This document shows positions 1 to 64,000 of a stretch of 64,000 bases of DNA, in pieces; position 1 is the stretch's first letter; each line of letters begins with the position of its first letter. The notes beneath the pieces were generated by a model that was not told the DNA's origin, made no database searches, and saw nothing but the letters and a program-made list of their open reading frames with translations. Made by a program: the position numbers and the translations under genes. Source of the stretch: Salinibacterium amurskyense (lineage in GTDB: Bacteria; Actinomycetota; Actinomycetes; Actinomycetales; Microbacteriaceae); the NCBI RefSeq assembly GCF_002797685.1, contig NZ_PGFH01000001.1, positions 1,674,001 through 1,738,000 on the forward strand. Direction: 5' to 3'.

Positions 1-1
1 T

Positions 2-406
2 GCGATCTTCCGCTCGGCGGCTGCTCTGGGCGCCGATGCTGTGCTGATCACCCCCCGCTGCGCAGACCCCCTGTACCGTCGCAGCGTTCGCGTGAGCATG
101 GGCACGGTGCTGCAGGTGCCGTGGACGCGCATCCCGAACTGGCCCGAAGACGCCGCCGAGCTCAAGGCTGCAGGGTTTCATCTCGCTGCGCTGGCCCTCA
201 ACGACGACTCGGTCGACCTCGATACTTTTGCCGCGACAGCACCCGAGCGCGTCGCTCTCATTCTCGGCACGGAAGGCGACGGCCTCTCGCGCAGCACTAT
301 CGAAACTGCCGACACCGTCGTAAAGATTCCGATGATGCACGGTGTCGATTCGCTCAACGTGGCCGCGGCGAGTGCTGTCGGGATGTACACACTTCGGGTG
401 CGCTAG
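2..406 (+). CDS. TrmH/SpoU-family RNA 2'-O-ribose methyltransferase, 5' truncated by window edge
   Basis: The reading frame is open from base 2, so the gene starts before the window; 134 C-terminal residues are visible. The family transfers a methyl group from S-adenosylmethionine to a ribose 2'-OH of rRNA or tRNA and folds as a trefoil-knotted SPOUT domain. The visible motifs are IFRSAAALGAD (motif 1 region), ILGTEGDGLS (motif 2) and IPMMHGVDSLNVAAASAV (motif 3, which forms the knot and SAM pocket). The gene ends at a TAG, followed 34 bases later by the carboxypeptidase gene. Whether the substrate is 23S rRNA or tRNA cannot be told from this part. Confidence 0.9.
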   Translation, partial: AIFRSAAALGADAVLITPRCADPLYRRSVRVSMGTVLQVPWTRIPNWPEDAAELKAAGFHLAALALNDDSVDLDTFAATAPERVALILGTEGDGLSRSTIETADTVVKIPMMHGVDSLNVAAASAVGMYTLRVR

Positions 407-428
407 GTTTCGACCGCCCCGCACCTGT

Positions 429-434
429 TAGCGT
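429..434 (+). promoter_or_regulatory. Leaderless -10 box (TAGCGT) of the carboxypeptidase gene
   Basis: TAGCGT ends 6 bases before the GTG at 441, which would place the transcription start on the first base of the start codon. No Shine-Dalgarno sequence is visible. Confidence 0.5.
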
Positions 435-440
435 TATCCG

Positions 441-1667
441 GTGCCGCTGACTCAACGCCAAATCTTCCGTCGCCGTCGCATCGTCGTTTTCTCCGCTGTA
501 GCCGTTGCATTCTCGTTAACGTTCTATTTGCCCCTGACGTTGCTAGCCCCTCTCGATGCGATCTCCGCGAACGTGGTGCCCGTCGCCGAGCCCGAGGTAG
601 CAGTACCTGAAATTACCCTTCCGGGATACGGCGTTTCGGCGATCGGTGCACTCGACCGCCCTGGTGTCTTGGCTCAGGCGGGTAGCGCAGAAGCTGTACC
701 GATTGCCTCGATCACGAAAATTATTACGTCGTTGGTCGTTCTCGATGCCAAGCCACTCGCTGCGGATGAAGCGGGACCGACCATCACGTTTGGTCAAACG
801 GACGTCGATTATTACTACGACCAACTCGCTCAATACGGTTCGGTCGCCCCTGTCTATACCGGCCAACAACTCTCGCAACGCGATGTTTTGACTGTCGTTT
901 TGCTCCCGTCGGCAAATAATTACGCTCAATCGCTGGCCCACTGGGCTTTCGGCTCCGAAGAAGCGTTCGTTGCCGCGGCCGCGGCGTGGCTAGACAGCAA
1001 GGGTCTGGCAGACACGACGCTAACCGAAGCATCGGGCATCCAAGAAACCAATCGGAGCACGGCTGCTGATCTGACCGAGATCGCGCGGTTGGCCATCGAG
1101 AATCCCGTCATCGCACAGATCGTGTCGAGCTCGACTGCAGAGATCCCCGGCATCGGTACGGTCAGCAACAGCAACAAGCTCCTCGGCATCGATGGCGTAG
1201 ATGGAATTAAGACGGGAACCCTTGACGAGGGTTGGTCGTGCCTTCTCTTCTCGGCTGATGTTTCCGTTGGTGACACCGTGATTACGCTGGTCGGCGCCGT
1301 CGTGGGCGGGCCAGACCATCCCACTATTAACGCCGCGATCCAGGAACTCATTGCGGATGCGACCGCCGGCTACTCCGAAGTGACGCTCGCCAGCGTTGAC
1401 GAAGAGTTCGCCGAATATGACACGCCGTGGGGTGACGAAGCGTCCGCCATCTCGGAGTCCACCGTCAGCGCAGTCGTGTGGGGCGAAGACGAGATTTCAA
1501 TGAGCGTGAATGTGCCGACTGTGCGTACCGCGGATGCCGGGGAGAGCGCAGGAACCGTGGAATTCCGGGTCGGAGACGAGACGTTTAGCGTGCCGCTGGT
1601 CTTGAGCGGCGAGATTGACGATCCAGGGCCATGGTGGAGACTGACAAATCCGGCCGCAATGTTTTAG
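441..1667 (+). CDS. D-alanyl-D-alanine carboxypeptidase (DacA/PBP5-type, S11 family)
   Basis: 408 residues. S11 enzymes trim the terminal D-Ala of peptidoglycan stem peptides outside the membrane. All three penicillin-binding motifs are present: SITK at residues 90-93 (nucleophile serine and lysine), SAN at 157-159, and KTG at 257-259. An N-terminal arginine cluster (residues 10-13) followed by a hydrophobic segment (about 14-37) looks like a signal anchor. The C-terminal part (about 300-408) resembles the beta-rich domain that follows the catalytic domain in this family. The GTG start is preferred because a -10-like box sits exactly 6 bases upstream. It is probably its own transcription unit. 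Confidence 0.88.
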   Translation: MPLTQRQIFRRRRIVVFSAVAVAFSLTFYLPLTLLAPLDAISANVVPVAEPEVAVPEITLPGYGVSAIGALDRPGVLAQAGSAEAVPIASITKIITSLVVLDAKPLAADEAGPTITFGQTDVDYYYDQLAQYGSVAPVYTGQQLSQRDVLTVVLLPSANNYAQSLAHWAFGSEEAFVAAAAAWLDSKGLADTTLTEASGIQETNRSTAADLTEIARLAIENPVIAQIVSSSTAEIPGIGTVSNSNKLLGIDGVDGIKTGTLDEGWSCLLFSADVSVGDTVITLVGAVVGGPDHPTINAAIQELIADATAGYSEVTLASVDEEFAEYDTPWGDEASAISESTVSAVVWGEDEISMSVNVPTVRTADAGESAGTVEFRVGDETFSVPLVLSGEIDDPGPWWRLTNPAAMF

Positions 1668-1742
1668 TTATCGAATAGACACGGCGCTCACAGGCGGCCG
1701 CGATAAGGTGGAGTGTATCTGGAGCACTTGCTCGCTTGTCAC

Positions 1743-1758
1743 ATGACTGGGAAGTCAT
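1743..1758. promoter_or_regulatory. 6-bp perfect inverted repeat upstream of the desaturase
   Basis: ATGACT, 4-base spacer GGGA, AGTCAT, ending 20 bases before the desaturase start. Its size and position suit an operator for a dimeric regulator, but no specific family is recognisable. Confidence 0.3.
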
Positions 1759-1778
1759 TCGAAAATATCTGAGGTCAC

Positions 1779-2885
1779 GTGAGTAGTTCTCTCTCAGCCG
1801 ATCCCGTACGTGTAATTAAAACTGGTCCCCGCGGCGTCGGTAGCCAGATGAGCGATTTCGCCGCCCTCTTGCGCACTGTGCGCGAGGCCGGCCTGCTGCG
1901 TCGCAGCAAACGCTTTTACATCACCACTTTTGCCGTCATCACCCTCGCCATGGCTGGCGCTTGGGTCGGCTTCGCGATGCTCGCCGGCACGTGGTACATC
2001 CTTCTCATCGCCGCGGCGATGGGGATCATCTTCACGCAATACGCATTCTTGACTCACGAGTTGGCACATCGCCAGGTCTTCCAGTCGAGCAAGCTCAACG
2101 ACACGCTCGGCCGGTTGATGTCCGACCTCGTGGTCGGCATCAGCTACGCGTGGTGGATGAACAAGCATTCGCGTCACCACGCGAACCCCAACACTGTCGA
2201 CAAAGATCCCGACATTGAGACTGACTTCATCATTTTCCAGAAGGAAAAGGCTGTCGGCCTCAAGGGACTCACTAAGTTCATGGCTAACCGCCAGGGCTAC
2301 CTGTTCTTCCCTGCACTCTTGCTTGAGGGCTTCAACCTTCATTCGCACGCCTTCCAAGAAGTTTTCAACTTCAAGAAGAAGGTCGACAAGCGTTGGCTCG
2401 AGATCACGCTGTTGCTGGTTCGCAACATCGGTTACCTCGCGATCGTGTTCAGCTTCCTGCCCCTCGGAATGGCTTTCGCCTTCCTCGGCGTGCAAATGGG
2501 AATCTTCGGTCTCTACATGGGCGCATCATTCGCGCCCAACCACAAGGGAATGCCGATCCTGCCCAAGGGCTCCAAGGTCGACTTCCTGCGCCGTCAGGTA
2601 CTCACGAGCCGCAACATCCGTAGCGGTCACTTTATGAACCACTTCATGGGCGGCCTCAACTACCAGATCGAGCATCACTTGTTCCCGACTATGCCGCGAC
2701 CGCACCTGCGCCGCGCGCAAGAGATCGTCAAGGAGTACTGCAAGACCAAGGACATCAAGTACACCGAGGTCGGTCTCTTTACGTCCTATGGCATCGTTAT
2801 TCGCCACCTCAACGAGGTCGGCCTGAGCGCCGATGGCGATCCGTTCGACTGCCCGGCAGCAGGACGCACCGGCTACAGCGGCTAA
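1779..2885 (+). CDS. Membrane fatty-acid desaturase
   Basis: 368 residues. Membrane di-iron desaturases insert a cis double bond into acyl chains and so adjust membrane fluidity, often in the cold. The three histidine clusters that bind the di-iron centre are visible: HELAH at residues 93-97, HSRHH at 130-134 and QIEHH at 296-300. Hydrophobic segments lie around 47-90 and 205-255. The last cluster followed by LFPTMPRPHL resembles actinobacterial acyl desaturases. The regioselectivity and the acyl carrier (lipid or CoA) cannot be deduced. The GTG at 1779 begins the conserved reading frame. The gene is monocistronic, with a strong terminator directly after it. Confidence 0.9.
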   Translation: MSSSLSADPVRVIKTGPRGVGSQMSDFAALLRTVREAGLLRRSKRFYITTFAVITLAMAGAWVGFAMLAGTWYILLIAAAMGIIFTQYAFLTHELAHRQVFQSSKLNDTLGRLMSDLVVGISYAWWMNKHSRHHANPNTVDKDPDIETDFIIFQKEKAVGLKGLTKFMANRQGYLFFPALLLEGFNLHSHAFQEVFNFKKKVDKRWLEITLLLVRNIGYLAIVFSFLPLGMAFAFLGVQMGIFGLYMGASFAPNHKGMPILPKGSKVDFLRRQVLTSRNIRSGHFMNHFMGGLNYQIEHHLFPTMPRPHLRRAQEIVKEYCKTKDIKYTEVGLFTSYGIVIRHLNEVGLSADGDPFDCPAAGRTGYSG

Positions 2886-2902
2886 CTGCCGCTTGAGTTC
2901 AC

Positions 2903-2938
2903 AGAAAAGGCCCTCACCACTAGGTGAGGGCCTTTTCT
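2903..2938. terminator. Bidirectional terminator between desaturase and SGNH hydrolase
   Basis: Perfect 16-bp stem with a 4-base loop (2919-2922). AAAA and TTTT tracts lie within the outer arms, so it can serve both converging genes. Confidence 0.9.
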
Positions 2939-3008
2939 GCGGTCATGGGGCACACAGCGACCGCTGGCGAGGCAGCGGTCGCTGGAGACTGGCCTGAGCT
3001 GGCCTGAA

Positions 3009-3770
3009 CTAGAAGCCGGGGCGCTTGGCCGTGATGTTGTCTCCAGACGACTGGTGGCGCACGCGACGCAGTACCCACGGCACGAGATGCTCGCGAGCCC
3101 AGCCGATGTCTTCGACCCGCGCTTGACGCCACCGCCGCGGAGGTAGCGGCTCTGGTTGGAAAGGTTCGAGATCATTCTCGACGTTGAGAGCATCCAGCAC
3201 CATCCGGGCAACCGTGTGGTGGCCCACTGCGGAGAAATGCAAACGATCGGGGGCCCACATGCGCGGGTCGCCCAGCTCACGCAGTGACCACATGTCCGCC
3301 ACGATCGCGTCATGGCGCTGAGCCACGGCGCGGATGTTCTCGTTGTAGATGGCTACCTTGCCGCGCATGCGGTTCAAAACTGGCGTCATCCCGATGTCGG
3401 GCCCCGTGAAGAGCACGACCGTGGCGCCGTCGCTGCGCAGCTGACGTACGAGCTCGTCGACACGGCCGGCAACCTCGTCGGCATCCGAACCGGGGCGGAT
3501 GATGTCGTTGCCGCCCGCAGACACGCTGATGAGGTCAGGCTTCAGCTCGAGCGCCGGCTCCAGTTGCTCGCTAGCAATCTGATTGAGCAGCCGGCCTCGG
3601 ATCGCCAAGTTCGCGTAGGCGAAGTCCTGTTTGCGCGAGCCAAGCACTTCGGCCACGCGGTCAGCCCAGCCACGATTGCCGCCGGGGGAGTCGGGCTCGG
3701 GGTCTCCGATGCCTTCGGTGAACGAGTCGCCGATCGCGACGTATCTACTCCAAGGATGTTCGTGTTGCAT
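3009..3770 (-). CDS. SGNH/GDSL-family hydrolase
   Basis: 253 residues, probably a cytosolic esterase or lipase since no signal peptide is seen. Block I is GDSF at residues 14-17 with nucleophile Ser16, block II contains Gly59 in IRGR, block III is GGND with Asn88, and block V is D-R-L-H-F near the C-terminus with the catalytic Asp and His. The ATG at 3770 is chosen over a longer TTG start at 3788 because AAGG lies about 8 bases upstream of it. The natural substrate is unknown. The gene is divergent from the GlsB-like gene and convergent with the desaturase. Confidence 0.88.
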   Translation of the reverse strand: MQHEHPWSRYVAIGDSFTEGIGDPEPDSPGGNRGWADRVAEVLGSRKQDFAYANLAIRGRLLNQIASEQLEPALELKPDLISVSAGGNDIIRPGSDADEVAGRVDELVRQLRSDGATVVLFTGPDIGMTPVLNRMRGKVAIYNENIRAVAQRHDAIVADMWSLRELGDPRMWAPDRLHFSAVGHHTVARMVLDALNVENDLEPFQPEPLPPRRWRQARVEDIGWAREHLVPWVLRRVRHQSSGDNITAKRPGF

Positions 3771-3858
3771 ACTTCTACCTTGTCTCACAATTCCTCTGTG
3801 CGCTATCCGTGTGCTTCCTGTGAGCCACCTGAATTACTTTGACCCTCGTACAGGGCAC

Positions 3859-3907
3859 GTGGTTAAGTCTTCTCTGTTGGTTTTCACAACGAAAACTACT
3901 TAACCAC
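3859..3907. promoter_or_regulatory. 10-bp inverted repeat in the leader of the GlsB-like gene
   Basis: GTGGTTAAGT (3859-3868) and ACTTAACCAC (3898-3907) are exact reverse complements separated by 29 bases, with a smaller GTTG/CAAC pair inside. The element ends 17 bases before the start codon of the GlsB-like gene. It could be an RNA hairpin in the leader or paired operator half-sites. Confidence 0.4.
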
Positions 3908-3924
3908 CGTTTGGAGAACACACA

Positions 3925-4188
3925 ATGGGAATCATCGGTTGGATCGTCCTGGGACTGATCGCTGGAGCAATCGCTAAGGCAATTCTGCCCGGACGCCAAG
4001 GCGGCGGTTGGCTCGCAACACTCCTGCTCGGTGTAGTAGGTGCTCTTGTCGGAGGATTTGTCGGAGGCGCCATCTTCGGTGTCGAGCTCGAGACATTCTT
4101 CTCAATTGAAACCTGGCTCGTCGCAATCGGCGGCTCGGTACTCGTGCTCTTCCTCTACGGACTGATCACGCGCGGCTCACGTCGCTAA
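3925..4188 (+). CDS. GlsB/YeaQ/YmgE-family small membrane protein
   Basis: 87 residues with three hydrophobic segments (about 2-18, 28-50 and 58-80) rich in glycine. This is the layout of the transglycosylase-associated/GlsB family, small inner-membrane proteins linked to envelope stress and stationary phase in other bacteria. An RBS-like TTGGAG precedes the ATG by about 9 bases. It stands alone, with an inverted repeat before it and a strong terminator after it, which suggests separately controlled expression. The molecular function of the family is not established. Confidence 0.85.
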   Translation: MGIIGWIVLGLIAGAIAKAILPGRQGGGWLATLLLGVVGALVGGFVGGAIFGVELETFFSIETWLVAIGGSVLVLFLYGLITRGSRR

Positions 4189-4218
4189 ACACTCTTAGCT
4201 AGACAGCTTCACAAATAG

Positions 4219-4248
4219 GGCGGTGCACTTCGGTGCACCGCCTTTTTT
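4219..4248 (+). terminator. Rho-independent terminator of the GlsB-like gene
   Basis: 10-bp perfect stem GGCGGTGCAC/GTGCACCGCC with a 4-base TTCG tetraloop, followed by six Ts. Confidence 0.95.
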
Positions 4249-4300
4249 GCGTCTGCACAACGTGACCAAGGGCGGGCGCCGAGTCGATGGCGAAGCTCCA

Positions 4301-4323
4301 ACGTCAGCGGCACCTGAGAGAAT
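4301..4323 (+). promoter_or_regulatory. Leaderless promoter of dinB, possibly PafBC-type
   Basis: GAGAAT (4318-4323) ends 6 bases before the ATG. Eight bases upstream of it lies ACGTCAGCG (4301-4309), a 6-of-9 match to the RecA-independent damage motif TTGTCRGTG at the correct spacing. This is the weakest of four such matches in the window. Confidence 0.4.
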
Positions 4324-4329
4324 AGGCCC

Positions 4330-5577
4330 ATGGGTAAGCAAGACGGTCGAACGCGGCACGTAACCGCGGCGGGCGTCGACGACAGCACTGCCACGATCCT
4401 CCACGTCGACATGGATGCGTTCTTCGCATCCGTGGAGCTCTTGGATCATCCGGAGCTCGTGGGCAAGCCCGTCATCGTCGGGCACAACTCAGTTCGGTCC
4501 GTGGTCACTGCAGCAACGTACGAGGCCCGCAAGTTCGGCGTGAACTCGGCGATGCCCATGGCGCTGGCACTGCGCCGTTGCCCTCACGCCATCGTTCTCG
4601 AGCCGCACTTTGAGCGCTACCAGCACTTTTCGTCGGTTGTCTTCGACATCTGCGACCAACTCACCCCCAAGGTCGAGCGGCTTGGCATCGATGAAGCTTT
4701 CTTGGATGTTGCAGGCGCCCGCGCGATCTATGGTTCACCGATCGAGGTGGCCACACTGCTGCGCAAGCGAGTGTTCGAAGAAACCGGGCTGGTGTGCTCG
4801 GTCGGAGCCGCTGCATCGAAATATGTGGCAAAAGTGGCATCCGGGCTCTCCAAGCCCGATGGACTCCTGGTCATCCCTGCCGACAAGACCGTCGAGTTTC
4901 TTCACCCCCTTCCCATCTCTGCGTTGTGGGGCGTTGGCGGCAAGACGGCCGAGGCCCTCCAGCAGCGCGGATTCACGACCATTGCCCATGTCGCCCACGC
5001 AGATCGCGAAACGCTCACTCGCGCCGTCGGCGAGGCGGGGGCAGTCAAACTGCACAACCTCGCCTGGGGCAACGACCCACGCCCGGTGGTCGAGCGAGCA
5101 GCCGAGAAGAGCATCGGGCACGAGACCACGTTTGAATACAACGTGCTTGATGCCGATGAGATTCGTCGAGAATTGCTTCGACTTTCCGGCAAGGTCGCCG
5201 CTCGATTGCGGGCCGGGGGCGTCGAGGCGCGCACCGTCGTGCTCAAACTCCGTTTCGAAGACTTCAGCACCATCACTCGGTCGCGCAAGCTTCCCGACCC
5301 CACCGACCTCGGCCGCACGCTGTACGAGACCGTGCGCGACATCTACGCCGACTTCGCTCGAGAGGGCCGACCGGTGCGCCTCGTCGGCGTGCGCGGTGAG
5401 CAACTCGTCGAGCCCGGAGGCGGGCAGATGAGTTTGTGGGACACGACCGACGGCTGGCGGGATGCCGAAGAAGCTATGGAGGCGGCATCCGCTCGGTTCG
5501 GCACCGGCGCTATCGGTCCAGCACGGTTGCTCGGCTCGCAACGCTCCGAGCGTCCTCGGCTTGGCCAACGCGACTAG
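4330..5577 (+). CDS. dinB: DNA polymerase IV (Y-family translesion polymerase)
   Basis: 415 residues. Pol IV copies damaged templates with low fidelity and no proofreading. The catalytic carboxylates are all present: HVDMDAFF with Asp27, and IDEAF with Asp121 and Glu122. A thumb region and a little-finger domain (about 260-370) follow. The C-terminal tail contains GQMSLW, which resembles a beta-clamp binding motif. The GIDEAF form is a common variant of SIDEAF. The start is preferred because a -10-like GAGAAT sits 6 bases upstream. No LexA palindrome is visible here, unlike at the mutasome operon. Confidence 0.93.
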   Translation: MGKQDGRTRHVTAAGVDDSTATILHVDMDAFFASVELLDHPELVGKPVIVGHNSVRSVVTAATYEARKFGVNSAMPMALALRRCPHAIVLEPHFERYQHFSSVVFDICDQLTPKVERLGIDEAFLDVAGARAIYGSPIEVATLLRKRVFEETGLVCSVGAAASKYVAKVASGLSKPDGLLVIPADKTVEFLHPLPISALWGVGGKTAEALQQRGFTTIAHVAHADRETLTRAVGEAGAVKLHNLAWGNDPRPVVERAAEKSIGHETTFEYNVLDADEIRRELLRLSGKVAARLRAGGVEARTVVLKLRFEDFSTITRSRKLPDPTDLGRTLYETVRDIYADFAREGRPVRLVGVRGEQLVEPGGGQMSLWDTTDGWRDAEEAMEAASARFGTGAIGPARLLGSQRSERPRLGQRD

Positions 5578-5639
5578 CTCTCTTCCTCAGCAGCTCGGAA
5601 TTCGTAGCAGGTCAAAAAACGCAGCCGACACGAACGCGG

Positions 5640-5662
5640 TTGTCAGAAGTGAACGGTAAAGT
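5640..5662 (+). promoter_or_regulatory. PafBC-type (RecA-independent) damage promoter of the SF2 helicase
   Basis: TTGTCAGAA (5640-5648), exactly 8 bases, then TAAAGT (5657-5662). The published mycobacterial motif is TTGTCRGTG-N8-TANNNT. The TGTCR core and the spacing are intact, giving 7 of 9 matches. The -10 ends 8 bases before the GTG. Confidence 0.55.
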
Positions 5663-5670
5663 CTTATCAA

Positions 5671-7440
5671 GTGAGTACTCCATTGCCAGCCCCCACCGTG
5701 GGCACCTTCGCGGCGGAACACCTCTCACCGTCGTACCCTGAACGCGCCGCCCGCGGCACCGCATCCAAATTGCGGGCCTGGCAAGCAGAAGCGCTTGACC
5801 TGTACTTCGAGAAAGAGCCGCGCGACTTTCTCGCCGCGGCCACACCGGGCGCAGGCAAGACCACTTTCGCACTGCGCTTGGCTGTTGAACTCATTGCCCG
5901 TCGCGAGATCGACCGCGTCACCGTTGTTGCGCCGACTGATCACCTCAAACGCCAGTGGGCAGATGCTGCCAACCGCGTTGGTCTGCGCCTGAACCCGTCG
6001 TTCTCCAATGGCGATGCGTGGGGCGGCCGTCGTTTTCACGGCGTCGCCGTCACGTACGCACAGGTGGCAATGAAGGCATCGTTCCACCAGGAGATCACTG
6101 ACTCCGCCCGCACCCTCGTCATCCTCGACGAGGTGCACCACGGTGGTGATGCTCTCAGCTGGGGCGACGCGATCCACACTGCCTTCGGTCGCGCCACGCG
6201 CCGACTCTCGCTCACCGGAACACCCTTTCGCAGCGACACTGCCCCCATTCCCTTCGTCACCTATGCGCCCAACCATGAGGGCATCCGCACCTCAGTTACC
6301 GACTACAGCTATGGCTACGGTCGCGCGCTCGAAGACGGCGTTGTTCGCCCAGTGATCTTTATGGCCTACGCCGGCAAGATGAAGTGGCGTACGCGCATGG
6401 GCGACGAGATGGAAGCCCGCCTTGGCGAAGGCGACACCAAAGACGTTACGGCGCAGGCCTGGCGTACGGCCCTTGACCCCAAGGGCGAATGGATGCCAGC
6501 CGTGCTGCGCGCAGCCGACCGTCGCCTCAGCGAGATCCGCCACTCTGTTCCGGATGCGGGAGGGCTCGTGATCGCGACGGATCAGCTCGCGGCACGCGCC
6601 TACGCCAAGCTCATCAAGGACATCACGGGGGAGTCCGCCACGATCGTGCTCTCCGATGAGAAAGAGTCGTCATCGCGCATCGAGACCTTCGCCGAGAGCG
6701 ATAGTCGCTGGATGGTCGCTGTGCGCATGGTGTCAGAGGGCGTCGACGTTCCTCGACTGGCGGTTGGTGTGTACGCGACGTCGGCATCTACCCCGCTCTA
6801 TTTCGCTCAGGCAGTGGGACGCTTTGTGCGTACCCGTCGTAGAGGCGAAACAGCGTCGATCTTCTTGCCGAGTGTTCCGAACCTCATGAATCTGGCCGGC
6901 AAGCTCGAGAAAGAGCGCGATCATGCGCTTGACCGTAAAGAAACGGGCGACGAACTGCTCGACGACAGCCTCCTTGATGCGGAGAACCGCGAAGAGAAGA
7001 CGAGCGACGAACTTGCGGACGAGTTCACGTGGGAAGCGCTGGAGTCAGAGGCGAACTTTGACCGGGTGCTATTCGACGGCGCCGAGTTCGGCTTTGCCGC
7101 CGAGCCGGGTAGCGACGAAGAGCTCGACTTCATTGGTCTTCCCGGCATTCTGGAGCCCGAGCAAGTGCGTGAGCTGCTCATGCAGCGCCAGAAGCGTCAG
7201 TCAAAGCGCGCTGAGAGCCGGCCGAAGGCTGAACAACCCGCTCCGCTGTATCGCACGCTCAAAGAGCAGCGAACCCTGCTGAACAACCTCGTGGGCCGCA
7301 GAGCGAAGCTTTCTAACGAACCGCACGGATTGATCCACGCCGAGCTTCGACGCGTCTGTGGCGGTCCTGCGGTCGCTCAGGCCACTGTCACGCAATTGCA
7401 GACCCGCATCGATTACCTGCGCAAGGGCTTTCACTCCTAA
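5671..7440 (+). CDS. DEAD/DEAH-box superfamily 2 helicase
   Basis: 589 residues. Walker A is TPGAGKTT at residues 58-65, motif II is DEVH at 153-156, motif III-like SLTGTPFRS follows near 180, and the second RecA fold has SEGVDVPRL and the motif VI region QAVGRFVRTRRRG. The layout resembles the type III restriction/XPB-like branch of SF2, but no nuclease or methylase domain is attached. Residues from about 410 on are acidic and charged, and their role is unknown. The GTG start follows a promoter resembling the PafBC damage box, which together with dinB upstream suggests a DNA-repair role; that role is inferred. Confidence 0.85.
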   Translation: MSTPLPAPTVGTFAAEHLSPSYPERAARGTASKLRAWQAEALDLYFEKEPRDFLAAATPGAGKTTFALRLAVELIARREIDRVTVVAPTDHLKRQWADAANRVGLRLNPSFSNGDAWGGRRFHGVAVTYAQVAMKASFHQEITDSARTLVILDEVHHGGDALSWGDAIHTAFGRATRRLSLTGTPFRSDTAPIPFVTYAPNHEGIRTSVTDYSYGYGRALEDGVVRPVIFMAYAGKMKWRTRMGDEMEARLGEGDTKDVTAQAWRTALDPKGEWMPAVLRAADRRLSEIRHSVPDAGGLVIATDQLAARAYAKLIKDITGESATIVLSDEKESSSRIETFAESDSRWMVAVRMVSEGVDVPRLAVGVYATSASTPLYFAQAVGRFVRTRRRGETASIFLPSVPNLMNLAGKLEKERDHALDRKETGDELLDDSLLDAENREEKTSDELADEFTWEALESEANFDRVLFDGAEFGFAAEPGSDEELDFIGLPGILEPEQVRELLMQRQKRQSKRAESRPKAEQPAPLYRTLKEQRTLLNNLVGRRAKLSNEPHGLIHAELRRVCGGPAVAQATVTQLQTRIDYLRKGFHS

Positions 7441-7526
7441 AAGCCGCTCTGCGTGATCGTTAACGCAAAAAACGCGGCCATCTAGAAGCCGCGGTCATCC
7501 TGAGAGCCTGAGCACCAGCATCGTGG

Positions 7527-7577
7527 TTGATAAGAAAACGTCCTCAACAAGAAAACGTCCTTAACAAGAAAACGCCC
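7527..7577. repeat. Three tandem 17-bp repeats running into the cspA terminator
   Basis: TTGATAAGAAAACGTCC (7527-7543), TCAACAAGAAAACGTCC (7544-7560) and TTAACAAGAAAACGCCC (7561-7577). The end of the third unit forms the left arm of the terminator hairpin. Confidence 0.8.
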
Positions 7578-7599
7578 CCGGTATAGGACCGGGGGCGTT
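7571..7599 (-). terminator. Terminator of the cold-shock gene
   Basis: 11-bp perfect stem AACGCCCCCGG/CCGGGGGCGTT with a 7-base loop. On the - strand it is followed by TTTCTTGTT. The helicase gene ends on the other side, so it may serve both. Confidence 0.85.
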
Positions 7600-7620
7600 C
7601 TCATTACTGAACTATCAAGA

Positions 7621-7824
7621 TCAGAGGGGGCGGATGTTCTCCGCCTGGGGACCCTTGGGTCCCTGTGTGATGTCAAACTCAACCTTTTGGTTCTCGTCGA
7701 GCGACTTGTAGCCATTTGTTGCGATGGCCGAGTAGTGGGCGAACACGTCAGGACTTCCATCCTCGGGGGCGATGAATCCAAAGCCCTTTTCTGCGTTGAA
7801 CCACTTGACGGTACCTAGTGCCAT
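7621..7824 (-). CDS. Cold-shock protein, CspA family
   Basis: 67 residues, the normal length of this single OB-fold family of RNA chaperones. The RNP1 motif KGFGFI and the RNP2 region VFAHYSAI are intact. A strong RBS (GGAGGAG) precedes the ATG. The leader contains TATACA (complement of 7884-7889), which could be a -10 and would give an mRNA leader of about 50 bases; long leaders are typical of cold-shock genes. Whether it is cold-induced or constitutive cannot be read from the sequence. Confidence 0.95.
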
Positions 7825-7979
7825 TTAAAACTCCTCCAGGAGCGTTCTTCAGGCCCCGACAGTCGAGGCCGCCTTCATGCCTTTGTATAGAACATGAACG
7901 ATGGCCTAAGGCTATAGCAGGAAAGCCCTGCATGTGTCATGTATTTCGAAAAAGTCACATAACGGTAATGAATTGGTCA

Positions 7980-10900
7980 CTAATGAAAGTCACGAGATTG
8001 GGTGCGGGGGAGTCCTGAAAGTGGTTCAAAACGGTCAGCAACCACATTGATTACGCCGTCAACAGACCTCTCCAGCACCCCGCGAACAATGAGGGCGGCG
8101 CTATCCCGAGCGACACGCCGATAGCGGCCCCACACCCCGACGCTGCAGATCACATTGATCAGGCCCGTCTCATCCTCGATATTCATAAAAGTGATTCCGC
8201 TCGCGGTGGCGGGGCGTTGACGGTGGGTCACTACGCCCCCAATTTCAATGCGACGCCCCGATTCTGCGGTCATGAGATCGCTCGCGCTCAGCACGCCACG
8301 GCGCGCCAGAGCGGGCCTGATGTGGGCAACGGGGTGACTGGCGGGCGAAATTCCGGTTGACCAGAGGTCAGCCATGAGGTCATCGACCGGGGTAGCCATC
8401 GAGAAGAGAGGCGGTTGCACCGCCACCATGCTGTGCGGCAAAAACTCTTCACGGTCTTGGGCGGCCGAGCCGGCGTTCCACATCGCTTCGCGTCTCGTGA
8501 GTTCGAGACTCTCGAATGCTCCCGCTGCCGCCAACGCTTCCAATTGTTTCGTCGTGAGGCCCACCCGGCGCACCACATCGTTCATCGACGTAAATTCGCC
8601 GGCCTCGCGCGCCGCCACAATTTTTTCCGCCACCGGCGTGCCGATGCCCTTGACCTCGTCAAAACCGAGCCGTACGGCAAAAGATCCATCACGACGGTGG
8701 TCGTCGGTGTCAAAGTGCGCAGAACGATCGAACAGGCCCACGGGAGGCTGTTCCGCAGCGAGGCACTGATCGCTGCCCGTTGCCCCCACTCGACCTTCGT
8801 GTGGTTCGAGAGAAGCGAAAACCTCCGAGAGCTGGATGTCGGGACCATGCACGACCACACCGTGGCGTCGAGCATCCGCCACCAACGACTGGGGCGAATA
8901 AAAGCCCATGGGTTGCGCCCTCAATAGTGCCGCCAAGAAAGCTGCCGGATAGTGCAGTCGCACCCAGGCGCTGGCATAAACCAGCAGCCCAAAGCTCAGA
9001 GCGTGACTTTCGGCAAAACCGAAACCGGCAAACGCTTGGATGCTTTCGTAAATGCGGTCGGCATCCGCCCCGGTAATGCCATTGCTAGCCATTCCGGCAT
9101 AGAGCTTGGTGCGGAGCTTGTCGATTCGCTCGATACCGCGCTTAGAACCCATCGCGCGACGCAGCAGGTCGGCGTCATCGGCCGAACACCCACCCACCGC
9201 CACAGCGATCTGCATGAGTTGCTCTTGAAAGATGGGCACGCCGAGGGTGCGCTCGAGCGGCTCCACAAGGTTGGGGTGCAGGTAAGTAATCGGTTCAGCG
9301 CCCATCTTGCGGCGAACATAGGGGTGCACGGCACCACCCTGGATCGGGCCGGGGCGCACAAGCGCAATCTCAACGACGAGGTGGTAGAACTCGCGCGGCT
9401 GGAGGCGCGGCAGCAGCCCCATTTGCGCGCGGCTCTCGACCTGAAAGACGCCGATGGCATCCGCTCGACAGAGTTGGTCATAGACGCCCTGCTCTTCGGC
9501 CGGGATCGTGGCGAGATCCCAGCGTTCGCCCAGAGCCTCATCGACCAAATCGAAGCTGTACTGCATGGCCGAGAGGATGCCGAGGCCGAGCAGATCGAAC
9601 TTGACCAACCCCATCCAGGCGCAATCATCTTTATCCCACTGCACCACCGTGCGCTTCTCTTTGCGCGCGTGCTCGATCGGCACCACTTCGCCGACCGGAC
9701 GCTGGGTCAACACCATGCCGCCCGAATGGATGCCCAAGTGCCGGGGAAACTTCATGACCTGCTGGGCAAGCTCCAACACCGAATCGGGGATGTCGTGGTC
9801 GATTCCCGAGACATCAGAGCCCCAGCGCTCCATTTGCTTCGACCACGCATCCTGCTGCCCGGGGCTATGACCGAGTGCTTTCGCCATATCCCGCACGGCG
9901 AAACGAGGACGGTACTGAATCACATTGGCCACTTGAGCGGCGTTCTCGCGCCCGTAGCGCTCAAAGACATATTGAATGACTTCTTCGCGGCGCTCGGAAT
10001 CGAAGTCGACGTCGATGTCTGGCTCTTCTTCGCGCATCGCCGAAATGAAACGCTCGAAGGGGAGTTTGTAGCGAATGGGATCAACCGCAGTGATCTTGAG
10101 GAGGTAACAGACCACAGAACTCGCAGCTGAGCCGCGCCCCTGGCACAGAATTCCTCGCCCCCGAGCAAAGGCCACAATGTCGTGCACGATCAAAAAGTAG
10201 CCAGCAAAACTCTTCTCCTCGATCACATCGAGCTCACGCTGAATGCGGGCCCGATTCTCGTCAGACAGTTCAATGGAGCGGTCTTTCACTCCCGCCCACG
10301 TCAGTTCACGCAACCAACTCGCCGGGGTATGGCCCTCAGGAACATCTTGATCGGGCAGGGCAGGTTTTGCCTGCCGCAACTCGAAAGCGGCCTCTTCTGC
10401 AATCTGCACCGTCTCGGCTACCACCCCGGGATAGTGAGCGAACCGCGCAGCCATCTCAGCCCCTGACCGCAAGTGCGCGGTTGCTGCGGCGGGGAGCCAA
10501 CCATCCATCTCGTCGAGACTGCGCCGGGCTCGCACCGCCGAAATCGCGGAGTGCAAGTGGTGTTGGCGGGGAGTGGCGTAGTGCGCGTTCGAGGTAGCGA
10601 CGACCCGCAGTCCACGCTCTGCAGCTAGGCCATAGAGGGCGTCGTTGTACGCCGAATCGAGTGGATAGCCGTGATCGAAGAGCTCGACGACTATCGAATC
10701 GTGTCCGAAAAGCGTGCAGAGGGTGTCGAGCTCTGCTCCGGCCGCGAGCAGTGATTCCGCGGTGGGAGCGTTCGTGCCATCGGGGCCCGCCAGCGCTCGA
10801 CGTACTGCTCCTTTGCGGCATCCGGTAAGAATGAACCAGTGGCCTGATGCCAACTCAGCCAACTCATCGAGGTCGTACCGCGGCCGCCCCTTTTCACCAC

Positions 10901-11423
10901 CGGCAAGCTGGGCACGAGTAATCGCCAAAGCGAGACGGTGATAGCCCTCTTCTTTGCGCGCCAGCACAAGAAGGTGGTCGCCCTCGGGATCGGCGATGCC
11001 GTTCTGCGGACCGCTAAGCCCCAGCGACAGCTCGGCCCCAAACATCGTTCGCAATCCCAGTTCGGCTGCCGCTTCTGCCATGCGCACGATGCCGTACAGC
11101 CCATCGTGATCGGTAAGAGCAAGCGCACTCAGGCCCAAGCGGGCCGCCTCTTCGGCAAGCTTTTCGGGCATGCTCGCGCCGTCAAGAAAACTGAAACTCG
11201 AATGCGCGTGCAGTTCGGCATAGGGCACGACATCGCCGGCGTTCGCGGGTGCCACGGTAGCGTCAGCCGGTGGTTCCACCGGCGCGATGTAGGGCGCTCG
11301 TTTGCTCGACACGAGAGACTGGGCACGCCCATCACCAGCTTCACCGATCGGCGTGACCGTGCCGAAGCCCGACAGCGTGCGCTCCAGCTTCTTCCACGAG
11401 ATAGGCGGATTACTCCAGGCCAT
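7980..11423 (-). CDS. dnaE2: Error-prone DNA polymerase III alpha subunit DnaE2 (ImuC)
   Basis: 1147 residues. DnaE2 is the catalytic C-family polymerase of the inducible mutasome that bypasses lesions with help from ImuA' and ImuB. The order of domains is a PHP domain near the start (AELHAHSSFSFLDG, then ALTDHDGLYG), the palm with the catalytic PDIDVDFD near residue 470, the fingers, a helix-hairpin-helix region (about 920-950), and a C-terminal OB fold (IEIGGVVTHRQRP, about 1055). The ATG overlaps the imuB stop codon by one base (TAATG), so the two genes are probably translationally coupled. It is the last gene of a LexA-controlled operon. Confidence 0.95.
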   Translation of the reverse strand: MAWSNPPISWKKLERTLSGFGTVTPIGEAGDGRAQSLVSSKRAPYIAPVEPPADATVAPANAGDVVPYAELHAHSSFSFLDGASMPEKLAEEAARLGLSALALTDHDGLYGIVRMAEAAAELGLRTMFGAELSLGLSGPQNGIADPEGDHLLVLARKEEGYHRLALAITRAQLAGGEKGRPRYDLDELAELASGHWFILTGCRKGAVRRALAGPDGTNAPTAESLLAAGAELDTLCTLFGHDSIVVELFDHGYPLDSAYNDALYGLAAERGLRVVATSNAHYATPRQHHLHSAISAVRARRSLDEMDGWLPAAATAHLRSGAEMAARFAHYPGVVAETVQIAEEAAFELRQAKPALPDQDVPEGHTPASWLRELTWAGVKDRSIELSDENRARIQRELDVIEEKSFAGYFLIVHDIVAFARGRGILCQGRGSAASSVVCYLLKITAVDPIRYKLPFERFISAMREEEPDIDVDFDSERREEVIQYVFERYGRENAAQVANVIQYRPRFAVRDMAKALGHSPGQQDAWSKQMERWGSDVSGIDHDIPDSVLELAQQVMKFPRHLGIHSGGMVLTQRPVGEVVPIEHARKEKRTVVQWDKDDCAWMGLVKFDLLGLGILSAMQYSFDLVDEALGERWDLATIPAEEQGVYDQLCRADAIGVFQVESRAQMGLLPRLQPREFYHLVVEIALVRPGPIQGGAVHPYVRRKMGAEPITYLHPNLVEPLERTLGVPIFQEQLMQIAVAVGGCSADDADLLRRAMGSKRGIERIDKLRTKLYAGMASNGITGADADRIYESIQAFAGFGFAESHALSFGLLVYASAWVRLHYPAAFLAALLRAQPMGFYSPQSLVADARRHGVVVHGPDIQLSEVFASLEPHEGRVGATGSDQCLAAEQPPVGLFDRSAHFDTDDHRRDGSFAVRLGFDEVKGIGTPVAEKIVAAREAGEFTSMNDVVRRVGLTTKQLEALAAAGAFESLELTRREAMWNAGSAAQDREEFLPHSMVAVQPPLFSMATPVDDLMADLWSTGISPASHPVAHIRPALARRGVLSASDLMTAESGRRIEIGGVVTHRQRPATASGITFMNIEDETGLINVICSVGVWGRYRRVARDSAALIVRGVLERSVDGVINVVADRFEPLSGLPRTQSRDFH

Positions 11424-13009
11424 TAGTCATACCTCGCTTCAGCCCACCAGCCGCCGCTATCGAGCACAAGAAGCCAGGCACAGCCGGTGTCATCAACGGC
11501 CTGAAACCGCCAGGAGGGACCTGACGACCCCGCCTCCCACCAGCGTTCCGCGAGAGGCCACGGCCCCGCCCATGCTGTGAGGCTGCGCGATCGCGAATCG
11601 CTCGTCGAGAACCGGGCGGGTGGCGCCAGAACTTGGCCCCGCTCATCCACAGCCACGGCAGTTCCATCGGCCGCAAAAACATGAACGGCGTGACGACTAG
11701 AGAACACCGTTCCCGGCAGGGGATCAGGCAATGCGCCAGGCCACGGGCGTTGAGGAGATCGCTCGGCAACGCTGCGGTCGCCCCACGCCGTGAGTCGCTG
11801 GCGGGAGCTGAGGGTGCGCCCGCCCTCAATCGACGGCACAAGAACTCCTCCGTGGCCGAGCATGCTCTGCACTCGAGAAAGGCCATGGTGGATGCGGGGC
11901 TCTAGCCCGGAACCCCACAGTCCGATCTCGTGGTGACCAATCTCATCCACGGTTTCGGGAACAATGCGTACTCGACTTATGCCTGAACTGAGCCCTGTCT
12001 CGATGAGGTTAGAACCCTGCACCTGCCACCGCACTCGATCAACAACATCGCTGGCGCTGAAGGAACGGGGATGCAGCCACACCCGTTCGGCTACCTCACC
12101 CGATTCGGAATCGAGTTCGACCCGGATCGCCGTCGCTACCAACTGGGCCCGCATCAGAGCATCAATAAAGTCGTCGGCACGGCTACGAACCGCAAATGCC
12201 ACCTGATCCACGCGGTCGAGCGCTGGCTCAAAATCAAGAACGACATCAAGGTCGAGCGGGGGAGTGCGGGCCACAAACGCCTGCGGGTCGCGGCCACTGG
12301 CAAGAGCATGCAAACGCGCTCCCGGCTCACCGAAACGAACGCGGACATCGGTGCGATCGAGATGCGCAAATTCACCGAGCGTCGAAATCCCCAGCTTCGA
12401 CAACAGCGAAACGATGTGAGGCTCCTCCAACACCGTCAGCGGGAGCGGGGCCAGAAACGCAGCAGAGTCACCGGCAGCGACCACCCGCACGTGGCTAGCC
12501 CGCGAACGCGGATCACGAGCAATGGTGCTGCGGGCAGCGTGGACCGCCGTGAAGAGCGCATCCGCTACCCCCACCCGAGCATCGGAGGCCGCGATCTCAT
12601 TCACGCGAGCAATCACCGTCAATGCGGCAGCTTTTTCACCGCCGTAGTACTGGGCGGCTCCGCGTACCTTTACGGCACACATCCCCGGCCGCAACAACTG
12701 CACTCCGGGAATCAGCTCCTCTATCGCCGTCAACACCGGCTCGAAGGCACGGCTATCGAGAGCCGGATCGTAAGGCCGGTCAATGATGCCGGGAAAACGC
12801 GACTGGGCCTCCCGCAGCCGCAACCCCCTCGTGACGCCCTCGGCGCGAGCGGATGCCGCCGCCGCGAACACGAGACCCTTCTCGACAAGAACGAGGGGAG
12901 CATCCGCCGGCAGCTTCTCGTGCTGGCGGGCGGCAACGATTGGCCAGTCCGGAGCCCACACCACGAGAACTCGCGGCAGCGATTCTGGAACCGTCGATGC
13001 CGCACTCAC
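11423..13009 (-). CDS. imuB: ImuB, catalytically inactive Y-family polymerase homologue
   Basis: 528 residues. ImuB is the hub of the actinobacterial mutasome, bridging the beta clamp, ImuA' and DnaE2. The Y-family fold is recognisable but the catalytic carboxylates are gone: VVWAPDWP stands where active polymerases have D-M-D-A-F-F, and PGMCAVKVRG stands where S-I-D-E would be. Little-finger-like and long C-terminal regions follow. The family contacts the clamp through a short motif in the middle of the protein, but I cannot place it confidently here. The GTG start lies 58 bases after imuA', and that gap contains three copies of CACTGT (13024-13041). Confidence 0.9.
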   Translation of the reverse strand: MSAASTVPESLPRVLVVWAPDWPIVAARQHEKLPADAPLVLVEKGLVFAAAASARAEGVTRGLRLREAQSRFPGIIDRPYDPALDSRAFEPVLTAIEELIPGVQLLRPGMCAVKVRGAAQYYGGEKAAALTVIARVNEIAASDARVGVADALFTAVHAARSTIARDPRSRASHVRVVAAGDSAAFLAPLPLTVLEEPHIVSLLSKLGISTLGEFAHLDRTDVRVRFGEPGARLHALASGRDPQAFVARTPPLDLDVVLDFEPALDRVDQVAFAVRSRADDFIDALMRAQLVATAIRVELDSESGEVAERVWLHPRSFSASDVVDRVRWQVQGSNLIETGLSSGISRVRIVPETVDEIGHHEIGLWGSGLEPRIHHGLSRVQSMLGHGGVLVPSIEGGRTLSSRQRLTAWGDRSVAERSPQRPWPGALPDPLPGTVFSSRHAVHVFAADGTAVAVDERGQVLAPPARFSTSDSRSRSLTAWAGPWPLAERWWEAGSSGPSWRFQAVDDTGCAWLLVLDSGGWWAEARYD

Positions 13010-13067
13010 ACTGCCACCGCCGGCACTGTCACTGTCACTGTCGCGGCCGCCATTGCCGCAAACACCA

Positions 13068-13886
13068 TCACGCCGACACCCGGTGTGGAACTGGCCGCAA
13101 CTGCGGGGGAGCAGAATCAGACGCGGCCGGAGAATCCGCAGCGCTGTACGAGCGAACGGTCTGCGCAGTATCCGGCAACCAGACCCGGGCGCTGCGGGGG
13201 CGCCCCGCGTTCTTGCTCGTCACCGTGATCGTGACCTCGCGCGCGGCCAAGTGCCCGTGACCTTCACCAATGCCATGCCACCGGCTTTCGCCGAGAGACA
13301 GCATCGCTTCGCTCTGCGGCCAGGAGCCAACCATGAGCAGCGTCGACTTGCGTTGTCGCAGGCGCGAAGCGAGTCTGGCAACCGCAGAGTCTGACGCACG
13401 ACGAGGCGGCCGCGCCACCACGACATCGACCACGTCGGCGATCGCTGCCGTTACCGCCAACCACTGATCACCCGGATGCGGCACCAACACGAGCCGTTCG
13501 AGGTGGACCCCGAAACGCTGGGCTGCTTCAATGCCGAACTCGGGCACCCCGACAACAGCGCACCACGATCCCGCTGCGGAGGGCGCAGCCAAGAGCGTCA
13601 TGAGGAGCATCGCCGAGCTATCGACCGAATAGACGCTGCCCTGCTGCAAGCCGCCACCGGGCAACAGGGAAGCGATAACGGGGTGAGTGGGAATGAGCTT
13701 CGAACTGAGCGTGCGGGACTGCATCTGACCGATACGTGCTTGTAGCTCAGCGACGCGTTCTGCCGCCGACAGGCTGCCGCCCACTGCACTCGCAACACCA
13801 CCGCTACCGCGGTCGCCGCCGCCACTGCGCTCAGCCGAAAAGACTTCAGCGGTCGCTGAAGCGGCGGAGGCAGATACAGGGGACAC
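13068..13886 (-). CDS. imuA': ImuA', RecA-like accessory protein of the mutasome
   Basis: 272 residues from the GTG at 13886. A RecA/SulA-like core is visible (SLLPGGGLQQGSVYSV, a degenerate region where RecA has a P-loop), with no Walker A, as in mycobacterial ImuA'. Longer frames to 13934 or 14381 are rejected because they run through the LexA box and promoter. The GTG lies 6 bases after a -10-like GAATAT, so the mRNA is probably leaderless. The N-terminal 50 residues are alanine- and serine-rich. It is the first gene of the operon imuA'-imuB-dnaE2. Confidence 0.85.
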   Translation of the reverse strand: MSPVSASAASATAEVFSAERSGGGDRGSGGVASAVGGSLSAAERVAELQARIGQMQSRTLSSKLIPTHPVIASLLPGGGLQQGSVYSVDSSAMLLMTLLAAPSAAGSWCAVVGVPEFGIEAAQRFGVHLERLVLVPHPGDQWLAVTAAIADVVDVVVARPPRRASDSAVARLASRLRQRKSTLLMVGSWPQSEAMLSLGESRWHGIGEGHGHLAAREVTITVTSKNAGRPRSARVWLPDTAQTVRSYSAADSPAASDSAPPQLRPVPHRVSA

Positions 13887-13892
13887 CTGTTC

Positions 13893-13921
13893 ATATTCGA
13901 ACATATGTTCGAGTGTGTCAA
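13893..13921 (-). promoter_or_regulatory. SOS promoter of the mutasome operon
   Basis: On the - strand TTGACA (13921-13916), a 17-base spacer, and GAATAT (13898-13893). The spacer is largely filled by the LexA palindrome, so bound LexA would block RNA polymerase. Start of transcription falls at or next to the GTG at 13886. Confidence 0.75.
13897..13912. promoter_or_regulatory. LexA (SOS) box
   Basis: Perfect 16-bp palindrome TCGAACATATGTTCGA, matching the actinobacterial LexA consensus of the TCGAAC-N4-GTTCGA type. It is the only such palindrome I found in the window. Confidence 0.92.
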
Positions 13922-13953
13922 TTGCGTACGACATCCACCGGCGTGTCTTTCGG

Positions 13954-13976
13954 ATGTCGGCGCCATCGCCTACCGT
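13954..13976 (+). promoter_or_regulatory. PafBC-type damage promoter of the DrrA-like gene
   Basis: ATGTCGGCG (13954-13962), 8 bases, then TACCGT (13971-13976). The TGTCR core is intact, with 7 of 9 matches and exact spacing. The -10 ends 6 bases before the GTG at 13983. Confidence 0.5.
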
Positions 13977-13982
13977 TACCTC

Positions 13983-15002
13983 GTGAGTTATATCGAAGCA
14001 GTAGATCTCAAGAAGACGTACACGCCCAAAGGCGCTTCCCCCGTGCACGCTCTCGATGGCCTCAATCTCGAGGTTCCGCAGGGCACGGTGACGGCGCTTC
14101 TCGGCCCTAACGGTGCGGGCAAAACCACCACCGTCAAGGTTCTCACCACACTGACACGCCCCGATTCCGGTACAGCAACGATCAACGGCGTCGATGTGAT
14201 CGCATCGCCCGAACGCATTCGCCCCATGATCGGGGTTTCCGGGCAGTATGCGGCCGTTGACGAAAACCTCACTGGCTTCGAAAACCTCGATATGGTGGGC
14301 CGGCTTTACCACCTCGGCGCCAAGCAGTCGCGTGTGCGAGCGCGTGAACTTATCGACCTCTTCGACCTCACCGAAGCCCAAAACCGTCCCGTCAAAGGTT
14401 TCTCCGGCGGCATGCGTCGTCGCATCGACCTCGCGGGTGCCTTGGTGATGCGCCCACCGGTGCTCTTTCTCGACGAGCCGACCACCGGGCTAGATCCCCG
14501 CAGCCGCATTGGTATGTGGGAGATCATCACCACACTCGTGGGGGAGGGCACCACGGTGCTCCTCACCACCCAATACCTCGAAGAGGCCGACCAGCTCGCC
14601 GACAGCATCTCCGTGATCGACGACGGCAAAGTCATTGCCAAGGGCACCTCAGACGAGCTCAAAGCGTCTATCGGCGGTCAACGCGTCGAACTCAGCCTGG
14701 TGTCTCAGGATGACGCGGCCGCAGCCCGCGAAATCCTCACTCGTTTCGGCAGCACCGAACCTGCCGTGAGTCTCGACGGTCGCGGGTTTACCGTCAACGC
14801 GGAAGATGCCCCCGCAGCACTGCAGCTCATCCTTACCGAGTTCGCCAGCCGCGGCATCCCGCTCTATGACGCAGGCATGCGTCGCCCCACTCTCGACGAC
14901 GTGTTCTTGAAACTCACCGGTCATACGGCAAGCGCCGATGACGCTGCCGCAACGGGCACGGAAAACACGGATGCACCATCGTCACGGAAGGCCCAGAAAT
15001 GA
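13983..15002 (+). CDS. ABC exporter ATP-binding protein, DrrA family
   Basis: 339 residues from the GTG at 13983; an in-frame extension to 13905 reaches into the mutasome promoter and is rejected. Walker A is GPNGAGKTTT, the signature is GFSGGMRRR, and Walker B is VLFLDEPTTGLD. The C-terminal extension of about 100 residues (GTSDELKASIGG onward) is typical of DrrA-type drug exporters. It overlaps its permease by ATGA. The promoter upstream resembles a PafBC damage box and faces the SOS promoter of the mutasome, which suggests export of a DNA-damaging compound; the substrate is inferred, not seen. Confidence 0.9.
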   Translation: MSYIEAVDLKKTYTPKGASPVHALDGLNLEVPQGTVTALLGPNGAGKTTTVKVLTTLTRPDSGTATINGVDVIASPERIRPMIGVSGQYAAVDENLTGFENLDMVGRLYHLGAKQSRVRARELIDLFDLTEAQNRPVKGFSGGMRRRIDLAGALVMRPPVLFLDEPTTGLDPRSRIGMWEIITTLVGEGTTVLLTTQYLEEADQLADSISVIDDGKVIAKGTSDELKASIGGQRVELSLVSQDDAAAAREILTRFGSTEPAVSLDGRGFTVNAEDAPAALQLILTEFASRGIPLYDAGMRRPTLDDVFLKLTGHTASADDAAATGTENTDAPSSRKAQK

Positions 15003-15844
15003 CCGCCACGATTCCAACACCAACGCCCAACTCCGTTGCCGCTTCACCGGTGATGAATTGGCTCAATGACGGCTGGATCACCACCCGCCGCAACCTCATC
15101 AAGATCAAGCGCGTACCCGACATTCTGGTCTTCACGACACTGCAGCCCATTATGTTTGTGCTGCTCTTCACCTATGTCTATGCCGGCGTCATCGACATTC
15201 CCGGCAGCACGTACGCCGAATTCATCATGGCCGGTATCTTCGCCCAAACCGTCGTTTTCGGCTCCACCTATTCCGGGTCAGCCATGGCTCAAGACCTCAA
15301 AGACGGCATCATCGATCGTTTTCGTACACTGCCCATGAGCCCCTCCGCGGTTCTCGTGGGCCGCACCAACGGTGACCTTCTCATTAACTCGATCTCGATG
15401 ATCGTCATGATGACGACCGGCTTGATTGTCGGATGGCGCATCAACTCCAGCCCGCTCGAGGCGCTTGCCGCAATCGCCCTCCTCCTGCTCTTTGCCTACG
15501 CACTGTCGTGGGTTATGGCCTTTATCGGCATGAGCGTGCGCAGCCCTGAAGTCATCAACAACGTTTCGTTCCTGGTGCTTTTTCCGCTCACGTTCATCTC
15601 CAACGCTTTCGTTCCCGCCGAAACTCTGCCAACACCCTTGCGAGTTTTCGCTGAGTTCAACCCTGTTTCGGCTCTCGTGCAGGCGGCCCGCGAACTCTTC
15701 GGTAACACTCCGGCCGGCTCGGCTCAGTCTGAGGTGTGGACGCAACAACATCCGGTGCTCACGGTGCTCATCGGCATCGTGGTCATGCTCGCCATTTTCG
15801 TACCGCTCGCGGTGCGCAAGTTCGCGAACATCAGCAGCCGCTAA
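14999..15844 (+). CDS. ABC-2 type exporter permease, DrrB family
   Basis: 281 residues with about six membrane segments, starting after an amphipathic N-terminus with TTRRNLIKIKR. The region AQDLKDGIIDRFRTLPMSPSA is the conserved cytoplasmic loop of ABC-2 drug and polysaccharide exporters. The ATG overlaps the stop of the ATPase gene (ATGA), so the two subunits are likely made in equal amounts. Together they form a DrrAB-like exporter. Confidence 0.9.
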   Translation: MTATIPTPTPNSVAASPVMNWLNDGWITTRRNLIKIKRVPDILVFTTLQPIMFVLLFTYVYAGVIDIPGSTYAEFIMAGIFAQTVVFGSTYSGSAMAQDLKDGIIDRFRTLPMSPSAVLVGRTNGDLLINSISMIVMMTTGLIVGWRINSSPLEALAAIALLLLFAYALSWVMAFIGMSVRSPEVINNVSFLVLFPLTFISNAFVPAETLPTPLRVFAEFNPVSALVQAARELFGNTPAGSAQSEVWTQQHPVLTVLIGIVVMLAIFVPLAVRKFANISSR

Positions 15845-16067
15845 TCCAGTCGGGGGAGCAAGCAGCGTCTGCAGCCACGCTACGACGCTGCCCCGAACCA
15901 GCGCCTCATCGGTGATGTGAGAGCGCGACCATTTCAATTTTTACTATAGGAACAACGGTTCTTCGGTGATAATCTTCGCGTAATTGGAGCTGCCCGTCCC
16001 GCCGGGAAACACGCTGAGACTCACCCACTCGACGCTCGTCGGCGCCACCCGAAACGGAGTTCGCGAG

Positions 16068-16781
16068 ATGTTCGCCACCCTAGAACACGCTGTCATGAGA
16101 ATTTTCATGTTCACGTGGGTGCGCATTTCGCCCAACTCGTGGCGCGGGTATCCGCACCCGAAAGACAATCCCACGGTGCTCGCTGACGGCCCCAACCCCC
16201 ACAAAGTTATTCTTGCTGGCTCGGGGATCGTCATCGGCTACGGCGTTGCGTCTCACGAACTTGCTTTAGGGGGCTCCTTTGCTCGAGCATTGACGGCTCA
16301 GACACAACGGGGCGCCGAAGTCACCACCATTACCGCCCCCGGTTTCTCTGTGCCTCGAGCGCGGAAGCAACTAACTTCCCGGCTGCTCGGCGATGCCGAC
16401 ATGGTCGTGCTGTCGTTCGGCACCTTCGAAATTCTCACGCTGATGTCCCCACGGCGTTGGGGCGCTCAGCTTGAAACTTTGGTTGCGAGCGTGCTCCAAC
16501 GATCAGCGCCTCACACCCAAGTCTTTTTGGTCGATTGCAATACTCCCAAAATGTCGAGCTTCGCTGCGGCCTACCAGCGCCGTATTGGACAGACCGCAGC
16601 CGGCTTCAACGAGCAACTTGCCGCCACAGCGCACGCGCACGATCGCGTCCACCGTGTCGAATTTCGGCCGGTAGCGGAGGATGCCGAAAACATCGAGGGA
16701 CGATCGCGCTACCAAGAGTGGGCAGCCAGCCTCATTCCCGACGTTGTCGCACATCTTCCTCTAGATAGCACCGGGGGATAG
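16068..16781 (+). CDS. Degenerate SGNH-like protein, paralogue of the GAF-linked protein at 18009
   Basis: 237 residues from the ATG at 16068 (GGAG 8 bases upstream); the frame can be extended to 15984. With this start its numbering aligns with the first 240 residues of the protein at 18009, including a hydrophobic N-terminal segment, PDP/PNP-H/D-KV at 42-47, and ASHELALGGSFAR at 61-73. The place of the SGNH nucleophile motif G-D-S is taken by GSG at residues 51-53. It may therefore be a non-catalytic or altered SGNH fold. Function is unknown. It ends 10 bases before the convergent LysR-like gene. Confidence 0.6.
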   Translation: MFATLEHAVMRIFMFTWVRISPNSWRGYPHPKDNPTVLADGPNPHKVILAGSGIVIGYGVASHELALGGSFARALTAQTQRGAEVTTITAPGFSVPRARKQLTSRLLGDADMVVLSFGTFEILTLMSPRRWGAQLETLVASVLQRSAPHTQVFLVDCNTPKMSSFAAAYQRRIGQTAAGFNEQLAATAHAHDRVHRVEFRPVAEDAENIEGRSRYQEWAASLIPDVVAHLPLDSTGG

Positions 16782-16791
16782 TCGAAGCAGA

Positions 16792-17511
16792 TTAACCCTT
16801 ACGGCGTTTGTTTCGATTGAATGCCGGTCGGTCCGGGCGGCGCGGTGCTGCTTTGCCTCCAGAAGATCGGGCATTGGCGCGCTGTGAGGTGGACTTCTTC
16901 GGTGCGGATGCTCGGGGAGCCCGCTTCGGTGACTCTGCTTCCTCTGCCTCCGAGCCGCCGGCGGTGCCACGCGAGCTTTTGGCGGTGCGGCCGCGCACGA
17001 TCCCGATGAATTCCTCGACGAGGGGGTCTACGGAACCATCGCGCCATGCCACGGCGACTTGCCACTCAGGGCCGTCACTAATGATTCGCGATACGACGTC
17101 TTTGCGCTGGAGAGCGCGGGCGACAGCCTGGGGGATCACAGCGATGCCGATGTTCGCGGCGACCAAGTCGACCGCTGCACGCCATTCCTCGGTAATGCGG
17201 TGAGCGGAGTCGATTTCGACGAGGGTCACTTCGTCCCCCTGAGCCAGATCGTGTTCCTTCGGGATTACGGCAACGGCACGTTCGGTGTAGAGCGGGATAG
17301 CCGCAAGAGGGCGATCGCTGTCCTCGGCGCGATCAATGGGCAGGCGCACGAGGGCGACGTCAGCGGTGCCCGCCGTGAGCATCGCAAGTGCCTCGTCTTG
17401 TTCGCTCGGCACGAGCTCAATCGGGGTCTCTGGAAGCCGTTCCCGCCAGACGCGCGACCATTTGCCGGGCGTCGCCCCCAGCACAAAGGCGACAGTGAAT
17501 GATGTTGGCAT
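16792..17511 (-). CDS. LysR-type effector-binding domain protein lacking a DNA-binding domain
   Basis: 239 residues. The start at residue 1 leads straight into FTVAFVLGATPGKW, the first strand of a LysR substrate-binding domain, and no winged helix precedes it. Two alpha/beta lobes fill about residues 3-168 (hinge near IAAIPLYTERAVAVIP; NIGIAVIPQAVAR near 130). From about 175 on, the chain is a low-complexity tail rich in K, R, S and A, likely disordered and basic. The ATG is preceded by TAACCT with 6 bases between, so it is probably leaderless. It is divergent from the DUF5997 gene with only 22 bases between start codons. Confidence 0.75.
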   Translation of the reverse strand: MPTSFTVAFVLGATPGKWSRVWRERLPETPIELVPSEQDEALAMLTAGTADVALVRLPIDRAEDSDRPLAAIPLYTERAVAVIPKEHDLAQGDEVTLVEIDSAHRITEEWRAAVDLVAANIGIAVIPQAVARALQRKDVVSRIISDGPEWQVAVAWRDGSVDPLVEEFIGIVRGRTAKSSRGTAGGSEAEEAESPKRAPRASAPKKSTSQRANARSSGGKAAPRRPDRPAFNRNKRRKG

Positions 17512-17517
17512 GTGTTC

Positions 17518-17527
17518 AGGTTAGTCT
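17518..17527. promoter_or_regulatory. Overlapping divergent -10 boxes between the LysR-like and DUF5997 genes
   Basis: TAACCT on the - strand (17523-17518) and TAGTCT on the + strand (17522-17527) share two base pairs. Each ends exactly 6 bases before its start codon (17511 and 17534), so the two promoters cannot be occupied at once. Confidence 0.5.
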
Positions 17528-17533
17528 TGGGGT

Positions 17534-17911
17534 GTGCCAGTCCAGACCATGAAGCCCGCAACCGTCGCCAAGAAGCTGGGGATTTACCTCCCCGCCGCCC
17601 CGGAAGAGTTCCGCGATTCCGAAATTAGCCGCGAAGAGTTTGCAGAACTTCTTGCCACTCCACCCGAGTGGCTCACGAAGTTGCGCGCTGATGGCCCGCA
17701 CCCTCGCTTGGTCGTGGCCCAGAAACTCGGCGTTTCGGCGTCGGGGCTCGCTCGCGCTGGGGCACCCGATGTCATGACGACCGCCGAGATCAAGGCGTTG
17801 CTTGTCGAGATGCCAGAGTGGCTTGTCGTTGAGCGCGCGACGCACGCTGCGGTCAACGAAGAGAATGCCCGCGTTAAGTCAGAGCGCGCTGCGAAGGCCG
17901 CTCGCAAGTAA
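17534..17911 (+). CDS. DUF5997-family small protein
   Basis: 125 residues, soluble. The N-terminus MKPATVAKKLGIYLPA (from residue 6) and PPEWL near 44 are what I recall of the actinobacterial DUF5997 family; this assignment is from memory. The segment VVAQKLGVSASGLARAG (about 60-76) has the look of a helix-turn-helix, and the C-terminus is basic (RVKSERAAKAARK). It is paired head-to-head with the LysR-type sensor domain. No function is established. Confidence 0.7.
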   Translation: MPVQTMKPATVAKKLGIYLPAAPEEFRDSEISREEFAELLATPPEWLTKLRADGPHPRLVVAQKLGVSASGLARAGAPDVMTTAEIKALLVEMPEWLVVERATHAAVNEENARVKSERAAKAARK

Positions 17912-18008
17912 TTTCAGTTTTCCTCATACTTGCTGGTATTGAAAAGTATTCAGCTCTATACTGAGCAGCCTAGGGTGCCCGTGTCTGGGCGTTCGGGTGG
18001 GGAATTGA

Positions 18009-19196
18009 TTGCTTCGTAGCTATGCTGCGCTATTGGCGTGGCCAATAATTACTCTGTGGCTTGCGGTCTATCCGCAACGGTGGCGCGCCCTGATTGCGCC
18101 AAGCGATGACCCCCGCGCCGAAGCCATCGGGCCTGATCCCGACAAGGTGCTGTTGGTGGGGCCCGGGAAGTCATCCGGCCTCGGGGTGCATACCCACGAG
18201 CTCGGCCTCGGAGGCCATCTCGCACGGGAGCTATCTGCACTGACCCGTCGAGGGTGCAGTGTCGACATCGTCTCAGACCCGACCATGTCTGCCGCCGATG
18301 TCGGCGTAGTAGTCAACTGGGCTAGCCTGGATCGCTTCGACGCACTCGTATTAACGCTGGGCGGTGGCGAGGTTTTGCGGTTCCGCTCGCTCTTTGGCTG
18401 GCGACGCAATCTGACTGCGTTGCTCGACACCATCCGGGATTCAGGTGGCGGTGCGCTCCACACTTTTCTCTTGGGTATTGCGCCCATCGATGAATTCGTT
18501 TCCCTGCCCGCGCCGCTGCTGACGATCGTGAACCGCAATATCCGAAACCTCAACAAGATCAGCGAGCAGCTGTGTTCTTCGCGCCCCAGCGTCACCTATG
18601 TTCCGACCACGGCAAGGGCGGGCACAACCGCGATCTCTCTCGACAGTCCGACTTACGCTCACTGGGCCAAAGAGCTCGCACCGACAGTGGCGGCGGAGCT
18701 TGCCAGCGTCGCGTTACCGCCGGCTTCGGCTGCTTCGACGGCCCCTGCACTCGCTCGCTTCGACGGCTCTTCACTCACCAAGGCGTCGGTCTCGACCTCG
18801 TTGACCGCCATCATGAACTCTGCCCGAGTGCTCTTTGATACGACTGGAGCGGCAGTCACGTTCCATGATCAAGAAGCGCACTGGTTCACCTCGACATCCG
18901 GTGTGGGGGACATGCGGCGTGATGAAGCCGGTGCGTTTTGCAGCCGCGCGTTCACTACTCGCAGCCTCGTAGTGCTCGAAGACACCCTGAAAGACGAGCG
19001 GTTCGCTGAGCACCCGTGGGTAGTGCGTGGGCCGCGCATCCGTTTCTATGCTGGCTATCCCATTGCCGCACCGAACGGCGACATCGTGGGGGCAGTCTGC
19101 GTCTTCGACACTGGGCCACGGCGCTTCGATCTGAGCCACGAAACACTCCTTCGTGAACTCGCTCGACGTGCAGAGTCGGCAATACGACGTCGATAA
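18009..19196 (+). CDS. SGNH-like domain fused to a GAF domain
   Basis: 395 residues, starting at TTG with GGGG 6 bases upstream; no better start is visible. Residues 1-22 are hydrophobic. Residues 40-235 are SGNH-like and paralogous to the gene at 16068, but the nucleophile position reads GPG (51-53) instead of G-D-S. Residues about 255-395 form a GAF domain: SARVLFDTTGAAVTF, then a signature region SRAFTTRSLVVLEDTLKDER and IRFYAGYPIAAPNGDIVGAVCVFD, as in GAF sensors of two-component proteins. No kinase or cyclase domain follows. It may be a membrane-associated sensor, but ligand and output are unknown. Confidence 0.7.
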   Translation: MLRSYAALLAWPIITLWLAVYPQRWRALIAPSDDPRAEAIGPDPDKVLLVGPGKSSGLGVHTHELGLGGHLARELSALTRRGCSVDIVSDPTMSAADVGVVVNWASLDRFDALVLTLGGGEVLRFRSLFGWRRNLTALLDTIRDSGGGALHTFLLGIAPIDEFVSLPAPLLTIVNRNIRNLNKISEQLCSSRPSVTYVPTTARAGTTAISLDSPTYAHWAKELAPTVAAELASVALPPASAASTAPALARFDGSSLTKASVSTSLTAIMNSARVLFDTTGAAVTFHDQEAHWFTSTSGVGDMRRDEAGAFCSRAFTTRSLVVLEDTLKDERFAEHPWVVRGPRIRFYAGYPIAAPNGDIVGAVCVFDTGPRRFDLSHETLLRELARRAESAIRRR

Positions 19197-19247
19197 TTGC
19201 CGTACCTTGGATACGGAGGTCATTTCTGAACTCCGAGAGAGGACCCT

Positions 19248-19997
19248 ATGTCTGGCACTGAGTGCATCCACGGTTTTGAAAACGGCCTGTGCGATTCCTG
19301 CTTTCCTAAGGCAGCCCCCGTTAAGCCTGTAACCCGTGCCAGCAGCCCTTCTCGCTCGAAGCGAGTTCCCGGAACGCCTCGCGCCTCGAGCGCCAAGGTG
19401 CCTTCGCTCTCGGATCAGCGTGTTTATCACGTCACTCACATCAGCAACCTTGAGAGCATTCTTCGCGAAGGCCAGCTTGTTGCTGCAGCTTCGATCGAAG
19501 ATTCGATTCTTGATATCAGTTCTCCGCTGACCCGCGAGCTTCGGAGTGCTGCAGCGTTGAGCACGGGCGAGCCCGTCGACCGCTATGTTCCGTTTAGCTT
19601 GGTTCCGGAATCCACTTCCTGGCGCGAGCTTCGCGCTGGTGCAACCGAGCCTCGCTGGTCGGATGCCGCCCGCACCGCTACCCCCACAGATTTCGTTTTT
19701 CTCGTGAGCACCGTACGCGCGCTCGGCGACGACGCAGTACTCGCCGACGGCGATGCCGCCGCTAGTCTCACGCGCTTTGCAACGGACGAGACTGCGATCA
19801 CCCGCATGCTCGGTAACTTGCGCGCCGATGAGCTCACCGATGACGCTGAAGTGCTTATCCATGGCTCGTTCGCCTTTGACGATGTTCAGCTGGTGGGCGT
19901 TGCCAGCGACAAGGCCCGCGAGCGAGTTAAGGCGTTGCTTGATGGCGCTTCGTTCAAGACCAAGGTCGCTGTCTACCCGCCATGGTTCATTCAGTAA
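19248..19997 (+). CDS. DarT-like ADP-ribosyltransferase (DUF4433) with N-terminal Cys/His knuckle, no antitoxin beside it
   Basis: 249 residues. DarT enzymes ADP-ribosylate thymidine in single-stranded DNA. Family landmarks present are VYHVTHISNLESIL with His64 and Asn67, DRYVPFSLVPES with Arg112, TDFVFLVSTV near 148, and AEVLIHG with Glu201 at the expected catalytic place. The N-terminus carries C6, H8, C15 and C18 (C-x-H-x6-C-x2-C), a likely zinc site not found in the toxins I know. A linker of basic and serine residues (24-50) follows. RBS GAGAGG precedes the ATG. No macro-domain DarG is encoded nearby, so activity as a toxin is doubtful. Confidence 0.7.
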   Translation: MSGTECIHGFENGLCDSCFPKAAPVKPVTRASSPSRSKRVPGTPRASSAKVPSLSDQRVYHVTHISNLESILREGQLVAAASIEDSILDISSPLTRELRSAAALSTGEPVDRYVPFSLVPESTSWRELRAGATEPRWSDAARTATPTDFVFLVSTVRALGDDAVLADGDAAASLTRFATDETAITRMLGNLRADELTDDAEVLIHGSFAFDDVQLVGVASDKARERVKALLDGASFKTKVAVYPPWFIQ

Positions 19998-20006
19998 CGT
20001 TCGCGA

Positions 20007-20012
20007 TAGCGT
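20007..20012 (+). promoter_or_regulatory. Leaderless -10 box (TAGCGT) of the Eis-like gene
   Basis: TAGCGT ends 6 bases before the ATG at 20019 and only 11 bases after the stop of the DarT-like gene, giving the acetyltransferase its own promoter. Confidence 0.5.
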
Positions 20013-20018
20013 TGGTGC

Positions 20019-21338
20019 ATGACCAACGATTTTGCTCACCACCCCGTTGACCCCACGTCGGCTGCTTCCCTCGCGGCGAGCGGTTTTCAGTACGATCTCG
20101 TAGATACCACCGATCGCGCTGCCTTCGAGGCATGGTTTCAGGCTGACTCCCGCGGTTTTCACGGCCCCGCGATGTCGAAAGAGCAGATCGACTCGGGCTT
20201 CGCCGGCATCACGTACCGCCGCACTGTCGGCGTCTGGGATGACCGTCTCGTTGCCCCAGAGGTTCCGGTCGCCACGGTGAGTTCCTGGACCGAACAGGTC
20301 ACTGTTCCGGGAAACCGCAGTATCGATGCGTGGGCCATTAGTTCGGTAACGGTGTCGCCCACTCACCGGCGTCGCGGTATCGCCCGAGCCCTGCTGGAAG
20401 GCGAACTGCGTTCCGCTGTGGATATGGGACTACCGATGGCCACCCTCACGGTCTCTGAATCCACAATTTACGGCCGCTTCGGTTTCGGTCAAGCGGTGTT
20501 CGCTGCCGACCTCACCATCGACACCACACGGGCCACGATTCCCGTACGCGAACGTCGCGGTGTGCTCCAGCATGTTGCACCTTCGGTATTTGTCGCCGAA
20601 GCTCCCACGGTGTTCGAACGCATCCGACTTTCTACTCCCGGCCAGATCAATGTCTGGCCGTTGCGTTGGGAGCAGATTGCAGGAACGGCGCCCGGTGACG
20701 AGGAGTACACCAAAAACACTCGAGTGGTTCGCTTCGATGACGAAGACGGCACTCCGCGCGGGTTCGTCGTATATCGGGTCACCGGTGGAGGCCTCGATTT
20801 CACCAACCACAAACTCACGGTCGACTACTTGCTCGCCGAAACTCCGGAAGCGTATGAGGCACTCTGGCGTTACGTCCTCGAGGTCGACCTCGTTCGTGAG
20901 GTCAAAGCAGAACTGCGTTCGGTCGACGAACCTCTGCTGTGGCTGCTTTCCGACATGCGTGCAGCACGGGTGTCGCCCATCGATCACCTTTGGCTGCGCA
21001 TCCTCGATGTACCGGCTTCGCTGAATGCTCGATCGTATTCCAGCGCCGGCATGATCGCTTTCGAGGTCAGTGACGAACTCGGCTTCGCGAACGGTCGGTA
21101 CGTGCTGGAGACCGACGATCAGGGGATGCCAACGGCCAGCCGCGTAGAGAATCTTCCCGAAGGCGTACCAGCAGTGTCACTCTCAGTGAATGAACTCAGC
21201 TCGCTGTACCTCGGGGGAGTGTCCGCGTCATCCCTGATTGCTGCCGGTCGCATTGGTGAACTCAATCCGGGCGCGGGAGCCGCTATCGAGCGTATTTTCC
21301 ACTCGCCGACCACTCCCTGGTTGAGCGTCTGGTTTTAG
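20019..21338 (+). CDS. Eis-like GNAT acetyltransferase with sterol-carrier-like C-terminus
   Basis: 439 residues, the length of the Eis family: an N-terminal GNAT domain (acetyl-CoA loop SPTHRRRGIARALLE near residue 113), a second GNAT-like region (about 175-300) and a C-terminal domain resembling sterol carrier protein 2 (about 300-439). The C-terminal residues TPWLSVWF fit Eis proteins, whose terminal carboxylate takes part in catalysis. Eis enzymes acetylate amines such as aminoglycosides or protein lysines. The physiological substrate here is unknown. Confidence 0.88.
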   Translation: MTNDFAHHPVDPTSAASLAASGFQYDLVDTTDRAAFEAWFQADSRGFHGPAMSKEQIDSGFAGITYRRTVGVWDDRLVAPEVPVATVSSWTEQVTVPGNRSIDAWAISSVTVSPTHRRRGIARALLEGELRSAVDMGLPMATLTVSESTIYGRFGFGQAVFAADLTIDTTRATIPVRERRGVLQHVAPSVFVAEAPTVFERIRLSTPGQINVWPLRWEQIAGTAPGDEEYTKNTRVVRFDDEDGTPRGFVVYRVTGGGLDFTNHKLTVDYLLAETPEAYEALWRYVLEVDLVREVKAELRSVDEPLLWLLSDMRAARVSPIDHLWLRILDVPASLNARSYSSAGMIAFEVSDELGFANGRYVLETDDQGMPTASRVENLPEGVPAVSLSVNELSSLYLGGVSASSLIAAGRIGELNPGAGAAIERIFHSPTTPWLSVWF

Positions 21339-21405
21339 TCAGTCGCCGCCCGTGCAGGCGCACTGGCGACACGCACCGCGGGAGGAAAGGCTCGGCGAGG
21401 GGTGC

Positions 21406-21411
21406 GAGAAT
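21406..21411 (+). promoter_or_regulatory. Leaderless -10 box (GAGAAT) of the M18 aminopeptidase
   Basis: GAGAAT ends 6 bases before the ATG at 21418, the same box and spacing as in front of dinB. Confidence 0.45.
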
Positions 21412-21417
21412 AGGCGC

Positions 21418-22716
21418 ATGACTGCTGCCCTGAATCACGTCCATGATCTTGCTTCTTTTGTCGCCGCTTCGCCGTCGTCGTTTCATGCGGTAGCCGAAGC
21501 CGCTCGCCGCTTGCGGGAGGCTGGTTTCACTCAGCTTCATGAAGCCGACGACTGGAACGGCTCGCGCACACGCAAGGCGGCTAAGTACTTCGTCATTCGT
21601 GATGGTGCGATCGCAGCGTGGGTTCAGCCGACTAAGGCTGTCGGCACGACCCCGTTCCGCATCCTTGGGGCTCACACTGACTCGCCGAGTTTCAAGCTGA
21701 AGCCGAAGCCCACGACCGGCTCGGAAGGCGTATTGCAGGCTGGCGTCGAGATCTACGGCGGCCCGCTGCTCAACTCGTGGCTTGACCGAGAGCTCGAATT
21801 TGCGGGACGAGTCACCTTCCGCGACGGCAGCACTGAACTGGTGCGTACCGGACCGCTCTTGAGGTTCCCGCAGTTGGCTATTCACTTGGATCGCGGCGTC
21901 AACGACAAGCTCACGCTCAAGCGTCAAGCGCACATGAACCCGATGTTTGGTCTCGGCGAACGCGACGACGCCGACGTGCTCGGCCACCTCGCATCCATCC
22001 TCTCGTCTAAAGCCACGAACCGCTCGGCGGATGACATCGACGGCTATGACATCGTCGTCGCCGATACCGCGGCTCCCGCCGTCTTCGGTCTCGATGACGC
22101 CCTCTTTGCCTCCGGACGCCTCGACAATCTGTCGTCAGTGCACGCGGGTCTCGTCGCACTTCTGGGGCTCGACACGAAGCTCGACCAGATTCCGCTGTTC
22201 GTTGCCTTCGACCACGAAGAGATTGGCTCGGCCTCACGATCGGGTGCCGGTGGGCCGTTCCTTGCCGACCTCATCGCTCGCATTAGCGCCGGTCTTGGCG
22301 GTTCTGAAACCGACCGGATGCGCGCTGTCGCCGAGTCATGGTGCCTCTCGTCTGATGCCGGTCACGCTGCACACCCCAACTACCCGGAGCGCCACGATCC
22401 CGCTAACCGTCCGCGCCTAGGCGGAGGACCACTTCTCAAGATCAACGCTAACCAGCGCTACGCCACTGATGGCCCCGGCGCCGCAGAGTGGGCTCGCGCT
22501 TGCCGCCAAGCGGGCGTCGAGTACCAAGAGTTCGTCTCCAATAACGACATGCCCTGTGGATCCACGATCGGCCCAATCACCGCTACGCGTCTCGGCATTC
22601 GCACCATCGATGTAGGTTTGCCGCTGCTCTCCATGCACTCAGCGCGTGAAATGTGTGGCGTCGCCGACCCAATCGCGCTCAGCAACGCAATCGCCGCGTT
22701 CTTCGCGCCGGAGTAA
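21418..22716 (+). CDS. M18-family aminopeptidase
   Basis: 432 residues from the ATG at 21418; an in-frame extension to 21352 has no support. M18 enzymes are cytosolic di-zinc aminopeptidases that prefer acidic or uncharged N-terminal residues and assemble as dodecamers. Metal and catalytic motifs are GAHTDSPSFKLKP near residue 83 (zinc His and catalytic Asp), FDHEEIGS near 263 (catalytic and zinc Glu), and MHSAREMCG near the C-terminus (zinc His). It converges on the RNase HI gene with two hairpins between them. Confidence 0.93.
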   Translation: MTAALNHVHDLASFVAASPSSFHAVAEAARRLREAGFTQLHEADDWNGSRTRKAAKYFVIRDGAIAAWVQPTKAVGTTPFRILGAHTDSPSFKLKPKPTTGSEGVLQAGVEIYGGPLLNSWLDRELEFAGRVTFRDGSTELVRTGPLLRFPQLAIHLDRGVNDKLTLKRQAHMNPMFGLGERDDADVLGHLASILSSKATNRSADDIDGYDIVVADTAAPAVFGLDDALFASGRLDNLSSVHAGLVALLGLDTKLDQIPLFVAFDHEEIGSASRSGAGGPFLADLIARISAGLGGSETDRMRAVAESWCLSSDAGHAAHPNYPERHDPANRPRLGGGPLLKINANQRYATDGPGAAEWARACRQAGVEYQEFVSNNDMPCGSTIGPITATRLGIRTIDVGLPLLSMHSAREMCGVADPIALSNAIAAFFAPE

Positions 22717-22730
22717 GCCCTCACGCAGTT

Positions 22731-22790
22731 ACGCAGTCGCACAGTGCGACTGCGTTGGTGCTGTCGCGCGGAACACCCCGCGACAGCACC
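22731..22790. terminator. Two tandem hairpins between the M18 aminopeptidase and RNase HI genes
   Basis: First stem 22731-22741/22745-22755 (11 bp, 3-base loop); second stem 22757-22768/22779-22790 (12 bp, 10-base loop). Both are perfect. No long T-run follows on either strand, so termination strength is uncertain. Confidence 0.7.
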
Positions 22791-22795
22791 GCGCT

Positions 22796-23317
22796 CTAGA
22801 ACAGGGGAGCGATCTCGTCCGCTGCGCCAGGCAGGCTTGCATCCGTGGCCGAGGCACCGGGGTAACCAGGTCCGACGGGGCATACCGTTCCGCGTTGGAA
22901 CGCTTCGGCTGCGCCTCGAGCCCTCACATCGGCGGCTTCGTTGAGCGGATGCCCCACGTGCCCGCGCACCCATTCGAAGCGGTAGCGACGACCAGTAATG
23001 GCTTCATCGATCTGTTTGATGAGATCAACGTTCATGACGGGCTTACCGTCGCCTTTGCGCCAGCCCTTCTTCTTCCAGCCGGGCATCCACTTGGTTACGG
23101 AGTTGATCACGTATTGGCTGTCGCACAGGATGAGAAGGTCATCATCGACGTGCGCCGTTGCGCGAAACAGTTGCAGCACGGCCATGAGCTCGCCCTGATT
23201 GTTGGTGGCATGATCCCAGCCACCGGCAGCCCACGTGTTGTCGTCGACGTACCACGCCCATCCAGCCGGGCCGGGGTTGCCGAGCGCGGAGCCATCAGCA
23301 GCAGCAGTAATCGTCAT
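22796..23317 (-). CDS. rnhA: Ribonuclease HI
   Basis: 173 residues. The enzyme cleaves RNA in RNA-DNA hybrids. The catalytic tetrad is in place: DGSALGNPG (Asp8), NNQGELMA (Glu), CDSQYVINS (Asp) and NEAADVRARG (Asp), with WVRGHVGH bearing the flexible-loop His. A basic stretch WKKKGWRKGDGKP forms the handle region that binds the hybrid. RBS AAAGGG lies before the ATG. The C-terminal 25 residues after the core are not conserved in the family. Confidence 0.95.
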   Translation of the reverse strand: MTITAAADGSALGNPGPAGWAWYVDDNTWAAGGWDHATNNQGELMAVLQLFRATAHVDDDLLILCDSQYVINSVTKWMPGWKKKGWRKGDGKPVMNVDLIKQIDEAITGRRYRFEWVRGHVGHPLNEAADVRARGAAEAFQRGTVCPVGPGYPGASATDASLPGAADEIAPLF

Positions 23318-23429
23318 GTCACCCTTTCGTGGAGCTCGCGAAGTCAGAAAAATCGCGTCCCCTCGACTCTAGTAGCTGGTTATCGTCACAGATTCTGCGG
23401 CGTTCCATGCTCTGAGCGCAGATCGGTTT

Positions 23430-23435
23430 TAGGGT
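23430..23435 (+). promoter_or_regulatory. Leaderless -10 box (TAGGGT) of the ABC ATPase gene
   Basis: TAGGGT ends 6 bases before the GTG at 23442. Confidence 0.5.
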
Positions 23436-23441
23436 AGACCT

Positions 23442-24215
23442 GTGCCCGAAAACCCGCCTCTTGCCCCCGCGCTCGAAATCACTGGACTGACGAAGCGCTT
23501 TGGCGAGAAACTTGCGGTTGATTCCGTAAACCTCACCGTGCCTCGCGGCTCGTTCTTTGGCCTCGTCGGCCCTAACGGGGCTGGCAAAACGACCACCCTC
23601 TCCATGGCCACTGGCTTGCTGCGCCCAGACGCCGGCTCGGTCTCCGTTCACGGTCTCGATGTCTGGAGCAATCTGGTTGACGCCAAACGTCGAATCGGCG
23701 TATTGAGCGATGGCGTGCGACTCTTCGATCGCCTCACGGGGCTCCAACTGGTCACTTACGCTGGCCTCTTGAGCGGGATGGAGCGCACTGTCGTGGCCGA
23801 ACGCGCTGCCGATCTCCTTGACCTCTTCGACCTCGACTCCGTGAGTGGAACGCTCGTCGTCGACTATTCCGCCGGCATGACTAAGAAAATTGCCTTGGCC
23901 TGTGCGCTGATTCACGCACCCCAGTTGCTCGTACTCGACGAACCGTTCGAATCAGTCGATCCGGTTTCTGGAGCCAATATCCGCGACATTTTGCATGGCT
24001 TCGTGGAATCCGGCGGCACTGTCATCGTGTCGAGCCACGCCATGGACCTCGTGCAACGGATGTGCGACCATGTCGCCGTCATCGCCGATGGCCGAGTGCT
24101 GGCATCCGGAACAACTGATGAAGTGCGCGGGTCGTCCACGCTCGAAGATCGATTCGTCGAGCTCGTCGGTGGCCGCCGTCACGGAAAGGGCCCGGAATGG
24201 TTGCGCATCTCATAA
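23442..24215 (+). CDS. ABC transporter ATP-binding protein
   Basis: 257 residues. Walker A is GPNGAGKTTT, the signature region reads DYSAGMTKK (an S-A-G-M variant of S-G-G-x), and Walker B is LLVLDEPFESVD; the H-loop is SSHAMDLVQR. This is a CcmA/Nod-like exporter ATPase. It overlaps the permease gene by 19 bases, so the two form one operon. The substrate is unknown. Confidence 0.9.
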   Translation: MPENPPLAPALEITGLTKRFGEKLAVDSVNLTVPRGSFFGLVGPNGAGKTTTLSMATGLLRPDAGSVSVHGLDVWSNLVDAKRRIGVLSDGVRLFDRLTGLQLVTYAGLLSGMERTVVAERAADLLDLFDLDSVSGTLVVDYSAGMTKKIALACALIHAPQLLVLDEPFESVDPVSGANIRDILHGFVESGGTVIVSSHAMDLVQRMCDHVAVIADGRVLASGTTDEVRGSSTLEDRFVELVGGRRHGKGPEWLRIS

Positions 24216-25768
24216 GGCTGCGCTTTCGGCTGCTCGCCAATTCCCTGATCCGCAGCCCGTGGCAAGCGGTCGCTGTAGGGCTGGGCACCATGTACGGCCT
24301 CGCCATGCTGTTCCTCGCCGTCGTCGGCCTGCTCTTTTTGAGCGCAGCCCCCGAGGAATTGGGCCGCACCGTAACGGTCTTAGGTGGCGCTGTACTGGTT
24401 CTGGGGTGGACCTTCTTGCCCCTCCTGAGTTCAGGTATCGACGAGACCGTCGAACCCGCGAAGCTAGCGACCTTCCCTATCCCGATTCGTACGTTACTGC
24501 TCGCCCTCGCTATCAGCGGCGTGCTTGGCGTTCCCGGCATCATCACGACGTTGGCCGCGCTGGCGACGAGCCTCGTCTGGTGGCACACGCCTGCAATCGC
24601 CGTCGTTGCGGTAATTTGCGCGATTATCGGTGCGCTCACGTGCGTTGTGGGCTCTCGGATGCTCGCAGCGCTCACGGTGCGCATCTCGTCGGGGCGCCGC
24701 GCTCGAGAAGCAAAGACGGTTCTCGTACTCATCCCGTTGCTGCTGCTCGGCCCAGCGATCCTGGCGGTGTCGACTCTCTTTCGCGAATTCCGTTCCCTCC
24801 TGCCGATCATTTCGGATGTCGTGTCCTGGACTCCGTTCGGCGCGATCTGGGCGGTCCCCGGCGATCTTGCTACGGGGCGCCCCGGACTCGCTGCGCTCCA
24901 CGCCCTCGTCGGTATCGCGACTCTGGTGGCATCCACCGCTGTCTGGCGCTGGGCTCTCGACCGCGCGCTCGAACGTCCAGCCGTCTCAACGGCCACCGGG
25001 GGAGCCCGACGGGGATTGGGCTGGTTTGCGGTGTTCTCGGGAACTCCGACAGGCGCCGTTGCGGCCCGGTCGCTGACGTACTGGGCACGCGACCCTCGCT
25101 ACGCCCAGTCGCTCATCAGCGTTCCGCTCGTGCCAGCGATTGTCTTCTTCTATACCGGAGCCAGTGGCGATCTCAGCGGACTGCTCTTCGTTGGTCCCAT
25201 CGTCGCGGTGTTACTCGGGATGTCTATCTACACCGATGTCTCCTACGACAACACAGCCTTCAGTTTGCACTTACAGACGGCTGTGAGCGGGCGCGCCGAC
25301 CGCTGGGGACGCGTGATCGCGGTGAGCGTGTTCGCAGTACCCACCACCATCATCCTGACGGTGGCAAGCGTGTGGATCAGCGATAGCGGAGACCGCCTGG
25401 TGGGGATGCTCGGCATCTCGCTCGGTCTGCTCGTCACCGGGCTCGCACTGTCGTCGCTCGTGTCGGGGCGTTTCGCGTTCTCGGTTCCGGCTCCGGGCGA
25501 GAACCCGTTCAAGGCCCGGCCAGGCGGGGGATTCACCCTGATGCTGTCGATGTTCGCGTCGTGGACGGCTCTCGCCGTGCTCGCGCTGCCCGAAATGGTG
25601 ATCGCACTGGTGGGGTTCGCCACTTTCAACGAACCCCTCGGATGGGTAGCGCTAGCCGTCGCGCTCGTACTGAGCAGTGTCTTTCTCGTCATCGGGGTGC
25701 GCGTCGGCGGAACGATGCTCGACAATCGCGGTCCCGAGCTATTGGTGCAGTTGCAACGTCAGAAATAG
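24197..25768 (+). CDS. ABC exporter permease, large ABC-2-like
   Basis: 523 residues with about 12 hydrophobic segments, pairing with the ATPase upstream. Recognisable parts are an N-terminal RLRFRLLANSLIRSPWQ, then alternating membrane segments and a cytoplasmic loop LTYWARDPRYAQSL near residue 293, which is also found in large actinobacterial exporter permeases. The ATG lies inside the end of the ATPase gene with AAAGGG upstream. Transported compound unknown. Confidence 0.82.
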   Translation: MVAHLIRLRFRLLANSLIRSPWQAVAVGLGTMYGLAMLFLAVVGLLFLSAAPEELGRTVTVLGGAVLVLGWTFLPLLSSGIDETVEPAKLATFPIPIRTLLLALAISGVLGVPGIITTLAALATSLVWWHTPAIAVVAVICAIIGALTCVVGSRMLAALTVRISSGRRAREAKTVLVLIPLLLLGPAILAVSTLFREFRSLLPIISDVVSWTPFGAIWAVPGDLATGRPGLAALHALVGIATLVASTAVWRWALDRALERPAVSTATGGARRGLGWFAVFSGTPTGAVAARSLTYWARDPRYAQSLISVPLVPAIVFFYTGASGDLSGLLFVGPIVAVLLGMSIYTDVSYDNTAFSLHLQTAVSGRADRWGRVIAVSVFAVPTTIILTVASVWISDSGDRLVGMLGISLGLLVTGLALSSLVSGRFAFSVPAPGENPFKARPGGGFTLMLSMFASWTALAVLALPEMVIALVGFATFNEPLGWVALAVALVLSSVFLVIGVRVGGTMLDNRGPELLVQLQRQK

Positions 25769-25833
25769 CGGATGCTGCCCTCGCGGCCCGACAGAGCGCT
25801 TCGGCACAAAGGCGGCACCGAGGCGGGGCGGCG

Positions 25834-26118
25834 TTAGCGAGACAGCAGTTCAGCCCGCTCGGGGTTGCGGTCAAACCATTCAGCGACGTACCAGCACATC
25901 GGCAACACACGCAGCGACGAATTCGCTTCGACGTCGTCGACCGCGAACTTCACGAGGTCTGCGGCATAACCTTTTCCCCGATGGGCCGGCTGCGTGTACG
26001 TGTGATTGAACGAGATGGAGCTTCCGTTGGTGCGGTAATCCGCCACAGCGACAAGCGCACCGTCGACGTTCATGACGTAACGGGCAGCATCCTTCTCGTG
26101 AATAAAGTCTGTAGCCAT
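25834..26118 (-). CDS. Small GNAT-like N-acetyltransferase (YjdJ/Acetyltransf_CG type)
   Basis: 94 residues, the normal size for this short GNAT subfamily. The acetyl-CoA region is QPAHRGKGYAADLVKFAVDD (about 43-62), and CWYVAEWFDRNPER near the end is the conserved tail. It lies 11 bases after glutathione peroxidase on the same strand, but a -10-like TAGGCT overlapping that gene's stop codon may give it its own start. Substrate unknown. Confidence 0.85.
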   Translation of the reverse strand: MATDFIHEKDAARYVMNVDGALVAVADYRTNGSSISFNHTYTQPAHRGKGYAADLVKFAVDDVEANSSLRVLPMCWYVAEWFDRNPERAELLSR

Positions 26119-26126
26119 AACTCTCT

Positions 26127-26132
26127 AGCCTA
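26127..26132 (-). promoter_or_regulatory. -10-like TAGGCT overlapping the glutathione peroxidase stop codon
   Basis: On the - strand TAGGCT begins with the TAG stop of the upstream gene and ends 8 bases before the ATG at 26118. Confidence 0.4.
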
Positions 26133-26615
26133 GGCGGGAAGGGCGGCTTCAATTGCACCGACGATGGCCGGATCATCCGGAACAACAGTCGGACGGAAGC
26201 GCTTAACTTCGTTGCCGGGCGTCACCAAGAATTTTTCAAAGTTCCACGCGACCCGCCCCGCCTTACCGGCACCGTCAGCAGTCTTCTTCAACTCGGCGTA
26301 CAGCGGGTGAGCTGACTTGCCATTGAGCTTGACCTTCTCAAACATGGGGAAGGTCACACCCCACGTCATCGTGCAGTATTCCTTGATGGCATCTTCGCTG
26401 CCCAGTTCCTGCAAGAACTGGTTGCTGGGAAATCCGAGAACCGTGAAACCACGGTCTCCGTAGGTCTTCTGCAGCTGCTCGAGCTGCTCGTACTGCGGCG
26501 ACAGGCCACAACGCGACGCCACGTTGACGATGAGCACCACTTTGTCTTGATAATCGGCCAGCGTCGTTTCGCTGCCATCAATAGTGGTGAGGGGAATATT
26601 TCGGAGTTCGGTCAC
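26130..26615 (-). CDS. Glutathione peroxidase family protein (Cys-type thiol peroxidase)
   Basis: 161 residues. The catalytic tetrad regions are visible: NVASRCGLSPQY with peroxidatic Cys36 (cysteine, not selenocysteine), LGFPSNQFLQE with the Gln, and WNFEKFL with the Trp and Asn. A further Cys in EYCTMTWG near 89 fits the resolving position of bacterial 2-Cys enzymes that use thioredoxin. Since actinobacteria usually lack glutathione, thioredoxin or mycothiol is the likelier reductant; that is inference. It removes hydrogen and lipid peroxides. Confidence 0.93.
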   Translation of the reverse strand: MTELRNIPLTTIDGSETTLADYQDKVVLIVNVASRCGLSPQYEQLEQLQKTYGDRGFTVLGFPSNQFLQELGSEDAIKEYCTMTWGVTFPMFEKVKLNGKSAHPLYAELKKTADGAGKAGRVAWNFEKFLVTPGNEVKRFRPTVVPDDPAIVGAIEAALPA

Positions 26616-26621
26616 GCTATA

Positions 26622-26627
26622 AAACTA
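26622..26627 (-). promoter_or_regulatory. Leaderless -10 box (TAGTTT) of glutathione peroxidase
   Basis: On the - strand TAGTTT ends 6 bases before the GTG at 26615. Confidence 0.5.
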
Positions 26628-26666
26628 CGCCCGCAGTCTGAACGCCCGCCCACGACATCCCGAAAG

Positions 26667-26689
26667 TTGCCAGCGACGTTCGCTAAAGT
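26667..26689 (+). promoter_or_regulatory. PafBC-like promoter of the J-domain/NERD gene
   Basis: TTGCCAGCG (26667-26675), 8 bases, then TAAAGT (26684-26689). This is 7 of 9 matches to TTGTCRGTG at the exact spacing, though one mismatch falls in the core. The transcript would have a leader of about 40 bases. Confidence 0.4.
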
Positions 26690-26736
26690 GGGAGTTTCTG
26701 CACTCGCGCTTCGCGCGGTACACCGAGAGTGAGTTC

Positions 26737-27675
26737 ATGCCCGATAGCCCCATGTCAGCGAGTGCGTACGACGTACTTGGTGTTCAGGCATCGGCGACCG
26801 AAGTCGAACTCAAGAAGGCGTTCCGTCGAGCACTTCGAGAAACGCATCCCGACACCGGGGGAGACCCGACCAAGTTCGCTGCAGTACAGGATGCGTGGGA
26901 TCGCGTGGGCACCCCAGAGAAGCGTCGTCGCTACGACGCCGGTTCCCGCACGAACACCCACAGCACCACGGCAGGATCTTCGCCCTTCTCTTCACGACCG
27001 TCGACAGCAGCGCGCGAAGACTCCCGCCCTCGCGCCCGCACTCACGGGCATCCGGGGGGTTGGCGTCGCGAACGTTTTCTCGACAGCATGCGCGAGTGGG
27101 TCGGTCGTGGCGTCACGCTCGACGACCCCTACGACCCCGCCCTCGTTCGCAGCGCTCCACGTGAAATTCGACGCACGCTCGCGGATGCCCTGGCTGAAGA
27201 AGCTACCGCTCGAACGGTGAGCAATCTGGGCATTGGCTACACGATCTGGCACGACGTTTCGACCGGGCCGCCGGAGCGCAAACTCGACCACATCGTGCTG
27301 GGCCCCACTGGCCTCTTCGCGATGCTCTCCGAAGACTTCGGTGGCGAAGTAAAGGTTCGCCGCGGCGAACTCATCGGCCCCGCCGTCGCACCAGAGAAGC
27401 CCATGCACGAGCTAGCTGCGCGGGCCAAGTCGATCAGCCGCCAGCTGAAGGTCAACTTCACCTGTTTCGTGATCGTGGTGCCCGATGACGCGCTAGCTCA
27501 ACCCCAGATCTCGCTCGGAACGGTCAAGGGGCAACCCGCCGTTGTCGTGCGGCAAAGCGTGCTGGCGCACTTACTTCGCACCGGCCCCGAGCTCGGCCGC
27601 GGGCGCGACATTGGCGGCAACGAACTCTTCGACGTGCGCACTCGACTCACTAGCGGCATCCGCTTCGTCGAATAG
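26737..27675 (+). CDS. J-domain protein with C-terminal NERD-like domain
   Basis: 312 residues. Residues 8-70 are a J-domain, with the HPD motif at 37-39 that stimulates DnaK ATPase. A low-complexity linker (about 70-110) follows instead of the Gly/Phe and zinc regions of true DnaJ. From about 150 on, GIGYTIWHDVSTGPPERKLDHIV and LGPTGLFAMLSEDFGGEVKVR match the start and core of NERD (nuclease-related) domains, ending with QPAVVVRQSVLAHLLR. NERD function is poorly known. ATG 26752 is an alternative start. A damage-type promoter upstream hints at a DNA-related role. Confidence 0.78.
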   Translation: MPDSPMSASAYDVLGVQASATEVELKKAFRRALRETHPDTGGDPTKFAAVQDAWDRVGTPEKRRRYDAGSRTNTHSTTAGSSPFSSRPSTAAREDSRPRARTHGHPGGWRRERFLDSMREWVGRGVTLDDPYDPALVRSAPREIRRTLADALAEEATARTVSNLGIGYTIWHDVSTGPPERKLDHIVLGPTGLFAMLSEDFGGEVKVRRGELIGPAVAPEKPMHELAARAKSISRQLKVNFTCFVIVVPDDALAQPQISLGTVKGQPAVVVRQSVLAHLLRTGPELGRGRDIGGNELFDVRTRLTSGIRFVE

Positions 27676-27754
27676 CGGTTCGCGGTTCACCCCCTCTTTA
27701 TCGATCGTTCATCGCAATCTCTCCGTGCTAAACGCTCACGATTCTTCGTGGGAG

Positions 27755-27760
27755 TAGGGT
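27755..27760 (+). promoter_or_regulatory. Leaderless -10 box (TAGGGT) of the amino-acid permease
   Basis: TAGGGT ends 6 bases before the GTG at 27767, which decides between it and the in-frame GTG at 27761. Confidence 0.5.
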
Positions 27761-27766
27761 GTGCAC

Positions 27767-29044
27767 GTGAAGACCACTGCCCCGCTGGCACGACGGCTCA
27801 GCGTCTTCGACGCCACCGTAATCGGACTGGGTTCGATGATTGGTGCTGGCGTCTTCGCGGCCTTCGCGCCGGCCGCTCTCGCTGCGGGCTCGGGGTTACT
27901 CATCGGGCTGGGGATCGCGGCTCTCGTGGCGTGGCTCAACGCTTCGGCGAGTGCGCAGCTCGCGGCGGTCTATCCTGTGGCCGGTGGCACATATGTCTAC
28001 GGGCGCGAACGACTTGGCCCCTGGTGGGGATTCTTCGCGGGCTGGTCCTTCGTGGTCGGCAAGACGGCAAGCTGTGCAGCCATGGCGTTGATCTGTGCCG
28101 CGTATGTTGCGCCCGCAGGCTCTGAGAGGCTCGTCGCCGTGCTGGCCGTCGTTATCGTGACCACGGTCAATCTGCGCGGAATAACCCGCACCGCATCAGC
28201 GACCAAGCTCATCGTCGTGTTCGTCGTCGCCGTGCTGGTCGGCGTCATAGCGTTGGTCCTGATCTCCGGCGATACCTCGACGAGCCCGTCGGCCGTGCAG
28301 ACAGCGTCAGGGGCGCCCCAGGCCTACGGAGTTCTGCAGTCGGCGGGCATCCTCTTCTTTGCTTTCGCGGGCTACGCTCGCATCGCCACGCTGGGAGAGG
28401 AAGTACGCGATCCCCAGCGCGCCATCCCTCGCGCCATCATGGGAGCCCTCACCATTGCAGCGGTTCTCTACGCGGCGGTCGGGGCAACCCTTCTGACGGT
28501 TCTCGGCCCCGACAAGCTCGCGACCTCTCGGGCCCCGATCAGCGATCTGCTGTCAGTTACGGGATGGGGCGACGCATCGGCCCTCGTGGCAATAACGGCC
28601 GCTCTCGCCTCGCTGGGAGCATTACTCGCGCTCATGGCGGGGATTGGGCGCACCACGCTCGCCATGGCGCGCACACGCGATCTGCCGCGGTGGCTGGATG
28701 CCGTGCATCCGACATTCTCGGTTCCTCACCGCGCAGAACTCGTTGTCGCTGCGCTGGTGATCGTCATCGTTCTGATCGCCGACGTGCGCGGGGCGATCGC
28801 CTTCTCCTCGTTCGGAGTGCTGCTGTACTACTTCGTCGCGAACGTTGCGGCGTACACGCAGCCGGCGTCACAGCGTCGTGTCCCGCGTGCAGTAAACATC
28901 CTCGGCGCGATCGCGTGTTTGCTGCTGGTCGCTACGGTCCCGTTCATCGGCATCGCCGTTGGTGTCGTTGTTCTGGCAGTCGGGATTCCTGTACGTTTGC
29001 TTTCTAATCGCCAGTCTCGGCCAGTTTTCACCCATGGAACATAG
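27767..29044 (+). CDS. APC-family amino-acid permease
   Basis: 425 residues with about 12 hydrophobic segments. The first unwound helix motif reads GLGSMIGAGVF (about 20-30), the substrate-binding G-S-x-I-G-A-G signature of APC transporters, and FFAFAGYARIATLGEEV near 197 is the helix 6 region. It is close to proton-coupled CAT/YhdG-like permeases. The substrate cannot be told, though a cationic or small neutral amino acid is likely. The TAG stop overlaps a -10-like box for the next gene. Confidence 0.88.
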   Translation: MKTTAPLARRLSVFDATVIGLGSMIGAGVFAAFAPAALAAGSGLLIGLGIAALVAWLNASASAQLAAVYPVAGGTYVYGRERLGPWWGFFAGWSFVVGKTASCAAMALICAAYVAPAGSERLVAVLAVVIVTTVNLRGITRTASATKLIVVFVVAVLVGVIALVLISGDTSTSPSAVQTASGAPQAYGVLQSAGILFFAFAGYARIATLGEEVRDPQRAIPRAIMGALTIAAVLYAAVGATLLTVLGPDKLATSRAPISDLLSVTGWGDASALVAITAALASLGALLALMAGIGRTTLAMARTRDLPRWLDAVHPTFSVPHRAELVVAALVIVIVLIADVRGAIAFSSFGVLLYYFVANVAAYTQPASQRRVPRAVNILGAIACLLLVATVPFIGIAVGVVVLAVGIPVRLLSNRQSRPVFTHGT

Positions 29045-29047
29045 GCT
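29042..29047 (+). promoter_or_regulatory. -10-like TAGGCT overlapping the permease stop codon
   Basis: TAGGCT includes the TAG stop of the permease. It would start transcription near 29054, leaving a leader of about 25 bases with AAGAAAGAGGG before the GTG at 29080. Confidence 0.35.
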
Positions 29048-29079
29048 AGTTTTCTCTTAAGAAAGAGGGTTATCGGTTC

Positions 29080-29802
29080 GTGATTCGCGCAATTAGCTAC
29101 AACCTCCGCAAGCACAAGGCGGCGTCGGAGCTCGAAGCTCTCTCGCACACCCCCGACCTCGACGTGCTGTGCCTCCAAGAAGCGATCTCTACCCAGCTGC
29201 CCGAAGAAATCGGCAACTTGCATCTCGCTGACTCCACAAAAAATAATCGCCTGGGGCTCGCGGTGTATTACCGTCGCGACCGCTATGAGCATCGCAAGAG
29301 CCAGGCATTCGAACTCAAGAAGTCGCTTCACGACCGGGTTTTCACGCCCACGACGGAACGCCTCGTCGGCTCCCAACTCGTGGATCGCGAAACGGGGCAT
29401 GAGCTTGTTGTCGCGTCGTTCCATGCGGCACCGCTCACAGCACTCAATTCGCTGCGCCGCAACCAGATCAAGGCCGCCCACGGAATGCTCGCCGAGCTTG
29501 GCGCGGGTGCGCCCATGCTGATGCTCGGCGACTACAACTATCCGCTCTTCAAAGATGGGCTTACGCAGCGCGTCAACAAGACCGGCTATGACCTGTCTCT
29601 GAGCGACCGCACCACTTATACCAACTACAAGTTCTTCCGCGGCCATTTCGATTTCGTCACCTCTCAAGGGTTCACCATCGAAGGCGTAGAAACGATGCCG
29701 CGCGGTTCCTCGGACCACTTGCCGATCTTGGTAACCGCGTCTTACGGCTCCACGAATACGCACAAGTCCACGGTGTCGCCCGCCGAGACATTCTCTAACT
29801 AA
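29080..29802 (+). CDS. Endonuclease/exonuclease/phosphatase (EEP) family protein
   Basis: 240 residues with the EEP metal and catalytic motifs: ISYNLRKHK (metal Asn) near the start, LCLQEAIS with the metal Glu near 37, GDYNYPLF with Asp and Asn near 148, and SSDHLPI with the Asp-His pair near 210. The family includes exonuclease III, sphingomyelinases and inositol phosphatases. The lack of a signal peptide argues for a cytosolic role. The true substrate is unknown. It ends at a strong bidirectional terminator. Confidence 0.87.
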   Translation: MIRAISYNLRKHKAASELEALSHTPDLDVLCLQEAISTQLPEEIGNLHLADSTKNNRLGLAVYYRRDRYEHRKSQAFELKKSLHDRVFTPTTERLVGSQLVDRETGHELVVASFHAAPLTALNSLRRNQIKAAHGMLAELGAGAPMLMLGDYNYPLFKDGLTQRVNKTGYDLSLSDRTTYTNYKFFRGHFDFVTSQGFTIEGVETMPRGSSDHLPILVTASYGSTNTHKSTVSPAETFSN

Positions 29803-29805
29803 CGA

Positions 29806-29841
29806 CGAAGAGGGGCGCAGCTTTCGCTGCGCCCCTCTTCG
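29806..29841. terminator. Bidirectional terminator between the EEP and SulP genes
   Basis: 16-bp perfect stem CGAAGAGGGGCGCAGC/GCTGCGCCCCTCTTCG with a 4-base TTTC loop. Confidence 0.9.
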
Positions 29842-29867
29842 TTACTGTGAGTCTGTGGTGTGGCTAG

Positions 29868-31385
29868 CTAGCCTTCGCCGCCAAGGTTGCCCGCGAGACG
29901 CTCGTGCATGTACTGGCTGGCTTCATTCATGCCGATCAGGATCACGCGCTTCTCGAGGCGCTCGTACTTTGTCGTAATCGCGTCGAGCGCGGCCACCGTC
30001 GAGGCATCCCAGATGTGCGAGTTCGACATGTCGATAATCACGCGGTCGGGGTCATCCGTGTACTCGAATTGGGTCGTGAGGTCGTTGCTCGAAGCGAAGA
30101 AAAGTTCGCCATTGACGCGGTAGTACGCGGTCGGCACTGCTTCGTCTTCGGGGAGCGTGCGCTCGACTGTGGCGAAGTGAGCCACACGACGTGCGAAGGC
30201 GACCATGGCCACGACGACGCCGACAAGAACGCCGATCGCGAGGTTTTCGGTGGCGACGACGACGATCACGGTCGCGACCATGACGGTCGTCTCGCTCTTC
30301 GGCATGCGCTTGAGCGTGGACCAGCTCACGCTGTGCCAGTTGAAGGTCGAGACAGCCACGATGATCATGACGGCGACGAGGGCCGCCATGGGGATGATCG
30401 CAACGACATCGCCGAGAACGACGACAAGGATGAGCAGGAAGACGCCCGCGAGGAACGTCGAGATACGCGTGCGAGCACCCGAAGCCTTCACGTTGATCAT
30501 CGTCTGGCCGATCATTGCGCAACCGCCCATTCCGCCGAACAGGCCGGAGAGTACGTTGGCAACACCTTGGCCCCAGGCTTCGCGGGTTTTGCGCGAGTGG
30601 GTGTCGGTGATGTCATCCACGAGCTTGGCGGTCAACAGCGATTCCAGAAGACCAACGAGTGCCATCGCGATAGCGAACGGGCCAATGATCTGCAACGTCT
30701 CCCACGTCAATGGAACGTTAGGGATGAACAGCTCGGGCAGGCTGCGGGGGAGTTCGCCCTGATCGCCGACGGTCGGGACCGCGATGGCGAAGGTGACGGT
30801 AACAATCGTCAACAGCACGATGGCTACGAGAGGTGCAGGGATCACCTTGGTGAAGCGTGGCATCAGCACCATGATTACGAGCCCGACTGCTACGAGCGGG
30901 TACACCATCCACGGCACGTGGAAGAGGTGCTCGAGCTGAGCCATGAAGATGAGGATGGCGAGCGAATTGACGAAGCCGAGCATCACGCTGCGCGGGATGA
31001 AGCGCATGAGCTTTGCGACGCCCAATACGCCAAGCAAGACTTGAAGCAGCCCACCCAGGATGACGGTGGCGATCAGGTAATCCATGCCGAACTCACGAGC
31101 GACCGGGGCTACGACAAGAGCGATGGCTCCCGTGGCGGCGGTGATCATGGCCGGACGTCCACCAAGGAATGCGATCGAGATGGCCATCACGAACGAGGAG
31201 AACAAGCCAACCCGGGGGTCGACTCCGGCGATGATCGAGAACGAGATTGCCTCGGGGATCAGCGCGAGTGCCACCACAAGCCCGGCAAGCACTTCACGAG
31301 TGAGGATGCGGGGAGTGCGGAGGGCCGTCATGACAGAGGGCTCCGCTCGATAACGGTCGGCGCGATTTGCTTGCGTGATGGCCAT
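29868..31385 (-). CDS. SulP-family inorganic anion transporter with STAS domain
   Basis: 505 residues. About 11-12 membrane segments (30-400) carry the SulP landmarks LVVALALIPEAISFSIIAGVDP (a signature near residue 37, split as LVVALALIPEA and ISFSIIAGVDP) and GGMGGCAMIGQTMIN near 282. The C-terminal STAS domain spans about 430-505, with RVIIDMSNSHIWDASTVAAL. SulP proteins carry sulfate, bicarbonate or other anions. The ATG has a clear AGGAG RBS. The upstream 267 bases hold its promoter region and the structured 3' end of ubiB. Confidence 0.92.
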   Translation of the reverse strand: MAITQANRADRYRAEPSVMTALRTPRILTREVLAGLVVALALIPEAISFSIIAGVDPRVGLFSSFVMAISIAFLGGRPAMITAATGAIALVVAPVAREFGMDYLIATVILGGLLQVLLGVLGVAKLMRFIPRSVMLGFVNSLAILIFMAQLEHLFHVPWMVYPLVAVGLVIMVLMPRFTKVIPAPLVAIVLLTIVTVTFAIAVPTVGDQGELPRSLPELFIPNVPLTWETLQIIGPFAIAMALVGLLESLLTAKLVDDITDTHSRKTREAWGQGVANVLSGLFGGMGGCAMIGQTMINVKASGARTRISTFLAGVFLLILVVVLGDVVAIIPMAALVAVMIIVAVSTFNWHSVSWSTLKRMPKSETTVMVATVIVVVATENLAIGVLVGVVVAMVAFARRVAHFATVERTLPEDEAVPTAYYRVNGELFFASSNDLTTQFEYTDDPDRVIIDMSNSHIWDASTVAALDAITTKYERLEKRVILIGMNEASQYMHERLAGNLGGEG

Positions 31386-31483
31386 GAGGTTCTCCTACTA
31401 AAGGAGCCGCGAGAATGCGCGACTGACGATGTGATGTGAGCCGAGCACCTGGTTATCCGGCACGGCTATACGCCAGCAACACT

Positions 31484-31500
31484 GCCGACTACGAGTCGGC
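31484..31500. repeat. Short hairpin upstream of the SulP gene
   Basis: GCCGACT, ACG loop, AGTCGGC: a perfect 7-bp stem about 100 bases before the SulP start. Role unknown. Confidence 0.35.
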
Positions 31501-31560
31501 TGTTCTCCGACTAGACAAGGGTGGTTGGCAGCATAAGAGCGCGAACCTTTTTCCACGATA

Positions 31561-31653
31561 GCCGATCACGCAGATTCATGGGTGACTCCCAGCCAGTGCA
31601 GAACACGCCCCGTACACGCCCAGTACACGTGCGGGGCGCTCTGGCTGATCGGC
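31561..31653 (-). terminator. Long imperfect inverted repeat at the ubiB stop codon
   Basis: Three nested arm pairs: GCCGATC 31561-31567 with 31647-31653, AGCCAG 31591-31596 with 31641-31646, and CGCCCCG 31606-31612 with 31632-31638. The outer arm touches the stop codon of ubiB. It probably forms the 3' end of that mRNA, but no T-run follows. Confidence 0.45.
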
Positions 31654-33353
31654 TAGAAGAGGCGGTTTCGAGCGAATACTCCGGCGAAGAGAGCGTGAGC
31701 CAGCGGCAACGCGGAGGCGATCATGAGAACGAGCCCCACAGTGGGGTCGGTAGGGCGCAACAAGATACCGCCAATGAGGAGTGCGGTGAACAGGATGGCA
31801 GACAGCACCCGACGCACGAGCTGTTCGATTGCCCGAAGTCGCTTATCGGCACTGGGCGTCTCGACCGCCAGCTGGCCGCGCTGCATGAGCGTTGCGACAC
31901 TCTCGAGTTGTTGCGGTAAGCGAAGAATGAGGCCGGCCGAGGAAAGCGCCTGTTTGGCGAACTCCCGTACGGTGCCGCCGCCTTCGTCTCGCGCTAGTCG
32001 TGCCGCAAAGGGTTCGATCGCGGTCCACACGTTGTAAGCGGGGTTGAGGTCGCTCGCGACACCCGACGTGACTGAGACCGCGCGGATGATCAGCAGAAAG
32101 TTTTCGGGTAGCTGGAACGGCATCGTGCGCACGACTTCACTGAATTCGTTGCCAAACGCACGAAACTCTTGAGGGTCAACCTGCTGCAATTCGGTGAAGC
32201 CCATGCCACCGAAACGATCGAAGAGCTCGCCCATGGCTCGTTCGAGCGGCGCCGTCTCCGCTGTGCGAAGCAGGATTCCCATGTCGCGCACGCTGGCGAC
32301 TAGTCCCGGGGCGTCACGCGCTGCCGCAGCAATAATGAGGCGCTGCAGGCCGCGACTCAGGTTTTCGGGAACCTCGCCCATCATCCCGAAGTCAATGAAC
32401 GTGAGCGTCCAATCAGGCGTCGAGGAATCAGCACGCTGGGGGTCGGTCGGTGTCACGAAGATATTGCCCGGATGCGGGTCAGCGTGAAAGAACCGGTGTA
32501 TGAAGAGCTGCTCGAACATTGCCCGCGACAGTTCATCAGCAACTTCTGCGGGATCAATTCCCGCGGCACGCAGTCGCTCGTGATCGTTGATCTTGATAGC
32601 GGTGGCATCAGCGAGGGTCAGGATGCGTCGAGTCGAGCGCTCCCACACCACCTCGGGTGCCTGCACTCGAACATCATCAGCAAAGTTTTCGGCGAAACGT
32701 TCGGCGTTGCTGCCCTCATTGAGATAGTCAATTTCGCGCAGACTGATGATCGCGAACTCTTCCAGCAGCGCGGGGAGATCTACTCTGCTCGACACGAAGC
32801 GCACACGGCTCAGCCAGGCTGCAACGCGGCGCAGCGCTGCGAGGTCGACGTCGATGATGTCGGCGATCCCTGGTCGCTGCACTTTCACGACGACATCCGC
32901 AAAACCGACGTCACTGGCCTCGGCATCAGTCAAGCGGGCACGGTGCACTTGACCGAAGGATGCCGCAGCAACCGGCGTGGGATCAAACCGAGCGAAGGCG
33001 CGCTCCAGCGGCAAGCCCAGCTCGCGCTCGGCGCTCTCTCTGATCAGCGCGAAGTCGACAGCCGGCACTTCGTCCTGCAGTCCCTCAAGTTCGCGGGTGA
33101 TTTCACCCGGCAGTACGTCGAGGCGTGATGACATGAACTGACCGACTTTGATCATGAGACCGCCGAGGTCAACGGCTAGCCCGTGAAAGTTGCGCGCGAT
33201 GTGAGCCGCACGAGCAAGACGACGCCGAGCGGCGATCCGCTCCAGCCCGAAGCGCGGCAGCACAAGCTCGAACCACCACTCCAGAACCATGTACCGGGCA
33301 GCGAAGCGCAGAATCCGCCGGTAGCGGGCGCGCAGCTGTCGGGTGTCGGTCAT
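31653..33353 (-). CDS. UbiB/ABC1/AarF-family atypical kinase
   Basis: 566 residues. The ABC1 kinase motifs are MIKVGQFMSSR (the K-x-G-Q motif, near residue 66), the alanine-rich loop VAAASFGQVHRA near 129, VVVKVQRPG with the ATP-binding Lys, FFHADPHPGNIFV near 292 and FIDFGMMGE. Two hydrophobic helices at the C-terminus (about 515-560) anchor it to the membrane. In proteobacteria UbiB supports ubiquinone synthesis; here the isoprenoid partner is more likely menaquinone or another lipid. RBS GGGAG precedes the ATG. It lies 36 bases after padR and is probably co-transcribed with it. Confidence 0.92.
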   Translation of the reverse strand: MTDTRQLRARYRRILRFAARYMVLEWWFELVLPRFGLERIAARRRLARAAHIARNFHGLAVDLGGLMIKVGQFMSSRLDVLPGEITRELEGLQDEVPAVDFALIRESAERELGLPLERAFARFDPTPVAAASFGQVHRARLTDAEASDVGFADVVVKVQRPGIADIIDVDLAALRRVAAWLSRVRFVSSRVDLPALLEEFAIISLREIDYLNEGSNAERFAENFADDVRVQAPEVVWERSTRRILTLADATAIKINDHERLRAAGIDPAEVADELSRAMFEQLFIHRFFHADPHPGNIFVTPTDPQRADSSTPDWTLTFIDFGMMGEVPENLSRGLQRLIIAAAARDAPGLVASVRDMGILLRTAETAPLERAMGELFDRFGGMGFTELQQVDPQEFRAFGNEFSEVVRTMPFQLPENFLLIIRAVSVTSGVASDLNPAYNVWTAIEPFAARLARDEGGGTVREFAKQALSSAGLILRLPQQLESVATLMQRGQLAVETPSADKRLRAIEQLVRRVLSAILFTALLIGGILLRPTDPTVGLVLMIASALPLAHALFAGVFARNRLF

Positions 33354-33389
33354 TACATCTCCCTTGAGCCGACGGTGCGGCGGGTCCGA

Positions 33390-33956
33390 TCAGTCCTGAG
33401 CGAGAATTGCGTACAGCTTACGTCGCGCATCATCAATGATCGTTATGGCGTCATCGATCTGCTCGGGGGTGCCGGTGCGCATAATCGGCACGACTGCTTC
33501 CGCGAGTTTGGCTGCGGAACGCGGGAGGGCTGTGGGCCGTGTCGTTCCCTGCGTGTCCGCGTCTTTCCACGGAGCGGGTCGAGCAGCCTGGGCCTCGTCA
33601 TGACCCTTCTCGGTGAGCGTGTAGGTCTTCTTACCTTCAGCCTCGTGAGCTTCGATCAGTCCCTCGTCGGCGAGCAACTGCAGTGTGGGGTAAACCGATC
33701 CGGGGCTGGGCTTCCACGCACCGTTGCTGCGCTTGTCGATCTCGCGAATGATCTGGTAGCCGTGCATCGACTCTTCGGCGAGCAGCGACAGGATGGCGAC
33801 GCGAACGTCTCCACGGCCCATGCGCGGTGCTACGCGACGTTCGAATTCTGAGCGCACGTTATCGAGCGCGTCCCACAGCCCCTGGCCGGCCGTGTCAAAA
33901 GCGTCAGAGAAGGAGCGGCGCGAGTTGTGGCCACTGGTTCCGAATGAGTTATTCAT
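33390..33956 (-). CDS. PadR-family transcriptional regulator
   Basis: 188 residues from the ATG at 33956, which has a strong GGAGG RBS; the frame extends to 33989 without one. The winged helix covers about 55-125 with LSLLAEESMHGYQIIREIDKR split across helices, SPGSVYPTLQLLADEGLIE (recognition helix and wing) and GKKTYTLTEKG. The C-terminal 60 residues would form the dimerisation helices. PadR proteins are usually repressors released by small ligands. It heads a likely operon with ubiB and may control it and itself. Confidence 0.9.
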   Translation of the reverse strand: MNNSFGTSGHNSRRSFSDAFDTAGQGLWDALDNVRSEFERRVAPRMGRGDVRVAILSLLAEESMHGYQIIREIDKRSNGAWKPSPGSVYPTLQLLADEGLIEAHEAEGKKTYTLTEKGHDEAQAARPAPWKDADTQGTTRPTALPRSAAKLAEAVVPIMRTGTPEQIDDAITIIDDARRKLYAILAQD

Positions 33957-33999
33957 GCTGATCCTCCAATCGGTGGATGCGGGGCACAAGCGGCCCTGC

Positions 34000-34023
34000 C
34001 GATACTTAACGATACATCGCTAA
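34000..34023 (-). promoter_or_regulatory. Candidate padR promoter/operator region
   Basis: The region holds two GATAC half-sites (34001-34005 and 34011-34015) in direct repeat and an imperfect palindrome CGATACATCG (34010-34019), about 45-65 bases before padR. This would suit autoregulation, but no consensus can be matched. Confidence 0.3.
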
Positions 34024-34112
34024 CTTTCACGATCGTGAGGATCCCAGCCAACTAGCAGCCAAGGAAAAGAGTCTTGATTGCGAAAAAACTCGCACGAACG
34101 GCTTAAACAAGT

Positions 34113-34150
34113 AAAGGCCGGCAACCAGATAAATCTGATTGTCGGCCTTC
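34113..34150 (-). terminator. Terminator downstream of tRNA-Leu
   Basis: 15-base arms 34115-34129 and 34134-34148 pair with two G-U/A-C type mismatches around a 4-base loop, followed on the - strand by TTTACTTG. Confidence 0.75.
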
Positions 34151-34161
34151 ACTTTTCTTAC

Positions 34162-34180
34162 TGATTCGGTGTCCGAATCA
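34162..34180. repeat. Small hairpin between tRNA-Leu and its terminator
   Basis: TGATTCGG, TGT loop, CCGAATCA: an 8-bp perfect stem just after the tRNA 3' end, possibly a processing or pausing signal. Confidence 0.4.
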
Positions 34181-34187
34181 TTCGCTG

Positions 34188-34271
34188 TGCGCGAAGGGGG
34201 ACTTGAACCCCCACGCCCTTTCGGGCACTAGCACCTCAAGCTAGCGCGTCTACCAATTCCGCCATCCGCGC
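34188..34271 (-). tRNA. tRNA-Leu (anticodon GAG)
   Basis: 84 nt on the - strand. The acceptor stem GCGCGGA pairs with TTCGCGC (one G-U), the D-arm contains GGTAGACGC, the anticodon stem-loop is CTAGC-TTGAGGT-GCTAG with anticodon GAG (reads CUC and CUU), a variable-arm hairpin GTGCCCGAAAGGGCGT is present as expected for class II tRNA-Leu, and the T-arm has GGTTCAAGTCC. The CCA end is not encoded. A hairpin and a terminator follow. Confidence 0.95.
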
Positions 34272-34411
34272 GCATCTGCGGCGCTCTAGGAGCACCGCCG
34301 AGATAAGAGAATAGCACCCTTTTTGAGCACCAAAACACACATCGCTTTCCTGACCCCCGCGAAGCCCTTTTTCGCCTGCCGTGGCGTGCAGATTTTTGCT
34401 GACGAGACGGC

Positions 34412-34417
34412 TAGCGT
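34412..34417 (+). promoter_or_regulatory. Leaderless -10 box (TAGCGT) of the M20 peptidase
   Basis: TAGCGT ends 6 bases before the ATG at 34424. Confidence 0.5.
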
Positions 34418-34423
34418 GGCCTT

Positions 34424-35755
34424 ATGACTTCTGAGCCAGAACTTGAGCGCACCGCGCGCATCGCGCAAGATCTCATCCGATTTGATACTTCCAACTACGG
34501 GGAGGGTCGATCGAACGGCGAGACGGTAGCCGCCGAATACTTGGGCGCACTGCTCGAAGACATGGGTCTCACTACCCAGTACTTCAACGCCGCTGAGGGT
34601 CGCACCACGGTGATCGCCAAGGTCGAGGGAAGCTACGACACCGAGTCATCAGCCCCTCATGCCGCCGAACGCCCCGGACTGATTCTGCACGGCCACACCG
34701 ACGTGGTGCCTGCAGATCCCAAGAACTGGTCCGTCGATCCGTTCGGGGGAGTCATTCAAGACGGCCTTCTGTGGGGCCGTGGCGCGGTCGACATGAAGAA
34801 CATGGATGCCATGATCGTCACCGCTCTCGGCGACATTCTGGGCGCCGGCAAACGCCCCGCTCGCGACCTCACGATCGCGTTCTTCGCTGACGAAGAAAAT
34901 GGCGGCGAATACGGGTCACACTTCATGGTTCAGAAGCACCCCGAAGTTTTTGCGGGTGCGACAGAAGCCATCAGCGAAGTGGGCGGCTATTCGGTAGATC
35001 TTCAAGGTCAGCGCGCCTATCTCTTGCAAACGGGGGAGAAGGCGCTCATGTGGATCAAGCTGACCGCCCGCGGCATGGCTGCCCATGGTTCGCGCGTCAT
35101 CAGCGACAACGCGGTCACTAAACTCGCCGAAGCAATCGCGATCATTGGCCGTCAGGAATGGCCGGTTCGCCTCACCGACACCACGACGCTCCTCATCGCT
35201 GAGCTGTCACGCATTCTCAATATTGATCCCGAAGAGGTCGGCCCCGACCAGCTGATTCTCGCTACTGGCACCGCTTCCGGCTTCTTGCAGGCCACTTTGC
35301 GCACGACCAGCAACCCCACGCTCTTGAATGCTGGCTACAAGCACAACGTGATTCCCGACGTCGCTGAAGCGCTCGTCGACATCCGCACCCTTCCTGGCGA
35401 AGAGGATGAGGTTCTCGCCCAAGTGCGTGCGCTGCTGCCGGATGAGATCGAGATCGAGATGATGCACCGCGACATCGGGCTCGAAACCAGTTTTGACGGC
35501 CCTCTGGTCGACGCCATGGTCAACAGCTTGGGAGTCTTCGACCCCGGAGCCCCCGTGCTGCCGTACTTGATGTCGGGTGGCACCGACAACAAAGCACTCA
35601 AGCTGCTCGACATCACGGGCTACGGTTTTGCGCCCCTCCAGCTGCCGCCGGAAATCGACTTCCCGGGGATGTTCCACGGTGTTGACGAACGAGTGCCGCT
35701 AGACGCATTAGTCTTTGGCAGGCAGGTCTTGGGAGACCTGCTTCTCAAGTACTAG
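34424..35755 (+). CDS. M20/M25/M40-family metallopeptidase
   Basis: 443 residues. M20 peptidases use two zinc ions to remove amino acids or acyl groups from small peptides. Metal motifs are LHGHTDVVPAD near residue 83 (zinc His and catalytic Asp), GRGAVDMKNM near 123 (bridging Asp) and FADEENGGEYG near 154 (catalytic and zinc Glu). The dimerisation lid spans about 205-345 with GMAAHGSRV. The C-terminus FHGVDERVPLDAL carries the last zinc His. It resembles carboxypeptidase PM20D1/dipeptidase-like enzymes. It is followed by uppP after 24 bases. Confidence 0.92.
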   Translation: MTSEPELERTARIAQDLIRFDTSNYGEGRSNGETVAAEYLGALLEDMGLTTQYFNAAEGRTTVIAKVEGSYDTESSAPHAAERPGLILHGHTDVVPADPKNWSVDPFGGVIQDGLLWGRGAVDMKNMDAMIVTALGDILGAGKRPARDLTIAFFADEENGGEYGSHFMVQKHPEVFAGATEAISEVGGYSVDLQGQRAYLLQTGEKALMWIKLTARGMAAHGSRVISDNAVTKLAEAIAIIGRQEWPVRLTDTTTLLIAELSRILNIDPEEVGPDQLILATGTASGFLQATLRTTSNPTLLNAGYKHNVIPDVAEALVDIRTLPGEEDEVLAQVRALLPDEIEIEMMHRDIGLETSFDGPLVDAMVNSLGVFDPGAPVLPYLMSGGTDNKALKLLDITGYGFAPLQLPPEIDFPGMFHGVDERVPLDALVFGRQVLGDLLLKY

Positions 35756-35779
35756 TTCTTAGCTGATCGGGAGCGCTCC

Positions 35780-36631
35780 ATGGGTTTTATCGAGGCCATT
35801 ATTCTTGGGCTTGTTCAGGGCCTCACGGAGTTTCTTCCCATCTCCTCGAGCGCCCATCTGCGCATTATGGGCGAGTTTTTACCCTCTGCGAGCGACCCCG
35901 GCGCGACATTCACGGCAATCACCCAGTTGGGCACCGAGCTCGCTGTCATCCTCTACTTCCGCAAGGACATTGCACGCATTCTGAGCCGCTGGTTTCAGCA
36001 GTTCCGCAGTAGCGGCGGCGCTCACGGCGAAGTAATCGACAAGAACCATCCGGATGTTCGCCTCGGCTGGCTCGTGATTCTCGGCACCATCCCGATCGTT
36101 CTCGTGGGCTATTTCGCTCAGGAATACATCCGTTCAACGTTCCGCTCGCTGTGGCTCGTCGCAACCGTGCTGATCGTCTTCGGCATCATTTTGGGAATCG
36201 CCGATTATCTCGGAAAGCGCACTCGTGCGCTCGACGAAATGACGTACGGCCATGGCATCACGATTGGCCTCGCGCAAATGCTCGCGCTCGTTCCTGGCGT
36301 GTCGCGCTCGGGATCGACGATGACGGCAGGTCTCGCGCTCGGTTACACACGGCCTGCGGCAGCTCGGTTCGGATTCTTGCTCGCAATCCCCGCGGTATTT
36401 GGCAGCGGACTCTACGAACTCGTGCACAGCTTCGGTGAACCAGCTCAAGTTTTCACCTATGCCGAAACCGCCGTGGCCACAGTGATTGCGTTCGTCGTCG
36501 GCTACGTCGTGATTGCAGCCCTCATGCGCTATATCGAGAAGCGGTCGTTCTTGCCGTTCGTGATTTATCGCGTCGTTCTAGGCGTCGCGCTCTTCGTGCT
36601 GTTGTCGCTCGGCGTCATCCAGCCCGTCTAG
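35780..36631 (+). CDS. uppP: Undecaprenyl-diphosphate phosphatase
   Basis: 283 residues, the usual length, with about eight membrane segments. UppP removes one phosphate from undecaprenyl pyrophosphate so that the lipid carrier of peptidoglycan can be reused; overproduction gives bacitracin resistance. The two catalytic regions are [12 protein letters not shown] (residues 17-28) with the conserved Glu, and [14 protein letters not shown] near 173. RBS GGGAG precedes the ATG. It may be co-transcribed with the M20 peptidase. Confidence 0.96.
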
Positions 36632-36636
36632 TCACC

Positions 36637-36680
36637 ACGATCGTTGCTCAGAGACCGCGGGCTCAGCAACGAACGATCGT
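36637..36680. terminator. Hairpin between uppP and the PAC2 gene
   Basis: CGTTGCT (36642-36648) pairs with AGCAACG (36665-36671), extended by GAG/CTC inside, and self-palindromic ACGATCGT octamers flank it at 36637-36644 and 36673-36680. It lies between converging genes. Confidence 0.5.
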
Positions 36681-36690
36681 CAGGGTGGCG

Positions 36691-37626
36691 TTAGTCCTTG
36701 CCCCGCCACGGTTCGTCACCAGCGGCGCCCTGGTCGGGCTTGTCGTCGCCACGACGGAGGTACTTTTCAAACTCTTGAGCGATCGCTTCGCCACTGGCTT
36801 CTGGCGAATCGACGGTGTCGCGGGCTTTCTCTAACTGCTCGATATACGACGACATGTCTTCGTCTTCACCTGCAAGAGCATCGATGCCGGTTTCCCAATC
36901 CGCGGCGTCGGTGACGAGCTCGCCGCGCGGGATCACGACATCCACGATTTCTTCAAGCTTGTCGATGAGCGCAAGCGTGGCCTTGGGCGACGGGGCGTTG
37001 TGCACGTAGTGCGGCACGGATGCCCAGATCGACATCGTGGTGATGCCGCTGGCTTCTGCCGCCTGCCCCAACACCGACAGGATGCCGACGGGCCCTTCAT
37101 ACGTGCTGCGCTCGATACCGAGAGCCGTGCGAACGCCAGCGTTCTCGCTCGAGGTAAACACAGAAATCGGTCGAGTGTGGGGCACGTCGGCGAGCATTGC
37201 GCCGAGAAAGACGATCGAGGTGATTCCGTTATCCACAACGGTCTCGAGGATGTCGCGAGCGAAAGCCTTCCACGAACGCGACGGCTCAGTGCCGAGCAGA
37301 AGGTAAATGTTCGATTGATTGTTGGCGCTCAACTGCAGTTCGGCATCCGCCGCAATGCTCTCGGGGCGAGCGGCGTTGGGCCGCGACGGACCGTACATGG
37401 TGACCGAGGGCCACGTGAGCACCCGGTTGCCGTCGTCGTCGTGAGAAAGCACAGGGCGATTGAACTGGTAGTCGAAGTACTCTTCGGGGTCAACTTCGGA
37501 GATGGGATAAACGTCGAGCTGCTCCTTGAGCGATCGCACTGCACCGCTGGCCGCTTCTCCGGCGTCATTCCACCCCTCGAAGGCAACGACGAGGAGTCGT
37601 CCGTTCGCAAATGGGGTGTTAGTCAC
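36691..37626 (-). CDS. PAC2-family protein
   Basis: 311 residues from the GTG at 37626, which has AAGGAG about 5 bases upstream. PAC2 proteins share a fold with eukaryotic proteasome assembly chaperone 2; in actinobacteria they are common but their role is not settled. Landmarks are LVVAFEGWNDAGEAAS near the start, LLLGTEPSRSWKAFARDI near 133 and SIWASVPHYVHNAPSPKA near 200. The C-terminal 70 residues are acidic and charged. No proteasome genes are found in the window. Confidence 0.88.
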   Translation of the reverse strand: MTNTPFANGRLLVVAFEGWNDAGEAASGAVRSLKEQLDVYPISEVDPEEYFDYQFNRPVLSHDDDGNRVLTWPSVTMYGPSRPNAARPESIAADAELQLSANNQSNIYLLLGTEPSRSWKAFARDILETVVDNGITSIVFLGAMLADVPHTRPISVFTSSENAGVRTALGIERSTYEGPVGILSVLGQAAEASGITTMSIWASVPHYVHNAPSPKATLALIDKLEEIVDVVIPRGELVTDAADWETGIDALAGEDEDMSSYIEQLEKARDTVDSPEASGEAIAQEFEKYLRRGDDKPDQGAAGDEPWRGKD

Positions 37627-37676
37627 AGGTCTCCTTGGGGTGCATGCCACGAATGTCGCTTAGTCAAGGATAGAAC

Positions 37677-37682
37677 TACGAT
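37677..37682 (+). promoter_or_regulatory. -10-like box (TACGAT) of the HAD gene
   Basis: TACGAT ends 8 bases before the GTG at 37691. No RBS is visible. Confidence 0.35.
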
Positions 37683-37690
37683 GGTGCGTT

Positions 37691-38362
37691 GTGACTCACT
37701 CCACTCCAGCGGCCGTCCTGTGGGACATGGACGGCACGCTCATTGACTCAGAACCTTATTGGATTTCGGCCGAGATCAGGGTCGTTGAATCCTTCGGCGG
37801 CGAGTGGACCCATGAGGATGCCATGTCGTGTGTCGGCAATGGACTTTTGGAGTCTGCCCGTGTGATGCAAACGAAGGGCGTGACCCTCGACGCGCAGGTG
37901 ATTGTTGATCAACTCACCGACAGCGTCATGGCCCAGCTCAAGGAGTTCGGTATTCCGTGGCGCCCGGGGGCACGCGAATTGCTCACGGAGCTGCGTGAAT
38001 CGGGAGTCCCGACCGCTCTCGTCACGATGTCGATCGGCCGCATGGCTCAGCATGTCGTAGAGAACCTTGGCTTCCACGGCTTCGATGCCGTGGTCACGGG
38101 CGATGACGTCGAGCACGCTAAGCCTCACCCGCAGCCGTACCACATGGGCGCAGCAGCGCTTGGGGTCGCGATTTCCGACTGTGTGGCGATCGAGGATTCA
38201 CCTCCCGGCGCCTCATCTGCCTACGCCTCGGGCGCCACCGTGATCGGCGTGCCCTTTATGGTTGACATTCCCGAAGAGAAAACCCACGTATTGTGGCCGA
38301 CTCTCGAAGGCCGAACTCTTGACCATCTCTCCGAACTTCACGCAAAGGTGACCACGCGATGA
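37691..38362 (+). CDS. HAD-superfamily phosphatase (beta-PGM/GPP-like)
   Basis: 223 residues. Motif I is DMDGTLIDSEP near residue 11 (nucleophile Asp and acid Asp), motif II is LVTMS near 115, motif III contains KPHPQPY near 147, and motif IV is AIEDSPPGASSAYAS near 167. An alpha-helical cap sits between motifs I and II. Such enzymes act on small sugar phosphates; the substrate is unknown. Its stop overlaps the start of trmI (ATGA), so it is translationally coupled to tRNA modification. Confidence 0.9.
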   Translation: MTHSTPAAVLWDMDGTLIDSEPYWISAEIRVVESFGGEWTHEDAMSCVGNGLLESARVMQTKGVTLDAQVIVDQLTDSVMAQLKEFGIPWRPGARELLTELRESGVPTALVTMSIGRMAQHVVENLGFHGFDAVVTGDDVEHAKPHPQPYHMGAAALGVAISDCVAIEDSPPGASSAYASGATVIGVPFMVDIPEEKTHVLWPTLEGRTLDHLSELHAKVTTR

Positions 38363-39345
38363 GCGACGTATTCCGACGACAGAGCGGCCCCTTTCGCGAG
38401 GGAGACCGCGTTCAATTGACTGGCCCGAAGGGTCGGCTCAACACCGTGACGCTCGAAGCTGGGGGAGCGTTCCACACGCACCGCGGAGTGCTGAGCCACG
38501 ATCTGATCATCGGGCAGCCGGATGCCAGCGTCGTCGTCAGCACGAACGACATCGAATATTTGGCGATGCGCCCGCTGCTCACCGACTTTGTGATGTCAAT
38601 GCCGCGCGGTGCCGCGATCATCTACCCGAAGGACGCAGCGCAGATCATCGGGCAAGCCGACATCTTCCCCGGCGCTCATGTTGTCGAGGCCGGCGTGGGT
38701 TCCGGTGCCTTGTCGCTGTGGCTGCTGCGCGCCATCGGGCCAAGCGGCAAGCTCAATTCCTTCGAGCGTCGTGAAGAGTTCTCTGAGATCGCTCAATCCA
38801 ACGTTCAGGCATTCTTGGGCGCGAAGCCCGACAACTGGTCGGTCACCGTTGGTGACCTCCAGGAGCAGCTGCCAGCATCCGTCGAACCGGGCTCGGTCGA
38901 CCGCGTTGTGCTCGACATGCTCGCCCCCTGGGAGTGCATCGAGGAGTGCGCTGAAGCTCTCACTCCCGGCGGTGTACTGCTCTGCTACATCGCCACCGTG
39001 ACCCAGCTGTCGCGCGTTGCGGAAGCCATCCGTTCCACTGAGCTCTTCACGGAACCCGATTCCAGCGAGACCATGGTGCGCGGCTGGCACGTCGAGGGAC
39101 TGGCTGTACGCCCCGATCACCGCATGGTTGCCCACACCGGTTTCTTGATGACGGCCCGCCGTCTCGCGCCCGGTTCCGTTCTTCCCGAGCTCAAGCGTCG
39201 CGCTTCGAAGTCGGACTTCAAGGACGAGGATGTCGAGGCCTGGACCCCCGGCGCGCTTGGCGACCGTAATTCCAGCGCCAAGCGCCTGCGAAAGACCGCA
39301 CGCGAAGCGAAAAAGGCGGCCGATGCCGCGACGACTGACCGGTAG
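38359..39345 (+). CDS. trmI: tRNA (adenine-58-N1)-methyltransferase
   Basis: 328 residues. TrmI methylates N1 of A58 in the T-loop of tRNAs, as a tetramer. The N-terminal beta domain (1-80) carries GPFREGDRVQLTGPKG, and the Rossmann fold has the SAM loop VEAGVGSGALSLWLL near 111 and DMLAPWECIEE near 194 (substrate/cofactor pocket). A lysine- and alanine-rich tail ends the protein. In many actinobacteria trmI borders the pup-proteasome locus; here it is directly followed by the FKBP lipoprotein and pafBC. Confidence 0.93.
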   Translation: MSDVFRRQSGPFREGDRVQLTGPKGRLNTVTLEAGGAFHTHRGVLSHDLIIGQPDASVVVSTNDIEYLAMRPLLTDFVMSMPRGAAIIYPKDAAQIIGQADIFPGAHVVEAGVGSGALSLWLLRAIGPSGKLNSFERREEFSEIAQSNVQAFLGAKPDNWSVTVGDLQEQLPASVEPGSVDRVVLDMLAPWECIEECAEALTPGGVLLCYIATVTQLSRVAEAIRSTELFTEPDSSETMVRGWHVEGLAVRPDHRMVAHTGFLMTARRLAPGSVLPELKRRASKSDFKDEDVEAWTPGALGDRNSSAKRLRKTAREAKKAADAATTDR

Positions 39346-39348
39346 AGT
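39343..39348 (+). promoter_or_regulatory. -10-like TAGAGT overlapping the trmI stop codon
   Basis: TAGAGT contains the TAG stop of trmI and ends 7 bases before the ATG at 39356. Confidence 0.45.
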
Positions 39349-39355
39349 GTTGACG

Positions 39356-40357
39356 ATGTCTGTGTCGATGAAAAGAGTGTTTGTGCGCAAGCTTGCAGTA
39401 GTGGCCGTGAGTGCCGGAGTTGTTGTTTCGTTGGCCGGTTGTGCCAATGGTCCGTTGAGTTTCGCGGACTGCACTCCGATCTACTCGTCGGGTGCCAACA
39501 CCGCGTTGGTCACCACTACGGGTGAGTTCAGCGCAGACCCCGAGGCCGAGTTTCCCACGCCTCTCGTGGCGTCTGACCTCGAGAACACCATCGTGACGGT
39601 CGGCGACGGCGAAGAACTCAATGCCGGCGATGTTGCCACCATTCAAATCACGATCTACGACGCGGCAACGGGTGACCAGCTCATCTCAACAGGCCACGAC
39701 ACTGCGGGTCTTCGCGTTCCCGTCACCGAGCGCGAGCCGATCTTCGGTGAGATCGCCCAGTGCTCAACCGTGGGCTCGCGAATCGTCACAGTGGGCGCCG
39801 CTGGCGACATCCTTGGTGCCGAGAACATTGCGCAAAACCAGCTCGCGCTTGCCGAAGACGACGCCATCGTCATGGTGAGCGACGTCGAATCACGCTTCCC
39901 GGGTAAGGCTGACGGTGTGAGCAAGCCCGCTCCGGCCGGACTTCCCGCCATCGTCTTGGCTCCGAATGGCCAGCCTGGCTTCACCTTCCCGACCGGCGAC
40001 GCTCCCTCCGAGCTTCAATACGCGGCCCTCAAGGTTGGCTCTGGCGAGAAGATCACCGAGGGCGACGCAGCAGTCATGCACGTCAGCGGAATTGAGTGGG
40101 GCGCAGATGCCACGTTCACCAATAGCTGGGAGGACTCGGGTGTTCCCGGCACCTTCCTTGTCGAGAGCACCGCGACGTCGGAGAGCGGTCTGCCGCCCGG
40201 ACTCGCTGACGCCCTCGTTGGCCAGACCGTTGGATCGCAGGTTCTCGTAGTGCTGCCTCCGGATGTGGGCTTCGCCCCGGGTTCAGAGCCCACCGGCGTC
40301 ACGAGCGGGGCGACCTTGGTCTTCGTGTTCGACATCCTCGGAATTCAAGAGCAGTAA
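39356..40357 (+). CDS. FKBP-type peptidyl-prolyl isomerase lipoprotein
   Basis: 333 residues from the ATG at 39356; an in-frame extension to 39230 lies inside trmI. A basic start (MKRVFVRK) and hydrophobic stretch lead to the lipobox VSLAGC, so it is an exported lipoprotein. The C-terminal FKBP domain (about 215-333) has ITEGDAAVMHVSGIEWGADATF split as G-D-x-A-V-M-H-V and GLADALVGQTVGSQVLVVLPPD, then VFVFDILGI. The region 35-200 resembles a second, diverged copy. It probably helps exported proteins fold. A homologue near pafB is common in actinobacteria. Confidence 0.87.
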   Translation: MSVSMKRVFVRKLAVVAVSAGVVVSLAGCANGPLSFADCTPIYSSGANTALVTTTGEFSADPEAEFPTPLVASDLENTIVTVGDGEELNAGDVATIQITIYDAATGDQLISTGHDTAGLRVPVTEREPIFGEIAQCSTVGSRIVTVGAAGDILGAENIAQNQLALAEDDAIVMVSDVESRFPGKADGVSKPAPAGLPAIVLAPNGQPGFTFPTGDAPSELQYAALKVGSGEKITEGDAAVMHVSGIEWGADATFTNSWEDSGVPGTFLVESTATSESGLPPGLADALVGQTVGSQVLVVLPPDVGFAPGSEPTGVTSGATLVFVFDILGIQEQ

Positions 40358-40405
40358 CCGTTACCCACGACACGGCCGGGTGTCAGAGACAAAAGGATTT
40401 GACTC

Positions 40406-41389
40406 GTGCCAGCACCGAAAGTTCCTAACGAAGAACGGCTCTTCAGCCTCGTTTTGGCGTTGCTCTCTACCGAGAATGGACTCACCAAGAGCGAGATACT
40501 GTCGACCGTTCAGGGCTATCGCCAGCGGTTCGTACACTCGGGCGATAACGCCAATCTCGAGCGACAGTTCGAACGCGATAAAGACGATATTCGTGAGCTC
40601 GGGGTGCCGCTCGAAACAATCGAGCCACCCGAGCAAGCGGGTAACAACCAGAACCTTCGCTACCGTATCCCGCGCGTAGATTACGAGCTTCCTGACGACA
40701 TCGCCTTCTCTGCAGAAGAGTCGACACTTCTTGGTCTCGCGGCGATGGTGTGGCGTGAAGGATCGCTCTCTGAGGGCTCCCGGCGGGCAATCGTTAAGCT
40801 GCGGTCGCTCGGCATCGAAACCGCAGAGCCTGTTCTGAGCTACGCGCCCCAAGTGCGCGTTCGCGACGAGGCGTTCGAGCCACTGCGCGAAGCTATGGAC
40901 CGCCGGGTACTCGTGAACTTCGAGTATCTGAAGCCGGGGGAGCAGACCTCGACGACGCGTCTCGTGGCGCCACTCGCGCTGGTGCAACATCAAGGGCGGT
41001 GGCACTTGTATGCGAAAGATCCTGCAACGGACACCTTCAAGACATTTTTGCTCCGTCGCATGGTGAGCGGCATCCAGCGCACTAAAAAGACTTTCGATTA
41101 CCCCACCGATAATGCAACAGCGCAAGCCCTCGCCGGGCTGGAAGAGGTCTGGCAGTCGAACGTTGCGCTCTTGCGTGTAGAGCCAGGAACCGACGCAGCC
41201 ACCCGGCTCGGTAAACGCCGCGGCGCAGTGATGCACCCGGACTGCCGCCTCGAAGTGAACTTCACCGATCTGAATATCTTCGCGGATGAGCTTGCCAGCT
41301 TCGGTCCCGAGGTCGTCGCGATTTCCCCACCCGCCCTGCGCTCCGCAGTGATTGAGCGCCTCACGAGAACGGTGGCAGACCATGGCTAA
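40406..41389 (+). CDS. pafB: PafB, WYL-domain DNA-damage activator subunit
   Basis: 327 residues. An N-terminal winged helix (about 8-80; NEERLFSLVLALLS and TKSEILSTVQGYRQ) is followed by a WYL domain (about 155-320; VNFEYLKPGEQTSTTRLV, and WHLYAKDPATDTFKTFLLRRM). In mycobacteria PafB and PafC form a heterodimer that activates the RecA-independent DNA-damage response, triggered through the WYL domains. The GTG has AAAGGA upstream. TGTCAGAG (40381-40388) lies upstream but no TANNNT follows at the right distance. It overlaps pafC by 8 bases. Confidence 0.92.
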   Translation: MPAPKVPNEERLFSLVLALLSTENGLTKSEILSTVQGYRQRFVHSGDNANLERQFERDKDDIRELGVPLETIEPPEQAGNNQNLRYRIPRVDYELPDDIAFSAEESTLLGLAAMVWREGSLSEGSRRAIVKLRSLGIETAEPVLSYAPQVRVRDEAFEPLREAMDRRVLVNFEYLKPGEQTSTTRLVAPLALVQHQGRWHLYAKDPATDTFKTFLLRRMVSGIQRTKKTFDYPTDNATAQALAGLEEVWQSNVALLRVEPGTDAATRLGKRRGAVMHPDCRLEVNFTDLNIFADELASFGPEVVAISPPALRSAVIERLTRTVADHG

Positions 41390-42365
41390 CAAGATTCCGC
41401 CCCTGCGCGCGCAAGACAAATTGGTCTTCCTGCTCGCTCTCGTGCCGTACTTGATGGATCGTGACCGAGTCAGCGTTGCCGAAGCCGCGAAGCACTTCGG
41501 TGTTCCTGAACAGCAGATTCGCGAGGCCGTTCGCCTTATAGCGGTGTCTGGTATTCCCGGAGAAACCGCCACGTATCAAGCAGGCGACCTGTTCGACATC
41601 GCCTGGGATGATTTCGAAGACAACGATCAGATCGTGTTGACCCAGCTGGTTGCCATCGATGATTCGCCACGGTTTTCCGCCCGCGAAGCATCGGCCTTGA
41701 TCGCCGGCTTGCAGTACCTTTCGAGCCTGCCCGAGCATGCGGATCGCGAAGCCATCGCCACGCTCACCTCCAAGCTGTCCCGGGGCGCATCGGCGGCTCC
41801 GACAGCGGTAGCGGTGGAATCGAGCGCGCTCGACGAAACGCTGGCCCTCATCCGCGAATCTGTTGCCGCGGGCACCCAGATCGAATTTGATTACCGCAAC
41901 TCGCGCGGCGAGTCTGAGCGTCGTCGTATTGACCCGCTCCGGGTCGAATCTGTGGATGCCGACTGGTACGTGCGTGGCTGGTGTCACTCTCGCGAAGACG
42001 TACGAACGTTCCGCCTTGACCGCATCTCGCAGCCAGCAATGACTACTGAGGCGATTACGCACACCGCCGGCGATGTGAATCTTCCCGAAACACTCTTTGA
42101 CACCTCAGACGAAGATATCGAGGTCGGCATCGAGGTTGTGCCCAGCGCCATTGGCCTGCTGGGGGACTACGTGGCCGATGACGCGCCACGAGTTGCTGCC
42201 AGAGATCGCGTGCGCACTACCGTTCGCGTTCCGCACTTCCACGGGCTCAAGCGACTGATCTCTGGCCTGCCGGGCGTCGTGACGGTTGTCTCACCTCCGG
42301 AAGCACGCGAAGCCGTGGCACGGTGGGCACAGGCTGGCGCCGAGCAGTATGCAGAAGAGCAGTAG
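41382..42365 (+). CDS. pafC: PafC, WYL-domain DNA-damage activator subunit
   Basis: 327 residues from the ATG at 41382, which lies inside the last codons of pafB (8-base overlap), as expected for the two halves of a heterodimer. A winged helix (about 10-75; LVFLLALVPYLMDRDRVSVAEAA split) precedes the WYL region (about 160-320; QIEFDYRNSRGESERRRIDPL and DWYVRGWCHSREDVRTFRLDRI). In mycobacteria it acts only together with PafB at promoters with TTGTCRGTG-N8-TANNNT; four such boxes are candidates in this window. Confidence 0.92.
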   Translation: MANKIPPLRAQDKLVFLLALVPYLMDRDRVSVAEAAKHFGVPEQQIREAVRLIAVSGIPGETATYQAGDLFDIAWDDFEDNDQIVLTQLVAIDDSPRFSAREASALIAGLQYLSSLPEHADREAIATLTSKLSRGASAAPTAVAVESSALDETLALIRESVAAGTQIEFDYRNSRGESERRRIDPLRVESVDADWYVRGWCHSREDVRTFRLDRISQPAMTTEAITHTAGDVNLPETLFDTSDEDIEVGIEVVPSAIGLLGDYVADDAPRVAARDRVRTTVRVPHFHGLKRLISGLPGVVTVVSPPEAREAVARWAQAGAEQYAEEQ

Positions 42366-42373
42366 GTGACGAC

Positions 42374-42721
42374 ATGATCGCATGGTGGGGGTGGCTGTTG
42401 ATCTGGGTGGGCCTTGTGCTCGCTCTTCTCATCATGCTCGTGGTCATGGCGTGGGTGCTGTTTCGCAAGGCGATGGCATTGATGAGTGACCTCTCGGATG
42501 TCGTAGACAAGACTGCGATTCTCGACGTGGAATCAGGGAAGATTTCGAAGCCTCAGATCGCGATTCTCACTGAGATGGCAGAGATTCGTGACCGGCACGA
42601 GGCCGAGCGACGCCGGCGTCTCGAGCTTAAGGAAGCTCGGCGAGAACGGCGCCTCGAGCGCGGCAGAACGATTACACAACGCGATGCGTCGATCATGCAG
42701 TGGCCTAAGGGCTGGTCGTAG
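42374..42721 (+). CDS. Small single-pass membrane protein with charged helical tail
   Basis: 115 residues from the ATG at 42374. One hydrophobic segment (about 3-30, beginning with WWGWLLIWVGLVLALL) is followed by a short polar region and a highly charged, likely coiled-coil helix rich in R, E and L (about 70-105). It is 8 bases after pafC and its stop directly precedes the GTG of the next gene. I do not recognise a family. Its place between pafC and tatA suggests a membrane-linked role in the same operon. Confidence 0.75.
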   Translation: MIAWWGWLLIWVGLVLALLIMLVVMAWVLFRKAMALMSDLSDVVDKTAILDVESGKISKPQIAILTEMAEIRDRHEAERRRRLELKEARRERRLERGRTITQRDASIMQWPKGWS

Positions 42722-43093
42722 GTGGGCTGGGTTTTCGCCGCCGGCTTCATCCTGATCGCCCTGCTCTGGTTTGCGACCTGGCTGCGGCGCCGCACAATTC
42801 GGGCGCTCCTTCTCACCACGGGCGCTCAAACTATCGGTTCGAGCAGTCTTCAGAGCCGCGGTCGACGACTACCTCGAATCGCGGTGCGCTACACCGACAA
42901 CGCGGGAACCGAGCGCGTGATCGTCAAAGCGATCGTGAGCGCGGGGGATACCGAATTGCTGCAAAAACCCGCCGTCGTGCTCTATCACCCGAAACACCGC
43001 GGTCGTTCGGACTACGTATTGATGGGCTTCGGCGCCCAGCCACGGCGGTGGTTCCACGGCGAATTCAGCCGAGAGAAGAAGCCGTCCCGCTAA
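42722..43093 (+). CDS. Small membrane protein (DUF3592-like), hypothetical
   Basis: 123 residues from the GTG that immediately follows the stop of the previous gene. One N-terminal membrane segment (about 2-19) is followed by an RRRTIRALL stretch and a small beta-rich domain (about 45-115) with VRYTDNAGTERVIVKAIVS and VVLYHPKHRGRSDYVLMGFG. This resembles the extracytoplasmic beta domain of DUF3592-like proteins, but the match is weak. Function unknown. Confidence 0.65.
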   Translation: MGWVFAAGFILIALLWFATWLRRRTIRALLLTTGAQTIGSSSLQSRGRRLPRIAVRYTDNAGTERVIVKAIVSAGDTELLQKPAVVLYHPKHRGRSDYVLMGFGAQPRRWFHGEFSREKKPSR

Positions 43094-43128
43094 CTCCGCG
43101 CTGTGCGCCCAATCTCGACCAACCTAGG

Positions 43129-43134
43129 TATGAT
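43129..43134 (+). promoter_or_regulatory. -10-like TATGAT upstream of tatA
   Basis: TATGAT, 37 bases before tatA, would give the tat genes a start of their own. No convincing -35 is seen. Confidence 0.35.
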
Positions 43135-43171
43135 TGGCCTACGCAGCCTTCGATTCTTAAGGAAGTTCTCC

Positions 43172-43387
43172 ATGCTCGGCAATCTCAGCGGTTGGCACCT
43201 TGTCATTCTCTTGGTCGTCATTCTTCTGCTTTTTGGTGCACCGAAGCTTCCCGGGCTTGCTCGTAGTCTCGGCCAGTCGATGCGTATCTTCCGCAGCGAG
43301 GTCAAGACGATGAAAGACGAGAACAGTTCTGACGCTCCGACCGACTCATCGTCGGACTCGAACAGCGACACTCCTCCTAAGCCTTAA
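43172..43387 (+). CDS. tatA: Sec-independent protein translocase subunit TatA
   Basis: 71 residues from the ATG at 43172, with AAGGAA upstream; the longer frame to 43103 has no RBS and would spoil the short TatA N-terminus. A single membrane helix (LVILLVVILLLFGAPKLP) runs into the amphipathic helix ARSLGQSMRIFRSEVKTM, with the FGAPKLP hinge conserved. A serine/aspartate-rich tail follows. TatA multimers form the pore for folded proteins. tatC follows after 5 bases. Confidence 0.93.
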   Translation: MLGNLSGWHLVILLVVILLLFGAPKLPGLARSLGQSMRIFRSEVKTMKDENSSDAPTDSSSDSNSDTPPKP

Positions 43388-43392
43388 TTCCT

Positions 43393-44196
43393 ATGGCAGT
43401 TCGCGCCGAGAGGTGGCGTTCCAAGAGTGAAGAACGGATGTCACTCGGTGCGCATCTCGTAGAGCTCAAAAAACGGCTGTTTATTTCAGCGATCGCCATT
43501 CTAGTGACCGCTATTGCCGGGTTTATCTTTGCTGACTTTTTTATCGATGCGCTTCGTGCACCGGTCACGTCTATTGCGGAGTCATCTGGCCGCGGGGCGG
43601 CGTTGAACTACGACGCCGTGACTCAGGCCTTCGATATCCGCATGCAGATCGCGTTCACCGTCGCGATTGTGGCGGCGAGCCCCGTGTGGCTCTATCAAGT
43701 GTGGGCTTTTCTCGTTCCCGGCTTAGTGCGCAAAGAAAAGCAGTACGCCATCGGATTTTTGGCTACAGCCATTCCGTTGTTCCTTGCCGGTTGCGCAGCC
43801 GGTTGGTACGTCATGCCGAACATCATCACGCTGATGTTGGGCTTCGCTGGTGAGCAAGACCTGTCCAATTTGAACGCAAAGTACTACTACGACTTCATCG
43901 TCAAGCTCTTACTGTCAGTGGGCATCGCTTTCGTCTTGCCCGTATTCGTCGTGCTGCTCAACCTCGTCGGCGTGCTCTCTGCGTCAGCGATTCTCAAGGG
44001 ATGGCGCATCGCCATCCTGACCATCTGCGTCTTCACTGCGATCGCTACGCCCGCTGCTGACGTCATCTCGATGTTCCTGCTCGCGATCCCCATGATCATG
44101 CTGTACTTCATTGCAGCCTTCATTGCGTGGATCCACGATCGCCGGGCAGCTAAGCGCGCCGCGCTGATTGACCCTGACGTGAGCAGCGAACTCTAG
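43393..44196 (+). CDS. tatC: Sec-independent protein translocase subunit TatC
   Basis: 267 residues with six membrane segments. TatC recognises the twin-arginine signal peptide. Family marks are MSLGAHLVELKKRLF (residues 16-30, the N-terminal signal-binding region with the conserved Glu), FLVPGLVRKEKQ near 112 (the first cytoplasmic loop), and the sequence FVLPVFVVLLNLVG near 179. Only TatA and TatC are seen here; TatB, if present, is elsewhere. The gene is followed by helY after 25 bases. Confidence 0.95.
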   Translation: MAVRAERWRSKSEERMSLGAHLVELKKRLFISAIAILVTAIAGFIFADFFIDALRAPVTSIAESSGRGAALNYDAVTQAFDIRMQIAFTVAIVAASPVWLYQVWAFLVPGLVRKEKQYAIGFLATAIPLFLAGCAAGWYVMPNIITLMLGFAGEQDLSNLNAKYYYDFIVKLLLSVGIAFVLPVFVVLLNLVGVLSASAILKGWRIAILTICVFTAIATPAADVISMFLLAIPMIMLYFIAAFIAWIHDRRAAKRAALIDPDVSSEL

Positions 44197-44208
44197 ACTC
44201 TGAGCGCT

Positions 44209-44214
44209 TAGGCT
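44209..44214 (+). promoter_or_regulatory. Leaderless -10 box (TAGGCT) of helY
   Basis: TAGGCT ends 7 bases before the ATG at 44222. Confidence 0.45.
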
Positions 44215-44221
44215 GTAGTCA

Positions 44222-46654
44222 ATGAGTGAACTGTCTCCCGCCGAACGGTACGCCGCGGCGAAGAAGCGTCGGGGGTACCCGGTACTCGAAGCCTTCCGCG
44301 CTAGTCAGCGCTTTGACCTCGATGCTTTTCAAATCTCGGCCTGCGAAGTAGTCGAAGCCGACAAGAGTGTGCTCGTAGCTGCACCCACCGGTGCAGGAAA
44401 GACGATCATTGCCGAGTTCGCCATTTACCGCGCGATGCAGCTGGATGGCCCCAAGGTCTTCTACACCGCCCCGATGAAGGCACTGAGCAACCAGAAGTTC
44501 CAAGAGCTCGTCGGCGAATATGGTCCCGAGGCTGTCGGCTTGCTCACGGGCGATACCAATGTGAACGCGGGCGCCCGCATCGTGGTGATGACCACCGAGG
44601 TTCTTCGCAACATGCTCTATGCGAAGTCGGACCTATTGACGAACCTCAGCACTGTAGTGATGGATGAGGTCCACTTTTTGGGTGACCGCTTCCGTGGTGC
44701 CGTCTGGGAAGAAGTGATCATCCACCTTCCCGAAGATGTGCGCATGGTCTCGCTCAGCGCAACGGTATCGAACGCCGAAGAGTTCGGAGACTGGCTCCAA
44801 GCGGTGCGAGGCGACACGGAAGTAATCGTGTCTGAAGAGCGCCCGGTGCCTCTCGAACAACACGTGCTGGTTGGCACGAAACTGATTGATCTCTTCGACT
44901 CGTCTGGGCTCGCCGCGACCAACCGCGTGAACCCCGAGCTCGCGCAAATGGCCCGCTTCGGTGGCCGCAGCCAATCGGTCGGCAACCGCCGCAAGAGCAA
45001 CCGCCAGAACTCCTATGGTGGTCGCCCTCAGCGCACACGCATGGACCGCGCGGATGTCGTGGCGATGCTCTCTTCCAAGAACCTTGTTCCCGCCATCTTC
45101 TTCATCTTCAGTCGCATGGGCTGCGACCAGGCCGTGAATCAGGTCCTGCGGGCTGGTGTTCGCCTGACGACCTCCGAGGAACGCGATGAGATCCGGGAAA
45201 TTGTGGAGGCCCGTTGTCGCACCTTGCTCGACGAAGACCTCGCCGTTCTCGGATATTGGGATTGGCTCAGCGGTCTCGAACGTGGCGTTGCCGCCCACCA
45301 CGCCGGCTTGCTCCCCGCGTTCAAAGAGGTAGTAGAGGAGCTTTTCCAGAAGAAGCTTGTGAAGGCTGTCTTTGCTACGGAGACGCTGGCGCTCGGCATC
45401 AATATGCCGGCCCGCACCGTGGTGCTCGAAAAACTCGAAAAGTTCAACGGTGAAGCTCGAGTGCCGATCACTCCGGGGGAGTACACCCAACTCACCGGGC
45501 GCGCCGGTCGACGGGGCATCGACATCGAAGGCCACTCGGTCATCCAATGGGTCGATGGTCTCGACCCGCAGGCAGTCGCGTCCCTCGCCTCGCGCCGCAC
45601 TTACCCACTCAACTCGAGCTTCAAACCGACCTACAACATGGCGGTCAACCTCATCGAGCTCTTCGGTCGCGAACATACTCGCGAAATTTTGGAATCGAGC
45701 TTCGCGCAATTCCAAGCCGACCGCGCCGTTGTCGACCTCGCGCGCAAAGTTCGTTCGCAGAAGAACTCGCTCGAGGGCTATGCGAAGTCGATGGAATGCC
45801 ACCTGGGCGACTTCGCCGAGTACTCCCGCATCCGGCGTGAACTCAACGACCTTGAGAAGAAGGCTCAGCCCCGTGGTGATGCGGGTCACCGCGGCGAACG
45901 TGAACGTCGACAGCGCAAGCTCGGCGAGCTGCGCAATCAAATGCGCAAGCATGATTGCCACGCGTGTCCGGAACGCGAATCCCACGCTCGTTGGGCCGAA
46001 CGCTGGTGGCGCCTCAAGCGCGAAACCGATCAGCTGAGCCGCCAGATTCAGAACCGTACAGGTGCTGTCGCGAAGATTTTCGACCGCGTCACCGACGTTC
46101 TCACTCAGCTCGAATACATCGAGCCGGGCAAGAACGGCGAGATGACCCTCAACGAGCACGGGCGCGTCTTGCGCCGCATCTACGGCGAACGCGATCTTCT
46201 CGTCGCTGAATCGCTGCGCCAGGGCTTCTGGAAGTCACTGGATGCTGCCTCGCTCGCGGCGATGGCGACCACCCTGGTGTACGAGCCTCGTCGCGATGAG
46301 GGCGACCTCGGCGACCGCTACCTGCCGCGAGGTGCATTCCGCGAGGCGTTCGACAAGACCTCCACGCTGTGGGCTCAACTCGATGATCTCGAGCGCGACA
46401 ACCGCCTTCCCGGAAGCCAACCGCTCGCCACCGGCCTCGCTCTATCGATGTATCGCTGGGCGAACGGCGCGAGCCTCGATTCTGTTCTGGACCTTGCCGA
46501 CATGGCCGCGGGCGATTTCGTGCGCGTCACCAAGCAGGTAATCGATCTACTCGACCAGCTGTCGGTTGTCGCTGACGGCGATGTCGGTCGTACCGCACGC
46601 AAGGCACTCGATGGCATCCGCCGTGGAATCGTCGCCTACAGTTCTGTCGCTTAG
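44222..46654 (+). CDS. helY: HelY, Ski2/Mtr4-like SF2 RNA helicase
   Basis: 810 residues. Motifs in order: APTGAGKT (Walker A, about residue 57), TAPMKALSNQKF (Ia), DEVHFLGD (II), SLSATVSNA (III), and in the second RecA fold AHHAGLLPAFKE, ATETLALGINMPARTV and QLTGRAGRRGID (VI). Winged-helix and ratchet domains and a charged coiled segment with C-H-A-C-P near 580 follow. Ski2-like helicases feed RNA to exonucleases. Its place after tatC is conserved in actinobacteria. It ends at a TAG that is also part of the lnt -10 box. Confidence 0.93.
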   Translation: MSELSPAERYAAAKKRRGYPVLEAFRASQRFDLDAFQISACEVVEADKSVLVAAPTGAGKTIIAEFAIYRAMQLDGPKVFYTAPMKALSNQKFQELVGEYGPEAVGLLTGDTNVNAGARIVVMTTEVLRNMLYAKSDLLTNLSTVVMDEVHFLGDRFRGAVWEEVIIHLPEDVRMVSLSATVSNAEEFGDWLQAVRGDTEVIVSEERPVPLEQHVLVGTKLIDLFDSSGLAATNRVNPELAQMARFGGRSQSVGNRRKSNRQNSYGGRPQRTRMDRADVVAMLSSKNLVPAIFFIFSRMGCDQAVNQVLRAGVRLTTSEERDEIREIVEARCRTLLDEDLAVLGYWDWLSGLERGVAAHHAGLLPAFKEVVEELFQKKLVKAVFATETLALGINMPARTVVLEKLEKFNGEARVPITPGEYTQLTGRAGRRGIDIEGHSVIQWVDGLDPQAVASLASRRTYPLNSSFKPTYNMAVNLIELFGREHTREILESSFAQFQADRAVVDLARKVRSQKNSLEGYAKSMECHLGDFAEYSRIRRELNDLEKKAQPRGDAGHRGERERRQRKLGELRNQMRKHDCHACPERESHARWAERWWRLKRETDQLSRQIQNRTGAVAKIFDRVTDVLTQLEYIEPGKNGEMTLNEHGRVLRRIYGERDLLVAESLRQGFWKSLDAASLAAMATTLVYEPRRDEGDLGDRYLPRGAFREAFDKTSTLWAQLDDLERDNRLPGSQPLATGLALSMYRWANGASLDSVLDLADMAAGDFVRVTKQVIDLLDQLSVVADGDVGRTARKALDGIRRGIVAYSSVA

Positions 46655-46657
46655 GCT
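46652..46657 (+). promoter_or_regulatory. Leaderless -10 box (TAGGCT) of lnt, overlapping the helY stop codon
   Basis: TAGGCT begins with the TAG stop of helY and ends 6 bases before the GTG at 46664. Confidence 0.5.
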
Positions 46658-46663
46658 CGACTC

Positions 46664-48232
46664 GTGATGCCCGATAAACCTGTTGCTGTGTTGCCCTTGT
46701 GGGCTGCGATCGTTACAGCACTGGCCTCTGGACCGATTATGGATGCCGGCTTCCCCGACATCAGCGTCTGGCCGATGACGTTTGTGGGCATCGCCCTCAT
46801 GCTGCTGGCTCTTCGTGGTCGACGCTCATGGTCGGCATTTCTCGTCGGCTTTCTCGGCGGCTTTGCGTTCTACCTCACGCACATCTCGTGGGCCTCGCTC
46901 TTCTTAGGGCCCGTGCCCATGCTCGCGCTGTCGTTCCTAGAGTCACTCTTCGTAGCCCTCGGAGCGCTGGCGATCACCTTGGCGTATCGCTGGCTGCCTC
47001 GGGCCTTCGGGGCGGGCTGGGGCGCGACGCTAGGGCTAGCCATCGTCGTAGCGGGCCTCTGGACAGCCCGCGAAGCCTGGATGAGCGTGTGGCCTTACGG
47101 CGGCTTCTCTTGGGGACGCGTCGCTCTCTCGCAAGCAGAGAGCCCCCTCGCACCACTTTTTCCGTGGATCGGCGTCTCCGGCGTGAGCTTCACGATCGTT
47201 CTCGTCGTTGCGCTAGCTCTCGCCGCCGCCGAATACTCGTGGCGCCACTACAGCGAGCTACCTCTGGATGCCCGCGCTCAACACGTGTCGCGGGCGCTAC
47301 GCACAGCATTCGTGCCGGTCGCTGTCTTCGCGCTCATGCTCAACGTGCCGACGTGGCAAGCAACGCTCGAAGGCACCCTGCGCGTCGGTGCCGTTCAGGG
47401 CAATGGCAAGGCTGCCTACTTCGACGAGCGCGAGCGTGGCGATCTCCTAACCGCCCAGCTCACCGCGACTGAGCCTCTCTATGGCCAAGACCTCGACCTC
47501 GTCGTGTGGCCCGAGGGTGGCACTGACGTATCACCGCTGAGCAATAGTTATGCGGCATCCGCGTTCGACTACGTGGTCGAGCAGGCTGGCGCGCCCCTGA
47601 TCTCCGGTGACATCACCGAGCGTGACGGCAAGATTTTCAATAGCCAACTGTTGTGGATGCCGGGGGAGGGCGTCGTAGACATTTACGACAAACGTCACCC
47701 CATCCCGTTTGGCGAATACGTGCCGAATCGCGAGTTCTGGGCGCAGTTCGCCCCCGATCTCATCGGACTGATCGCGCGGGATTACTCCATCGGTACGACG
47801 GACATGGTTTTTGACGTCAATGGCGTCACGGTCGGGGTGAACATTTGCTTTGACATTGTCGACGATCAAATCTTGACTGAGTCGGTCGAGCAGGGCGCGC
47901 AAGTGATCATCGCGTCGTCGAATAACGCCGACTTTGGTATGACCGACGAGAGCGCTCAGCAGCTGGCTATGGCTCGTATCCGCGCGCTCGAGCTCGGCCG
48001 CAGTGTCGTCAATATTTCAACCGTGGGGCTCAGCGCGATCATCGCTCCTGATGGAACCACGATCGCCGAGGTTCCGTGGTACACGGCCGCCACGATGGTG
48101 GAGGATGTGCCGCTATCGACGAGCATCACTCCGGCTGTCGTGTGGGGTCGAGAGATTGAATGGCTCGTGTCTGGACTCGGACTCGGTGCCCTCATCGTTG
48201 CAGGATTGGCCGGTCGGAGAAAGAATGCCTAA
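46664..48232 (+). CDS. lnt: Apolipoprotein N-acyltransferase
   Basis: 522 residues. Lnt attaches the third acyl chain to the N-terminal cysteine of lipoproteins at the outer face of the membrane. About six to seven membrane segments (8-215) precede a nitrilase-fold domain with the triad Glu284 (VVWPEGG), Lys343 (YDKRHPIPFGEY) and Cys395 (GVNICFDIV). A last membrane helix follows (about 495-515). The start is a GTG with a -10-like box 6 bases upstream; ATG at 46667 is possible. Several lipoproteins in this window are likely substrates. It overlaps ppm by 8 bases. Confidence 0.93.
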   Translation: MMPDKPVAVLPLWAAIVTALASGPIMDAGFPDISVWPMTFVGIALMLLALRGRRSWSAFLVGFLGGFAFYLTHISWASLFLGPVPMLALSFLESLFVALGALAITLAYRWLPRAFGAGWGATLGLAIVVAGLWTAREAWMSVWPYGGFSWGRVALSQAESPLAPLFPWIGVSGVSFTIVLVVALALAAAEYSWRHYSELPLDARAQHVSRALRTAFVPVAVFALMLNVPTWQATLEGTLRVGAVQGNGKAAYFDERERGDLLTAQLTATEPLYGQDLDLVVWPEGGTDVSPLSNSYAASAFDYVVEQAGAPLISGDITERDGKIFNSQLLWMPGEGVVDIYDKRHPIPFGEYVPNREFWAQFAPDLIGLIARDYSIGTTDMVFDVNGVTVGVNICFDIVDDQILTESVEQGAQVIIASSNNADFGMTDESAQQLAMARIRALELGRSVVNISTVGLSAIIAPDGTTIAEVPWYTAATMVEDVPLSTSITPAVVWGREIEWLVSGLGLGALIVAGLAGRRKNA

Positions 48233-48950
48233 CGTCGTCGTGGTGGTTCCCACCTACAACGAGATCGAGAACATCGCCTCGATCGTCGGTCGTCTGCGCC
48301 AAGCGGTGCCGCGTGCCCATGTGCTTGTAGTGGATGACTCGAGCCCCGACGGCACGGGGGAGCGCGCTGAAGAACTTGCCGCTGCTGATCCCGGAGTATC
48401 GGTGCTTCACCGGCCCGCGAAGGAAGGGCTGGGAAAGGCGTACCTCGCGGGCTTCGCGCTCGCACTGGAACGCGGCTACACCTACATTGTCGAAATCGAC
48501 GCGGACGGATCGCACGACCCCGCCGAATTACCCGCGATGATCGCCCTCGCTAAGGCTGGCAACGATCTCGTCATCGGATCACGCTGGGTGCCGGGTGGAT
48601 CAGTAAAGAACTGGCCGTGGTACCGCCACAGCGTCTCGCAGGCCGGAAACACCTATGCCCGACGAGTGTTGCACTCCGACATTCGCGATCTCACCGCGGG
48701 CTTTCGGGTGTTCCGCGCGAGTGCTCTGCGCGAGCTCGGCCTCGAAGGCGTATCGTCGCAGGGGTACTGCTTTCAAGTAGAGCTGGCCTGGAACTTAGAA
48801 CGTGCGGGCTACCGAGTGACGGAGCATCCGATCACCTTCGTTGAGCGCTCAACGGGCCGGTCAAAAATGCATGCAGGAATTGTTGCAGAGGCACTGCTCA
48901 GGGTCACCGGATGGGGAATATCGGCGACCCTGAGTTCAGTACGTCGTTAG
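48225..48950 (+). CDS. Polyprenol monophosphomannose synthase (GT2)
   Basis: 241 residues from the ATG at 48225, which overlaps the lnt stop (ATGCCTAA). The enzyme moves mannose from GDP-mannose to polyprenyl phosphate; the product is the donor for lipoglycan and protein O-mannosylation outside the membrane. GT2 motifs are VVPTYNEIENI near residue 8, VVDDSSPDGTG near 36, and EIDADGSHDP near 87 (the D-x-D type metal site), then GFRVFRASAL near 160. In mycobacteria the Lnt and Ppm domains are fused or partnered; here they are separate overlapping genes. Confidence 0.92.
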   Translation: MPNVVVVVPTYNEIENIASIVGRLRQAVPRAHVLVVDDSSPDGTGERAEELAAADPGVSVLHRPAKEGLGKAYLAGFALALERGYTYIVEIDADGSHDPAELPAMIALAKAGNDLVIGSRWVPGGSVKNWPWYRHSVSQAGNTYARRVLHSDIRDLTAGFRVFRASALRELGLEGVSSQGYCFQVELAWNLERAGYRVTEHPITFVERSTGRSKMHAGIVAEALLRVTGWGISATLSSVRR

Positions 48951-49312
48951 GCGCCGATCTTCTGCTGACCGCGACGGGCGCGCAGGAAGTCGAGACGCTC
49001 TTGAAGGAGCTCTTCTAGTTCGGGGCGAGTGCGACGTTCGAGAAGCATGTCCCAGTGGCTACGGGGAACCTTCACGTCGACCTCATCGAGTTCTACCAGC
49101 TCGCCGTTGTCATCGAGGAGTGTTCCTTCTTGACCCGTCTTGGCGTCAAGCCACTGCTGGGGAACTTCGGCGTCAGACGAGAACATCACTTCAAAAGTGT
49201 TTCCGTCGGTCGCCTTGTATACGCTCTTTTTCCGCGGGGAAAACTCGACACCCTCTTCGCTCTGTAGGCTCTGGGTACCAAGTCTCATGCCGCGCAAGCT
49301 GCGATCTGCCAT
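48947..49312 (-). CDS. rbpA: RNA polymerase-binding protein RbpA
   Basis: 121 residues. RbpA is an essential actinobacterial factor that binds the beta' subunit and principal sigma factors and stabilises open promoter complexes. Features: basic N-terminus MADRSLRGMRLG, a core domain (about 28-75) with FEVMFSSDAEVP, a basic linker, and the sigma-interaction domain with RSHWDMLLERRTRPELEELL. A strong RBS (AAGGAGG) is present. Its stop codon overlaps that of the convergent mannosyltransferase gene by two bases (TTAG). Confidence 0.96.
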   Translation of the reverse strand: MADRSLRGMRLGTQSLQSEEGVEFSPRKKSVYKATDGNTFEVMFSSDAEVPQQWLDAKTGQEGTLLDDNGELVELDEVDVKVPRSHWDMLLERRTRPELEELLQERLDFLRARRGQQKIGA

Positions 49313-49388
49313 CGTGTGGCCTCCTTCAATTCGCGGTTTCTACAAGTAATAAACCCTCTTGCTGAACGTATGCTTCCAAGCGCGCAGT

Positions 49389-49437
49389 CTTCACAGCGAG
49401 TTGTCAGCATTTGCCAACATTTCTCGCTGCCGTGAAG
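49389..49437 (-). terminator. Hairpin after the glycerophosphodiesterase gene
   Basis: CTTCACAGCGAG (49389-49400) pairs with CTCGCTGCCGTGAAG (49423-49437) with a 3-base bulge. There is no T-run. It lies between the phosphodiesterase stop and the rbpA promoter region and could act in either role. Confidence 0.4.
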
Positions 49438-49456
49438 TGGAGTGTGCGCGACTTCG

Positions 49457-50239
49457 TTAGGCGCGCGATTTCACAACTTCGAGGGCGAGGTCTGCTCGGT
49501 CGGTGACGATTCCATCGACGCCGAGGTCGAGCAGGTGACGCATTCGCTGCGGTTCATTGATTGTCCAGACATGCATCTCTAGTCCGAGATCGTGCACGCG
49601 GGAAATCATCCGCTGAGTGGTCACCCGCAACCCTAGCGCTTTCTCTGGCACTTGGATGGCAACTAGCCCAGAAAGGGCACGGCGCATGGCGGGGGAGATG
49701 CCGGCTTTCGCGCTGATCAGAGCCATCAAGAAGCGGCGAGCGGAGGCTGAGCTCGCGATTCCGGGCAACTGCTCGACAATTGCGGCACGACGCGCTTCGT
49801 CGAATGACGTCACGAGAACGCGATCGACGGCTTTCATCTCGCGAATCGCACGCGCACTGGGAAGGACAGCGCCCTTGATTTTTACGTCCACGTTGAAGCG
49901 GGTTTCAGGGAACGCGTCGAGCGCTTCGGCGAGAGAGCAGAAACCTTGACCATCGCCCAGGTCAATACGTCGCAGCTCTGCCATCGTGAGTTGCTCTACC
50001 TTGATAGCCCGACCGGCAACGCGAGTGAGGCTGGGGTCGTGCGCAACGACGGCTACTCCGTCGAAGCTGACATGTACATCCGTCTCGATGAACTGAGCCC
50101 CCTCGGCGACAGCCTTCGCGAAAGCAAGCATCGTGTTTTCGGGTGCGTCAAGCGCAAGCCCCCGATGCGCGAACACGCGGGGGCCTGCGGGGGAGAGAAA
50201 TGACGAGTTGGCGCTAGCGCGCGACTGGTCCCTTGCCAC
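49457..50239 (-). CDS. Glycerophosphodiester phosphodiesterase
   Basis: 260 residues from the GTG at 50239 (GAAGGA 7 bases upstream), reading out of the end of the SPFH gene; a TTG at 50257 is a poorer start. GDPD enzymes release glycerol 3-phosphate from phospholipid head groups. Catalytic motifs are FAHRGLALDAPENT near residue 22 (His and Glu), ETDVHVSFDGVAVVAHD near 49 (metal Glu-Asp, catalytic His), and the TIM-barrel end WTINEPQRMRHLLDLGVDGIVTD split near 225-245. No signal peptide is seen. Confidence 0.92.
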   Translation of the reverse strand: MARDQSRASANSSFLSPAGPRVFAHRGLALDAPENTMLAFAKAVAEGAQFIETDVHVSFDGVAVVAHDPSLTRVAGRAIKVEQLTMAELRRIDLGDGQGFCSLAEALDAFPETRFNVDVKIKGAVLPSARAIREMKAVDRVLVTSFDEARRAAIVEQLPGIASSASARRFLMALISAKAGISPAMRRALSGLVAIQVPEKALGLRVTTQRMISRVHDLGLEMHVWTINEPQRMRHLLDLGVDGIVTDRADLALEVVKSRA

Positions 50240-51128
50240 TAAAGAATCCTTCACCAATGCCCTTGAGCGCCTCCGTCAGTTCTGACGGGATGATCCACAT
50301 CTTGTTGGAGTCACCTTCTGCAATCTTAGGCAGCGTCTGGAGGTATTCGTACGCCAAGAGCTTCGGGTCGGGATCACCCTCGTGAATCGCCGCGAAAACC
50401 GTCTTGATTGCGGCGGCTTCACCGTCGGCGCGAAGAACTGCTGCCTTCGCTTCACCCTCAGCTTCGAGAATGGCAGCCTGGCGCGAGCCTTCTGCCTCGA
50501 GAATGGCAGCTTGCTTGGTTCCCTCGGCGGTCAGAATCTGCGCACGGCGGTCACGCTCGGCACGCATCTGCTTTTCCATCGAGTCTTGAATGGAGAGGGG
50601 CGGGTCGATGGCCTTGAGCTCGACGCGTCCAACACGGATGCCCCACTTGCCGGTCGCTTCGTCAAGAACTACCCGCAGTTGGGAGTTGATGTTGTCGCGA
50701 CTCGTGAGCGCTTCCTCAAGGTTGAGTCCACCCACGACGTTGCGCAGCGTGGTGGTCGTGAGCTGCTCAACGGCTCCGAGATAGTTGCCGATCTCATAAG
50801 TCGCGGCACGCGCATCCGTTACTTGAAAGAACACCACGGTGTCGATGGAGACCACGAGGTTGTCCTCGGTGATGACCGGCTGCGGTGGGAACGAGACGAC
50901 CTGTTCGCGCAGGTCGATGAGGGGCAGCATCCGATCGATGAAGGGTACGAGGATGTTGAGGCCCGGGAGCAGGGTTTTGCGGTACTTTCCGAGGCGTTCA
51001 ACTACGCCGGCGCGTGCTTGCGGAACAATGCGAATCGCACGGAACAGCGTCACGAGCACGAAAATGGCGAGGATGACGAGCAGAATCACCACGAATACCT
51101 GGCCTACAAAGCCAGCGGGATCAGTCAC
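50214..51128 (-). CDS. SPFH/band 7 membrane protein (stomatin/QmcA-like)
   Basis: 304 residues. One N-terminal membrane anchor (about 7-29) is followed by the SPFH domain (about 30-190; VPQARAGVVERLGKY, VVSIDTVVFFQVTDA) and a long coiled coil in which an alanine- and glutamate-rich unit AAILEAEG recurs (about 210-245). Such proteins assemble large rings or microdomains that hold membrane proteases or modify their activity. It follows the NfeD gene by 20 bases; the pair is a widely conserved operon. Confidence 0.93.
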   Translation of the reverse strand: MTDPAGFVGQVFVVILLVILAIFVLVTLFRAIRIVPQARAGVVERLGKYRKTLLPGLNILVPFIDRMLPLIDLREQVVSFPPQPVITEDNLVVSIDTVVFFQVTDARAATYEIGNYLGAVEQLTTTTLRNVVGGLNLEEALTSRDNINSQLRVVLDEATGKWGIRVGRVELKAIDPPLSIQDSMEKQMRAERDRRAQILTAEGTKQAAILEAEGSRQAAILEAEGEAKAAVLRADGEAAAIKTVFAAIHEGDPDPKLLAYEYLQTLPKIAEGDSNKMWIIPSELTEALKGIGEGFFSGKGPVAR

Positions 51129-51148
51129 TTTTCTTCCTTTCTCGGCGA

Positions 51149-51649
51149 CTACGAAGTCGCTCGAGGCTTGGTGGTGCCGGGGGTTCGTTTCTCAAGAACA
51201 ACGACCGCAATGGCGCCTTCGATAGCCATCACGGAAATTCTTTTGCCCACTGGGATCGTGGAGGGGGCTGAACCGTCACCGATGCGTGCGGTCCAGGTTT
51301 CCCCGTTGTCGAGCTTGACCTCACCGATGCCCTTGGTGAACGAGCCGGTGACGTGGCCGCCGAGTTCGTAGAGCGCCTCGACGTTGCTTTTAGCGGGATC
51401 GGCACCTTTTTCGAGGTTCATCAGCAACACGGGGCGGATCGTGAAAATGAGAAGGCCGGCGATGGCCGCCGCCAGAGCGATCTGCACGTACCAAGGCCAC
51501 CCCAAGAGGTTGGAGCCGAGGCCACCAATGAGCGAGCCGGCCGCAATCATGAGGAAAGTGAACTCAAGAGTGAGCACTTCAACAACGATGAAGAGCACGA
51601 CGAGGGCCAGCCACAGAATCCACAAGTATTGGGTGAGGTCTACGAGCAT
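51149..51649 (-). CDS. NfeD-like membrane protein
   Basis: 166 residues. Four hydrophobic segments (about 8-27, 29-50, 53-75) precede a small C-terminal OB fold (about 90-150) with GHVTGSFTKGIGEVKLDNG, split by a turn, and ERTPGT. NfeD OB domains bind partner SPFH proteins; this one precedes the SPFH gene in the same operon. No ClpP-like protease domain is attached, so it is the short form. Confidence 0.9.
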   Translation of the reverse strand: MLVDLTQYLWILWLALVVLFIVVEVLTLEFTFLMIAAGSLIGGLGSNLLGWPWYVQIALAAAIAGLLIFTIRPVLLMNLEKGADPAKSNVEALYELGGHVTGSFTKGIGEVKLDNGETWTARIGDGSAPSTIPVGKRISVMAIEGAIAVVVLEKRTPGTTKPRATS

Positions 51650-51738
51650 TAGCTGGCGCCCTTCATCGTTGCGCTGTTCGACAAATCTTCAATCACGACG
51701 CTAGCACTTAGATCACTGCAGAGCGCCGCTTCGACCGC

Positions 51739-51744
51739 TAAAGT
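51739..51744 (+). promoter_or_regulatory. Leaderless -10 box (TAAAGT) of the SDR gene
   Basis: TAAAGT ends 6 bases before the GTG at 51751. Confidence 0.5.
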
Positions 51745-51750
51745 CGTAGC

Positions 51751-52527
51751 GTGAATAGCGATAATTCGAATCCTCTGGCCGCTCACTCGCTCGATGGCGC
51801 TCGCGCGCTCATCACCGGATCTTCGCGGGGGATTGGCGCGGACACCGCCGCCTACTTCGCGCAGGCGGGTGCTCGCGTTGCCGTGAACTACCGCAACAAA
51901 GAGGCTCGCGCCCTCAAGTTGGTGGCGCAGCTCAACGAGACCGATGGTTCCGCTATCGCTATCGGTGCCGACCTCACCGACCCCGAAACTGTCTCTGCGC
52001 TCTTCGAGACCGTCAAGGAAGAGTTCGGTGGCCTCGAGATTCTGGTGCTCAACGCATCCGGCGGCATGGAAGGCGGCATGGCGGAGGACTACGCCATGCA
52101 ACTGAACCGCGACGCGCAGGTCAACTTCTTGAAGACCATGATGCCTCTGCTGCACCAAGGTTCGCGCGTCGTATTCGTGACAAGCCACCAGGCACACTTC
52201 ATTCGCACGGTTGAAACCATGCCCGAGTATGTTCCTGTCGCGCTCAGCAAGCGTGCTGGCGAGGATGCACTGCGCGAACTGATTCCCGAGCTCGAAGCCA
52301 AGGGCATCAGCTTTGTTGTCGTCTCAGGCGACATGATCGAGGGCACCATCACAGCAACGCTGTTGCAGCGCGCCAACCCCGGTGCGATTGAGGCCCGCAA
52401 GGAGGCCGCCGGCCGCCTGTACAACGTGAGCGAATTCGCCGCCGAGGTTGCCTCTGCCGCGGTCGAGCCCGTGCCGGAAAACAACACCCGCTACGTCGGC
52501 GACGTTTCAGACTTTCTCAACAAGTAA
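51751..52527 (+). CDS. Short-chain dehydrogenase/reductase
   Basis: 258 residues. The cofactor loop is ITGSSRGIGAD near residue 21, followed by an NADP-type Arg (VNYRNKEARA). NASGG stands in place of NNAG near 93. The active site departs from the family norm: where most SDRs have Y-x-x-x-K, this protein reads VPVALSKRAGEDALREL with Lys but no Tyr at the usual place, and YVPVALSK puts the nearest Tyr 7 residues earlier. Ser at VTSHQ is present. It may be a diverged or atypical SDR. Substrate unknown. Confidence 0.85.
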   Translation: MNSDNSNPLAAHSLDGARALITGSSRGIGADTAAYFAQAGARVAVNYRNKEARALKLVAQLNETDGSAIAIGADLTDPETVSALFETVKEEFGGLEILVLNASGGMEGGMAEDYAMQLNRDAQVNFLKTMMPLLHQGSRVVFVTSHQAHFIRTVETMPEYVPVALSKRAGEDALRELIPELEAKGISFVVVSGDMIEGTITATLLQRANPGAIEARKEAAGRLYNVSEFAAEVASAAVEPVPENNTRYVGDVSDFLNK

Positions 52528-52537
52528 CGGTCTCCGG

Positions 52538-52993
52538 ATGCCGGTGAACCGGGCCACCAGCCGGGTACTGCTTTTCGACCGCGATAACCGCTTCTTGCTC
52601 TTCCTCACGAAGGCGCCTGACACGAGCGGCATCTCACGCTGGCTGACGCCCGGAGGCGGTGTGGATGCGGGGGAGTCTCATCACGAGGCTGCCGTACGCG
52701 AGCTTCACGAGGAGACTGGGCTCGAGCTTTCCGCACTGGGTGAGCCCGTGTGGACTCACGATTTTGTCGCCGAGTGGAATCAGGCTGACCACGACACCGG
52801 TCATGCCGTGTTCTACGAGACCAGCGTGGACGCCTTCGAGCCGTCGCAGGAGTTCTGGACCGACGACGAGCGCATCGACGTGCTCGAACACCGCTGGTGG
52901 ACACTCGACGAGCTGGCCGCGACATCCGATCGTTTCGAACCGGCCGAGCTCGTTGATCTCGTTCGGTCCCGCATAGAGAAGAGAAGCCAATGA
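52538..52993 (+). CDS. Nudix hydrolase
   Basis: 151 residues from the ATG at 52538. The Nudix box is complete: G-G-G-V-D-A-G-E-S then AAVRELHEETGLEL (about 38-60), providing the metal-binding Glu residues. Nudix enzymes hydrolyse nucleoside diphosphates linked to another moiety, such as oxidised nucleotides or ADP-ribose. The substrate cannot be read from the motif. It overlaps the UPF0303 gene by ATGA. Confidence 0.9.
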   Translation: MPVNRATSRVLLFDRDNRFLLFLTKAPDTSGISRWLTPGGGVDAGESHHEAAVRELHEETGLELSALGEPVWTHDFVAEWNQADHDTGHAVFYETSVDAFEPSQEFWTDDERIDVLEHRWWTLDELAATSDRFEPAELVDLVRSRIEKRSQ

Positions 52994-53475
52994 CTCGCCC
53001 CTTGCCGGAATACGCTGTCGCCGACCTCGAGTACTTGAACGTGCTCGATTGCGTTCGACTGACCAACGACGACGCGGTGGCGTTAGGTCTATTCGCCATT
53101 CAGGTCATCAAGGAGTGGGATCTTAATCTTGCAGTCGAGATCGCACTCGGTTCAGACGTGGTGTTCAAGGCAAAGCTCAAGGACACAAACGCCGAGAACG
53201 ATTCCTGGCTTGCGGGTAAGGCTGCTGCTGCCGTGCGGTTCGAAGAGCCGTCGCTGCTGATCAAACTCCGCCACCTTGCGGCTGGCGCGCCATTTGAGGA
53301 TCGCACCGACGTGGATCACGACCGCGTGAAAGCTCACGGTGGGTCCATACCTTTGCGAGTGGGCGGCAAGGTCGTCGGCACGCTCACAATGTCGGGGGAG
53401 CCGGATGCCCTTGATCATGAGGCAGCAGCGGAAGCGCTCGCTCGGTTTCTCGATAGTCGGCGACATCTTTTCTAG
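52990..53475 (+). CDS. UPF0303/HbpS-like protein
   Basis: 161 residues. The order NDDAVALGLFAIQVI, NLAVEIALGSDVVFKAKL, NDSWLAGKAAA (about 65) and AHGGSIPLRVGGKVVGTLTMSG near 115 matches the UPF0303 family, which shares a fold with the heme-binding HbpS/GlcG group. Some members are annotated as heme-degrading, but without proof. It is translationally coupled to the Nudix gene (ATGA overlap). Confidence 0.82.
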   Translation: MTRPLPEYAVADLEYLNVLDCVRLTNDDAVALGLFAIQVIKEWDLNLAVEIALGSDVVFKAKLKDTNAENDSWLAGKAAAAVRFEEPSLLIKLRHLAAGAPFEDRTDVDHDRVKAHGGSIPLRVGGKVVGTLTMSGEPDALDHEAAAEALARFLDSRRHLF

Positions 53476-53485
53476 GCGACAGAAG

Positions 53486-53516
53486 TTGACATATCCTCTA
53501 GTAATGGGTGTATTCT
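53486..53516 (+). promoter_or_regulatory. Possible promoter of the lipoprotein gene
   Basis: A consensus TTGACA (53486-53491) is followed after 19 bases by TATTCT (53511-53516) with TG just before it. The spacing is longer than ideal. It lies about 70 bases before the lipoprotein start. Confidence 0.4.
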
Positions 53517-53587
53517 CGAGATAGCAGCCACCGCACACTGTTTCACTGCCAACGTGAGCGAGCGCTACACCGAGACAGGGGAGTGGC

Positions 53588-54082
53588 ATGAGTTCACCAC
53601 TGATTCGCCTTGGCATCGCCGCGGCCATGATCAGCCTTGGCGCTCTCGCGGGGTGCACTTCGGCCGACCTCAACATCGTCGGAAGTGACTCGCGAGAGTT
53701 GGAAGTCGAGGACAGCACCGGCGGCAGCGATAGCCGCAGCGAGGCTCACGTTATGTCAGAAAGCCAGATTCTGGTCGAATTTGACATTCAGGATGAGAAA
53801 GTACTGGCTCAGAACTCACACCTGAGCGAATCAATCGACATGACTGCATTCACGCCGAAAACTGGCCGAGTCGCCATTTATTCAGACTGCATCGGTCCGG
53901 GACGACTCACGATTGCACTCGGCGACGGCACTGAAACGTCGCGTGAGTGCCGCACGAGCGCTGAAGATGCTGTTCACAGAGACGACCTGGTGATCGATGC
54001 GTCGGGACGCTATTCAGTTTCCATTTCCACAACCAACGAGCAGCCGTGGGCTGTGACAGTGACCGAGTTGCCGCCAGACTAG
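53588..54082 (+). CDS. Lipoprotein of unknown function
   Basis: 164 residues. A signal peptide with lipobox LGALAGC (residues 17-23) makes it an exported lipoprotein, and the GGGGAG RBS confirms the start. The mature part is acidic with a serine/aspartate-rich linker (36-52), then a predicted beta-sandwich (about 58-160) with two Cys (near 100 and 118) that may form a disulfide. I recognise no family. It is the last gene left of the dif site. Confidence 0.75.
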   Translation: MSSPLIRLGIAAAMISLGALAGCTSADLNIVGSDSRELEVEDSTGGSDSRSEAHVMSESQILVEFDIQDEKVLAQNSHLSESIDMTAFTPKTGRVAIYSDCIGPGRLTIALGDGTETSRECRTSAEDAVHRDDLVIDASGRYSVSISTTNEQPWAVTVTELPPD

Positions 54083-54138
54083 CCAGCGGAGCCCTCGAGG
54101 TCACCAGCTACCCTCAGCCCCTCTCGTCGCCACGGTTG

Positions 54139-54166
54139 GTATCCGATAATGCACATTATGTCAGCT
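54139..54166 (+). other. dif: dif site (XerC/XerD recombination site, replication terminus)
   Basis: 28 bp: left (XerC) arm GTATCCGATAA, centre TGCACA, right (XerD) arm TTATGTCAGCT. The core CCGATAAT..ACATTATGTCA agrees with the actinobacterial dif consensus, and TTATGT is the conserved XerD core of most bacterial dif sites; the outer ends differ at a few bases. It lies alone in an intergenic region, and the polar word GGGGGAG changes strand around it. XerCD resolve chromosome dimers here before division. Confidence 0.88.
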
Positions 54167-54227
54167 TGTAAATGAAACGGCCCCTCACTACAGCTCATCC
54201 CACAGTAAGCACTGGAGGCTACAAACT

Positions 54228-54365
54228 ATGGACTTCGTTATCGCCGTCGTTCTTGTCGGCGTTTTTCTCTACATACTCCACGGCGTCATCCGCAGTGCCG
54301 TTCGTGATGGCATCCTGATGGCTGACGAGGAACGCGCATCCACCAACACACTCCACTCTGAATAG
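54228..54365 (+). CDS. 45-residue single-pass membrane peptide
   Basis: Short ORF with ATG at 54228 and GGAGG 9 bases upstream. Residues 2-21 are hydrophobic (VIAVVLVGVFLYILHGVI), followed by a short cytoplasmic-type tail with acidic and basic residues ending in NTLHSE. Codon use is like that of the neighbours. It has no recognisable family. It begins 62 bases after dif. Confidence 0.6.
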   Translation: MDFVIAVVLVGVFLYILHGVIRSAVRDGILMADEERASTNTLHSE

Positions 54366-54452
54366 TTCTCAGAGCTGTTACACAAAAGGAGCAGGCGGCC
54401 GATTCGACCGCCCACTCCCCTGCATCGTTATGAGAGCTCGAGGCTCAACGAC

Positions 54453-55235
54453 TTAGTACTTGTATGACTGTCCGCCGTCGATGGGTAGGACGGTTGCGTT
54501 GACATAGCTTGCGTCATCGCTCAGCAGGAACGCGACGACTGCAGCAATCTCGGGCGCTTCGCCGAAACGCTTCGTGGGGTTGCCCTGAATGAACTGATCA
54601 GCGGCGCCACGAGGGTTCTCAGCATCCAACTGCTTCATGGAGTTTTCGACCATGGGCGTCCAAATGGCGCCAGGTGCGATGGCGTTGATGCGGATGCCGT
54701 GCTCCGCGTATTCAATGCCTGAGTTGCGAGTGAGGCCCACAACGCCGTGCTTGGCCGCTGCGTAGCCGGACTGGTTTCCGATTCCGCGGATGCCGCCAAC
54801 ACTGGCCGTGTTCACGACCATGCCGGATCCTTGCTCGCGCATGATCTTGAGAACCTTTTCGAGACCCAAGAAAACACCGCGGAGGTTGATGGCGACGACC
54901 TTGTCGAATTCGTCTGCGGAGAAGTTCTCGGTGAGGTTCTGCTTGCCTTCGATGCCGGCGTTGTTGAAGAAGCCATCGATGCGCTCAAAGCGAGCGATTG
55001 TCTCCGCTACGTAACGGTCGACATCCTCTTCCTTGGAAACGTCGGCGACGACCGTCAATACCTCGGCGCCGGGTGCAGCCTCAGCGACGGCCTTCACTGA
55101 GTCAGCCAAGCCAGCCTCGGAGACGTCGACGAGCGACAGTTTCGCGCCCTCCGAAGCGAGACGAACGGCAGCGGCGCGGCCGAGGCCGGATCCCCCACCA
55201 GTGATGAGAACTACGCGGTCTGAGAAGCGATTCAT
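54453..55235 (-). CDS. Short-chain dehydrogenase/reductase
   Basis: 260 residues from the ATG at 55235 (AAAGG upstream); the frame extends to 55292 without an RBS. The cofactor loop is TGGGSGLGRAA near residue 12, Asp37 (LVDVS) favours NAD, NNAG lies near 90, and the catalytic Ser (NTASVGG), Tyr and Lys (SGYAAAKHG) are all present. The family's C-terminal DGGQSYKY is typical of classical SDRs of the FabG/BacC type. Substrate unknown. Confidence 0.92.
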   Translation of the reverse strand: MNRFSDRVVLITGGGSGLGRAAAVRLASEGAKLSLVDVSEAGLADSVKAVAEAAPGAEVLTVVADVSKEEDVDRYVAETIARFERIDGFFNNAGIEGKQNLTENFSADEFDKVVAINLRGVFLGLEKVLKIMREQGSGMVVNTASVGGIRGIGNQSGYAAAKHGVVGLTRNSGIEYAEHGIRINAIAPGAIWTPMVENSMKQLDAENPRGAADQFIQGNPTKRFGEAPEIAAVVAFLLSDDASYVNATVLPIDGGQSYKY

Positions 55236-55353
55236 GAGTAACCTTTCGAGTGGTTGCGTCGCTCGCGGTTGAATTGAGCGACGATGGTTCATCGAACTTT
55301 TGTGCCCGACTTACCGATAGGCCTCGAAAAGTCAGTCGCGGCAAATCGAGCTT

Positions 55354-55373
55354 TATACAAGTTTGACTATACA
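55354..55373. promoter_or_regulatory. Repeated TGTATA boxes upstream of the SDR gene
   Basis: On the - strand two TGTATA hexamers lie 8 bases apart (complement of 55354-55373), the second running into TGTATAAAG, a good -10 candidate. The region is AT-rich compared with its surroundings. Confidence 0.4.
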
Positions 55374-55514
55374 TTTCGATTCTGGATGTCGCCTCAGTGT
55401 TCGCTGGCCGACTCGCACCCTCTCCCCCGGAACCAGTCATAGAACCATCCGCTAGTATCAGCGGCGCTCGCGTTCAGCAGCCGCGCAGCCTGGATCTTCT
55501 AGGGGGCTCTTGCC

Positions 55515-56504
55515 ATGATCACTCGTTCGACAACGTCACGCACGACACTCGCTCTTGCGCTGAGCGGTGTTCTTATCCTCAGCGCCTGTGCGTCTGGCAC
55601 CACCGACTCCGAGGCCCCCGCGGTCGCAACGCCCGGCTCTGAGCCGACCACCGCAGCCTCCGCCATCGACATCCCCGATGAGTGGCCGGGAATCATCGAT
55701 GTCACCGCAATTCCTCTCGGCGACGACAAAACCTCCACCTCCCCCGCCGTCGATTACCTGTATTCGTGCAAGACAGATTTCAGCGGGCGCGGGCCGGTAA
55801 ACGGCGGGCCCTGGATCGATTACGACAACGGCACGTGGGATTCGACGACCAAGGCGATCGTCGAGGGCGAAGTGTCGTGGCCTCAAGCCTTCTATAGCGA
55901 AGAAGTCAGTCACGACATTCGCACCATTGTGACGGCCAATCTGCCCACCGAGCAGATGACCGGCACCTTCCCTATCGCGGACACTGATCCGGCGAAAGAG
56001 TTCGACCGCAACCCCAACGAGATTGACGAGAAGGTTGTCGAGCTCACCTTGAACGTTGATCCCAAGGTGGCTACTGAGCCAAGCTGCGTAGACATGGGTG
56101 CGGTTGGAGTGCTCAAGAATGGCGTGTACCTCTATAACGCGGTGGATGCTTCGGGCGGGGACGCGGTGGCGCACGAGACGCAAGACCTCTGCGACGGGCA
56201 TCCGGATGGCGGAGATTATTACCACTACCACGGCGTGCCGTCGTGCCTCTTGGATGCCGCCCCTGAGACCGGATCAACCCTCGTCGGCTACGCCCTCGAC
56301 GGTTTCGGAATCTACGTCGAGCGCGACTCCGCGGGAAACCTGCCCACCAACGCTGACCTCGACGAATGCCACGGCCGCACCAGTACCGTGCTCTTCGACG
56401 GTGTCGAGCAGGAGATGTACCATTACAGCGCCACGCTCGAGTTCCCCTTTACCGTCGGATGCTACGCCGGGGACCCTGCGCCCGTGCCGTCGCACGAGCA
56501 CTGA
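55515..56504 (+). CDS. YHYH-domain lipoprotein
   Basis: 329 residues. A signal peptide with lipobox LILSAC precedes a threonine/serine-rich linker. The YHYH domain is marked by GDYYHYHGVPSCLL near residue 234, by an earlier GVYLYNAVDASGGD, and by GYALDGFGIYVERD and ECHGRTSTVLFDG. The histidines and cysteines suggest metal binding. The domain is known from secreted bacterial and marine proteins; no biochemical role is established. The ATG follows a GGGGG tract about 9 bases upstream. Confidence 0.85.
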   Translation: MITRSTTSRTTLALALSGVLILSACASGTTDSEAPAVATPGSEPTTAASAIDIPDEWPGIIDVTAIPLGDDKTSTSPAVDYLYSCKTDFSGRGPVNGGPWIDYDNGTWDSTTKAIVEGEVSWPQAFYSEEVSHDIRTIVTANLPTEQMTGTFPIADTDPAKEFDRNPNEIDEKVVELTLNVDPKVATEPSCVDMGAVGVLKNGVYLYNAVDASGGDAVAHETQDLCDGHPDGGDYYHYHGVPSCLLDAAPETGSTLVGYALDGFGIYVERDSAGNLPTNADLDECHGRTSTVLFDGVEQEMYHYSATLEFPFTVGCYAGDPAPVPSHEH

Positions 56505-56622
56505 GCAGCGGCCGCGCACGTGGGTGACATCGACGGCATCCGGGTATCGCGCGTATCAGGAGCATCTGCTGGCGCTTCAGGCAATCATCGATCAGGGATG
56601 AACAACTGAAATGCGCCCAGTT

Positions 56623-56682
56623 AGCCTCCGAGGGCCGGCGACCTCACTACTCGGCCCCGCGCGCCCGCGGCTCGGAGGGCTT
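56623..56682 (+). terminator. Large imperfect hairpin after the YHYH gene
   Basis: AGCCTCCGAG (56623-56632) pairs with CTCGGAGGGCT (56671-56681) with one bulge, and inner GGCC segments can pair too. TTTCAC follows. Moderate terminator candidate. Confidence 0.45.
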
Positions 56683-56756
56683 TCACAATCTTTGTCTAAT
56701 AGTTTTAGTGAGCACATCTGTTCCCTGCCCAAGCACCCGATGACAGGACCACCTGA

Positions 56757-57446
56757 ATGCCACCCCGCGACTCGCAATCCTCCGCCAACTCATCCGCCGG
56801 CAAAGATCTCACGGTGAAACAGCAGCGCGATGCGCGCCGGGCGGAAAAAGTCGCCGCGATGAAGAAAAAACACGCTGCGGAGAAACGCCACCGGATGATC
56901 GGAATCGTCCTTGGCATTGTTGCCGCGGTCGGGGCGCTGGCGCTCGTCATCGTGTTGGTCGTGACGAACGGAACCCCGCGCACGAGTCCCGAGGCAATTG
57001 AAATCGAGGGACTTCAGAATTATCCGAACATCACCGCCGGCCATGTCACCGGGGCGGTTGAATACGAACAGAGTCCCCCTGTCGGCGGTGAGCACGCCGC
57101 GGTCTGGCTGAATTGCGGCGTCTACACGGAGCCTGTTCCCAACGAAAATGCCGTGCACGCTCTTGAGCATGGAGCCGTCTGGGTTACGTACAATCCGGAG
57201 CTAGTGTCCGGCGACGAACTCGAAGAGTTGCAAGGCACCGTGCCGTCGACGTATTCGGTACTGTCGCCCGTCGTTGATCTTCAATCTCCCGTCGTCATCT
57301 CCGCCTGGGCCAACCAGGTTGAACTTGATGGAGTCGACGATCCACGGATGCAGGACTTCGTCGATAAGTTCTGGCAGGGCGGCGATGCACCAGAGATCGG
57401 CGCTTCGTGCTCCGGAGGTATCGACGGCGGCGGACGCATCGCATGA
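56757..57446 (+). CDS. DUF3105-family membrane-anchored protein
   Basis: 229 residues. A basic, alanine/lysine-rich N-terminus (about 20-48) and one membrane helix (about 48-75) place the DUF3105 domain outside. The domain is clear from VEYEQSPPVGGEHAAVWLNCGVY, split around residue 105 (GGEH motif), ALEHGAVWVTYNPEL near 140 and the ISAWANQ segment. The conserved His, Cys and Glu suggest metal or thiol chemistry. The stop overlaps the start of the DUF305 gene (ATGA). Function unknown. Confidence 0.87.
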   Translation: MPPRDSQSSANSSAGKDLTVKQQRDARRAEKVAAMKKKHAAEKRHRMIGIVLGIVAAVGALALVIVLVVTNGTPRTSPEAIEIEGLQNYPNITAGHVTGAVEYEQSPPVGGEHAAVWLNCGVYTEPVPNENAVHALEHGAVWVTYNPELVSGDELEELQGTVPSTYSVLSPVVDLQSPVVISAWANQVELDGVDDPRMQDFVDKFWQGGDAPEIGASCSGGIDGGGRIA

Positions 57447-58102
57447 CCGACGGCGACAGCGGATCGCCACGCCACTCTTGGCTCCGTTTAAGCGCCATGG
57501 CTCTCGCAGCGATTCTGCTGGTTGGAGTTGGTGTTCTCGTCGGGCAGAAGTTGCTGCCGGCTGAATCCTCAGATCCCTTGACGACGAGTGCCGAAGCCGG
57601 TTTCGCGCGCGATATGCAAACGCACCATCTGCAGGCTGTCGACATGTCGATGATCATTCTGGAAAAGAGTGAGAATCAAGCCATACGAACCTTGGCCTAT
57701 GACATTGCCACGGCGCAGGGCCAGCAAGCGGGTCAAATGTTCGCGTGGCTCATCATGTGGAATTTGCCGCAAGCGTCCAGCGAACCCCCAATGACCTGGA
57801 TGATGGATGACGGCGAGCACGACTCGCACGGCACTTCGGATTCCGACTCCTCGACCGCGATGACGATGCCTGGGCTGGCTACCTACGATCAGATGGAAGC
57901 GCTCAGAGCGAGCACCACCGATGCTGACGCCATGTTTCTTGAGCTCATGATTGCCCACCATGCGGGCGGTGTTGACATGGCCGAAGGCCTTCTCGAGCGC
58001 TCGACGAACAATGTCGTGACGTCGCTGGCCGAGGGAATGGTTGCCGTGCAAATGAGTGAGATTACCTACATGAATGAGTTGCTCGAAGGTCTAGAGGAAT
58101 AG
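57443..58102 (+). CDS. DUF305-family membrane-anchored protein
   Basis: 219 residues from the ATG at 57443, coupled to the DUF3105 gene. One membrane helix (about 16-36) anchors an external four-helix domain of the DUF305 (ferritin-like/CopM) type. Two halves carry matched metal motifs: ARDMQTHHLQAVDMS near 57 and MIAHHAGGVDMAEGL near 172. Between them lies a His/Asp/Ser-rich loop. CopM-like DUF305 proteins bind copper or silver. Together with DUF3105 this suggests an extracytoplasmic metal-handling pair, which is inference. Confidence 0.88.
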   Translation: MTDGDSGSPRHSWLRLSAMALAAILLVGVGVLVGQKLLPAESSDPLTTSAEAGFARDMQTHHLQAVDMSMIILEKSENQAIRTLAYDIATAQGQQAGQMFAWLIMWNLPQASSEPPMTWMMDDGEHDSHGTSDSDSSTAMTMPGLATYDQMEALRASTTDADAMFLELMIAHHAGGVDMAEGLLERSTNNVVTSLAEGMVAVQMSEITYMNELLEGLEE

Positions 58103-58105
58103 AGC

Positions 58106-59857
58106 TCAGACTCCACGGCGACGAAACAGCACCCACGCGCTCGCTAGGCTGCCGGCCGCCCACAGAAACAGCACTGCCATCTGCGCGCCGGGTGGAGGCT
58201 GCAAAATGTTGCCAAACTGAAACCACGGCCAATCTATATTTGGATCGAGGGTTTCAGCGGCTTCGCGCCCCGACGGAAATATTCGGCCAATGTTGGTGAG
58301 CCACACAAGCGGGGTGTCGACGGTGACGCGCTCCATTTGGCTCGTCAGCGTCGACACGACGACGAATATCGTCGCCAGAGCGAAAAGTGCGCCGGAGGGC
58401 GACCGAGCGATCATGCCGACGCCGCACCCGAGTGCCGCGACTAACCCGAGCGCGATCGTTCCTTTTCCGATAGAGATCCACACGATGCTCGCTGACAACG
58501 TGGCGGGAAAACCTTGATCCTGCTGAATCGGTGTCGCCACTATCGCGGCCAGCAGTAACCCGATTGCCCCCGCTGTCATCGCCGAGGTGACGGCAACCCC
58601 TGTTTTCGCCGCGAGCACCCATCCGCGCAACGGTATTGCTGATAGAGCGGGGCGGATGTTGCCCGTAGCAAAATCTGAGGTGGCGATCGCGGCCCCCAGA
58701 GCTGCGATCAAGAACTGGCTCAGAGCTAACCCACCAGTTATCGCGGTCATTTGCTCGTAAAAGGTTTGCGCAGCCAAATCCCACGCAGTAATTGGCGCCA
58801 CCAGAATGTCGGCAGCATTTCTGGTGCCAGCCCAGCGCCACGCCATGAAAACCATTGAACCCGCACTCAATGCCAGCAGCCACCGCGATGACGGCAGGCT
58901 AAACGCCTTCAGACCTTCGGATCGAACTACTCCCATGAAATTCAATCCACGGGCGGAGCTCTCTACGCCCATCGCCCGCCGCGAGACTCGCGACTGACGG
59001 CCAATGCGCGAGACTTCCAGATGCACTGACCGTCGCACGAAGATTGCAACTGCGGCTGCTAGGAGGAGCACTGATCCGGAGGCGAGCACCGCGAATCCCG
59101 TCAACGGCTCCAGCTCCGACGCGGACGTCCCTTCCAATACGAATGGCTCTGCCGGTGATCGCGTAGTGAGCGCTTGGAGCGCGCTGGCGGGGAGCAACTC
59201 GACGAACCGCGGCACCCAATTCCCCCCGAGATAGAAGAGTGTGCTCGGCATCAACAAGATAATCCCGACAAAGACGATTGAGGCAGAAACCGCTGATCGA
59301 GCGAGCGCGCCAAACGCAAGGCCCAGCACCGCGAAGCATGCAGCGCCCGCGACGACGCTGAGCAACAACTCAGCCGAACGATCGAGGCTGGCCAGGGTGT
59401 AACCGCGCGACGTCAACGTGATGGACGACATCCAGCCAGCGACAGCCGTCCCCGCCGCCACGGTAAGCGCGGAGAGACCCATGGCCGGCAACGTCTTCGC
59501 CAAGAGGAGCGATACGCGCGAGGGCACGGCAGCCAACGACGCCGCCAAAGAATCATCTGTGTACTCCGACGTTATGGCGATGAGACCCAGAGTCGCGGAT
59601 AACACCGCCAGCGGTAACGCACTCACCGATATCGATTCGAAGAGCGCTGAGGTGCCATCGGCGTCCAGATCGGTGCCCACAACCAGTGGCACGAACAGCA
59701 CGCGCACTGTCGCCAGCACAACCGGCAGGAGAAACATCAGCACCACGATGAGACGCGGCGCGCGAAGAGACCAGAGCTTGACTGACTCCGAACGAACAAC
59801 ACCCCAAGCCTGAGTGAGCCTCTTAGTCTCGACTCCGCGTGCAACCGCGGAACTCAC
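58106..59857 (-). CDS. ABC exporter permease made of two repeated ABC-2 halves
   Basis: 583 residues with about 12 membrane segments. The protein is a tandem duplication. Half 1 (about 20-290) starts VVRSESVKLWSLRAPR and has SEYTDDSLAASLAAVPSR; half 2 (about 312-580) starts VVRSEGLKAFSLPSSR and has SDFATGNIRPALSAIPLR. Each half matches a complete ABC-2 permease, so one chain can form the whole channel. The GTG start overlaps the ATPase stop by 4 bases. The substrate is unknown. Confidence 0.85.
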   Translation of the reverse strand: MSSAVARGVETKRLTQAWGVVRSESVKLWSLRAPRLIVVLMFLLPVVLATVRVLFVPLVVGTDLDADGTSALFESISVSALPLAVLSATLGLIAITSEYTDDSLAASLAAVPSRVSLLLAKTLPAMGLSALTVAAGTAVAGWMSSITLTSRGYTLASLDRSAELLLSVVAGAACFAVLGLAFGALARSAVSASIVFVGIILLMPSTLFYLGGNWVPRFVELLPASALQALTTRSPAEPFVLEGTSASELEPLTGFAVLASGSVLLLAAAVAIFVRRSVHLEVSRIGRQSRVSRRAMGVESSARGLNFMGVVRSEGLKAFSLPSSRWLLALSAGSMVFMAWRWAGTRNAADILVAPITAWDLAAQTFYEQMTAITGGLALSQFLIAALGAAIATSDFATGNIRPALSAIPLRGWVLAAKTGVAVTSAMTAGAIGLLLAAIVATPIQQDQGFPATLSASIVWISIGKGTIALGLVAALGCGVGMIARSPSGALFALATIFVVVSTLTSQMERVTVDTPLVWLTNIGRIFPSGREAAETLDPNIDWPWFQFGNILQPPPGAQMAVLFLWAAGSLASAWVLFRRRGV

Positions 59858-60762
59858 TTCTCCGATCCCTGCCGGTATTCGACACTCGAATCGGTGAGCT
59901 GACGATACGTTTCTTCGAGGGATTCCACCTGAGTGCGAAGCTCAATAAGCGGGATGTTCAGCCGAGCCGCCAGTACTCCGACGTCTTCGGCAGTCGAACC
60001 CACGATGACCAACGTGTCGTGCTCCTCGGCAACGCTTGCGCCAGATACAACGAGCGGCTCGATCAACTCGCGCACGTTACGGCCACGCACGACGACGCGT
60101 TCTGCGCCTTGTAATCGCGCGAGGTCCGACAGCGGAGAATCCGCGAGCACCTTCCCGCGCCCGACAATGACGACGTGGTCAGTGGTGAGTGCAACCTCGC
60201 TAATCAGATGGGATGAAAGCAGCACTGTGCGTCCCTCCGCCGCAAAGTCGCGCACCAGCTCCCGAAACCACATCACACCATCAGGATCTAGACCGTTGAC
60301 GGGCTCATCAAACACAAATACGTCGGGATCGCCCAGCATGGAGGCTGCGATTCCGAGGCGTTGCCGCATCCCCAACGAATAGTCTCCCACTCGACGAGAG
60401 GCCACAACGCTGAGCCCCACCTCTTCGAGCACGAATTCGACTCGCTCGTTAGATATCCCATGAGTGAGGGCAAGCGCCCGCAGGTGATCGAAGCCGGAGC
60501 GCCCCGGATGCGCGTTGCGAGCATCCAACAGTGCGCCCACCTGAAACAGCGGATTTTTTATCTTCCGATAGGTCCGGCCCCCGACGAGAGCCTCCCCCGA
60601 ACTCGCCGTTTCGAGGCCAAGCAAGATGCGCATCGTCGTGGTTTTTCCTGACCCGTTCGGCCCGAGGAACCCGGTGACGCGCCCGGGCTCAGCAGTGAAG
60701 CTCAGGTCGTCGAGCGCACGCTTGTCGCCAAACCGCTTCGAGAGGTTGCGAAACTCAATCAA
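59854..60762 (-). CDS. ABC exporter ATP-binding protein
   Basis: 302 residues starting with TTG, preceded by GGAG 5 bases upstream. Walker A is GPNGSGKTTT near residue 37, the signature is YSLGMRQR, Walker B is VFVFDEPVNGLD, and the H-loop is SSHLISE. It resembles bacitracin/lantibiotic-immunity exporters (BcrA/NatA-like). It forms an operon with the duplicated permease and is divergent from the UvrA-like gene (159 bases between). Confidence 0.9.
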   Translation of the reverse strand: MIEFRNLSKRFGDKRALDDLSFTAEPGRVTGFLGPNGSGKTTTMRILLGLETASSGEALVGGRTYRKIKNPLFQVGALLDARNAHPGRSGFDHLRALALTHGISNERVEFVLEEVGLSVVASRRVGDYSLGMRQRLGIAASMLGDPDVFVFDEPVNGLDPDGVMWFRELVRDFAAEGRTVLLSSHLISEVALTTDHVVIVGRGKVLADSPLSDLARLQGAERVVVRGRNVRELIEPLVVSGASVAEEHDTLVIVGSTAEDVGVLAARLNIPLIELRTQVESLEETYRQLTDSSVEYRQGSEK

Positions 60763-60921
60763 GTCAACTCCACATATTGATGGATCATCATGTTAGGTTG
60801 CCACGCGCTTCCGCTGAGCACCAGATTTCGCTGCCAATTAGCTGCGTTATCGCAATAATGGTCACTAGCGTCCGCGATTTCGCAGTGCCGCGACATCCGC
60901 ACCACCAGGGAGGCACCCACC

Positions 60922-63303
<2,382 letters not shown>

Positions 63304-63312
<9 letters not shown>

Positions 63313-63379
63313 ACCACCACAACCCTGTTCGAGCGCCCCGCACAACCACCCCGTAGGGTTGCACCAACCACTAGCGCGC
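63304..63379. repeat. 9-bp inverted repeat around the UvrA-like stop codon
   Basis: GCGCGCTAG (63304-63312) includes the stop codon and is the exact reverse complement of CTAGCGCGC (63371-63379). A second pair AACCCT/AGGGTT (63321-63326, 63355-63360) is nested inside. A TAGGGT box (63354-63359) within it could start transcription of the DUF805 gene. Confidence 0.45.
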
Positions 63380-63389
63380 TGGAGCACTC

Positions 63390-63770
63390 ATGACTTTCTT
63401 CGAATCAATCACCACAGTTTTTCGCAAGTACGCGGATTTCACCGGTGTCGCAAGCCGCCCCGAGTACTGGTGGTTCGCGCTGTTCTCGTTCATCACGACG
63501 TCGATTGCTGCCTCGCTTGACCCCTCGGCGAGCAGCGAAATGGGCAACTTTGGATTCTCTGTCGGTCTGAGTAGTGCGTGGTCGCTCGCCCTGCTTGTTC
63601 CGCAGCTTGCCGTCGCAGTGCGTAGGTTGCGCGATACCGGCCGCCATTGGACCAACCTCTTCTGGATCCTCGTTCCGATCGCCGGTGTCATCGTTCTCAT
63701 CGTGTTCCTGACCCAGCCGAGCATCAACCAGCAGCCGACCACTCCCCCTCAGCCCACAGCGGCTCCATAA
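63390..63770 (+). CDS. DUF805-family membrane protein
   Basis: 126 residues. The DUF805 opening is clear: YADFTGVASRPEYWWFALF (residues 11-29), with the R-x-E-Y/F-W motif, followed by three to four membrane segments and RRLRDTGRHWTNLFW near 78, then a proline/glutamine-rich tail. The family is widespread, often near stress or membrane genes, and has no assigned function. It lies between the UvrA-like gene and a lipoprotein. Confidence 0.92.
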   Translation: MTFFESITTVFRKYADFTGVASRPEYWWFALFSFITTSIAASLDPSASSEMGNFGFSVGLSSAWSLALLVPQLAVAVRRLRDTGRHWTNLFWILVPIAGVIVLIVFLTQPSINQQPTTPPQPTAAP

Positions 63771-63823
63771 GGGTTTCATAGGAACCACCGCCACCATGGC
63801 TCTCATCACGATCAGGAGAGACC

Positions 63824-64000
63824 ATGAAACGACGATTTTCCACGGTGGCCGCGACAAGCGTGCTGCTTCTTGCCCTTGCAGGCTGTACCGCAGCAGAGAG
63901 CACGGATGCTGAAACAAGCACCCCCACGGTCGAGGCGACAGAAAGCGCTACGACCGCGACCACGGCATCGTTCGCCGCGTCCAACGGAGACTGCGACGCT
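63824..64000 (+). CDS. Lipoprotein, 3' truncated by window edge
   Basis: 59 residues are visible before the window ends. The ATG has an AGGAGAG RBS. A basic start (MKRRF), a hydrophobic stretch and the lipobox LALAGC (residues about 17-22) mark an exported lipoprotein, followed by a threonine/alanine/glutamate-rich linker. The functional domain lies outside the window. Confidence 0.8.
   Translation, partial: MKRRFSTVAATSVLLLALAGCTAAESTDAETSTPTVEATESATTATTASFAASNGDCDA

Follow-up and report, generated by a model that had tools for sequence, protein, structure and literature searches.

Most bacteria whose chromosome is circular are expected to have a dif site, which in itself belongs to a kind of element that is already known. 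In the E. coli mechanism, taken here as the model for Salinibacterium amurskyense, homologous recombination would fuse sister chromosomes into a dimer, XerC and XerD would bind the two arms of dif, and the septal motor FtsK would bring two dif copies together and activate XerD. A dif site has been predicted for F. alni, and in 66 of 66 single-chromosome Actinobacteria (PMC3025954). The motif known as KOPS reads GGGNAGGG in V. cholerae and enterobacteria, and a GC-skew extreme at dif is described as a correlate, not as a defining part (PMC13342612). The KOPS sequence varies between lineages, L. lactis being one example (PMC5357621).

Here we describe the corresponding locus of S. amurskyense (Microbacteriaceae). 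The window, in which positions are numbered below unless given in Mb, is the stretch of 64,000 nucleotides at positions 1,674,001 to 1,738,000 of contig NZ_PGFH01000001.1. A preliminary description, made from the sequence, had noted two arms around TGCACA in an intergenic region, had read them as the chromosome dimer resolution site with a core shared among actinobacteria, and had concluded that the replication terminus lies in the window. The forward strand does read GTATCCGATAA-TGCACA-TTATGTCAGCT at this place, in a gap bounded on the left by an ORF whose end is at 54082 and on the right by a small ORF that begins at 54228 (Table 1), and the architecture of two 11-bp arms and a 6-bp centre resembles that of known dif sites. 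The shared core is borne out by the predicted dif of F. alni: both sites are 28 bp long and have an identical 21-bp core, CCGATAATGCACATTATGTCA, and they differ in the outer bases, which are GTAT on the left and GCT on the right here against CACG and AGT in F. alni (PMC3025954). The dif of E. coli, whose sequence was found letter for letter in NC_000913.3, is likewise 28 bp long with arms around a 6-bp centre; 18 of the 28 bases are alike, the differences lying in the centre and in the outer bases of each arm. Judged by sequence, the left arm would be bound by XerC and the right arm by XerD.

Table 1. The predicted dif site and the nearest GGGGGAG copies pointing to it (positions in the window).
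Feature	Position	Strand	Basis
dif site, 28 bp (11-6-11)	54139..54166	+	Sole mismatch-free match in the genome; conservation
Presumed XerC-side arm, GTATCCGATAA	54139..54149	+	Comparison with E. coli dif and the predicted dif of F. alni
Central region TGCACA, 6-bp spacer	54150..54155	+	Inner bases variable among relatives
Presumed XerD-side arm, TTATGTCAGCT	54156..54166	+	Identical TTATGTCA in 26 of 27 congeneric genomes
Last dif-pointing GGGGGAG left of dif	53394..53400	+	All 22 left copies in the window forward
First dif-pointing GGGGGAG right of dif	55422..55428	-	6 reverse copies in the window, 1 forward exception at 63273

The site is unique in the genome. When up to 3 mismatches were allowed, GATAATNNACATTATGTCA had one match in the window, compared with a mean of 0.01 in shuffled sequences (1 of 100 shuffles with a match). 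Across the whole genome (2,776,536 bases in 4 contigs), CCGATAA-N6-TTATGTCA with at most 3 mismatches gave 27 matches, and a reversed-pattern control gave 10. Among the 27, only the site described here is free of mismatches; the others differ at 2 positions (two matches) or at 3 (24 matches), and no better dif is thus found elsewhere on the chromosome. A scan of the window with Rfam at gathering thresholds returned one tRNA and no match at dif.

The site is also conserved. All 27 genomes of the genus contain GATAA-N6-TTATGTCA with at most 1 mismatch, and 26 of them contain it without any; in the exception, G018 (87% complete), the only site found is one that G017 also has, besides its mismatch-free site. 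CGATAAT-N3-CATTATGTCA occurs within 1 mismatch in 121 of 149 genomes of the order, and the same pattern matches 19 of 149 genomes in a phylum-wide draw. With 28 of the order genomes and 130 of those drawn from the phylum lacking a match, this sequence form of dif is lineage-limited. Three families account for 16 of the 28 unmatched order genomes (f12 with 9, f15 with 4 and f8 with 3), and their dif sites may have diverged. The exact 24-bp dif stretch was found in 44 contigs of named genomes, 42 of which bear names that we take to be those of Microbacteriaceae. Two contigs with the stretch are labelled as Propionibacteriaceae and Acidobacteria MAGs, perhaps through binning errors.

Candidates for the proteins acting at dif are encoded in the genome. 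It contains two Phage_integrase proteins, both of which pass NF001399, the NCBIfam model of the Xer-type subfamily. One has its best score as XerC, at 329.2 bits and just under the equivalog cut-off of 335.15; the other scores 325.1 bits as XerD, just under the equivalog cut-off of 329.6, versus 303.4 bits as XerC. One FtsK gamma domain is present. The uniqueness and conservation of the site, the core in common with F. alni, the candidates for XerC, XerD and FtsK gamma and the motif switch described below strongly support the dimer-resolution reading, and positions 54139-54166 are almost certainly the chromosomal dif site.

A Pfam scan of nine ORFs near dif matched seven, with HbpS-like, SDR, YHYH, DUF3105, DUF305 and ABC transporter families among them. 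The HbpS-like gene (52990-53475, forward strand) has a relative in 16 of 19 other genus loci compared (3-kb loci around the match, one of which is probably not dif), some of these relatives being weak or partial. The ORF ending at 54082 looks like a lipoprotein by appearance and had no Pfam match. A 45-aa ORF on the forward strand (54228-54365) adjoins dif and has one hydrophobic stretch; it too had no Pfam match, and it was discarded as a dif-linked gene because a similar ORF was found in just 2 of the 19 loci.

The strand switch of GGGGGAG, which the preliminary description had offered as independent support for dif, is real. In the window, 22 forward and 0 reverse copies lie to the left of dif, and 1 forward and 6 reverse copies lie to the right. 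Over ∼400 kb (1.50–1.90 Mb, 2 kb of which is absent from the count), 126 of the 128 copies are oriented towards dif, and the switch is best placed in the 2-kb gap containing dif, between window positions 53394 and 55422. An order-3 model of this region predicts 20.1 copies in the pointing sense, in which 126 were observed, and 12.9 in the opposite sense, in which 2 were observed. Sampled DNA of ∼740 kb from the same genome gave a ratio (towards dif : away from dif) of 194:3, from which we left out three pieces near dnaA, where the polarity is displaced (2 forward, 16 reverse), and two pieces on contigs C2 and C3, for which the arm is unassigned (4 forward, 0 reverse).

GGGGGAG is also denser towards dif. 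In the sampled left arm there are 28.5 copies per 100 kb up to 250 kb from dif, 28.0 at 250–800 kb and 14.3 beyond 800 kb, which is an about twofold difference between near and far (p 0.005), although the rise is not steady and single 100-kb bins are noisy. Strand-biased octamers (AIMS) likewise show a bias that is stronger towards the terminus, and the available part of the source names no actinobacterial AIMS sequence (PMC5993296). Gene orientation is unsupported as a cause of the polarity: among the 28 copies in the window that point to dif, 15 follow gene sense, 11 run against it and 2 are intergenic, and the single copy pointing away lies in gene sense (by rough gene calls based on GC3).

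The same pattern is found around dif in relatives. In 20 genomes (7 of the genus, 4 of the family and 9 of the order; 10 kb on each side of dif) the copies sum to 269:1, with dif at the polarity switch, and when the genus (own genome included), family and order sets were each pooled, GGGGGAG headed the 7-mer ranking in all three. Another 20 relatives (12 of the order, 4 of the class and 4 of the phylum, two of them cut by contig ends) sum to 175:4, one being without any copy. Taken singly, 3 of the 20 genomes of this second sample had GGGGGAG as the leading 7-mer, and 9 of the 20 had it within the top four. The 40 sampled relatives are a subset of those with a dif match, namely 7 other genomes of the genus, 25 of the 120 other order genomes with a match and 8 of the 14 matches outside the order. 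As a control, one 40-kb stretch around the dif of E. coli gave 9:0 for GGGNAGGG and 1:1 for GGGGGAG. KOPS did not come first in the unbiased 7-mer ranking of this control, and ranking alone therefore does not define a KOPS; pooled data are needed. A literature search covering titles and the beginnings of abstracts returned no paper naming GGGGGAG as a KOPS or FtsK motif, which is no claim that the motif is unpublished.

GGGGGAG resembles the E. coli-type motif in several ways. Both it and GGGNAGGG are rich in G, are oriented towards dif on either arm, change strand at the site and are commoner near it. In our own alignment the two words overlay as G-GGG(G)AG, with GGGGGAG shifted one base upstream, G at the position of N and the final GG not needed. 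The E. coli word itself was rejected as the guide in S. amurskyense, where GGGNAGGG with N not G shows no polarity (22:19); the corresponding ratio in relatives is 30:12, and an E. coli-like word is possible there. The word GGGGAGGG gave 15:2 in the own genome and 31:3 in relatives.

The FtsK gamma domain also differs in sequence from one of solved structure. A text pattern found the segment G-F-A-K/R-A-G-R-L-M-D in 16 sequences (the own genome and 15 of 16 relatives, one relative being missed by the pattern). The equivalent segment of chain 2j5o, a solved structure presumably from P. aeruginosa, is G-Y-N-R-A-A-R-M-I-E, so that G-F-A-K/R-A-G-R stands against G-Y-N-R-A-A-R. The change in this segment may go along with the changed motif. 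For E. coli, the gamma peptide is quoted as RQFRIGYNR, and the gamma surface of this segment also contacts XerD (PMC5052618).

Judged by its polarity and distribution, GGGGGAG is probably the FtsK guide, or KOPS, of this lineage. On each arm the motif runs 5' to 3' in the direction of dif, and it would most likely steer FtsK to the site, as GGGNAGGG does in E. coli. By analogy with that system, we infer recombinase binding, recombination and reading of GGGGGAG by FtsK gamma. As a whole, a dif site at 54139-54166 guided by GGGGGAG is very probably the best explanation of the data.

Mutation bias between the replication strands, or strand composition, might instead yield the polarity as a by-product, with no reading by FtsK. 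Many polar words rich in G track the leading strand, and in most of the chromosome sampled the orientation of GGGGGAG agrees with the arms. Near-identical words, however, do not share its behaviour. GGGGG[CT]G is unpolar, with 88:93 in the own genome and 99:70 in relatives, and polarity was lost on most single-base changes. The most polar variants in the own genome carry C at position 7 (24:4), A at position 4 (65:17) or A at position 1 (38:10), and the same changes gave 41:7, 63:12 and 43:1, respectively, in relatives. The last of these variants, AGGGGAG, indicates that position 1 is not strictly G, and the motif may be written as R-GGGGAG with G preferred.

GC skew, too, speaks against strand composition as the cause. 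It is weak in the own genome and has no switch at dif, yet GGGGGAG switches within 2 kb. The cumulative skew over 1.50–1.76 Mb peaks near 1.58 Mb, ∼150 kb from dif, and falls across dif. The step from a dif site to the replication terminus in the preliminary description thus goes too far. Its suggested check, whether the skew extreme lies far from 54 kb, comes out against the terminus, since locally this is so; it does not test the dif claim. Because the skew is weak, it speaks neither for nor against fork convergence at dif, and it was discarded as a locator of the terminus. The site lies 1.486 Mb from the single dnaA on the same contig, in an assembly of 2.777 Mb and 4 contigs, and is roughly opposite the origin if all contigs are assumed to form one circle.

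On the origin side, the best GGGGGAG switch point was never at dnaA in seven genomes (the own genome and 6 of 14 genomes with dnaA placed). The displacement is clearest in two genomes, at 43–58 kb from dnaA. In the own genome, the switch lies 53–58 kb away (242–302 kb on contig C1, covered by four pieces), with 16 of 17 intervening copies in the wrong sense, and in G014 it lies 43–58 kb away, with 13 of 13. The corresponding values are 48–55 kb (9 of 13 copies) in G002, 50–51 kb (15 of 18) in G064 and 62–63 kb (10 of 12) in G111. Two genomes are less clear: the switch of G027, at 35 kb, is noisy, with just 26 of 39 copies fitting any single switch, and that of G140, at 45–50 kb, has 2 copies in between. 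Relative to the reading direction of dnaA, the shift falls on either side. An inversion was considered and rejected as the source of the displacement: the genes adjoining dnaA are dnaA-yidC-jag-rsmG-parA-parB, which we take to be the usual origin gene order, and an inversion containing oriC would keep the switch at oriC.

The local skew minimum lies near dnaA in G014 (1.6 kb), G111 (2.5 kb) and the own genome (8.4 kb), and 19–91 kb from it in G002, G064, G027 and G140, so that the comparison with the replication strands is clear in the first three alone. Where the skew is clear, the displaced switch argues against plain replication-strand bias, as in G014, where the motif keeps the other sense well beyond the skew minimum. 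By-product polarity is therefore improbable. The displacement is, at the same time, not predicted by a simple guide running from origin to terminus.

Still less probable is that GGGGGAG is a Chi-like recombination signal for a RecBCD- or AdnAB-type nuclease; Chi sites do show a leading-strand bias, but near-absolute polarity with a sharp switch at dif suits KOPS-type motifs better. Dif-like sites serve some mobile elements, but that the 28-bp site is such an attachment site of an integrated element, and not the chromosomal dif, is barely credible for a site with a single genome copy that is present across the order and sits at the polarity switch in 20 relatives, with no integrase or phage family among the seven Pfam-matched ORFs of the nine scanned nearby.

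For the reading of GGGGGAG as an FtsK guide, we lean slightly towards a broad form, in which the motif would serve a large part of Actinomycetota, the gamma segment G-F-A-K/R-A-G-R would have changed together with it, and the polarity would be anchored at dif and not at oriC, with the polarity of one arm running ∼40–60 kb past dnaA. What is gained is a word of seven bases with almost perfect polarity, which serves as a marker of dif throughout an order of Actinomycetota and also outside that order in the few genomes examined. GGGGGAG locates dif where GC skew fails, offers a direct test of co-evolution between motif and FtsK, and raises the question of why the polarity does not turn at oriC.
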